DNA from: Caldilineales bacterium
GTDB lineage: Bacteria > Chloroflexota > Anaerolineae > J102
DNA length: 38,966 nt
Direction of reading: 5' to 3'
Assembly: GCA_013360575.1 (NCBI GenBank)
Contig: JABWBG010000004.1
Location: 1 to 38,966 of the forward strand
Shown here: piece by piece, positions 1 through 38,966 of the stretch
Layout of the letters: each line of letters starts with the position of its first letter
Position numbering within the stretch: the first letter of the stretch is position 1
Translations under genes and position numbers: made by a program
Notes under the pieces: model-generated
Databases searched by the model: none
Told to the model about the DNA's origin: nothing
The model's input: the letters and a program-made list of their open reading frames with translations, nothing else

Positions 1-2
1 GG

Positions 3-623
3 CGGCGGCGCTCGTGGCGGGTTTGGGCCGGGGTGGCCGGGCTGATCGCGGCTGCGGGCGGGGCCGGCTTCTTGCTGTGGCGGGTGGCGATGACCTCCGG
101 CAAGCTCTATCGCATCACCCCGCAGCGCCTGGCCCAGCTGGCCGACCCGGCCTTGTGGCAGCAGGCGCCCTGGGACCAGTATGGCGAGGTTCTGTTGCAC
201 AGCTTTGTGGGCTGGTTTGGCTGGCTTCGGGTGCTCTTGCCTCCGACTTTTTATGCGGCGGGCGTGGGGCTGTTGGGTCTGGCCGTGGTGGGATGGGGGG
301 TGAGCCTCTTCCGGCGGGAGCGGACGCCCCTGGCCGGCTGGCAGCGCCGCGGCTTTCTGCTGCTGGCTGCGGTTTTTGCCGGCCAGATCGTCCTGGTGCT
401 GGGCCGTGAGTTGATCTGGCAATTTTGGACCCGTGGCGTCATCCCGCAGGCGCGGTATCTCTATCCCGCCCTGCCTGCGCTTGCCCTGCTGTTGGTTTGG
501 GGATGGCGGGGCCTGCTCCCGCGGCGCTGGCGTGCGCCCGCCCTCATCGCTGGCCTGCTGGGGCTGGTCGGCTATAATCTCTACCTCCTCTTCTTCCTCC
601 TCTATCCCTTCTACTGGCTCTGA
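3..623 (+). CDS. Polytopic membrane protein, C-terminal fragment (GT39/DUF2142-like), open at the left edge
   Basis: ORF open to window start; repeated hydrophobic segments ending ...LYLLFFLLYPFYWL*; frame continues left of the listed Met at 33. Confidence 0.6.
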   Translation, partial: RRRSWRVWAGVAGLIAAAGGAGFLLWRVAMTSGKLYRITPQRLAQLADPALWQQAPWDQYGEVLLHSFVGWFGWLRVLLPPTFYAAGVGLLGLAVVGWGVSLFRRERTPLAGWQRRGFLLLAAVFAGQIVLVLGRELIWQFWTRGVIPQARYLYPALPALALLLVWGWRGLLPRRWRAPALIAGLLGLVGYNLYLLFFLLYPFYWL

Positions 624-728
624 GCGGCCAGGCATATGGTTTTCCAGGGCCTGGCGTCTTGATTCTTGCCCAGCCGCCGCGGCGGGCGCATCCACCGCAG
701 CCTTTCGTTCTCAGAGCCATCCCCGATT

Positions 729-2462
729 ATGTTCTTTTTTCGCACCCGACCCCTGTTTGCCCTCCTTTTACTCATTGCCCTCCTTTTCTTCTCATTTCAG
801 ATTGGGGAGCGACCTGCTGAAGGCCAGACCGGTCACACCGCCGAGCCGCCCCCTTCCGATCCTTTCGGCGTCTGGATTCAGGGCGCGCCGCTGCGCGGGG
901 GTGCATTGATGCAACAGACCGGCGCCCGTTGGATCGTCCCGTATCTGTTCTGGAGAGACGTCGAAAAAACGCCCGGCGTCTATGATTGGAGCCGGTGGGA
1001 TGCCATCCTGGGCGACGCCGCGGCCCGGGATTTCTGGTCGGTGGCGACCATTGCCAACAATCCCTCCTGGGCGGCGGATACGATCTGCGGCCCGATCCGG
1101 GAAGAGCATCTGGACACCTTCACCCATTTTGTGGCCGCGGCGGTGGCGCGCTACAGCCAGCCGCCCTACAAGATCGCTTACTGGGCTTTTTACAACGAGC
1201 CGGACAATTCGGACGCGGTGCAGTTTGCCTGGCTGCAGGGCTGCTGGGGCCGCGGCGATCCGCGCTATCCCAACCCCAACCGGGCGCCGGGGGCCAGCGG
1301 CGCGGCCTATGCCGACCTCCTGCGCCGCGTCTATCCTGTGATCAAGGCGGTCGATCCAGATGCCCAGGTGGCTTTGGGCGCGTTGGCCTACGATCTCTTC
1401 CTCGGCATCGACGGCGGCGGCGTTTTCGACCCCTATTTTCTGGATGATTTCCTCGCCGCCGGCGGCGCAAATTTTATCGATGCGCTTAGTTTTCATTATT
1501 ACGAGGATTTTGCTTATCGCTGGCGGGAGCATGGGGTGTTCGACCGCTACAACCGCGGGATCGTGTTCAAGGCCCGCTATATTCAGAGCGAGGTGCAGCG
1601 CGTCGCCGGCCAGACCAAGCCGATCTTCGTCACCGAGGTGGGCTATCCCGCCATCAACAATGTGGGAGAACCGCGGCAAGAACAGCAAGCGCGCTACCTG
1701 ATCTGGGTGTACACCCGCGCCATGTCCGCCAACCTCCATCCCATCATCTGGTTTCCCGGCATCGATATCTGGGAGGACAAGCAGATGGGGCTGCTCACGA
1801 AGGACCTGACGCCCAAACAGGCCTATTTCACCCTGCAGGTTCTGACCAGAGAACTGAACAGCGCGGTTTTTGTACGCACCCGCGCCGATCTCAACAGCAG
1901 TTTCGAGGGGTACGAGTTCAGGGTGCAGGGCCGCACCAAGACCGTGCTCTGGCAGTACGACAGCGCGCCAATCCCCCTGGCCCTGGCCGTGGCGACGCCA
2001 GGCGGCAGCTTGCGTGTGGTCGACATGGCGGGCGCCGAACGCATCATCCGAGATGGCGGCCCCGGCGATGATGACTTCACCGCCAATGGCCGCATCCGCA
2101 TCCCCATCACCTACAACCCCCAATTCATCGAAGATCTGAGCATGCCGGCGTATACGCCCACGCCCACACGCACGCCCACCCTCACCCCCACCCCCACCCG
2201 GACGCCCACGGCCACGGCCACGGCCACAACCACCCCCACACCGACCCTCACTGCCACCCCCACGGCCACGGCCACGCCCACGGCCACGCCCACGGCCACG
2301 CCGACCCCGACGGTCACGCCCACGCCCACGGTGACGCCTACCCCCGATCCAAACGCCACCGCCACCCCCACCCCGACCTTGACGCCGACCGCGACCCTGA
2401 CGCCCACTTCGACGCCCACCGCCACGCCCATTTCTCTTTATATTCCCCTCTTCTGGCGCTAA
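729..2462 (+). CDS. Secreted clan GH-A-like glycoside hydrolase with Thr-Pro-rich C-terminal linker
   Basis: ORF 666-2462; Met at 729 gives a signal peptide [31 protein letters not shown] (acid/base E) and FVTEVGYP (nucleophile E) motifs; (TP)n linker and terminal SLYIPLFWR. Confidence 0.8.
2154..2430 (+). repeat. Thr-Pro-encoding low-complexity hexanucleotide-type repeat (CCCACG-like)
   Basis: Runs of acgcccac(g/c)cc encoding TPTPT... in frame. Confidence 0.9.
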
Positions 2463-2513
2463 CCACGCCACGCCGAAGCGCCTATTACGAGCAGATTCGA
2501 GGAGAAATCAGCG

Positions 2514-3989
2514 TTGATCTCGCACTTTCGCCGGCCGCGCTGGGCGGTGGGCCTTCTCCTGGCGGCCATGATCTTGTTGGCCGCGCCGCGGCTGGGGCAA
2601 TCCCTATGGATCGACGAAGCCAGCAGCCTGTGGTTTGCGCGCGTTCCCTTTGCCACCCTGCTGCTGCACCTGTGTGATCCTCATCCGCCCCTCTTCTACG
2701 CCCTGCTCAAGCTCTGGCTGGCTGTGGCCGATGGGGAGATCTGGCTGCGCCTGTTGCCGCTGCTGGGCGCGGCGCTGGCAGTGATGCTGGTCTATCCGCT
2801 TGGGCGGGAGCTGTGCGATCGCCGCTGCGCGTGGCTGGCGACCGGCCTTGTGGCCCTGCATCCTTTGCAGGTCTGGTACGCGGGCGAATTGCGCATGTAC
2901 ACCTGGGCGCAGGCTTTGGGGATGCTGGCCTTTCTGCTGGGAGTGCGCTGGTTGCGCCGCCTTGCAACTGGTTCAGAGGTGGGATGGCTGCCATGGCTCT
3001 ACGCGTTGGCCGCCATCCTGGCCCTGTTCACCGATTATTCGGCGTTTCTGGCCTTGGGGGTGCTGCAATTGGCGGCGCTGGTCAGGGGCCGCCTGTTCAC
3101 ACGCCAGTGGCTGGCGCTGCATCTGGCCATCCTTATGCCCCTGGCGCTGTGGTGGCTGCTCTCTCCCCAGCGCATTGTCCTGGCCCGCAGCTACCAGCCG
3201 GTCTTTGTCGCTGTCCAGGCTGCCCGTTTTGGCCTCACCCTCAGCCCCGAACAGGCCGCCACCTTCATGCAGATCGCGACCCTCCTGCTCGCGGCGGCGG
3301 GCATCCTGGCAGCGCAGATGTGGGCGCGCCAAAAACGGGATCTGACCGCCGCGCCCGCCTGGACGCCCCTGTTGGCGCTGATTTGGCTGGGGCTGCTGCT
3401 GTTCATGGCCCTGCCGCGCATGTACAGCCTCAAGCGCTTGCTGGTAGTGGGCCTGCCCTACCTGGCCTTGTGGCTGGCTGCGACGTTGACGCGTCGCCCT
3501 GCCCCCCGGCTGGCCCCGGCCCTGACCGCGCTGACCCTGATCGTCACGCTGTGGATGGTCGCCGCCCACGCCCGCGACCCCTGGCGTCAGACCCTCTCTG
3601 CCCTCCGCCCCGCCGAGGTGGTGTGGGTCGACGACCTCGCCACGCCGGTGTGGGTTTATTACAGCGCCAGAGCCGAGCACACCTGGACGTGGCAGCCCCT
3701 CTACGGCGCCGAATTGCCAAAACTGCCCTCGCTGCAACCTGATCCGGGGGGAGACCTCCTGCTGGTGACGGCGGAAAGCCCCTATCGCACCCTGGCCCTT
3801 TTGCTGCCGGCCCACTTTTCCGCCGCCTACGCGCTGACAGAAGCGCAGCACACCCGCGGCATCGGCGTCTATCGTTACCAGCGCCGCCTGGCGCCGCTGC
3901 CGCTGGCTGCACAGGAACCGCCGCCGCCCCTGGCGCCATTGGGCCTGCGACTGCCCTCCCCTCTCGATACCTGTGGCCCCGGACAATGA
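2514..3989 (+). CDS. GT39/ArnT-like integral membrane glycosyltransferase
   Basis: LWIDEASSLWFARVPFATLLLHLCDPHPPLFYALLKLW (D/E and DPHPP motifs typical of PMT/ArnT superfamily) and multiple TM segments; start codon TTG at 2514. Confidence 0.75.
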   Translation: MISHFRRPRWAVGLLLAAMILLAAPRLGQSLWIDEASSLWFARVPFATLLLHLCDPHPPLFYALLKLWLAVADGEIWLRLLPLLGAALAVMLVYPLGRELCDRRCAWLATGLVALHPLQVWYAGELRMYTWAQALGMLAFLLGVRWLRRLATGSEVGWLPWLYALAAILALFTDYSAFLALGVLQLAALVRGRLFTRQWLALHLAILMPLALWWLLSPQRIVLARSYQPVFVAVQAARFGLTLSPEQAATFMQIATLLLAAAGILAAQMWARQKRDLTAAPAWTPLLALIWLGLLLFMALPRMYSLKRLLVVGLPYLALWLAATLTRRPAPRLAPALTALTLIVTLWMVAAHARDPWRQTLSALRPAEVVWVDDLATPVWVYYSARAEHTWTWQPLYGAELPKLPSLQPDPGGDLLLVTAESPYRTLALLLPAHFSAAYALTEAQHTRGIGVYRYQRRLAPLPLAAQEPPPPLAPLGLRLPSPLDTCGPGQ

Positions 3990-5365
3990 GACCTGCCTTC
4001 TCTTTGCCCCTCTCCACCGCGTTGGCCCTGCTGTTGGCCGGCCTCGCCTTTGCGCTCTGGCAGGGATTGCGAGATCGTAGCCCTGCCGCGCCCCCGCGCC
4101 CCCCGTTGCTTGCCGCCAGCGCCGCCCGTGAGTCCGCCGCCGCCAGGGAAATCGGCGTCTACTTGTACGCGGAAGATGCCCTCAGTCCGGCTGCCGAGCG
4201 TCTGGCCAGGATCGGCGCGCAGTGGACGCGCACCTGGTTCAGTTGGGATGATGTGGAGCCGGTGCGCACCGATCCCCCCACCTACCACTGGCAGCAGATG
4301 GATCAGGTATTGCTCAGCCTGGTCAGGGCGGGATTCGAGCCGATCTTCCTGCTCGGCGGCAACGCGCGCTGGGCCGCGGACAGCAGTTGCGGGCCTCTGC
4401 ATGCCCACGCCCAGGCCGATTTTCAGCGTTTCCTGCGCGACCTGGTGACCCGCTACAGCGCGCCGCCCTACGACATCCACGTGTGGGAGATCTACAACGA
4501 ACCGGATAGCGTCTTTGGCGCCCAAGGCTACTGTTTTGGCACGCGTGGCGCGCTGTACGCCGACAGCCTGCGCCTGGCCTACGAGGCGATCAAGAGCGTC
4601 GACCCCACAGCCCTCGTCATGTTTGGCGGCATCTCCTACGATTTCTTCCTCGACGAGGGCGGCAGTTTCGACCCCGCCTTCCTTGATGACGCCCTCGCCG
4701 CGGGGGCCGGCCCCTATTTCGACCTCTTCGCCTTCCACTACTATCCCGCTTTTGCCGAGCGCTGGAACGCTTTCGGGCCGGGCGTCGCCGGCAAAGCCGC
4801 GTACTTGCGCAGCGAACTGGCCCGGTTTGGCCTGGACAAGCCCCTGGCCCTGACCGAGATCGGCCGCCCCACGCACGGCCCCCCCTCTGATCCTGCCAGC
4901 TACTCGCAGGCGCTGACTACCCGCTTCGTGGCCGAGGCGCTGACCCTGGCCCGCGTCGCCGATCTCTCGCCGATCCTCTGGTTCACCGCCGTGGACAAGC
5001 CGGATGAACCCTACCAATACGGTTTGTACGCCGCCGGATACCAGCCGCAGCCCTCCTTTTTCGCGTATCGCGCCCTCCTGGCGGCGCTGCAGGGTGGCAG
5101 CTATGCCGGCGTCTTGCCTGTGCAGGGTCAGGGCCAGGCGCATTCATTCGATCACGCAGGGTGGCGGGCCATCATCGTCTGGGCCGAGACCGGCGAAGTG
5201 CATCTGACAGCGCCGGGGCCCTGGATCTGGCAAGTCGATAGCCAGGGCGCGGCCCGCATCCTCTACGATGGCGGCCGCGGCGACCGCGACCAAACGCGCA
5301 ACGGCGTGATCGCCCTGGCAGTCGCGGCGGATCCCATGCTATTCTGGCTGCCGACGCATGACTGA
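3986..5365 (+). CDS. Clan GH-A-like glycoside hydrolase, short paralog lacking the TP linker
   Basis: Overlaps upstream stop (ATGA); WEIYNEPDS and LTEIGRP motifs; LFAFHYYPAF parallels paralogs at 729 and 5419. Confidence 0.78.
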   Translation: MRPAFSLPLSTALALLLAGLAFALWQGLRDRSPAAPPRPPLLAASAARESAAAREIGVYLYAEDALSPAAERLARIGAQWTRTWFSWDDVEPVRTDPPTYHWQQMDQVLLSLVRAGFEPIFLLGGNARWAADSSCGPLHAHAQADFQRFLRDLVTRYSAPPYDIHVWEIYNEPDSVFGAQGYCFGTRGALYADSLRLAYEAIKSVDPTALVMFGGISYDFFLDEGGSFDPAFLDDALAAGAGPYFDLFAFHYYPAFAERWNAFGPGVAGKAAYLRSELARFGLDKPLALTEIGRPTHGPPSDPASYSQALTTRFVAEALTLARVADLSPILWFTAVDKPDEPYQYGLYAAGYQPQPSFFAYRALLAALQGGSYAGVLPVQGQGQAHSFDHAGWRAIIVWAETGEVHLTAPGPWIWQVDSQGAARILYDGGRGDRDQTRNGVIALAVAADPMLFWLPTHD

Positions 5366-5418
5366 GCAATTACCGTTGCGATTCAATCTGTCCACCCCCC
5401 ACCCTGGAGAAGACACAC

Positions 5419-7176
5419 ATGATGCGAAACAAGTTCCCCCTGGTCATGCTCATTTTTGTGGCCGCACTCTTGACAGCCGTCACGGTAGCGATAGCAGACC
5501 CCGGACAGCCCACGTCCAGCCCGGAGGCCCCGGCGGCGCTGAGTCCGGATCCCTTCGGCGTCTATCTGGCCGAGATCGCCGATACCTTGCCGCGGATCAA
5601 AGGCGCCGAGGAGATCGCCGCGGCCAAACCAAACTGGGTCAACATCCGCTTGCACTGGTACAAAGTGGAAGCGCAACCGGGACGCTACAACTGGAGCGAT
5701 TGGGACATCAAACTGAACCAGATGGCGGCGCAAAACTACCGGGTGAGTGTGACGATCGATGGCAACCCCTCCTGGGCGGCGGAAACCTCCTGCGGCCCGA
5801 TCCGCCAGGAGTATGTGGATGATTTCGCCGCCATGTTGGCCGCGGCCGTGCGGCGCTACAGCGGGCCGCCCCACAATGTCACCCATTGGTCGATCTACAA
5901 CGAGCCGGACAATTCCAACGCCGTGGATTATGACTGGTTGGGGGGCTGTTGGGGGCAGGGGCATCCCCGCTGGCCCAATCCCAAACGCGCGCCAGGAGCC
6001 AGTGGTACAGCCTACGCCGAGATGATGAAGATCGTCTATCCGGCCATGAAGGCTGCCAACCCCGATATCATGGTGGCAAACGGGGCGCTGGCGTATGACT
6101 GGTTCCTTTACATGGACGCCGGCGGCATCTTCGATCCTTATTTTTTGGATGATTTCCTGGCCGCAGGGGGCGCCGATTACATCGATATCATCGATTTTCA
6201 TTATTACGAGGATTTTGCCTATCGTTGGCTCGATCCCGCTGTATTCGATCGCTACAACCAGGGCGTGATTTTCAAGGCGCGTTACATCCAGGATCAAGTG
6301 TTGGAATTGGGCGGCGTGCTGAAACCGATCATGTGCACCGAGATCGGCCTGCCTTCCATCAACGATCAGGGTGAGCCGCGCGAAGAGCGCCAGGCGCGCT
6401 ATGTGATCCAATCCTTCGCCCGCGCCATGTCTGCCGACATCGCCCCCATCTTCTGGTTCATGGGCGTGGATCTGTGGCAAGACAAGAAATTCGGGTTGTT
6501 GCGGTCGAATCTGCGCGCCAAACCCTCTTTCTATGCCTTCAAGACAGTGGCTACAGAGCTGGCCAATGCCGAGTTCGTGCGCCCGCGCAATGACCTGATC
6601 AGCCGGTTCGAGGGCTACGAATTCAACGCCCTTGGCCGCACCAAGACGGTGATCTGGGAGCATTCGGGCACGCCCGTGGCCCTACCGATCATTGTCGCCC
6701 AGCCTGGCGGGGTGCTGCGCGTGGTGGCCATGGGCGGCGGCGTCACCCTCTTGACCGATGGCGGCGCCGGCGACGCCGATAAACTCGCCAACGGCAAGAT
6801 CCCGGTGACCATTGACATCAACCCCCAAATCATCACTGATATGAGCATGCCTGCGTGGACGCCGACCCCCACCCCCACGCCGACGGCCACGCGCACCCCC
6901 ACGGCCACGCCCACCCCCACGCCGACGCCGACCCCCACACGCCCCCCCACGGCCACGCCCACCGCGACTGCCACATCCAGCTCCACGCCTACACCCAGCG
7001 CCACACCCTCACCCATCCCTTCCACGACTACAACAGCCACAGCCACCCCATCGCCTATCGCCTCATCCACCCCCACTCTCTCGCCCACGGCCACCCAGAC
7101 GCCGCAGGCTACTTCCACGCCCACGCCCACCACCGCGCCGTCCAGCGATCTTTACCTGCCGTTTTACCTGAAATAA
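5419..7176 (+). CDS. Secreted clan GH-A-like glycoside hydrolase with Thr-Pro-rich C-terminal linker
   Basis: Signal peptide; WSIYNEPDNSNAVDYDWLGGCWGQGHPRWPNPKRAPGASG nearly matches the 729 paralog; TEIGLP; (TP)n and terminal SDLYLPFYLK. Confidence 0.82.
   Translation: MMRNKFPLVMLIFVAALLTAVTVAIADPGQPTSSPEAPAALSPDPFGVYLAEIADTLPRIKGAEEIAAAKPNWVNIRLHWYKVEAQPGRYNWSDWDIKLNQMAAQNYRVSVTIDGNPSWAAETSCGPIRQEYVDDFAAMLAAAVRRYSGPPHNVTHWSIYNEPDNSNAVDYDWLGGCWGQGHPRWPNPKRAPGASGTAYAEMMKIVYPAMKAANPDIMVANGALAYDWFLYMDAGGIFDPYFLDDFLAAGGADYIDIIDFHYYEDFAYRWLDPAVFDRYNQGVIFKARYIQDQVLELGGVLKPIMCTEIGLPSINDQGEPREERQARYVIQSFARAMSADIAPIFWFMGVDLWQDKKFGLLRSNLRAKPSFYAFKTVATELANAEFVRPRNDLISRFEGYEFNALGRTKTVIWEHSGTPVALPIIVAQPGGVLRVVAMGGGVTLLTDGGAGDADKLANGKIPVTIDINPQIITDMSMPAWTPTPTPTPTATRTPTATPTPTPTPTPTRPPTATPTATATSSSTPTPSATPSPIPSTTTTATATPSPIASSTPTLSPTATQTPQATSTPTPTTAPSSDLYLPFYLK
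6859..7140 (+). repeat. Thr-Pro-encoding low-complexity repeat
   Basis: In-frame acgccgacccccacc-type repeats. Confidence 0.9.
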
Positions 7177-7198
7177 AATCTGCGCCCGGCGCTGTCAG

Positions 7199-7232
7199 GA
7201 GACCCGCGCTGCAAAGCGCGGGTCTCTTGTTT
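7199..7232 (+). terminator. Rho-independent terminator-like hairpin
   Basis: Perfect 12-bp stem gagacccgcgct / agcgcgggtctc with gcaa loop, followed by ttgtttt; directly after the GH stop. Confidence 0.9.
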
Positions 7233-7565
7233 TATAAACGATACTGGCAGCCGATGATATTTGCTTGACATGAACGCCTGTGGCACGATAAGGCCTGTCC
7301 TCGATGACATCCTGCCCTTGACGCTGCAGACGCAAGCGGAGTTGGCCGGCGACCCCGTGCTTGTCTGTCGCCAGAACCGGTCTCTTGGGATGTCCGGGGA
7401 CACACAACTTTGCAGCCCCGTGTGTCGCAGCTAGTTTCAGCTCCACAGCGCGCTGACGGATACTTTCGCCGCCGGTTTGCCATGCTGAGGATGAGCATGG
7501 AGGGCGGAGCTTGGAAAAAAGGCGTCAGCCCCAAGCGAACACGGGTATTGTGCTGCTTATCTACC

Positions 7566-7724
7566 ATTTTTGTAACAATTCACCTTATTTTGTCATTGCG
7601 AGGGCGATAGCCCCGAAGCAATCCCCAACGCTGCTTGAATCCCCAAAAAATAACGAGCCACCTTGGCGATTGCTTCGCTGCACTCGCAATGACACATCAG
7701 GTGAACTGTTACCTATTTTTGTAA
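7566..7724. mobile_element. MITE-like inverted-repeat element
   Basis: Arms GTAACAATTCACCT..TGTCATTGCGAG..GAAGCAATC and GATTGCTTC..CTCGCAATGACA..AGGTGAACTGTTAC are inverted copies; flanked by 10-bp direct repeat ATTTTTGTAA at 7566-7575 and 7715-7724. Confidence 0.7.
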
Positions 7725-7752
7725 ATAAACCATCATTCGCTAACTGACTATC

Positions 7753-9087
7753 GTGATTACAGCGAAATCCTGGCGTGAACAGCCGCTCGTCTATCAGACG
7801 AAAAGGTGGCAAAGAGGCGATCTCCTTCTCCTTATCCTGTATCCCCTGATTTTTGTGGGATATTTCGAATTCTTTGCCACCCACACCGTGGGCCGATCTT
7901 TCCTGGGTATCTATCGCAGACCACTGACGATCGGTTTGTATGCTCTGATTGCAGCATTATTATTGCAGTTTATACGTCAGAAATCACATAAGAAATCGAT
8001 AAAATTATCAGAAAAAAAATTGATCATCTTTTTGATGATTTTAATTTTTGTTATTTATAATTTTATTAAAGGTAAATTTTATTTAAATAGTTACTATTCT
8101 AACATAGGGGAAACTTTCGGTTTATTTTTGCTGATATGTACCGCATCATTCCTTGCGAATAATAGGATGAGTGATTTAAGAAAATATCTTCACATCCTAT
8201 CATCATCATTTCTTCTACTTGGTATAATTCATTCGTTATTTCTTTTAATCGAAAAACTTGGCTATAATACCAGATTCTGGATTGGCGAAGGAATGATGAT
8301 TATGCCTCTGGTTTTTTATTACTTTTTGTTTCATTATCTATTTGATAGACAAAAAGAATTAAAATACCTCATTTATGCATTTTTAGCACTTTTGCCAATA
8401 TTGCTAAGTTTTGAAAAAGCAATTGTCGTACCATTGATTCTATCATTTTCTCTTATAATAATTATTAGTTTATATAATTATTTATCAAGTAAAAATAAAG
8501 ATATTAGTAATATCAAAAAAACAATAAAACGCATTGGCGCATTATTAATCGTATTTGTATTTTTTGTAAGCCTTTATTATTTTGTCTTTCCCGACGATTT
8601 TGAAACATATAGAAAGATCATTCTGGTAAGTTATTTGAAAGTGAGTCCAGAAACTCTGGATCCGATCGGTAGAGTCGATGGAGGACGTTATTATATCTGG
8701 CAAACAGCTTTGCGATTGTTGTTAGAAAAACCGATATTTGGTTATGGTTTCGGTGTATCTATTCTTAGCGATCTGGGAGATTACATTTTTCCACATAATA
8801 TACTGTTGGATATACTCCTGAGTTTTGGGATAGTGGGCACACTGATCTTTGTTCTATTAATTGCCAGACTCATTAAATATATGAATATTTTTCCTATACA
8901 TGTTGATTATCAATTAGAAAATAAAACAATTTTGGCATATCTTTTATTTATTTTTTGCTTTGCTGTTATCGGTGTGATATGGAATAAGATTTTAGCCATT
9001 TATACCCTTGCCTTGTTCTTGGGCATGCTTTTGAAAATTGGTTATTTGAATAATAATCAAGTTTTATATAACAAAACAGAAATTTAA
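7753..9087 (+). CDS. O-antigen ligase/polymerase family membrane protein (Wzy/WaaL-like)
   Basis: About 12 hydrophobic segments; GRVDGGRYYIWQTALRLLLEKPIFGYGFGV...FPHNILLDILLSFGIVGTLIF typical of Wzy_C (PF04932); start GTG. Confidence 0.8.
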   Translation: MITAKSWREQPLVYQTKRWQRGDLLLLILYPLIFVGYFEFFATHTVGRSFLGIYRRPLTIGLYALIAALLLQFIRQKSHKKSIKLSEKKLIIFLMILIFVIYNFIKGKFYLNSYYSNIGETFGLFLLICTASFLANNRMSDLRKYLHILSSSFLLLGIIHSLFLLIEKLGYNTRFWIGEGMMIMPLVFYYFLFHYLFDRQKELKYLIYAFLALLPILLSFEKAIVVPLILSFSLIIIISLYNYLSSKNKDISNIKKTIKRIGALLIVFVFFVSLYYFVFPDDFETYRKIILVSYLKVSPETLDPIGRVDGGRYYIWQTALRLLLEKPIFGYGFGVSILSDLGDYIFPHNILLDILLSFGIVGTLIFVLLIARLIKYMNIFPIHVDYQLENKTILAYLLFIFCFAVIGVIWNKILAIYTLALFLGMLLKIGYLNNNQVLYNKTEI

Positions 9088-9088
9088 T

Positions 9089-10153
9089 ATGCTTAGAAAT
9101 TTAGTTATCGACACAAAAATTATCAATGATAATGAAGATTGTTATGTCATTGCGGAAATAGGGCATAATCATCAGGGTGAGTTGGAAAAAGCCAAGCATC
9201 TTTTCCGACTGGCCCAGGAATGTGGCGTTGACGCGGTTAAGCTGCAGAAGCGTGATAATCGCACGTTGTATACCGCCGCCATGTATAACAAGCCCTATGA
9301 GCATCGCAATAGTTTCGGGCGCACCTATGGCGAACACCGCGAGTTTCTGGAATTCGGCTGCGCGGAGTATCGGGCGTTGCAGGCCTACGCCAGGGAGTTG
9401 GGCCTGGCTTTCTTCGCCACGGCGTTCGATATCCCCAGCGCCGATTTTTTGGCGGAATTGGAGATGCCGGCGATCAAGATCGCTTCCGGCGACTTGCGCA
9501 ATCTGCCTCTGCTGCGGCATGTGGCGCACTTGCAGCGGCCGATCTTGCTCAGCACCGGCGGGGGAGAGCTGGCCGATATCCAGCGCGCCTATGATCTGAT
9601 CATGCCGATCAATCCGCAGCTTTGTCTGCTGCAATGCACCGCCGCCTATCCGGCCTCGGCTGAGGAAATGAATCTGCGCGTGATCGCCACCCTGCGCGAG
9701 CGCTTTCCCGATGTGGTCGTGGGCTTATCCGACCATTACAACGGCATCTCCATGGCGCCGGTGGCCTATGTGCTGGGCGCCCGTGTCATCGAGAAGCATT
9801 TCACGGCCAATCACACCTGGCGCGGCTCCGATCATGCCATGTCGTTGGAGCCGATCGGGATGGCGAAGATGGTGCGCGATCTGCGGCGCACGCGCGCGGC
9901 TCTGGGCCACGGCGTCAAGGTCGTCTTCGAAAGTGAGCGGGAGGCGGTGAAGAAGATGGGCAAGTCGCTGTACGCGGCGCATGATCTGCCCGCGGGCCGC
10001 GTTCTCAGCGCCGCGGATATTGCCATCAAATCGCCCGGCGAGGGGCTGTCCCCCGATCTGCTGGATCAGGTTTTGGGCCGGAAGACGCTGCGCCCCCTGG
10101 CTGCCGACGCCAGCATCACTTGGGAGGTGTTGGATGGGGGTGCGCTTGACTGA
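9089..10153 (+). CDS. neuB: NeuB-family nonulosonate synthase with C-terminal SAF domain
   Basis: YVIAEIGHNHQGELEKAKHLFRLAQECGVDAVKLQKRDN; IKIASGDLRNLPLLRHVA; GLSDHYNG; SAF-like KKMGKSLYAAHDLPAGRVLSAADIAIKSPGEGLSP. Confidence 0.88.
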   Translation: MLRNLVIDTKIINDNEDCYVIAEIGHNHQGELEKAKHLFRLAQECGVDAVKLQKRDNRTLYTAAMYNKPYEHRNSFGRTYGEHREFLEFGCAEYRALQAYARELGLAFFATAFDIPSADFLAELEMPAIKIASGDLRNLPLLRHVAHLQRPILLSTGGGELADIQRAYDLIMPINPQLCLLQCTAAYPASAEEMNLRVIATLRERFPDVVVGLSDHYNGISMAPVAYVLGARVIEKHFTANHTWRGSDHAMSLEPIGMAKMVRDLRRTRAALGHGVKVVFESEREAVKKMGKSLYAAHDLPAGRVLSAADIAIKSPGEGLSPDLLDQVLGRKTLRPLAADASITWEVLDGGALD

Positions 10154-11006
10154 GCAACTTTCACCACGCGCCGCCCCCCTGTCGGCGCGGCCCAAGATCG
10201 TGATCCGCGCCAGCAACGGCTGGGGCAGGCTGCAACTGGGCGATCTGTGGCGTTTTCGCGAACTGCTCTGGTTCCTGACCCTGCGCGACATCAAAGCGCG
10301 GCATCGCCAGTCCGCTCTGGGGCCGCTGTGGTTCATCCTCAAGCCTCTGATCAATATGGTGATCTTCAGTTTCGTCTTTGGCAGGCTGGCCAATCTGCCT
10401 TCCGAGGGCGTGCCCTATCCGATCTTTACCTACACGGCCTTGATTCCCTGGACTTATTTTCAGAGCGCAGCCACCATGGCCGTGGGCAGCCTGGTGCAGC
10501 GTATGGATATCATCTCCAAGATCTATTTTCCGCGGCTGCTGATCCCGGCGTCGGCGGTGCTCTCCAATTTGGTCGATCTGGCGATGTCGTTGGCCGTGTT
10601 GGTGGGCATGATGTTGTTTTATGATGTGCCTTTCCGCCCGGCGCTGCTGACGTTGCCCCTGTTCGTACTCTTTGCGGCGGCGGTGGGGTTGGCGGTGGGG
10701 TTGTGGGGCGCGACGTTGGCCGTCAAATACCGCGATGTGGTGCTGGGCGTCACCTTCGCCTTGCAGGCGTGGATGTTCCTGACGCCGGTGGCATACAGCG
10801 CCACGCTCGTGGAAGGGCGCTGGCAGTGGCTGTACCAGGCCAACCCGATGTATTGGGTGATCGAAGGTTGGCGCTGGGCGGTTCTGGGCGCGGGCCAGCC
10901 GCCCACCCCGGCGATGCTGGCGCCGTTGGCCGTTGTCCTGTTGTTGCTCGTTGCCGGCGCCTATATCTTCCGCCGCAGCGAACGCTCGATCGTGGATTTG
11001 CTCTGA
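10134..11006 (+). CDS. wzm: ABC-2 type polysaccharide export permease (Wzm/TagG-like)
   Basis: ATG at 10134 within the listed ORF; LLWFLTLRDIKARHRQSALGPLWFILKPLINMVIFSFVFGRLA. Confidence 0.88.
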   Translation: MGVRLTEQLSPRAAPLSARPKIVIRASNGWGRLQLGDLWRFRELLWFLTLRDIKARHRQSALGPLWFILKPLINMVIFSFVFGRLANLPSEGVPYPIFTYTALIPWTYFQSAATMAVGSLVQRMDIISKIYFPRLLIPASAVLSNLVDLAMSLAVLVGMMLFYDVPFRPALLTLPLFVLFAAAVGLAVGLWGATLAVKYRDVVLGVTFALQAWMFLTPVAYSATLVEGRWQWLYQANPMYWVIEGWRWAVLGAGQPPTPAMLAPLAVVLLLLVAGAYIFRRSERSIVDLL

Positions 11007-11008
11007 CG

Positions 11009-12307
11009 ATGTCTCATATCGCCGTACAGGTGCGCGGGCTGGGCAAGCGCTATCGCATTGGGGTGCAGCGCCGGGCCACCTCACGCGGGTCGCGGCTGGC
11101 CAACACCCTGCTGGCGCCCTTCGATTACCTGCGCACTTCCCTCTCGCCCCCTTCCGAGGCGGAGACGCTGTGGGCTTTGCGCGATGTTTCCTTCGATGTT
11201 CAGGATGGAGAGGTATTGGGCATCGTGGGGCGCAACGGCGCCGGCAAATCGACCCTGCTCAAGATCCTCAGCCAGATCACCGAGCCGACCACCGGCGAGG
11301 CGGTGATCTACGGGCGGGTGGGCAGTCTGTTGGAGGTGGGCACCGGCTTTCATCAGGAGCTGACCGGACGCGAGAATGTGTACATGAACGGCGCCATCTT
11401 GGGCATGAGTAAGCGCGAGATCGACAGCAAGTTCGCTGAGATTGTAGACTTTGCCGGGGTCGAGCGATTCATCGACACGCAGGTGAAGCGCTATTCCAGC
11501 GGCATGAAGGTGCGCCTGGCCTTTGCCGTGGCCGCGCATCTGGAGCCGGAACTGCTGGTGGTGGATGAGGTGCTGGCGGTCGGCGACGCCGAGTTCCAGC
11601 GCAAATGCCTGGGCAAGATGGAGAATTTTGCCGATGGCGGGCGCACCGTGCTGTTCGTTTCGCACAACATGTCGGCGGTGACGCGGTTGTGCAGCCGGGC
11701 GATCTTTCTGGAGCAAGGTCTTAAGGTGATGGAAGGTACGCCCACCGAGGTGGTCGCCGCGTATCTAGATTCAGCTCGGTCGGTCGGCGCCGAACGCGTG
11801 TGGGATCTGGCCAGCGCGCCCGGCGCCGCTGAACTGAAGCTGCTCTCGGTGCGCCTGGTGGATGCTGCTGACCAGAATCTGGTGGTAGCCCGTGTGGATC
11901 AGCCCGCGGCCCTACAAATGACCTATCTGGTCGCCGAACCGGGCTTGACCTTTCGTTGCTCGGCCCGGTTTCACACCCAGGGCATCGTCGCTTTCGCCAC
12001 CCTGGAACCAAACGAGACCACACACCCCCGGCCGGGCGTTTATCAAGCCAGGGTGGGCCTCCCCGCCAACTTGCTCTCGGAAGGGGAGTACACCATCAGT
12101 CTTTCTTTCTTCACTTCGCAGGGCCGCAAGGCGCACTGGCTGACCGAGAGTGATGTGATTGCCTTTCAAACCTCTGATCCTCTCAACGGCGATAGCGCCC
12201 GCGGCGACTATGCCGAGAAGCTGGGCGGCGTGGTGAGACCAAAGTTAACCTGGGACAAGACTTATGTCGGCCCCACCCCGCCGGCCGGCGGGGTAAATGG
12301 GCGCTGA
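11009..12307 (+). CDS. wzt: ABC polysaccharide export ATPase with C-terminal Wzt-like domain
   Basis: ATG at 11009; Walker A GRNGAGKSTLLK, signature YSSGMKVRLAFAVA, Walker B LLVVDEVLAVGD, plus ~170 residue beta-rich C-terminal extension. Confidence 0.9.
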   Translation: MSHIAVQVRGLGKRYRIGVQRRATSRGSRLANTLLAPFDYLRTSLSPPSEAETLWALRDVSFDVQDGEVLGIVGRNGAGKSTLLKILSQITEPTTGEAVIYGRVGSLLEVGTGFHQELTGRENVYMNGAILGMSKREIDSKFAEIVDFAGVERFIDTQVKRYSSGMKVRLAFAVAAHLEPELLVVDEVLAVGDAEFQRKCLGKMENFADGGRTVLFVSHNMSAVTRLCSRAIFLEQGLKVMEGTPTEVVAAYLDSARSVGAERVWDLASAPGAAELKLLSVRLVDAADQNLVVARVDQPAALQMTYLVAEPGLTFRCSARFHTQGIVAFATLEPNETTHPRPGVYQARVGLPANLLSEGEYTISLSFFTSQGRKAHWLTESDVIAFQTSDPLNGDSARGDYAEKLGGVVRPKLTWDKTYVGPTPPAGGVNGR

Positions 12308-12333
12308 CCCGTATCACAGCCCCTCTTCCTGCG

Positions 12334-13299
12334 ATGCAATTCGTTGTCTCCACCCATTCCCGCCTGCTGCGGATCGATCTGGATGCCCACTGGCGCATCA
12401 CCGACATGGCCGTATTGGCCGATGGGCCACACTATGGCATCGCCCTGGCTCCGCAGCCCCTGCCTGGCATCATCGCCAAGAGTAATACGTGCGATCTTAC
12501 GGCCTATGATCTGAGCCAGGACGCCAACCGCGCCCAGATGCCTGTACCCCACACCAACAACGACCATATCCATCAGATCGCTTTTGCGCGTGATGGCCTT
12601 TACATCGCCAATACGTTTTATAACTCATTAACTTATCAGACACTCGATGGTTCGATTCGGCACGAATATGCTTTTAATGGCCATCGCACCGACATCAACC
12701 ATGTCAATTCTGTTTACCCGTGCGGCGATCTTGTGCTTGTGCTTTTGCACAATCGCAGCCAGCCCAGCCAGATCGCTGTGCTCGAACATGATCTGGCGCG
12801 CGGGTTTGCGGCCAGAGAGATGATCCGGTTGCCGCACAATGGCTGCCATAACGTGTTTGTCGATCAGCGCTATCTGTATTATTGCGCGTCTGGGGTGGGG
12901 CATTTTGTGGTCGTCGATCTGCGCAAGAAGCAGATCAAACTCGATCTGCCTTTTGCCGGGCATACGAAGGGCCTATCGGTAACCGAAGATCACATTGTTT
13001 TTGGCTTGTCGGAGCATGCCAAACGTGAAGCCCGGTTGACCTCACGCGGCCAGTTGGTGGTGGTCGATCGCTGCCGTCTGGCCATTTGCAGCATGATCGA
13101 TTTGAACGAGCAGGGCGCTGTCGGCAATGTCAATGAAATCCGCTGTCTTTCGGAACCGGAACTGGCCCACACCGGCCACTACGAACACGCCCGCGCCCTG
13201 GGTTCTTTTGTGGTTCGCCCGCCGCATTCCCTGGCGGCCAGCCTGGCGCGGCTGACGGCCCGCATCCAGCGCCGGTTGACCGCCAGGGCAAGAGGGTGA
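12334..13299 (+). CDS. Protein of unknown function, beta-propeller-like repeats (paralog of 20611-21654)
   Basis: Shares with second copy: HYGIAL, IHQIA, NSVYP/NSVFP, PSQIA, GCHN(V/L)FVD, GHTKGLS, GNVNEIRCLS. Confidence 0.75.
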   Translation: MQFVVSTHSRLLRIDLDAHWRITDMAVLADGPHYGIALAPQPLPGIIAKSNTCDLTAYDLSQDANRAQMPVPHTNNDHIHQIAFARDGLYIANTFYNSLTYQTLDGSIRHEYAFNGHRTDINHVNSVYPCGDLVLVLLHNRSQPSQIAVLEHDLARGFAAREMIRLPHNGCHNVFVDQRYLYYCASGVGHFVVVDLRKKQIKLDLPFAGHTKGLSVTEDHIVFGLSEHAKREARLTSRGQLVVVDRCRLAICSMIDLNEQGAVGNVNEIRCLSEPELAHTGHYEHARALGSFVVRPPHSLAASLARLTARIQRRLTARARG

Positions 13300-13315
13300 T
13301 TCTTTAAACATTGTT

Positions 13316-14167
13316 ATGAATCGTTATCCGCCGCTGTACGTTGTGATACATATTTATAAAACAGCCGGCAAGGCACTTTTGCGAAATTTCAAACGCAATT
13401 TTGCAAAAGATCAATTAATATCAATGTATGCTCCGCAAATCGGCCTTGATAAAGCGGAAAACAGTGCAAATCCAGGCTGGAATGAAAATATTGTCGTTGA
13501 TTACTTGAATAGACATTATACCGAAAAAACACGCTGTATATTTGGGCATATGGCCTTTTTTGGCATCCATGAATTGCATCCATTCAGTCAGCGAGAAGTT
13601 CGTTATATTGTATTCTTGCGCGAGCCTTTGGCCAGAATAGTATCACTCTATAATTTTTTGCGATTCAATTCCAAGAATGTGTGGCATCATGAGATCGTCG
13701 AGAATGACTGGGCCATGACAGAATGGTTCGAAAACAGCCGCGGTCTCTGGCTGCATGATGGCCAGATCCGGCAATTGTTGCTCTGGCAGCGCAAGGATGT
13801 GCTGACGCGCAGGCAGTTGCACGCCGAGGATCTGGCAGCGGCGCAGCAGGCATTGGCGCAGATGTGGTTCATCGGCTGTCAGGAACAGTTTCACGCCGAC
13901 GCCGGCCAACTCTATCGGCTGCTGGGATTCAAGAAGATCGTCGCCAATGAGGCGGTGAATGTCACGCAGGGCCATATCCGGCCTGACGCGGAGACCGCCG
14001 GCGTCATCGCCAGGGACAACGCCCTCGACGCCGAGCTTTATCGCTACGCGCTCTCTTTGCGCGCCCGGCGGTTGCAGGCGTCTGCAGGCGCTGAATCGGG
14101 CGAGGGCGCCCTTGCCTTGCGGCGCAGGGTGGCGCGCTGGTTGCCATTTCGCTCATCGACCACGTGA
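13316..14167 (+). CDS. PAPS-dependent sulfotransferase (Sulfotransfer_2-like)
   Basis: VVIHIYKTAGKALLRNF (5'-PSB loop) and IVFLREPLARIVSLYNF (3'-PB loop). Confidence 0.75.
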   Translation: MNRYPPLYVVIHIYKTAGKALLRNFKRNFAKDQLISMYAPQIGLDKAENSANPGWNENIVVDYLNRHYTEKTRCIFGHMAFFGIHELHPFSQREVRYIVFLREPLARIVSLYNFLRFNSKNVWHHEIVENDWAMTEWFENSRGLWLHDGQIRQLLLWQRKDVLTRRQLHAEDLAAAQQALAQMWFIGCQEQFHADAGQLYRLLGFKKIVANEAVNVTQGHIRPDAETAGVIARDNALDAELYRYALSLRARRLQASAGAESGEGALALRRRVARWLPFRSSTT

Positions 14168-14736
14168 GTATGACTCGGTTGGGCCTGATCTTGCGTAAGC
14201 GAAGCCGGTGGCTGCACAAGCGCATCACTGCTGCGCCGGTTCGGGCGCGGCAAAAGCTGGTGGATTATCTTGTGGGCCTGGGGTTTCTCAACATCCACCG
14301 CTGCGTGGTGCACGGGCCTCGCGAGCGGCTGCACCTGGGCCGGGGCGTGAACTGCCGCAACAATATCCTCTTCAACACCCGTTCGGGCCACATCTATATC
14401 GGCGAAAACACCGTGATTAGTTTTCATTGCATGTTGCTCACCGGCCGCCACGAATTCGAGCATGGCCGGCTCAAGCAACCGCGGGCGCGTCAGGTGCCCT
14501 CCTCCGGGTACGATATCCGTGTGGGATCGGGATGTTGGATCGCTTCCGGCGCCATCATCCTGGGCGGAGTGACGATCGGCGACCATTGCCTGGTGGCCGC
14601 CGGCGCCGTAGTCACCAAAGATGTGCCCGATGGCGCCATCGTCGCCGGGGTGCCCGCCAAGATCATTGGGGATGTCTCGCTGCTCACCGACGGTTCTGCA
14701 GCCGACTTGCTGATCGATGAAGAGGGCGATGACTGA
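14164..14736 (+). CDS. Left-handed beta-helix (hexapeptide) O-acetyltransferase
   Basis: GTG start overlapping upstream stop; VGSGCWIASGAIILGGVTIGDHCLVAAGAVVTKDVPDGAIVAGVPAKIIG. Confidence 0.88.
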   Translation: MSMTRLGLILRKRSRWLHKRITAAPVRARQKLVDYLVGLGFLNIHRCVVHGPRERLHLGRGVNCRNNILFNTRSGHIYIGENTVISFHCMLLTGRHEFEHGRLKQPRARQVPSSGYDIRVGSGCWIASGAIILGGVTIGDHCLVAAGAVVTKDVPDGAIVAGVPAKIIGDVSLLTDGSAADLLIDEEGDD

Positions 14737-15265
14737 TTCTCTCACAACGCGCGATGCGGCTCTTCTCCAGCGCATCCGGGCGATCCGTCTCCTGGCCTTC
14801 GATTTCGACGGCGTCTTCACCGACAACGCCGTTTATGTGTTCGAGGATGGCCGCGAGGCGGTGCGCTGTTCGCGGGCCGATGGCATCGGCCTGCGCAAGA
14901 TCGAGCGTCTGGGCATTCTTCTGTTGATCATTTCCAGCGAGCCTAATCCCGTGGTCGCTGCCCGCAGCCAGAAGTTACGCGTGCGCTGCATCCAGAATTG
15001 CGCGGACAAGCGCCAGGCGCTGGCCGAGGTCGCGGCGGCAGTGGGCGTGACGCTGGCCGAGGCCGCGTTCGTGGGCAACGATATCAACGATCTGCCGGTG
15101 TTGCAGGCCGTGGGGCTGCCCATCATCGTCCAGGACGCGCACCCCGACGTGGTCGCGGTTGGGCGCTATCGCACCCGGCGGCCCGGCGGCTATGGCGCGG
15201 TGCGCGAAGTCTGCGACCTGTTCGAGCAGGCCCTGACCAGGGCCGTGGAGGGATCTGATGGATGA
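14729..15265 (+). CDS. KdsC-like HAD phosphatase (sugar/nonulosonate 9- or 8-phosphate phosphatase)
   Basis: LLAFDFDGVFTDNAVYVFEDGREAVRCSRADGIGLRKIERLGILLLIISSE; GNDINDLPVL. Met at 14729 or 14717. Confidence 0.85.
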   Translation: MTDSLTTRDAALLQRIRAIRLLAFDFDGVFTDNAVYVFEDGREAVRCSRADGIGLRKIERLGILLLIISSEPNPVVAARSQKLRVRCIQNCADKRQALAEVAAAVGVTLAEAAFVGNDINDLPVLQAVGLPIIVQDAHPDVVAVGRYRTRRPGGYGAVREVCDLFEQALTRAVEGSDG

Positions 15266-16073
15266 TCTGTTCGATGTCTCCGGCCGCGTGGCTGTCGTCA
15301 CCGGCGGTATGGGCCAGTTGGGACGACAATTCACCCTGGCCCTGGCCCGGCGGGGCGCGCGTGTGGCCGTTTTCGATCTGCGCGTCGATCTCGACTATCA
15401 GCAGCAACGCTTCGGCGAGGCCCACGCCTGGGAGAATCTCCTCTTTTGCCCGGTGGATATTACTGATCGGGAGGCCGTGGCGGCGGGGCTGGCGCAAGTC
15501 GAAGCGAAATGGGGGCCGCCGCAGGTGTTGATCAACAATGCCGGGCTGGATTCGCCCCCCAACGCGCCCGCGGCCGAGAATGGCCCCTTCGAAGAGTACC
15601 CGGCGGCTTCACTGGCCAAGGTGCTCGACGTCAACATCAAGGGCGTGGTGTTCTGTTGTCAGGTCATTGGCAAGGCCATGGCCGCGCAGGGCCGGGGGTC
15701 GATCATCAATATCAGCTCCACCTATGGCCTGGTCTCGCCTGATCAGCGTCTCTATGCCTATCGCGCCGCCGGCGGCCAGCCCTTTTTCAAGCCCGTGGCC
15801 TATGCCATTTCCAAGTCGGGGCTGCTGAATTTGACCCGGTATCTGGCCACCTATTGGGCGGATCGGGGCGTGCGGGTCAACACCCTCACCTTTGGCGGCG
15901 TGTTCAATCAGCAGGATGCGGATTTTCTGGCCGGCTATTGCGCCCGCGTTCCCCTGGGCCGCATGGCCAACGAAGATGAATACAACGGCGCCATCCTCTT
16001 TTTGGCGTCGGACGCTTCATCTTATATGACCGGCGCCAATCTCGTCATCGATGGGGGATGGACGGCATGGTGA
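15258..16073 (+). CDS. Short-chain dehydrogenase/reductase, PtmA-like
   Basis: VAVVTGGMGQLGRQF Rossmann motif; YAISKSG (YxxxK); LVIDGGW terminus; located between NulO genes. Confidence 0.85.
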   Translation: MDDLFDVSGRVAVVTGGMGQLGRQFTLALARRGARVAVFDLRVDLDYQQQRFGEAHAWENLLFCPVDITDREAVAAGLAQVEAKWGPPQVLINNAGLDSPPNAPAAENGPFEEYPAASLAKVLDVNIKGVVFCCQVIGKAMAAQGRGSIINISSTYGLVSPDQRLYAYRAAGGQPFFKPVAYAISKSGLLNLTRYLATYWADRGVRVNTLTFGGVFNQQDADFLAGYCARVPLGRMANEDEYNGAILFLASDASSYMTGANLVIDGGWTAW

Positions 16074-16813
16074 CCGCGGCCACCGGCGTTGCCTTGATCC
16101 CGGCCCGTTCCGGCTCGGCCAGGGTCGCCGACAAAAACATCCGTTTGCTGGCCGGGCATCCGCTGCTGGCCTACAGCATCGCCGCCGCCCGCCAAAGCGG
16201 CGTGTTTGCGGATGTGATCGTGTCCACCGATTCGCAGCGCTACGCCGAGATTGCCCGGTCGTACGGCGCCGAAATCCCCTTTCTACGCCCCTTTCAGATG
16301 GCCGGCGCCACCTCTGCTGACATCGAGTGGGTGGCATACACCCTGACGCGGCTGCGGGATGAGGGCCGGGAATACGATTGTTTCAGCATCTTGCGCCCCA
16401 CCAGCCCTTTTCGCAAGCCGGAGACGATCCGCCGGGCCTGGGCGCAGTTTTTGCGGGCTGAGGGCGTCGATTCCTTGCGCGCGGTGGAAAAGTGCAGCCA
16501 GCATCCCGGCAAGATGTGGGTGGTGCGGGGCGAACGCATGACGCCGCTGCTGCCCCTTGGCCCCGAAGAGCAGCCCTGGCACAGCAGCCAATACCAGGCG
16601 CTGCCCCTGGTGTACGTCCAGAACGCCAGCCTGGAGATCGCCTGGACGCGTGTGCTTTTCGAGACGCACACCATCGCCGGGCATGTGCTGATGCCCTTCT
16701 TTACCGAAGGGGACGAAGGCCTGGACATCAATCGTGAAGAAGATTGGTGGTACGCCGAGTATCTGTTGGCGCGGGGAGAGGCAAGGCTCCCGGCGATGGA
16801 AATCAATGCCTGA
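16058..16813 (+). CDS. neuA: CMP-nonulosonate cytidylyltransferase (NeuA/PtmB/LegF-like)
   Basis: VALIPARSGSARVADKNIRLLAGHPLLAYSI; VIVSTDSQRYAEIARSYGA; LRPTSPFRKPETI; GLDINREEDW. Confidence 0.88.
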   Translation: MDGMVTAATGVALIPARSGSARVADKNIRLLAGHPLLAYSIAAARQSGVFADVIVSTDSQRYAEIARSYGAEIPFLRPFQMAGATSADIEWVAYTLTRLRDEGREYDCFSILRPTSPFRKPETIRRAWAQFLRAEGVDSLRAVEKCSQHPGKMWVVRGERMTPLLPLGPEEQPWHSSQYQALPLVYVQNASLEIAWTRVLFETHTIAGHVLMPFFTEGDEGLDINREEDWWYAEYLLARGEARLPAMEINA

Positions 16814-16860
16814 GTGCGCGCAACCTTATCCTGCCTGAAACGCTGCAGAGGTTTTCACCG

Positions 16861-18543
16861 GTGTCTGAATGCTCCCCCCTTCGTTTTCTGACACGTTTGC
16901 TGCTGGCGCTGCTGTTGCTGGCTGCCAGCTTGCGGGTCATGCCGCCCGCAGCAGCGGTGGCGGCGCCCGCAGCAGCGGTGGCGGCGCCCGCGGCCACCTG
17001 CCCGCTGAAGGTCATGCCCATTGGCGACTCGCTCACCTACGGCGTGGGCAGCCTGGCCGGGCCGGGCTACCGGCACACTTTGAACTTCCGCGCCAACGCC
17101 GTCAATTTGCAGATCGCCTGGGTAGGACGGCAGACATCCCCGGCGCCCAATCACGAAGGGAATCGCGGCTACTCCATCCTGGAACTCACGGCAGAATTGG
17201 ACGCCATGTTCAATGCCAACATGCCCGATGTTGTGATCCTCATGGCCGGCAGCGCCAGCATCAACGAGGGATACGCCTCGCTCAGCGCAGACCAATTGCT
17301 GGCGCAGTTAAACACGCTGCTGGACGCCATCTACACCCGCAATCCTGGTGTGTATGTCATTCTTGCCTCGATCCCACCGATCACCAGGGATCCACCCAAA
17401 AAAGGAGAACTCGCCAGGGATTACAGCGCATTGATCAGAACTGTGACGCGCAGTCGACTTTATTATGCGGAAGTATACAATATCATCAATACCACAACAG
17501 ATATGGCAGATGGCTTGCATTTGAATGATAGCGGCTACACCAAAGTAGGCGGCGCCATGTGGCCGTTTTTGCAGAACATTGCCCAGGGACTGTGTCCGGC
17601 CCCGGTGGCCACCTCTACGCCCACCCCCACGCCGACCGTTACGCCCACGCCGACACGCACGCCTACGCCCACCCATACCCCCACCCCGACACGCACGCCC
17701 ACGCCCACACACACACCCACACGCACGCCCACGCCCACACCCACCCATACTCCCACGCCAACCCATACCCCCACCCCGACACGCACGCCCACTGCCACAC
17801 TCACGCCGACTCTTACCCCCACCCCGGCGCTGGCCTGGCGTTTCTGGGGCTATGCCTACGAGGGCCTGCCCCGGGCCACGGCGCAGCCCCTGGCCGGCGT
17901 GCAGGTGCATCTGTATGGCCGCGCCGAGGGGGAAGCGCCGCCAGGCCTGTTGCTGCGCAGCGCCAGCAGCCAGCCTTCTGGCTATTGGAGCCTGCTGGCA
18001 GTGCAACCGTGGGTCTACCCGATCATGCGGGTGGAGGTGGAGAACGCGCCCGGCCTGGTTGTGACCGGCATTTGGTCGGAGAATGGTGAGATTGTGGCGT
18101 CCAACGCCGTGGAATGGCTGGCGCCCAGCCCGGTGGTGCATTGGAGCGAACTCTATCTCGATGATCCCACGCCCACGCCGACCCTGACGCCCAGCCCCAG
18201 CCCCACCCCCACGCCGACCCTGACGTCCACGCCCACATCCACGTCCACGCCCACATCCACGTCCACACCGACGGCAACGGCAACGGCCACGCCGACGCCG
18301 ACGCCCACGCCCACGGCGACCGTCACCTTCACGGCGACCGCCACGGACACGCCGACGCCCACGGCGACGGCTACTCCCACGGGCACGCCGACGCCTACGC
18401 CCGCGGCAACGGCCACGCCCACGGCCACCGCTGCTGCCACAGACACGCCGACGCCCACGCCGACGCCCACCGCCAAACCCACCCTCACCCCCACGCCGAC
18501 GCCGATTCCCCATCACTTGTGGCTGCCCCTGTTGCTGCTCTGA
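16861..18543 (+). CDS. Secreted SGNH/GDSL-type hydrolase with two Thr-Pro-rich linkers and a middle beta domain
   Basis: GTG 16861 start gives signal peptide; [11 protein letters not shown] block I and [10 protein letters not shown] block V; C-terminal [10 protein letters not shown]. Confidence 0.8.
16945..16986 (+). repeat. Two perfect 21-bp tandem copies (cccgcagcagcggtggcggcg), encoding PAAAVAA twice
   Basis: Direct reading of the sequence at 16945-16965 and 16966-16986. Confidence 0.9.
17609..17826 (+). repeat. Thr-Pro(-His/Arg)-encoding low-complexity repeat
   Basis: [15 protein letters not shown] repeats in frame. Confidence 0.9.
18167..18508 (+). repeat. Thr-Pro/Thr-Ala-encoding low-complexity repeat
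   Basis: [21 protein letters not shown] repeats in frame. Confidence 0.9.
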
Positions 18544-18588
18544 CGCCGGCTCTCTGACCGCGGTCATTCTCTCCCTTTCCCTTCTTTC

Positions 18589-20586
18589 ATGCACCTCCAC
18601 CTCATCCCCCGCCCGGAATTCATCCGCATTCGGCGCCAGTTGTCCGATCCATATCAGCGCGCCCAAATCATCGCGGATATGTGCCGCGCCAATGCCCTGA
18701 CCGCGGTCAAACGCGCCGGCTCCGGCCACCTCGGCTCCAGTTTCAGCGCCCTAGACCTGGTCACCTGGCTGTATTACGAAGAGATGAACACGCTGCAAGT
18801 GGGCCACGCCGACCCCAACCGCGACATCTACTTCTCGTCCAAAGGCCACGATGTGCCCGGCCTCTACGCCCTGCTCTACTCGCTGGGTGTGCTGCCAGAG
18901 GAGAAACTGCTGAAACTGCGGCGCTTTGGCGGCCTGGATGGCCACCCCGACATCGCCGCCCCCGGCATCGAGGCCAACTCTGGCTCGCTGGGCATGGGCA
19001 TCTCCAAAGGGCGGGGCATGGCCTGGGCCAAACGACTGCGCGGGCACGGCGGCCGGGTTTTCGTCATGCTGGGGGATGGCGAGCTGCAAGAGGGCCAGAA
19101 CTACGAGGCGTTGCAATCCACCGTGCAGCAGGGCGTCAGCAACCTCACGCTCATTGTTGATCATAATAAAGTACAATCAGACAAACCTGTTCATGAGATC
19201 GTCGATCTGGGCGATTTGGCGCGAAAATTCTCCGTTTTCGGTTGGCATGTACAGCGTTGCGATGGGCACGATTTCCGCCAGATCGAAGCTGCTTTGGCCG
19301 AACTGGCCGCTGATGCAAAACGTCCCGGCATCCTGATTGCCGACACGATCAAAGGGCGAGGCGTTTCCTTCATGGAACATCCGCGGGCCTTGCAAGATGC
19401 CGGCGGCTACTATCGCTGGCACGCCGGCGCGCCTGCTGACGCTGACTTCCACACTGCCCACGCCGAGATCAGCGACCGTGTGAACGCGCGGTTGGCCGCC
19501 TGGGGACTGGACGCATTGGACTTGCAGCCCGTGGCGACGGAAGACGCGCCCGTGCCCTCCTCCCCGCGCAACGCCCTGGGCGAACCGGTCAGCAAGGGCG
19601 CGGACGCGGGCAAATCGCTGAAAGCCTCGGCGGAGTATGTGGTCGAGGCCTATGGCAAGGCTTTGATGGCGCTGGCGCCGCAGCGGCCCGATCTGGTCGT
19701 GCTCGACGCGGATTTGGCCGCGGATTGCCGCATTCGCGAGTTCGAATTGGCCTATCCTGACCGCTTCATCCAGAATGGCATCGCCGAACAGGACATGGTG
19801 AGCATGGCCGGCGGGCTGGCGCGCATGGGGCTGCTGCCCGTGGTCAACTCCTTTGCCAGTTTTCTGGCCGCGCGAGCGAACGAGCAGATCTACAACAACG
19901 CCAGCGAGCAGACCAAGATCATCTACGCCCTGCACTACGCCGGGCTGATCCCGGCCGGGCCGGGCAAATCGCATCAGAGCCTGCGCGATATCTCGCTGCT
20001 GGCGGCGCTGCCCAATATGATCTTGTTGCAGCCCTGCAATCCCGCCGAAACCAGGATGCTGGTGGACTATTGCGTGCAGGAAGCGACCGAGAATTGCGCC
20101 ATCCGCCTGGCGATTGGCCCCTCGCCGCGGGCGATTACTTTGCCGCCGGCCTACCGGCCCGCGCCTGGCCGGGGCTGCCCGCTCACCACGGGGGGCGATG
20201 CCCTCCTCTTTGCCTACGGCCCGATCATGGTGCACGAGGCGCTGCTGGCGGCGGAATTGTTGCAGGCGCGGGGCTTTGCCCTGCAAGTCGTCAACATGCC
20301 CTGGCTGAATCGGGTAGATCGGGCCTGGCTGGGGGAACTCGTCGCCGCTCACGACGCCCTATTCGTGCTCGAAGACCACGCCGACCGCGGCGGGCTGGCC
20401 GATACCCTGCTGACTGCCCTCATCGACGTGAAAGGGGGCGCGGCCTTCACCTTCAAACGCTTTGCCGTGACCGGCTATCCTGCCTGCGGCGCGCCCTGGG
20501 AGGCGCTGGGTTTCCATGCCCTGGACGGCGCTTCCCTGGCCGGACAGATCTTGCAGGCTGTGGATCAACCCGCGCCCGCGGCCTGA
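18589..20586 (+). CDS. Transketolase (full length, N- and C-terminal parts fused)
   Basis: RAGSGHLGSSFSALDLVTWLYY; FVMLGDGELQEGQNYEAL (TPP motif); NGIAEQDMVSMAGGLARMGLLPVVNSFASFLAARANEQIYN. Confidence 0.88.
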   Translation: MHLHLIPRPEFIRIRRQLSDPYQRAQIIADMCRANALTAVKRAGSGHLGSSFSALDLVTWLYYEEMNTLQVGHADPNRDIYFSSKGHDVPGLYALLYSLGVLPEEKLLKLRRFGGLDGHPDIAAPGIEANSGSLGMGISKGRGMAWAKRLRGHGGRVFVMLGDGELQEGQNYEALQSTVQQGVSNLTLIVDHNKVQSDKPVHEIVDLGDLARKFSVFGWHVQRCDGHDFRQIEAALAELAADAKRPGILIADTIKGRGVSFMEHPRALQDAGGYYRWHAGAPADADFHTAHAEISDRVNARLAAWGLDALDLQPVATEDAPVPSSPRNALGEPVSKGADAGKSLKASAEYVVEAYGKALMALAPQRPDLVVLDADLAADCRIREFELAYPDRFIQNGIAEQDMVSMAGGLARMGLLPVVNSFASFLAARANEQIYNNASEQTKIIYALHYAGLIPAGPGKSHQSLRDISLLAALPNMILLQPCNPAETRMLVDYCVQEATENCAIRLAIGPSPRAITLPPAYRPAPGRGCPLTTGGDALLFAYGPIMVHEALLAAELLQARGFALQVVNMPWLNRVDRAWLGELVAAHDALFVLEDHADRGGLADTLLTALIDVKGGAAFTFKRFAVTGYPACGAPWEALGFHALDGASLAGQILQAVDQPAPAA

Positions 20587-20610
20587 TCCTGGCGCCAACC
20601 CGGCGGCAAC

Positions 20611-21654
20611 ATGAGCGAGAACCACCGATTCGTCGTTGCCACGCATTCTTTTCTGCTAGCGATCGAAACAGACGCGCAGTGGCGTTTGCAGAATCTGCAC
20701 GTGCTGGCGCGTGGGCATCACTATGGCATTGCCTTGCCCGCGGCCAACGGGGATCGTTTCATCGCCAAAGGCCGCGGGGAATTGCTGACCCTCTATCAAC
20801 CAGATGGGGCGCGTGGCGGGGGCTATCTGGCTGCCGGCGAGCGCCTGTTGGGCGAGGAATTTGGCGAGATCCACCAGATCGCGCAGCATGAGGGCCTGCT
20901 TTTCTTCGCCAACACCGGCCGCAACAGCCTGGTGTGGGCCGATGCAGATGGCGCCGTGCTGGGCCGCTACCATTTCGGCGGCAAAGAGGAAGACATCGAT
21001 CACATCAACTCCGTCTTCCCCCTCGGATCGGGGCGGGTGGCGTGTCTGTTGCATGGCCGCGGCCGCCGGCCTTCGCAGATTGCCATCCTGCAACTGCACG
21101 GGCGCACGCAGATCGAACTGCTGCATCGCGGCTTCCTGCGGCATATGGGCTGTCACAATCTCTTCGTCGACCGCCAACGCCTGGTCTACAACGCCTCGGA
21201 AGTGGGTAAGGTCGTGACGGTGGATGTCCGCAGCGGGCGGATCGAGCGAGAATTACGCTTCCCCGGCCACACCAAAGGCCTGTCCATGCTCGATCGGGCC
21301 TTCATCGTCGGCTATTCGGATCGGGTGGAGCGGGCGCTGCGCACGCACAGCCGGGGGCATCTGGCCGTCATCGACCGCCGCACCCTGGAGACGAAAGCGC
21401 GGATCGTTCTCAACCACCCGGCGCTGCCTCAGCCTGCCGGCAATGTCAACGAGATCCGCTGTCTCAGCCACGCCGAGTATGGCCAGCACACGACCGACGC
21501 CGAGGCGCTGACCGCAGCCTTGCGCCGGCTCACCAGTTACTCGGCGGCGGGCCGGCTGCAGCTGCTGACCAGGGCGCAGGCAACGCGATCGGTCGCCATC
21601 GCCAAGTCTTTCTGGCGAAAGCGGGTGTGGGGCAAGGATGGGAGAGAGTCATGA
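20611..21654 (+). CDS. Protein of unknown function, beta-propeller-like repeats (paralog of 12334-13299)
   Basis: Motifs HHYGIALP, EIHQIAQ, DHINSVFP, RPSQIAILQ, GCHNLFVD, GHTKGLSM, GNVNEIRCLS. Confidence 0.75.
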   Translation: MSENHRFVVATHSFLLAIETDAQWRLQNLHVLARGHHYGIALPAANGDRFIAKGRGELLTLYQPDGARGGGYLAAGERLLGEEFGEIHQIAQHEGLLFFANTGRNSLVWADADGAVLGRYHFGGKEEDIDHINSVFPLGSGRVACLLHGRGRRPSQIAILQLHGRTQIELLHRGFLRHMGCHNLFVDRQRLVYNASEVGKVVTVDVRSGRIERELRFPGHTKGLSMLDRAFIVGYSDRVERALRTHSRGHLAVIDRRTLETKARIVLNHPALPQPAGNVNEIRCLSHAEYGQHTTDAEALTAALRRLTSYSAAGRLQLLTRAQATRSVAIAKSFWRKRVWGKDGRES

Positions 21655-22523
21655 CTGGAAGAACGCCGCAGCAGGACGCGCGGCCCGCGCTGATTTTCCT
21701 ACACATCCCCAAGGCCGCCGGCACCACCCTTTATACGATTTTGCGACGGGAGTATAGCCGGCAGCACACCCGCATGATCGACGGCGGCCGCGTGGCCGCG
21801 GCGGTGGCGGAATTCAAGGCCCTGCCCCTGGCAGAACGGGCGCAGGTGCGGTTGCTGATGGGACACATGCCCTTTGGCCTGCACGCTTTTTTGCCCCATC
21901 CTGCCCGCTACATCACACTGCTGCGCGACCCGGTGGAGCGGATCCTCTCGCATTATCACTTCATTCTGCGCACGCCGCATCACTATCTGCACCAGGCTGT
22001 GGCAGGCGCTGGCATGTCTTTGCACGATTATGTCACCTCTGGCCTGACCACCGAGGTGGACAATGGCCAGACAAGACTCCTGGCCGGGGTGGACGCGGCA
22101 TCCGATGCGCCCCTGCCCGACATGTTGCAGCAGGCGGAAATGAATCTGAACGCCCATTTCGCCCTGGCCGGCCTCTCCGAGCAGTTCGATGAATCGTTGT
22201 GTTTGATGCGCCGCCGTTTGGGCTGGAAGCATTGGCCCCTTTATTTCAAGCGCAACGTCACCAAGGATCGACCGGCCGGCGAGCAGGTGACAGAGGCGAC
22301 GCTCAGCGTCATTCGCCAGCGCAATGTCTATGATAGTGCGCTTTATGCCCGCGTTCAGCGAAATTTTCAGCAGATACTCGCTGAAAATGCGGAAATTATG
22401 GAAAATGACATGAGGCGATTTTCGCTTATGAACCGGCTTTATTATTATCAGACGTTGCCTTTGCAGGCGGCGATCCGGGCAAAGAAGCAGTTGGGATGGC
22501 GCTCCTCCCGCGCCGCGCGCTAA
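21651..22523 (+). CDS. PAPS-dependent sulfotransferase (Sulfotransfer_2-like)
   Basis: ATGA overlap with 20611 gene; LIFLHIPKAAGTTLYTIL; ITLLRDPVERILSHYHFI. Confidence 0.87.
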   Translation: MTGRTPQQDARPALIFLHIPKAAGTTLYTILRREYSRQHTRMIDGGRVAAAVAEFKALPLAERAQVRLLMGHMPFGLHAFLPHPARYITLLRDPVERILSHYHFILRTPHHYLHQAVAGAGMSLHDYVTSGLTTEVDNGQTRLLAGVDAASDAPLPDMLQQAEMNLNAHFALAGLSEQFDESLCLMRRRLGWKHWPLYFKRNVTKDRPAGEQVTEATLSVIRQRNVYDSALYARVQRNFQQILAENAEIMENDMRRFSLMNRLYYYQTLPLQAAIRAKKQLGWRSSRAAR

Positions 22524-22530
22524 GGTTTCG

Positions 22531-23307
22531 ATGTCGCATCCTCTGATCATCTTCATGCACATCCCCAAGACGGCGGGGAGAACTTTGCGGGCGATCATTC
22601 GCCGCCAATACCGTCCGGAAGAGGTCTGCACCACCAACCGGCAGGATCCGGATCCCTATCAGGCTTTCACTCGCCTGACCGCGGCGGAACAAGCCCGATT
22701 GCGGGTGGTACAGGGGCATTTCGCCTACGGCCTGCACGAGCATACGGATCGGCCTGTGCTGTATGTGACCATGCTGCGCCAGCCGGCAGCGCGGGCCATT
22801 TCCTACTATCGTTTCATTCGCGACAATCCCCATCACACCCATCATGCCGCGGCCAATGCTTTGGGATTGGCCGGCTTTGTGCGCGAACGCGTGTCGAAGG
22901 GGATCGATAATGGCCAACTGCGCTATCTGGCCGCGGCGGAGGACGCGCCTTTTGGCGAATGCACGGAGGAGATGCTGGCGTTGGCCTTGCAGCGGCTGGA
23001 GGAGCGGTTCATCGCCGTGGGCCTGGTGGAAGCGTTCGATGACTCGATTTTGCTGATGCGGCAGGCGCTGGGTTGGCGGTTGCCGGTCTACAAGCCTGTG
23101 AACGTGAGCAAACATCAGGTGCGCCGCGAAGAACTTTCTGAGGAGGTGCTGGAGGCCTTGGCCGCCTACAACCAGTTGGATCAGCGATTGTACGATTACG
23201 CGTGCCGGCGTCTGGCCGCGGCCAAACAAGCCGCAGGCTGGCGGTTCGCCTGGGATCGCCGGCGATTGGCATGGATGAATCAGGTGTTGGCATGGCGCAC
23301 ATCCTAA
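22531..23307 (+). CDS. PAPS-dependent sulfotransferase (Sulfotransfer_2-like)
   Basis: IIFMHIPKTAGRTLRAIIRRQY; VTMLRQPAARAISYYRFI. Confidence 0.83.
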   Translation: MSHPLIIFMHIPKTAGRTLRAIIRRQYRPEEVCTTNRQDPDPYQAFTRLTAAEQARLRVVQGHFAYGLHEHTDRPVLYVTMLRQPAARAISYYRFIRDNPHHTHHAAANALGLAGFVRERVSKGIDNGQLRYLAAAEDAPFGECTEEMLALALQRLEERFIAVGLVEAFDDSILLMRQALGWRLPVYKPVNVSKHQVRREELSEEVLEALAAYNQLDQRLYDYACRRLAAAKQAAGWRFAWDRRRLAWMNQVLAWRTS

Positions 23308-23326
23308 ACCGTATGGAGGCGACGCG

Positions 23327-25342
23327 TTGTTAATCCCACCTGTTTTGGCTTTGCTGGTGGGCCTGATCGTGGTCTGGGCCATTGGCCTGGGGCCGGCCAC
23401 ACTCTTCTTCCCGCGCGGACAAGCGCGGCCTGCCCTGGCCGTAGCGGTTGCGCCGGCGTTCGGCCTGGCCCTGTTAGACATCATCGGCTTTTCACTTGTC
23501 CTGTTTTGGGGGCCGGCGCGGGTGTGGGCGTGGCCGGTCGCGGCGGTGTTGATAATCGCCAGCCTGGCTTTGGCATGGCGTCAGGGCTTTCTGCGGCAGC
23601 TTATCGGCTGGCGGTGGCCGCTGAAGTGGCTGGCATGGTATGCCCTGATCGTCGGCGTCCTCGTCAGTCCGTTGCTTGTGAAAGGTATCCAATATACGGC
23701 GTTTCGTTCTAACGCCAGCGATGCTTTCTTTTACATGTCATTGGCAGAGACCGCGCGCACGGTCGATTGGGAAGTGGTGGAACAGGGCCTGGAACTCAGC
23801 AAAGCCAATCTCGCGAATGTGGCGCGCCTGGCCGAGGCTTCACCAACCTCCCTTCTGGCCGCTCGCGTACTCGCCCGCCCCGCATCGATCAATCATCTGA
23901 CAGTGCTGGCCTGGCTGGCCGAATTGGGCGGCACACCCATCTATCAGTTCTATTACGCTTTTCATCTGCTATTGTTGGCTGCCGCCGTGCCTGTTGTGAT
24001 GGCTATTGCACGCCTGTTGCGGGTGCGGCGACCATGGCTGGCCCTGGCAGGGGCGACAGTCGCTTTGGGGTTTTGGGCTAGACAGGTGCTCGAGATGGAT
24101 GCCAGTTACGAACTAAGCACGGTTCCTGTCCTGGCCCTGGCCGTTTTCGCCTGGATGATGCTGGAGCGAGCGGAACTTGGTCGTCGTGCTGGCCCCCTCA
24201 TCCTGTTGGCGATTTCATTAGCCGCTCTGACCACGATCTATTTTCCGGTGATGGTGGTGTTTGTGGGTGGCTTGCTGGTACTCGGCGGTTTTCATCTGTT
24301 CCAGCGACGCTACAAGGCCTACTTCATCACCTATTTCGCCACGGCTGCGACTTCGATCCTGATTGTATTCATCGTCGGACAGTTGGCATATCACTACCGT
24401 AGTCTGGCGGCGGGGCCGGATGTGCTGGAAGCGCAGCGCAAAATCAATCCCGCCACAATTCAGGTGATTCTGACCGATGGCCTTGGCGCTTTGCTCTCTC
24501 TGCCTGCGCGGACGCTGTTTGCCCCTGCTGCTCCCAGGCTCTTCTTGCTGATGACCCTGCTGTTGCAGGCGGTCGGATTGGCGCTCGTGGCACTGGCGGT
24601 CTATTGGCTGTGGCAGGGTAGAGGTGGGCAGTTGAATTCAGACCGCCGGGTGTTGCTCTCGATTGCGACAGGCGGCGCCGTCGTTTTCGCTCTGTTTATG
24701 ATTGACGGAAATGCCAAAGCGGCGGGGAAGGCCTTCACCTATACATATCCGTACTTCCTGTTGGTCTTCCTTGTCGCTGCCTACGACGTCGGTTCCCGGT
24801 TGGTGCAGTCACCACGGAAGACCATGCTGATGCAGTTTGTGAGCCTATGGCTGGTCGCGGCAGTACTGATTGGCGCCCTTTTGCCATACAATTCCTTTGC
24901 TGGCGGCGTGTTCCGGCGGGGTCGGACGGCCAAAACTGCACATGACTTCGATCTATCGCCAATCCTGAGGGCGCTCGATGACCAGCCCGGCATCCTGATG
25001 ATCCATGTCCCACGGGATCAAGACTGGGTCTTCCCCTATTACGTGATGCAGGTTTTGCGCGGCCATCCCGCCCAATACCAATCGGGCCTGATCATCGACA
25101 ACAGCGTCGAGTACCAAAATCTGTGGACGCATCGCCTGGAGGTTGCCCCCGACTATCTGCTCACGGCAGCGGCGCACGATTATATGGCCGGCAGCGGGCG
25201 CGGCGAGTTGCTGCAAGAAACGCAGGACTTGCGTCTGTACCGGGTAACCCATCCAGACCCGGCCTTTTTCCTCGCCCAGACCGCTGCCCTGGAACAAGCC
25301 GATCTGCGCGAGCGCAAGCCCTTCCCCAATTGGCAACCCTAG
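23327..25342 (+). CDS. Large polytopic membrane protein, GT-C-like glycosyltransferase
   Basis: TTG start; many TM segments; SNASDAFFYMSLAETAR early acidic loop and C-terminal soluble tail. Confidence 0.6.
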   Translation: MLIPPVLALLVGLIVVWAIGLGPATLFFPRGQARPALAVAVAPAFGLALLDIIGFSLVLFWGPARVWAWPVAAVLIIASLALAWRQGFLRQLIGWRWPLKWLAWYALIVGVLVSPLLVKGIQYTAFRSNASDAFFYMSLAETARTVDWEVVEQGLELSKANLANVARLAEASPTSLLAARVLARPASINHLTVLAWLAELGGTPIYQFYYAFHLLLLAAAVPVVMAIARLLRVRRPWLALAGATVALGFWARQVLEMDASYELSTVPVLALAVFAWMMLERAELGRRAGPLILLAISLAALTTIYFPVMVVFVGGLLVLGGFHLFQRRYKAYFITYFATAATSILIVFIVGQLAYHYRSLAAGPDVLEAQRKINPATIQVILTDGLGALLSLPARTLFAPAAPRLFLLMTLLLQAVGLALVALAVYWLWQGRGGQLNSDRRVLLSIATGGAVVFALFMIDGNAKAAGKAFTYTYPYFLLVFLVAAYDVGSRLVQSPRKTMLMQFVSLWLVAAVLIGALLPYNSFAGGVFRRGRTAKTAHDFDLSPILRALDDQPGILMIHVPRDQDWVFPYYVMQVLRGHPAQYQSGLIIDNSVEYQNLWTHRLEVAPDYLLTAAAHDYMAGSGRGELLQETQDLRLYRVTHPDPAFFLAQTAALEQADLRERKPFPNWQP

Positions 25343-25344
25343 CG

Positions 25345-26292
25345 ATGAACTCGCTCTCGATCGTCGTCCCCGTCTACAATAGCGAAGGATCACTACCGCT
25401 GTTGATCGAGCGCCTCGAACCGGCGCTGACCGGGTTGGAGCGAGACTACGAGATCATCCTGGTCAACGACGGCAGTCGCGACCGGTCGTGGGAAGTGATC
25501 GAGGCGCTGGTGGAAACGCACCCGCACGTGCGCGGCATCAACCTGATGCGGAATTACGGGCAGCACAACGCCCTGCTCTGCGGCATCCGGGCGGCGCACC
25601 ACGACATCATCATCACCCTCGACGACGATCTGCAAAACCCGCCGGAAGAGATCCCCAAGCTGTTGGCCAAGCTGGACGAGGGTTTCGATGTGGTGTATGG
25701 CACGCCGCAGAAACAACAGCACGGCCTCTGGCGGGATATGGCTTCGACCATCACAAAACTGGCGCTGCAAGGCGCCATGGGCGCCGAGACCGCGCGCAAA
25801 GTCAGCGCTTTCCGCGCCTTCCGCACCCAGGTGCGCGAGGCATTCGCAAGCTATCGCAGCGCCTTTGTCTCGATTGATGTCCTGCTCACCTGGGGCACCA
25901 CCCGTTTTGCGGCCGTTACTGTGCAGCACGATCCGCGGCGGATGGGTGTGTCCAATTACACGTTTCGCAAGCTGGTCACCCTGGCCTTGAACATGATGAC
26001 CGGTTTCAGCACCTGGCCGCTGCAATTGGCCAGCCTGATCGGCTTCGGTTTCACCCTCTTCGGCATTGGCGTCCTGGTTTGGGTGCTCGGTCGCTATTTG
26101 ATCCTCGGTTACAGCGTGCCCGGCTTCCCCTTCCTGGCTTCGGTCATCACCATCTTTGCCGGCGCTCAACTCTTTGCCCTCGGCATCATGGGCGAGTATC
26201 TGGCCCGCATGTACTCGCGCACGATGGATAAGCCCTCCTATGCGATCCGAGAACACGCCCACCCCGCGATGGCGGAGAACAACCGGCCATGA
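25345..26292 (+). CDS. Polyprenyl-phosphate glycosyltransferase, GT2 with two C-terminal TM helices (ArnC/DPM1-like)
   Basis: LSIVVPVYNSEGSLPLLIERL; ILVNDGSRDRSWEVI; LDDDLQNPPEEIPKL; terminal GIMGEYLARMYSRTMDKPSYAIRE. Confidence 0.9.
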   Translation: MNSLSIVVPVYNSEGSLPLLIERLEPALTGLERDYEIILVNDGSRDRSWEVIEALVETHPHVRGINLMRNYGQHNALLCGIRAAHHDIIITLDDDLQNPPEEIPKLLAKLDEGFDVVYGTPQKQQHGLWRDMASTITKLALQGAMGAETARKVSAFRAFRTQVREAFASYRSAFVSIDVLLTWGTTRFAAVTVQHDPRRMGVSNYTFRKLVTLALNMMTGFSTWPLQLASLIGFGFTLFGIGVLVWVLGRYLILGYSVPGFPFLASVITIFAGAQLFALGIMGEYLARMYSRTMDKPSYAIREHAHPAMAENNRP

Positions 26293-27020
26293 CCTCCCCC
26301 TGCACCTTTCTGGCCTGGGACAGCGACTTTTTCGGTTTGCGCATCGCCCGCGTGCAAGGTCATTATCTGACACCAGAACGGCAAAATGACATCGCTAACT
26401 GGTGCGCAGCGCAGGATATCGCTTGTTTGTACTTCCTTGCTGCCTGTGATGACGATGTTACCGTTTGCACAGCAGAGCAGGCAGGTTATCATTTGGTTGA
26501 TATCCGCGTAACTTTGAATTGCGCCAGTGAAAAAGCTATTTTGCTTTCTAAAATGAGTGACGATATCGTTGTCCGTACGAGTACAGAAACTGATTTAACG
26601 CAATTGCAGGAAATGGGCAGAGATCAATTTACAGATTCGCGTTTTTATCAGGATCAGCATTTCCCGCGCGAACGTTGTCAGGCGCTCTACGACACCTGGA
26701 TCGCCAAAAGCCTGCGCCGCGACAGCCCCGACCAGGTGCTGGTGGCCGAATGCACCGGACGGGCTGTGGGATATCTTGCCATTACCTCTCATGCCAGTCA
26801 GGGCATTGGACAGATTTCGTTGATGGCCGTGGCCCCGGCTGCGCACGGGCGCGGCATCGGCGCGGCGCTGCTTGATCAAGGTATTCGCATCTTTCGCAGG
26901 CAAAACGTGCATGAATTGCGAGTCGTCACACAAGGACGAAATATCGCATCACAGCAACTCTATCAGAAATTTGGTTTGCGTACTGCGCAGGTTCAGCTTT
27001 GGTATCACAAATGGTTCTGA
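26289..27020 (+). CDS. GNAT-family N-acetyltransferase, WecD-like
   Basis: FLAWDSDFFGLRIARV N-terminal motif; ISLMAVAPAAHGRGIGAALLDQGI acetyl-CoA motif; next to WecE-like gene. Confidence 0.8.
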   Translation: MTSPCTFLAWDSDFFGLRIARVQGHYLTPERQNDIANWCAAQDIACLYFLAACDDDVTVCTAEQAGYHLVDIRVTLNCASEKAILLSKMSDDIVVRTSTETDLTQLQEMGRDQFTDSRFYQDQHFPRERCQALYDTWIAKSLRRDSPDQVLVAECTGRAVGYLAITSHASQGIGQISLMAVAPAAHGRGIGAALLDQGIRIFRRQNVHELRVVTQGRNIASQQLYQKFGLRTAQVQLWYHKWF

Positions 27021-27042
27021 TTTTGTAGATTGCTATCATTAT

Positions 27043-28185
27043 ATGACTGATTACGCCATTCCTTTCAACTGCCCCAGTTTCGCCGGCAATGAGGCGTCAT
27101 ACATGGCCGCGGCGGTGGCCAATGGCCATCTCTCCGGCGATGGCTCCTTCACCAAGGCCTGCCATTCCCTGATCGAGACCGCGTTAGGCGTGCCCAAGGC
27201 CTTGCTCACCACATCTTGCACCCACGCCCTGGAGATGACCGCCCTGCTACTCGACTTGCAGCCGGGCGATGAGGTGATCGTCCCCTCCTTCACCTTCGTG
27301 TCTTCAATCAACGCTTATGTGCTGCGCGGGGCCCGGCCTGTCTTTGCCGACATCCGGCCCGACACGCTCAACCTGGATGAGACCCGGCTGGAAGCGCTGA
27401 TCACGCCCCGCACCAGGGCTATTGTCGTGGTGCATTACGCCGGCGTGGGCTGCGCCATGGACGCCATCATGACCATCGCCAATCGCCACGGCATCCCCGT
27501 GATCGAAGACAACGCTCACGGCCTGTTCGGCAAATACAAAGACCGCTATCTGGGCACATTTGGGGCGCTGGCCACACAAAGCTTTCACGAGACCAAGAAT
27601 TTTACCTGCGGCGAAGGCGGCGCCCTTTTGATCAACGATCCCCGCTACATTGAGCGGGCCGAGATCATCCGCGAAAAGGGCACCAATCGCAGCCGTTTCT
27701 TCCGCGGCCAGGTCGATAAATACACCTGGGTGGACATCGGCTCCAGCTATCTGCCTTCGGATCTGCTGGCGGCGTTTCTGCTGGCGCAACTGGAACAACG
27801 CCAGGCCATCCAGGCGCGTCGCCGCCAGATTTGGGAATGCTACGATGAATGTCTGGAGGGCTGGTGTCAGGGGCAGGGTATCCGGCGACCCATCATCCCT
27901 GCCGACTGCGAACAGGCCTATCACATGTACTATCTGCTCCTGCCTTCCCTCGATGCCCGCCAGCGCCTGATCGATCATCTCAAAGCGCAGGGCATCCTCA
28001 GCGTCTTTCACTATCTGCCGCTGCATCTCTCCGATATGGGTCGGCGCTTTGGCGGCCAGCCCGGCGATTGCCCGGTGACGGAAGATGTCAGCGACCGCCT
28101 GCTGCGGTTGCCCTTCTACACTGCCCTCACTGCCGCCGAACAGATGCGGGTGATCGAAGCCGTGACCACGTTCACGGCGGTTTAA
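27043..28185 (+). CDS. wecE: dTDP-4-amino-4,6-dideoxygalactose transaminase (WecE/RffA-like, DegT/DnrJ family)
   Basis: ATG 27043; SFHETKNFTCGEGGALLINDPRYIERAEIIREKGTNRSRFFRGQVDKYTWVDIGSSYLPSDLLAAFL is nearly diagnostic for RffA. Confidence 0.93.
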   Translation: MTDYAIPFNCPSFAGNEASYMAAAVANGHLSGDGSFTKACHSLIETALGVPKALLTTSCTHALEMTALLLDLQPGDEVIVPSFTFVSSINAYVLRGARPVFADIRPDTLNLDETRLEALITPRTRAIVVVHYAGVGCAMDAIMTIANRHGIPVIEDNAHGLFGKYKDRYLGTFGALATQSFHETKNFTCGEGGALLINDPRYIERAEIIREKGTNRSRFFRGQVDKYTWVDIGSSYLPSDLLAAFLLAQLEQRQAIQARRRQIWECYDECLEGWCQGQGIRRPIIPADCEQAYHMYYLLLPSLDARQRLIDHLKAQGILSVFHYLPLHLSDMGRRFGGQPGDCPVTEDVSDRLLRLPFYTALTAAEQMRVIEAVTTFTAV

Positions 28186-28197
28186 CCGGCTTTTCTC

Positions 28198-28575
28198 GTG
28201 AAAAAATCTATGCTTGTCTATCTTTTCATCGCCGGCACCATTCTCTTCACCGTCCTGGGCCAATTATCGCTCAAGGCCGGCATGATCGAGGTCGGCGCCG
28301 TTCCCCCTGATCCGAAGGCCCTGTCCGCATTCTTGTGGGCGGCGTTCACCAACTGGAAAGTTGTGTTTGGGTTGGCGTCTGCGGTCATCGCCGCGGTTTT
28401 GTGGATGGGCGCCGTCTCGCGCAGCGATATCAGCTTTGCCTACCCCTTCATGGCCCTGGCGATTGTCCTCGTCCTCGCCCTCTCCGGCGTCTTTTTTGCC
28501 GAGCAGGTCTCGTTAGGCCGCTGGGCGGGGGTGGCCATCGTCTGTCTGGGCTTGATCATCACCGCGCGCGCCTGA
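28198..28575 (+). CDS. Small 4-TM EamA/SMR-type transporter (ArnE/ArnF-like flippase subunit)
   Basis: GTG start; four hydrophobic segments, FAYPFMALAIVLVLALSGVFFAEQVSLGRWAGVAIVCLGLIITARA. Confidence 0.8.
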   Translation: MKKSMLVYLFIAGTILFTVLGQLSLKAGMIEVGAVPPDPKALSAFLWAAFTNWKVVFGLASAVIAAVLWMGAVSRSDISFAYPFMALAIVLVLALSGVFFAEQVSLGRWAGVAIVCLGLIITARA

Positions 28576-28669
28576 ACCGCAGTTAGCTGGCTTCGCTCCA
28601 AAATGCGGTCTTGAGAAATGGGGAAAAGAGTTCCTTGATAACAGTATCACTTTCTGATATTATTACATC

Positions 28670-28924
28670 GTGGACAGCAAACACCGCAAAACTCTGGAAG
28701 CTATTTTCGAAAAGCCCGAGCGAGCCAATATCGCCTGGCAAGATGTCGAAGCCCTGTTCATCGCTTTAGGCGCTGAAATCTCAGAAGGTAGCGGCTCACG
28801 CGTGCGGGTTGCCCTAAAAGGCGTTCGCGCTGTATTTCACCGTCCCCATCCGCACAAGGAAACAAACAAAGGCGCAGTCAAATCTGTCCGCAGGTTTCTG
28901 GAAGCGGCAGGAGTTAAGCCATGA
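28670..28924 (+). CDS. hicA: HicA-family toxin (mRNA interferase)
   Basis: EGSGSRVRVALKGVRAVFHRPHPHKETNKGAVKSVRRFLEAAGVKP; immediately followed by HicB. Confidence 0.88.
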   Translation: MDSKHRKTLEAIFEKPERANIAWQDVEALFIALGAEISEGSGSRVRVALKGVRAVFHRPHPHKETNKGAVKSVRRFLEAAGVKP

Positions 28925-29250
28925 TGGAATATAAAGGCTATATCGGTAAAATTACAATTGATGATAAAGCGAGCATTTTGTACGGCGAAGTTATTAATGT
29001 CCGTGATGTGATTACTTTTGAAGGTACAACCGTTGCCGAAATTCAACAGGCATTTCGAGAATCGGTGGATGATTATCTTGATTTTTGCGCACAACGAGGA
29101 GAATCGCCAGAAAAACCGTTTTCTGGTAAATTCGTTGTGCGTTTGCCCGTCGAATTGCATCGAAGAGCCTATATTCAGGCAAAGTTGAGGAATAAAAGCC
29201 TGAACAATTGGATCACAGAAGTTTTGCAAAGCGCGCTGCAAAATCAATGA
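28921..29250 (+). CDS. hicB: HicB-family antitoxin
   Basis: YKGYIGKITIDDKASILYGEVINVRDVITFEG...ESVDDYLDFCAQRGESPEKPFSGKFVVRLPVELH...LNNWITEVLQ; overlaps hicA stop. Confidence 0.9.
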   Translation: MMEYKGYIGKITIDDKASILYGEVINVRDVITFEGTTVAEIQQAFRESVDDYLDFCAQRGESPEKPFSGKFVVRLPVELHRRAYIQAKLRNKSLNNWITEVLQSALQNQ

Positions 29251-29342
29251 AGTCTTTTTTGTCCATGATTTTGTTGCGCCTTTGCATGAGCCGATTTTGC
29301 AGCAATGTGAACCCTTACGTTGCGTTTTCGATTTAGCTCTTC

Positions 29343-31052
29343 ATGCTCCAAAATCTGAAACGATCGGCAGCGCAACTTCTGCATCACTGGCGCCGGCAAC
29401 CGCAAAAACCCCTTCTTCCCGCCACCGATTGGCGTCAACTTCTCGCCGCCGATTGGGATGCCTGGGAAGCCGCGCGGGCCGCCGCGATGGGGGGCCCCAA
29501 AGTCCTGCTGGCCACCAGCCTGGGCGGCCACGATGGCGTCACGCCCGTGGAAAGCCTGCTGGCCGTGGCCCTGACCCTGCGCGGGGCCGAGGTGCACCTG
29601 CTCTTGTGCGACGCCTTCCTGCCCGCCTGCATGTTGGCCACCCTGCGCAAGCCCGAACACCATGCCCGCTTCGTGACAGAGGGGCCGCAGTCCCATCTGT
29701 GCGCCCGCTGCTGGGGCCAAGGCCGGGCGATCTTCGAACCGCTGGGGCTTCCCCTCCATCGTTACAGCGATCTGGTCAGCGCCGCCGCACAGGATGAGGC
29801 CAGGGGGATAGCCGAATCTATCGCCATCGCCGATATCCCCGCCTTCCGGCTCGATCATCTGGCCGTGGGCGAGCATGCCCTGGCCGGGGCATTGCGCTAT
29901 TTCGCCCGCGGCGATCTGCGCACAGAACCGGAGGGCGAAGCTATCCTGCGGCGCTATCTCCAGGCCGCTCTCCTCGCCACACGGGCCGCGCAGCGTCTGT
30001 TCGATCAACACGATTTCACCGCCGCTTGCTTTCACCACGGCATTTATGTCCCCCAGGGCCTGATCGGTGAGACGGCGAGGCAGCAGGGCGTGCGCGTGAT
30101 CAACTGGAACACGGCCTATCGCAAGCACTGTTTCATCTTCAGCCACGGCGATACCTACCATCATACCCTGATGACCGAGCCGACCTCGGTTTGGCAAGAT
30201 CTGCCGTGGACGCCGGAAATGGAGCGGCAGACGATGGACTACCTGGTCAGCCGTTGGTATGGCACGAACGACTGGGTGTGGTTCCACGAGCATCCGCAGG
30301 AAGATCTGGGCGAAATCGTAGCCGAGTTGGGGGTGGACCTGAGCAAACCGGTCATCGGCCTGCTCACCAACGTCATGTGGGATGCGCAACTGCACTACCC
30401 GGCCAACGCCTTTCCCAACATGTTGGATTGGGTGCTGCGCACCATCGCCTTTTTCGCCGATCGGCCCGACCTGCAACTCGTCATCCGCATTCACCCCGCC
30501 GAAATCCGCGGCACCGTGCCCTCGCGCCAGAAGATCGCCGACGAGATCGCCCGCGCTTTCCCCGACCTGCCCGCCAACGTCTTCGTCATCCCCCCCGAAA
30601 GCCAGATCAGCACCTATGCCGTCATGCTCAAATGCGACACCGTGATCATCTACGGCACCAAAACCGGCGTGGAACTGACCAGCTTTGGCATCCCCGTCAT
30701 CGTCGCCGGCGAGGCCTGGATCCGCAACAAAGGCGTGACGATGGACGCGCCCAACGCCGAAACCTATTTCCAGATGCTCGATCGCCTGCCCCTGCAAAGC
30801 CGCCTGGATGAGGCGACGACGCAACGCGCCCGCAAATACGCCTATCATTTCTTCTTCCGGCGCATGATCCCGGTGTCGGCGATGGAGCCTCTTGCTGGCT
30901 GGCCGCCGCTGCGTGTGAATCTGACTTCCCTTGCTGCCTTGCAACCTGGCGCTGATCCCGGCCTGGATCGGATCTGCGATGGCATCCTCACAGGCGCTGC
31001 CTTTGTCTATCCCGCCGAGCAGATCGCGCAGGCCGGGCCGGAGGGCCTGTGA
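29343..31052 (+). CDS. Capsule polysaccharide biosynthesis-like glycosyltransferase (KpsS/PF05159-like or GT-B)
   Basis: GT-B-like architecture; PDLQLVIRIHPAEIRG; LKCDTVIIYGTKTGVELTSFGIPVIVAGEAWIRNKG. Confidence 0.7.
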   Translation: MLQNLKRSAAQLLHHWRRQPQKPLLPATDWRQLLAADWDAWEAARAAAMGGPKVLLATSLGGHDGVTPVESLLAVALTLRGAEVHLLLCDAFLPACMLATLRKPEHHARFVTEGPQSHLCARCWGQGRAIFEPLGLPLHRYSDLVSAAAQDEARGIAESIAIADIPAFRLDHLAVGEHALAGALRYFARGDLRTEPEGEAILRRYLQAALLATRAAQRLFDQHDFTAACFHHGIYVPQGLIGETARQQGVRVINWNTAYRKHCFIFSHGDTYHHTLMTEPTSVWQDLPWTPEMERQTMDYLVSRWYGTNDWVWFHEHPQEDLGEIVAELGVDLSKPVIGLLTNVMWDAQLHYPANAFPNMLDWVLRTIAFFADRPDLQLVIRIHPAEIRGTVPSRQKIADEIARAFPDLPANVFVIPPESQISTYAVMLKCDTVIIYGTKTGVELTSFGIPVIVAGEAWIRNKGVTMDAPNAETYFQMLDRLPLQSRLDEATTQRARKYAYHFFFRRMIPVSAMEPLAGWPPLRVNLTSLAALQPGADPGLDRICDGILTGAAFVYPAEQIAQAGPEGL

Positions 31053-32191
31053 TGCGCCTGGTCGTCGATGGCGAGATCTTCACCCGCCAGACCAAGGGCG
31101 GCATCTCCCGCATCTTTATCGAGACATTGCCGCGGCTGTGCGACGCCGATCCCGGCCTGACCGCGGTCATCCTCACCGATGGCGCGCTGCGGCAGCCCTT
31201 GCCCAGGCATGCGCAGATCCTGCACCGGGCGATCCCACGCTACGAATGGTGGCTCAGGCCCGGCCGCCTGTTTCGCCCGGCCGCGATGGCGCTCAAACAG
31301 CGGGCGCGGGTGCGCCTGGCCGGCCCTGCCGCCGGGGCTGTGTGGCAGGCTTCCTATTACAGCACGCCCCCGGCGGCCTGGCAGGGCCTTTTTGCCGTGA
31401 TCTTTCATGATTTGATGGAAGAGCGCTATGCCGAGATGTTCGTTCAGCCGCGCCATGAACTGGTGCGCCGCCGCAAACGCGCCTGCGCCTTGCAGGCCGA
31501 CATCGTGATCTGCAATTCGCCCACCACGCAGCAGGATGTCTGCGCGTTCTACGGCCTGCCCCTGGCCAAGACACGGTTGATCACCCTGGCCCCCGGCTCT
31601 CACTTTCGCGTGTTGGCAAAAGAGGAGAGGATCCCAACCCTGGCGCCCCCCCGCCCCTATCTGTTGTATGTGGGCGAACGCTCGGCTTACAAGAATTTTG
31701 CCCTGCTGCTGACAGCCTACGCCGCCTGGCCGGGCCGGGCGGACCTCGATCTGGCTGTGGTGGGACGACCTTGGGATGCCGCAGAGTGGGCGCGCGTGCA
31801 GGCGCTGGGCCTGGCCGACCAGGTGCGCCACTATGCCTTTGCCGATGACGCCGCCCTCTGCCAGCTTTACAACGCCGCGGCCGCCTTCGTCTATCCCTCC
31901 CTTTTCGAGGGGTTCGGCCTCCCCCCGCTGGAGGCGATGGCCTGCGGTTGTCCCGTCGTCGCTTCGGATATCCCCACCACCCGCGGTGTGGCGGGCGATC
32001 ATCCCTTCTATTTCGCCGCGCAGGACGCCGCCGACTTGCGGCGAGCCTTGGACGCCGCGCTCGCCCAGGGCCGCGAGCAACTGCGGCAGGACGCGGCGCA
32101 GCAACACGCCGCCTCCTATTCCTGGCAGACCACGGCGCGTCAACTCAGCGCCATCTATCACGAGCTTGTGGGAGAGCCTTCGACGGCATGA
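31049..32191 (+). CDS. GT4-family glycosyltransferase
   Basis: YLLYVGERSAYKNFALLLTAY; AAAFVYPSLFEGFGLPPLEAMACGCPVVASD. Confidence 0.9.
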   Translation: MMRLVVDGEIFTRQTKGGISRIFIETLPRLCDADPGLTAVILTDGALRQPLPRHAQILHRAIPRYEWWLRPGRLFRPAAMALKQRARVRLAGPAAGAVWQASYYSTPPAAWQGLFAVIFHDLMEERYAEMFVQPRHELVRRRKRACALQADIVICNSPTTQQDVCAFYGLPLAKTRLITLAPGSHFRVLAKEERIPTLAPPRPYLLYVGERSAYKNFALLLTAYAAWPGRADLDLAVVGRPWDAAEWARVQALGLADQVRHYAFADDAALCQLYNAAAAFVYPSLFEGFGLPPLEAMACGCPVVASDIPTTRGVAGDHPFYFAAQDAADLRRALDAALAQGREQLRQDAAQQHAASYSWQTTARQLSAIYHELVGEPSTA

Positions 32192-33009
32192 ATACCTCGT
32201 CCGAACGCCCCGCCATCATCTTCCTGCACATCCCCAAATCGGGCGGCACCACGATGCACACCATCATCGAACGCCAGTACCCGCCCGACCGCATCTTCAC
32301 CATCGACGGCCAGCGCGTGCCGCAGTCGATCGCCGAATTCAAGGCCTTGCCCGCAGCCACGCGGGCGCGCTTGCAGGTGCTGAAGGGACACATGGCTTTT
32401 GGCTTGCACGCCTGGCTGCCGCAACCGGCCACCTATTTCACCCTGCTGCGACACCCGGTCGAACGGGCGATTTCCCATTACTATCACATCCTGCGCAGCC
32501 CGCATCACACCCATCACGCCGCGGTGGCAGGCGGGAAGATGGATTTGCAGGCCTTCGTCGAGGCCGGCGTCTCCCGCATTGTGGACAATGGCCAGGTGCG
32601 GGCGCTGGCCGCGGCGGAGGAAACGCCTTACGGGCAATGCACCGCCGCCATGCTGGCCCAGGCCGAAGCCAACATCGCTGCCGCTTTCGACCTCGTGGGC
32701 CTGACCGAACGGTTCGATGAGACCCTGGTGCTGCTCAAACAGCGCTACGGCTGGCGGATTGGCGCGTATCGTCGCCAGAACATCGGCGCCAACCGCCCCC
32801 CCTCCGCCGACGTGCCGCCCGCGGCCTGGCGTCTGCTGGAGGAGTTGAATCAGTTCGACATACAACTGTACGAACAGGCTGCGGCCCGTCTCGATCAAGC
32901 TGTGGCGCGGGGCGGCGCCCGTTTTGCCGTGGACGTGCGGCGCCTGCAATGGCGCAACGCCCTGCGCAGCCGCTACCGGCAGCTTGCCCTGCGCCTGCGC
33001 AGCATCTGA
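32188..33009 (+). CDS. PAPS-dependent sulfotransferase (Sulfotransfer_2-like)
   Basis: ATGA overlap; IIFLHIPKSGGTTMHTIIERQY; FTLLRHPVERAISHYYHILRSPHHTHH, close paralog of the 21651 gene. Confidence 0.87.
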   Translation: MNTSSERPAIIFLHIPKSGGTTMHTIIERQYPPDRIFTIDGQRVPQSIAEFKALPAATRARLQVLKGHMAFGLHAWLPQPATYFTLLRHPVERAISHYYHILRSPHHTHHAAVAGGKMDLQAFVEAGVSRIVDNGQVRALAAAEETPYGQCTAAMLAQAEANIAAAFDLVGLTERFDETLVLLKQRYGWRIGAYRRQNIGANRPPSADVPPAAWRLLEELNQFDIQLYEQAAARLDQAVARGGARFAVDVRRLQWRNALRSRYRQLALRLRSI

Positions 33010-33011
33010 CC

Positions 33012-33044
33012 GGGCAGAATCTCTGCCCAGGCAAGCCTTTGCCT
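33012..33044 (+). other. Two tandem short hairpins in the intergenic region
   Basis: gggcaga-atc-tctgccc (33012-33028) then aggcaa-gcct-ttgcct (33029-33044). Confidence 0.6.
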
Positions 33045-33126
33045 GTATGCAATTCCAGGTCGTCCCCCGCGTGCGTGTTTTTTTGCTGATGACCGGTAAA
33101 TTTCTGATCTCAAGGAGATGCTTTTG

Positions 33127-34131
33127 ATGTCCCAGCCAACCAAAGTGCTCATCACCGGCGCCGGTGGATTCATCGGCGGCCACATGACGGCGGCGCTGCT
33201 ACAACAGGGATACCAGGTACGCGCCGTCGATATCAAACCGCAGTGGCAATGGTATCAACGTTTTGCCGCGGCCGAGAATCTCACCCTCGATCTGCGCGAG
33301 AAAGCCAACTGCTATCAGGCAGCCAATGGCTGTGAGTGGATTTATAATTTTGCTGCCGATATGGGGGGGATGGGATTTATCGAGAACAATAAAGCTTTAT
33401 GCATGTTATCTGTGCTTATCAATACGCATATGCTGGTTGCCGCCCGCGATTGCGGCGCTACACGCTTTTTCTTTTCATCCTCCGCCTGTGTTTATCCGGG
33501 CTACAAGCAACAGGCCACCGAAAATCCCGGCCTGCAGGAAGAGGATGCGTATCCCGCAGACCCGGAAGATGGCTATGGCTGGGAAAAGCTATTCAGCGAA
33601 CGGATGTGCCGCCATTTTCGGGAAGATTTTGGCCTGGAAACGCGTGTAGCGCGCTTTCACAACGTCTATGGCCCGCACGGCACGTTCGATGGCGGGCGTG
33701 AAAAAGCCCCGGCGGCCATCTGCCGCAAAATCATTGCGGCCAAACTCTCCGGCGCCGATGCGATCGAGATCTGGGGGGATGGCTTGCAGACGCGCAGCTT
33801 CATGTACATCGACGATTGTTTGTACGGTGCCCAAGCCATCATGCAAAGCGAGATCCGCCAGCCGATCAACCTGGGCAGCGCCGAGATGGTCTCGATCAAC
33901 CAACTCGTGGACATCGTGGAGGAGATTGCCGGCGTGCGTTTGCGGCGGCGCTACATCCTCGACGCGCCCAAAGGTGTGCGCGGGCGCAGCAGCGACAACG
34001 CCTTAATCCGCGAGCTTTTGGGGTGGGAGCCGGCCATCCCCCTGCACCAGGGCATGGAGAAAACCTACGCCTGGATTTACGAACAGATGATCAGCGGCGG
34101 CGGCAAAGATGCGGTTGTCAACCACTATTGA
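33127..34131 (+). CDS. NAD-dependent sugar epimerase, GDP-mannose 3,5-epimerase (GME)-like
   Basis: AAGGAG RBS at 33111; VLITGAGGFIGGHM; AADMGGMGFIENN; RFHNVYGPHGTFDGGREKAPAAICRK; IEIWGDGLQTRSFMYIDDC; strong match to plant GME motifs as remembered. Confidence 0.85.
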   Translation: MSQPTKVLITGAGGFIGGHMTAALLQQGYQVRAVDIKPQWQWYQRFAAAENLTLDLREKANCYQAANGCEWIYNFAADMGGMGFIENNKALCMLSVLINTHMLVAARDCGATRFFFSSSACVYPGYKQQATENPGLQEEDAYPADPEDGYGWEKLFSERMCRHFREDFGLETRVARFHNVYGPHGTFDGGREKAPAAICRKIIAAKLSGADAIEIWGDGLQTRSFMYIDDCLYGAQAIMQSEIRQPINLGSAEMVSINQLVDIVEEIAGVRLRRRYILDAPKGVRGRSSDNALIRELLGWEPAIPLHQGMEKTYAWIYEQMISGGGKDAVVNHY

Positions 34132-34158
34132 TCTGTCCCAAAGGAGAACCCCGGCGAA

Positions 34159-35142
34159 ATGACTGCCCCCGAATTCAGCACCCTGCCCTCCCCCCCGCCA
34201 AACAAATCTGGCTGGCCGTGGACCGAGGATGGCGCCCTCGCTGCCCAGCGTTCCCGCCTGAACGCCTGGCCCAAATTCAGCATCATCACCCCCTCCTTCA
34301 ATCGCGCCGATTTCCTGGAAAAAACCATCCGTTCGGTCTTGTTACAGCACTATCCCAACCTGGAATATGTGATCATCGATGGCGGCTCTAAAGACGGCAC
34401 CCTCGATATCATCGACAAATACGCCGATTTCATCACCTATTGGGTGAGCGAGCCGGACAAAAACCAGGCCGACGCCTTGAACAAGGGCCTGCAGCGCTGC
34501 ACCGGCGATATCATCGCCTTCATCAACAGCGACGACTTCTACTTGCCCGGCGCGCTGCGGCGTGTGGCCCAGTTGCTGGCCGCGCATCCCGAAGCGGGCT
34601 GGATCAGCGGCGTCATCCGCTACGAAGATGGCGACGGCCGCTTCCTGCACACCCGGCACATTCCCCCCCTGCCCGCGCACCGCGCGGATTGGATCGACCG
34701 TTGGCCCACGTACCAACCGGCCTGTTTTTGGCGCAGCGAGTGTTTCCGGCGTGTGGGCGAGTTCCGGGTCGACTTGCCCTACACCTTCGACACCGAATTT
34801 ACCATCCGCCTGCCCTTCCATCAGCTGCTGCCCCTCTCGGTGGCCGAGCCTTTCTCGGTGCGCGTCCTGCACGGCGATACCAAACAGCAGTCAAATCCTG
34901 AGATCTACCCGCGCGAGGCGCAGATCTATTACCCTGATTTCGCTCGCTTCCTCACCTCCGAGGAGATGCCCCCCTTTTTCTGGCGGCAGATGTACCGCGC
35001 CTATGGCAAACTGCGCCGCGCCCGCGGGCGCCAGGCCTATCTGTACGTGGCCGCGCAGGCAGTCCGCCATCCCTTCTGGTTTGCGCGGGGATGGCGCTGG
35101 TGGTCGGAAGACAAAGCCAGACGGCAGGCCCCTGCTCTATGA
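34159..35142 (+). CDS. GT2-family glycosyltransferase
   Basis: FSIITPSFNRADFLEKTIRSVLLQHYPNLEYVIIDGGSKDGTLDII; GDIIAFINSDDFYLPGAL. Confidence 0.92.
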   Translation: MTAPEFSTLPSPPPNKSGWPWTEDGALAAQRSRLNAWPKFSIITPSFNRADFLEKTIRSVLLQHYPNLEYVIIDGGSKDGTLDIIDKYADFITYWVSEPDKNQADALNKGLQRCTGDIIAFINSDDFYLPGALRRVAQLLAAHPEAGWISGVIRYEDGDGRFLHTRHIPPLPAHRADWIDRWPTYQPACFWRSECFRRVGEFRVDLPYTFDTEFTIRLPFHQLLPLSVAEPFSVRVLHGDTKQQSNPEIYPREAQIYYPDFARFLTSEEMPPFFWRQMYRAYGKLRRARGRQAYLYVAAQAVRHPFWFARGWRWWSEDKARRQAPAL

Positions 35143-36317
35143 GCTATCGCATCCAGATCGTCACCACCCTGCCCGGGCCGTTTCTGCAGCAGTTCTATGA
35201 CGCCCAGCCCGCGCTGGCGGCGCAGCCCTATGCAGAGCAGTTGCAGGCCTTGCTGGTCGAGAGCGTGGGCTGGAGCGACGCCTACGCCCTCAACTTCCGG
35301 GCGTGGGGCCACGAAGCCGAAACCTTGATCGTCAACGCCGCGCCGCTGCAGCGGCAGTGGGCGAAAGAGCATGGGCTGGGCGATGCCATACGGCAATTGC
35401 GCCTGCTGGAGGCCGTCGATCGCATGGGCCAGATCACCCGCCCGCTGCGGGGCACGAGTCAGGTGCACCGCAAACGCCTGCAAGCCGAGATCTTTCTGCA
35501 GCAGGTGAAACGTTATCGGCCCGACATCCTGTTCGTGCAACTACAGACGCCCCTGTCCGGGGCGGTGCTGAAAGCGGCGCGGCAGCATTGCCGGGTCGTC
35601 ATCGCCCAACTGGCCAGCCGATTCCCCGCGTACAGCGATCTTTTTGATATTTTCGATCTGATCATTACGGCTTTTCCGCATTATGAACGCTTTTTCAACG
35701 ATTGCGGCTTACGCAGCGTTTATCTGCCTTTGGCTTTCGAGCCGATCTTTCTGCAGCGAGTGCGGGCGCGATACGGCGCCGACGCTCAGACTGCTTTCGA
35801 CGCCGTATTCATCGGCTCCATCTCCACACAGCATCGCCAGCGCCTGCACTGGCTGAACGCGCTGGCCGATTCTGACCTCGTCGACATCTGGCTGTCCTTC
35901 GATGGCCCTGTCGATCCGTCCGGGCTGAGCGAGTCGCTGCGCCGCTGTCTGCGCCCGCCGGTCTACGGCCTGGAGATGTACGACATCTATCGCCGCGCCC
36001 GCATCGCCTTGAACAGCCATCCAGAGATCTCCGGCCCCTACGCCGCCATCATGCGCATGTACGAGATCACAGGCAGCGGCGCGCTCCTGCTCACGGACGA
36101 AAGGCAGGACATCGCCGATCTTTTTATCCCTGGGCAAGAGATCGTTACTTATTCTCACATAACCGATTGTTTGGATAAACTTAAATATTTCATCGATCAT
36201 GAACAGGAACGGGCGAAAATCGCTAAAAATGGCCAGGAAAAAACTCTTTCTGCCCATCGCTATGCTCAACGCGCCGCTTTCATCCTGGAGCAGATGCAGA
36301 AGCTGTGTAATTGTTGA
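35139..36317 (+). CDS. CgeB/DUF3880-like glycosyltransferase
   Basis: FDAVFIGSISTQHRQRLHWLNAL; MYDIYRRARIALNSHPEISGPYAAIMRMYEITGSGALLLTDERQDIADLFIPGQEIVTY. Confidence 0.8.
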   Translation: MSYRIQIVTTLPGPFLQQFYDAQPALAAQPYAEQLQALLVESVGWSDAYALNFRAWGHEAETLIVNAAPLQRQWAKEHGLGDAIRQLRLLEAVDRMGQITRPLRGTSQVHRKRLQAEIFLQQVKRYRPDILFVQLQTPLSGAVLKAARQHCRVVIAQLASRFPAYSDLFDIFDLIITAFPHYERFFNDCGLRSVYLPLAFEPIFLQRVRARYGADAQTAFDAVFIGSISTQHRQRLHWLNALADSDLVDIWLSFDGPVDPSGLSESLRRCLRPPVYGLEMYDIYRRARIALNSHPEISGPYAAIMRMYEITGSGALLLTDERQDIADLFIPGQEIVTYSHITDCLDKLKYFIDHEQERAKIAKNGQEKTLSAHRYAQRAAFILEQMQKLCNC

Positions 36318-36377
36318 GGCCTGCCGGCGCAAGAGCTGCTGCTTATTTCTTAGCCACGAATTTCATGAATTGACGCC

Positions 36378-36413
36378 AAACCCTAAAGGTTTTAGAAACC
36401 TTTAGGGTTTTTT
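36378..36413 (+). terminator. Rho-independent terminator-like hairpin (near-symmetric, may work on both strands)
   Basis: Perfect 15-bp stem aaaccctaaaggttt / aaacctttagggttt, loop tag, then ttt. Confidence 0.85.
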
Positions 36414-36487
36414 CAGCGGATTATTGAACACATACCAATACTTTCATCTTTAATCCTTAATCTTTAATCATCAACTTCCAAAATTAA

Positions 36488-37732
36488 GTGCGCATCGTAC
36501 ACATCAGCAAAATGGATGACGGCAGCGGCGGGCCTATCGCCGCCCGGCGTCTGCACACAGCCCTGCGGCAGGCAGGCCACGACTCGCGCATGCTCGTGTG
36601 GCGCAAAACCACCGACGATCCCACGATCGAGTTATTCGGGCGCAGCAAGCTCAGCCGGGCCGCCAGCCAGGGCCTGGGCGAGCCGTTGGACGCCCTGGGC
36701 CTGCAATATCTGGCGCATCCTGCCTCCTGGGCCTTGCCCGACCACCCGTGGATCCGGGCCGCGGATGTGGTGCATTTGCATATCATCCACGGCGGCTATT
36801 TCTCGCCCCTGGCCCTGCCCCGGCTCAGCCGCGCCACGCCGGTGCTGTGGACGATGCACGATCTGTGGGCCGTGACCGGTCATTGCGCCGTCGCGGCCTA
36901 TGATGAGTGCCAGCGCTGGCAGGAGGGTTGCGGCGCTTGCCCGCAATTGCACGATTACCCCGCCATCCGCTTCGATACGACCCGCTGGCTGTGGCGGTTG
37001 AAACGCTCCCTCTACCAACGCAGCCCGCGCCTGGCCATTGCCTGCCCCTCTGCCTGGATGGCGAACAAAATACGCCAAAGCCCGCTGCTGCATCATCTCG
37101 ACCCCATCCATCTCCCCAACGGCATCGATCTCACCCTGTTCAAACCGCTGCCCCAAGCCGTTGCGCGGGAGGCGTTGGGGATCGATCGCCAGCTCAAGGT
37201 GTTGATGATCAGCTCTCCGGTGCTGAGCAACGCTCGCAAGGGCATGCCTTTGCTGGTGCAGGCCCTGCAAGGTCTCGATCCCGCCTGGAGAGAGCATCTC
37301 CTGCTCCTGGTGGTGGGCAAGGGGGGTCAGGATCTGGCGGCGCAACTGCCAGGGTTTCGGGTGAAATCGATGGGAATGGTCTCGGATGAGATTGTATCGG
37401 TATTATGTTACAACGCCGCTGATATTTTTGTTTTTCCTTCCATTGCCGAAAATTTACCAAACTCATTGCTTGAAAGCATTGCTTGTGGCACGCCGGTGGT
37501 TTGTTATGATGTGGGTGGAAACTGCGAGATTGTAGAGCATGGCATCACCGGATTTGTGGCGCAAAAAGGAGATATTGCGCAATTTAGAGAAAGTATACAG
37601 GCCATACTTGACGACAAATTTGACTTACAAGAATCTAGTAAATCAGTCAATCGTATTAAAAATAAATATGATATCGAAATGATTGCACAAAGATCGATAG
37701 GGATATATAATGATCTTGTGAGTAGTAATTGA
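36488..37732 (+). CDS. GT4-family glycosyltransferase
   Basis: GTG start; GGPIAARRLHTALRQAGHDSRMLV; PNGIDLTLFKPL; ADIFVFPSIAENLPNSLLESIACGTPVVCYDVGGNCEIVEHGITGF. Confidence 0.92.
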   Translation: MRIVHISKMDDGSGGPIAARRLHTALRQAGHDSRMLVWRKTTDDPTIELFGRSKLSRAASQGLGEPLDALGLQYLAHPASWALPDHPWIRAADVVHLHIIHGGYFSPLALPRLSRATPVLWTMHDLWAVTGHCAVAAYDECQRWQEGCGACPQLHDYPAIRFDTTRWLWRLKRSLYQRSPRLAIACPSAWMANKIRQSPLLHHLDPIHLPNGIDLTLFKPLPQAVAREALGIDRQLKVLMISSPVLSNARKGMPLLVQALQGLDPAWREHLLLLVVGKGGQDLAAQLPGFRVKSMGMVSDEIVSVLCYNAADIFVFPSIAENLPNSLLESIACGTPVVCYDVGGNCEIVEHGITGFVAQKGDIAQFRESIQAILDDKFDLQESSKSVNRIKNKYDIEMIAQRSIGIYNDLVSSN

Positions 37733-37739
37733 AGATAAA

Positions 37740-37905
37740 ATGTATAAAATAGCGCGTATGCGACAATTTTATCCACTGGCAGTATTTCTTCTGGGCGTGC
37801 TGTTTTTGCAAGCGGCGCCGATTACGGCGGCCCTCCAGGGCAACGCCGCCGCGCGCTGGGCGCTGCGCAGCACAGCAGCATTGGACAGCGCCCGCACGCC
37901 TGCCT
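37740..37905 (+). CDS. 5' end of an exported-protein gene (signal peptide only), truncated by the junction
   Basis: MYKIARMRQFYPLAVFLLGVLFLQAAPITAALQGN; then frame disagrees with the DcuA frame that follows. Confidence 0.5.
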
Positions 37906-37906
37906 T

Positions 37907-38341
37907 CGCGCCGGCGTGGTGGCGGTGATCGGCATCTTCGGCCTCGCCTGGCTGGGCGACAGCTTCATCGCCGCCCACAAGGAGGCCGTCGTGGCGGCCA
38001 TCAGCCACCTGACGGAGCGGGCGCCCTGGACCTTCGCCATCGGGCTCTTCGCCGCCTCGGTGCTGCTCTACAGCCAGGCGGCCACGGCGCGCGCGCTCAT
38101 GCCGCTCGGCGTGGCGCTGGGCATCCCGCCGCAGTTCCTCGTGGCGGTGTTTCCCTCCGTCAACGGCTACTTCTTCATCCCGACCTACGGCTCGCTGATC
38201 GCGGCCGTGAACTTCGACCTGTCGGGCACCACCCACATCGGCCGCTACGTGCTCAACCACTCGTTCATGATGCCGGGGCTCGTGGCGACGACGGTGGCCG
38301 TGGCGGTCGGCCTGGCGATCGCCCGGGCGCTCTTCGGCTGA
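37907..38341 (+). CDS. dcuA: Anaerobic C4-dicarboxylate transporter DcuA/DcuB-like, C-terminal fragment only
   Basis: RAGVVAVIGIFGLAWLGDSFIAAHKE...SVLLYSQAATARALMPLGVALG...FIPTYGSLIAAVNFDLSGTTHIGRYVLNHSFMMPGL. Confidence 0.88.
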   Translation, partial: RAGVVAVIGIFGLAWLGDSFIAAHKEAVVAAISHLTERAPWTFAIGLFAASVLLYSQAATARALMPLGVALGIPPQFLVAVFPSVNGYFFIPTYGSLIAAVNFDLSGTTHIGRYVLNHSFMMPGLVATTVAVAVGLAIARALFG

Positions 38342-38365
38342 GGCCCCGGCCACAAGGAGGCAGGC

Positions 38366-38966
38366 ATGGCCACTCGCAAGGAGCACGACTTCCTCGGCGA
38401 GCGCGAGCTGTCGGACGCCGTCTACTACGGCGTCCAGACGCTCCGGGCGACCGAGAACTTCCCGATCTCCGGGGTCCCCCTGGCCCGCTTCCCCGACTTC
38501 GTGCGGGCCCTGGCCTTCGTCAAGAAGGCGGCCGCCCAGGCCAACGCCGAGCTGGGGGTCTTGCCGGCCCCGCAGGCGAAGGCCATCGTGGCGGCGTGCG
38601 ACGAGATCATCGCCGGCAAGCTGCACGACCAGTTCGTGGTCGACATGATCCAGGGCGGGGCGGGCACCTCGACCAACATGAACGCCAACGAGGTCATCGC
38701 CAACCGGGGCCTCGAGCTGATGGGGCACCGCAAGGGCCAGTACGAGCACCTGCACCCGAACGACCACGTGAACTGCTCGCAGTCCACCAACGACGCCTAC
38801 CCGACGGCGGTCAAGCTGGCCGTGCTGCTGACGACGAAGAGCGTGCTCGCGGCGCTCGGCGAGCTGCACGACGCGCTCGACGCCAAGGCCCGCGAGTTCG
38901 CCGACGTGCTGAAGATGGTGCGCACCGAGGAGCAGGACGCCGTGCCCATGACCCTGGGGCAGGAGT
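38366..38966 (+). CDS. aspA: Aspartate ammonia-lyase, N-terminal part, open at right edge
   Basis: AAGGAGG RBS; DFLGERELSDAVYYGVQTLRATENFPISG; IQGGAGTSTNMNANEVIANRGLELMGHRKGQYEHLHPNDHVNCSQSTNDAYPTAVKLAV. Confidence 0.92.
   Translation, partial: MATRKEHDFLGERELSDAVYYGVQTLRATENFPISGVPLARFPDFVRALAFVKKAAAQANAELGVLPAPQAKAIVAACDEIIAGKLHDQFVVDMIQGGAGTSTNMNANEVIANRGLELMGHRKGQYEHLHPNDHVNCSQSTNDAYPTAVKLAVLLTTKSVLAALGELHDALDAKAREFADVLKMVRTEEQDAVPMTLGQE

Follow-up and report, generated by a model that had tools for sequence, protein, structure and literature searches.

Divergent DUF4915/TIGR03032-related predicted beta-propellers encoded alongside sulfotransferases in surface polysaccharide gene clusters

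In a Caldilineales bacterium (Chloroflexota; genome of 3.9 Mb), a protein of about 320 residues is encoded directly upstream of a sulfotransferase (ST), and a related pair follows some 8 kb downstream. This raises the question of what the protein is, whether its pairing with STs extends beyond this locus, and what it might contribute to the action of its partner. We analyzed the whole 38,966-nucleotide stretch of DNA that carries both pairs, hereafter the window. The features required for the argument are as follows:

9089..10153, + strand, NeuB-type synthase with NeuB and SAF domains (domain matches)
10101..11006 (start approximate), + strand, Wzm-type ABC-2 transporter permease (ABC2_membrane match)
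11009..12307, + strand, Wzt-type ABC ATPase with a C-terminal extension (P-loop and signature motifs read from the translation)
12334..13299, + strand, propeller copy 1: 321 aa with an ATG start, predicted cytoplasmic six-bladed beta-propeller of a divergent DUF4915/TIGR03032 clade
13316..14167, + strand, sulfotransferase 1 (ST1): 283 aa, Sulfotransfer_2, partner of copy 1
14164..14736, + strand, hexapeptide O-acetyltransferase-like protein (profile matches)
14717..15265, + strand, KdsC-like HAD phosphatase (profile matches)
15258..16073, + strand, short-chain dehydrogenase, SDR (profile matches)
16058..16813, + strand, CMP-sugar cytidylyltransferase, PseF-like (profile matches)
18589..20586, + strand, transketolase-like protein, directly upstream of copy 2
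20611..21654, + strand, propeller copy 2: 347 aa, 42% identity to copy 1
21651..22523, + strand, sulfotransferase 2 (ST2): Gal-3-O-sulfotransferase / Sulfotransfer_2
22531..23307, + strand, sulfotransferase 3 (ST3): Gal-3-O-sulfotransferase / Sulfotransfer_2
about 32188..33009 (start approximate), + strand, sulfotransferase 4 (ST4): Sulfotransfer_2, 40.3 bits

A preliminary description of this DNA had proposed a protein of about 320 aa with five characteristic motifs, located 16 bp upstream of a PAPS-type ST at 13316-14167, and a recurrence of the arrangement at 20611-22523. The open reading frames bear out each of these points. All five motifs are present in the translation of copy 1, which is separated from ST1 by 16 bp, while the TGA of copy 2 overlaps the ATG of ST2 (ATGA). 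ST1 scores 26.1 bits against Sulfotransfer_2, above the Pfam cut-off of 22, and carries a 5'-PSB-like motif (HIYKTAGK, with Y replacing P) and a 3'-PB motif (REPLARIVSLY). ST2 and ST3 reach 49.6 and 37.7 bits against Gal-3-O-sulfotransferase (Pfam cut-off 27), and both PAPS motifs are intact in all four STs of the window, which holds four of the five Sulfotransfer_2 genes of the genome. The two propeller proteins share 42% identity (E 2e-63), whereas ST1 and ST2 are only 26% identical; a recent tandem duplication of the cassette was therefore rejected. Orthologues of ST1 in two relatives (60% and 53% identical) each adjoin an orthologue of the propeller. The partner STs are thus ordinary members of the PAPS-dependent carbohydrate sulfotransferases (Sulfotransfer_2, Gal-3-O-sulfotransferase), and we know of no described enzyme of this kind that needs a propeller partner.

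The surrounding genes read as an ABC-transporter-dependent surface polysaccharide locus. Its Wzm/Wzt pair was recognized by the ABC2_membrane match of the permease and by the adjacent ATPase; this ATPase gene lies directly upstream of copy 1, and its orthologues (49-59% identical) adjoin Wzm orthologues at two related loci (L038 and L064). In addition to the genes listed above, the cluster encodes a Wzy_C-type protein, glycosyltransferases and a DegT aminotransferase. Each of the five genomes with a member of the propeller clade encodes an APS kinase, which makes a supply of PAPS plausible.

The preliminary description had also suggested a comparison with DUF4915 and TIGR03032, and the kinship proved genuine, although distant. 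Against DUF4915 (PF16261), copy 1 and copy 2 score 30.6 and 20.6 bits, below the gathering score of 35, and against TIGR03032 (NCBIfam) 30.7 and 18.2 bits, far below the cut-off of 251.5; hence the propeller clade is a relative of TIGR03032 and not a member. Six of the eight clade members match DUF4915 at E <= 1e-3 (best 7.9e-9), and a profile-profile alignment (hhalign) of the clade with eleven DUF4915 domains of the same phylum extends over 191 columns with a probability of 98.3 and an E-value of 2.2e-14. The homology spans the fold and preserves the order of motifs: IHxxA, HxNS/G, CHN/PHS, G(H/F/W)TK/RG, GxS and a final E-I. Despite an identity of 16-23%, residues G35, H80, N125, H172, K/R212, G213 and S226 are conserved or nearly so throughout the superfamily. 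In the phylogenetic tree the clade stands apart with a support of 100/100, and its long branch measures 2.26 changes per site. Copies 1 and 2 consequently represent a divergent clade of the DUF4915/TIGR03032 superfamily. The clade lacks the fusions to TPR, GNAT and glycosyltransferase domains known from DUF4915/TIGR03032, and its neighbours are polysaccharide genes, in contrast to the adhesins that accompany canonical family members. A literature search, poor in subscription papers, returned no publication on DUF4915 or TIGR03032 and no description of a propeller-ST cassette. The finding is modestly novel. Its STs are ordinary, and the propeller is distantly related to an established, uncharacterised family.

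The guess of a beta-propeller-like fold agrees with structure prediction. The AlphaFold2 model of copy 1, built on an alignment of the eight clade members, comprises six four-stranded blades (pLDDT 86.2, pTM 0.85); strand 266-271 pairs with the strands at the N terminus and so closes the ring. A model of a TIGR03032 domain is likewise a six-bladed propeller (pLDDT 76.2, pTM 0.80). In copy 1, the innermost strand of each blade opens with a conserved motif: HYGIAL (33-38), IHQI (79-82), DINHxNSV (120-127), GCHNxFVD (170-177), GHTKGLS (209-215) and GNVNEIR (264-270). When faces were assigned by topology, from the DSSP strand order of the model, a single face held 28 of the 35 polar positions that are invariant, among them every one of the seven invariant His (p 8e-4). 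All six blades contribute to this face, which also presents N125, K212, R231, R234 and E268. The fold is shared with generic six-bladed propellers (YWTD domains of LRP6/LRP4, nidogen, Kelch/Keap1, SMP-30), which are only about 8-13% identical to the clade and from which no function can be transferred. Foldseek against the PDB retrieved generic propellers only (E 3e-8, TM about 0.6), viral libraries likewise gave generic propellers, and PDB sequence and profile searches gave no useful match, yielding chance hits or generic LRP/YWTD propellers only. Copy 1 ends in a basic helix, and the C-terminal tails of clade members are basic in general (+4 to +9). An amphipathic C-terminal helix acting as a membrane tether was considered and is not claimed, because the hydrophobic moment of the tails is in most members no higher than that of shuffled sequences.

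The clade is rare: as sampled, it consists of eight copies in five genomes, four of which belong to one Caldilineales family. Outside the window, a Caldilineales metagenome-assembled genome holds two copies, one of them cut short where its contig ends; two more genomes of that family hold three between them, and Salinibacillus kushneri holds one. No clade member turned up in the remaining Bacillota that were sampled, and no close relative occurred on viral contigs, phages or plasmids or in PHROGs. Two weak matches within the phylum (L005 and L006) were dropped as unrelated reading frames after inspection. By far the best viral structural match was an uncharacterised phage protein (BFVD A0A6J5L568; E 9e-13, 17% identity). 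It may be a viral DUF4915-like propeller; tblastn traced no record for it.

An ST gene lies within 10 kb of all eight clade propeller genes. Five of them adjoin it directly (both window copies and those at L038, L064 and L067); at L066 and in Salinibacillus a single gene separates the propeller from the ST downstream, and at L065 the nearest one is 8.4 kb away. The Salinibacillus homologue, from another phylum, is part of an exopolysaccharide cluster. The L066 cluster (contig C21 of genome G483) contains many STs of several Pfam families and by appearance specifies a strongly sulfated polysaccharide. As direct adjacency is not improbable in such ST-rich clusters, it was not taken as proof, and proximity relative to glycosyltransferase family 4 (GT4) genes was used instead. 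Of 172 GT4 genes listed for these five genomes, 16 (9%) are located within 10 kb of an ST. Fisher's test gives 3e-8 for propellers against GT4 genes, 2e-6 when only six clusters are counted, and 9e-5 in the worst case of six clusters with all unlisted GT4 genes counted as near, figures that serve as a guide because the 10-kb limit was set after the loci were seen, the genomes are few, and the GT4 control includes genes outside polysaccharide loci and is not matched for cluster type. The recurrent pairing put forward in the preliminary description thus holds for every close homologue, and the propeller-ST gene cassette is well supported as real and recurrent.

Outside the clade the link to STs is partly kept. 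Three DUF4915 lineages further removed from the clade also have STs near their propeller genes. In L043-L046 and L051, which represent five genomes of Chloroflexota, a Sulfotransfer_3-type gene directly follows the DUF4915 gene, and the order, where readable, is transketolase halves, GT2, DUF4915, ST and epimerase. These loci resemble the window in their adjacent ST, transketolase-like and glycosyltransferase genes and in their polysaccharide-type cluster, but differ in the propeller subclade, the ST family and the split of transketolase into two genes. In another lineage (L049), an operon encodes, in this order, an ST, a DUF4915 protein, CysD and CysN/C with an APS kinase domain. In Diaphorobacter, a gene for an Asp/Asn-hydroxylase-Sulfotransfer_3 fusion and the TIGR03032 gene share an overlap of 4 bp. 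Such a protein, which combines Asp/Asn beta-hydroxylase and Sulfotransfer_3 domains and adjoins TIGR03032, is encoded at L075:4061-5953; a natural guess would be that one and the same side chain is first hydroxylated and then sulfated. On the other hand, most of the canonical TIGR03032 genes sampled adjoin no ST, so the wider family contradicts in part the expected association of homologues with STs, which the clade and the three distant lineages bear out. At L071, L074, L076, L079, L080 and L040, a TIGR03032 propeller domain shares its protein with a GNAT acetyltransferase, TPR-GT9-like or TPR-GT41 domain. In 11 of the 12 plasmid-borne loci examined (L069-L072, L074-L077 and L079-L081, with L078 as the exception), a giant surface protein is encoded next to TIGR03032 or close by. 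These giant proteins include autotransporters and choice-of-anchor Q, cadherin-like, VCBS, FG-GAP, IPTL-CTERM and Ig-like types, which suggests a role of canonical TIGR03032 in modifying adhesins. Taken together, the ST-linked lineages, the fusions to other transferases and the adhesins indicate that the superfamily accompanies group-transfer enzymes and not STs only.

We propose, with a probability of roughly 0.42, that the propeller acts in the cytoplasm to recognise or prepare the acceptor for the ST, in the making of a sulfated surface polysaccharide. The cluster's own Wzm/Wzt ABC transporter would export this polysaccharide after its intracellular assembly. The propeller is probably cytoplasmic, since no signal peptide is seen and its partners are cytoplasmic. 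Its conserved face (seven His together with Asn, Lys, Arg and Glu) would bind the growing glycan and present or prepare it for the PAPS-dependent ST encoded alongside, before export. The analysis shows the gene pairs, the predicted fold with its single conserved face, the kinship with the superfamily and the recurrent partnership; acceptor binding, physical contact with the ST and sulfation of the polysaccharide are inferred. For TPR-GT41/GT9 and GNAT enzymes, the corresponding acceptor-side function would fall to other members of the superfamily. Several observations count against the proposal. The STs beside the propellers come from different Pfam families, and ST1 and ST2 are only 26% identical, so that no tight one-to-one co-evolution of propeller and ST is apparent. 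At L065 the nearest ST is as far as 8.4 kb away, most canonical TIGR03032 genes sampled lack an adjoining ST, and core residues persist where the partner is another enzyme.

The nearest rival holds that the propeller is itself an enzyme, whose conserved face is catalytic and possibly metal-binding, with the glycan, or else a sugar or amino-acid side chain, as its substrate either ahead of group transfer or following it. We regard this as a serious, if tentative, possibility. In its favor are the concentration of the seven invariant His, N125, K212, R231, R234 and E268 on one face and the persistence of the seven superfamily-wide positions at such low identity. The core residues H80, N125, H172, K/R212 and S226 are conserved even beside partners other than STs, a pattern that accords with a shared small ligand or with catalysis no less than with docking of an acceptor; the retention of a few His/Asn/Arg positions across partners of different chemistry suits the catalytic reading well. 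Among known propeller enzymes, oligogalacturonate lyase, carotenoid oxygenases and SMP-30/paraoxonases have His- or Asn-centred sites. However, the clade matches no known enzyme family in Pfam, NCBIfam or PDB sequences, and its structural matches are generic. More broadly, DUF4915/TIGR03032 propellers might be a general acceptor-side module of bacterial group-transfer enzymes, located in the cytoplasm, with a conserved His/Asn/Arg site required for, or chemically active in, the sulfation, glycosylation or acylation of surface polysaccharides and giant adhesins, and with the window clade as its glycan-sulfation branch. This broader generalization we consider doubtful.

It seems unlikely that the propeller is a passive neighbour with another polysaccharide role, such as chain-length control, a nucleotide-sugar step or export, so that the shared clusters would merely reflect complex surface glycans. 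All close loci are indeed polysaccharide clusters rich in glycosyltransferases, the ST families vary between loci, and adjacency as such is not improbable where STs abound, as at L066. Yet only 9% of the GT4 genes, a control not matched for cluster type, have an ST nearby, compared with eight of eight propellers, and the association returns in three other DUF4915 lineages, including the operon with PAPS synthesis genes. A pairing due to chance, or an arrangement purely inherited and devoid of functional meaning, is very improbable. In its favor, few lineages are independent, since four of the genomes come from a single Chloroflexota family and one from the Bacillota, whereas the ST association kept by the Bacillota member, the comparison with GT4 genes and the ST-linked lineages outside the clade all speak against it.

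The return of the pairing in relatives and in a member of the Bacillota makes DUF4915/TIGR03032 testable as a partner of group-transfer enzymes, to which the present evidence ties this uncharacterised family. The defined residues to mutate and the simple two-gene cassettes make the partner role directly accessible to experiment. If the acceptor-side role is correct, sulfation of bacterial glycans and adhesins would have an overlooked propeller partner, and this would be relevant for the production of sulfated (heparin-like) polysaccharides.

Several further genes of the cluster deserve mention. In mid-cluster, positions 16744-18543 of the window encode a protein that by eye is GDSL/SGNH-like, with long TPTPTP-rich repeats and a relative at L064. 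The product of 29343-31052 gives a borderline match (20.3 bits) to Capsule_synth, the beta-Kdo transferase family, and has a 79% identical orthologue at L066; it could be linked to the NeuB- and KdsC-like genes. Finally, transketolase-like genes adjoin DUF4915-type propellers in two distant lineages, that of the window and that of L043-L046 and L051, and possibly serve the synthesis of an unusual sugar together with the NeuB-, KdsC- and PseF-like genes (window 9089-10153 and 14717-16813).
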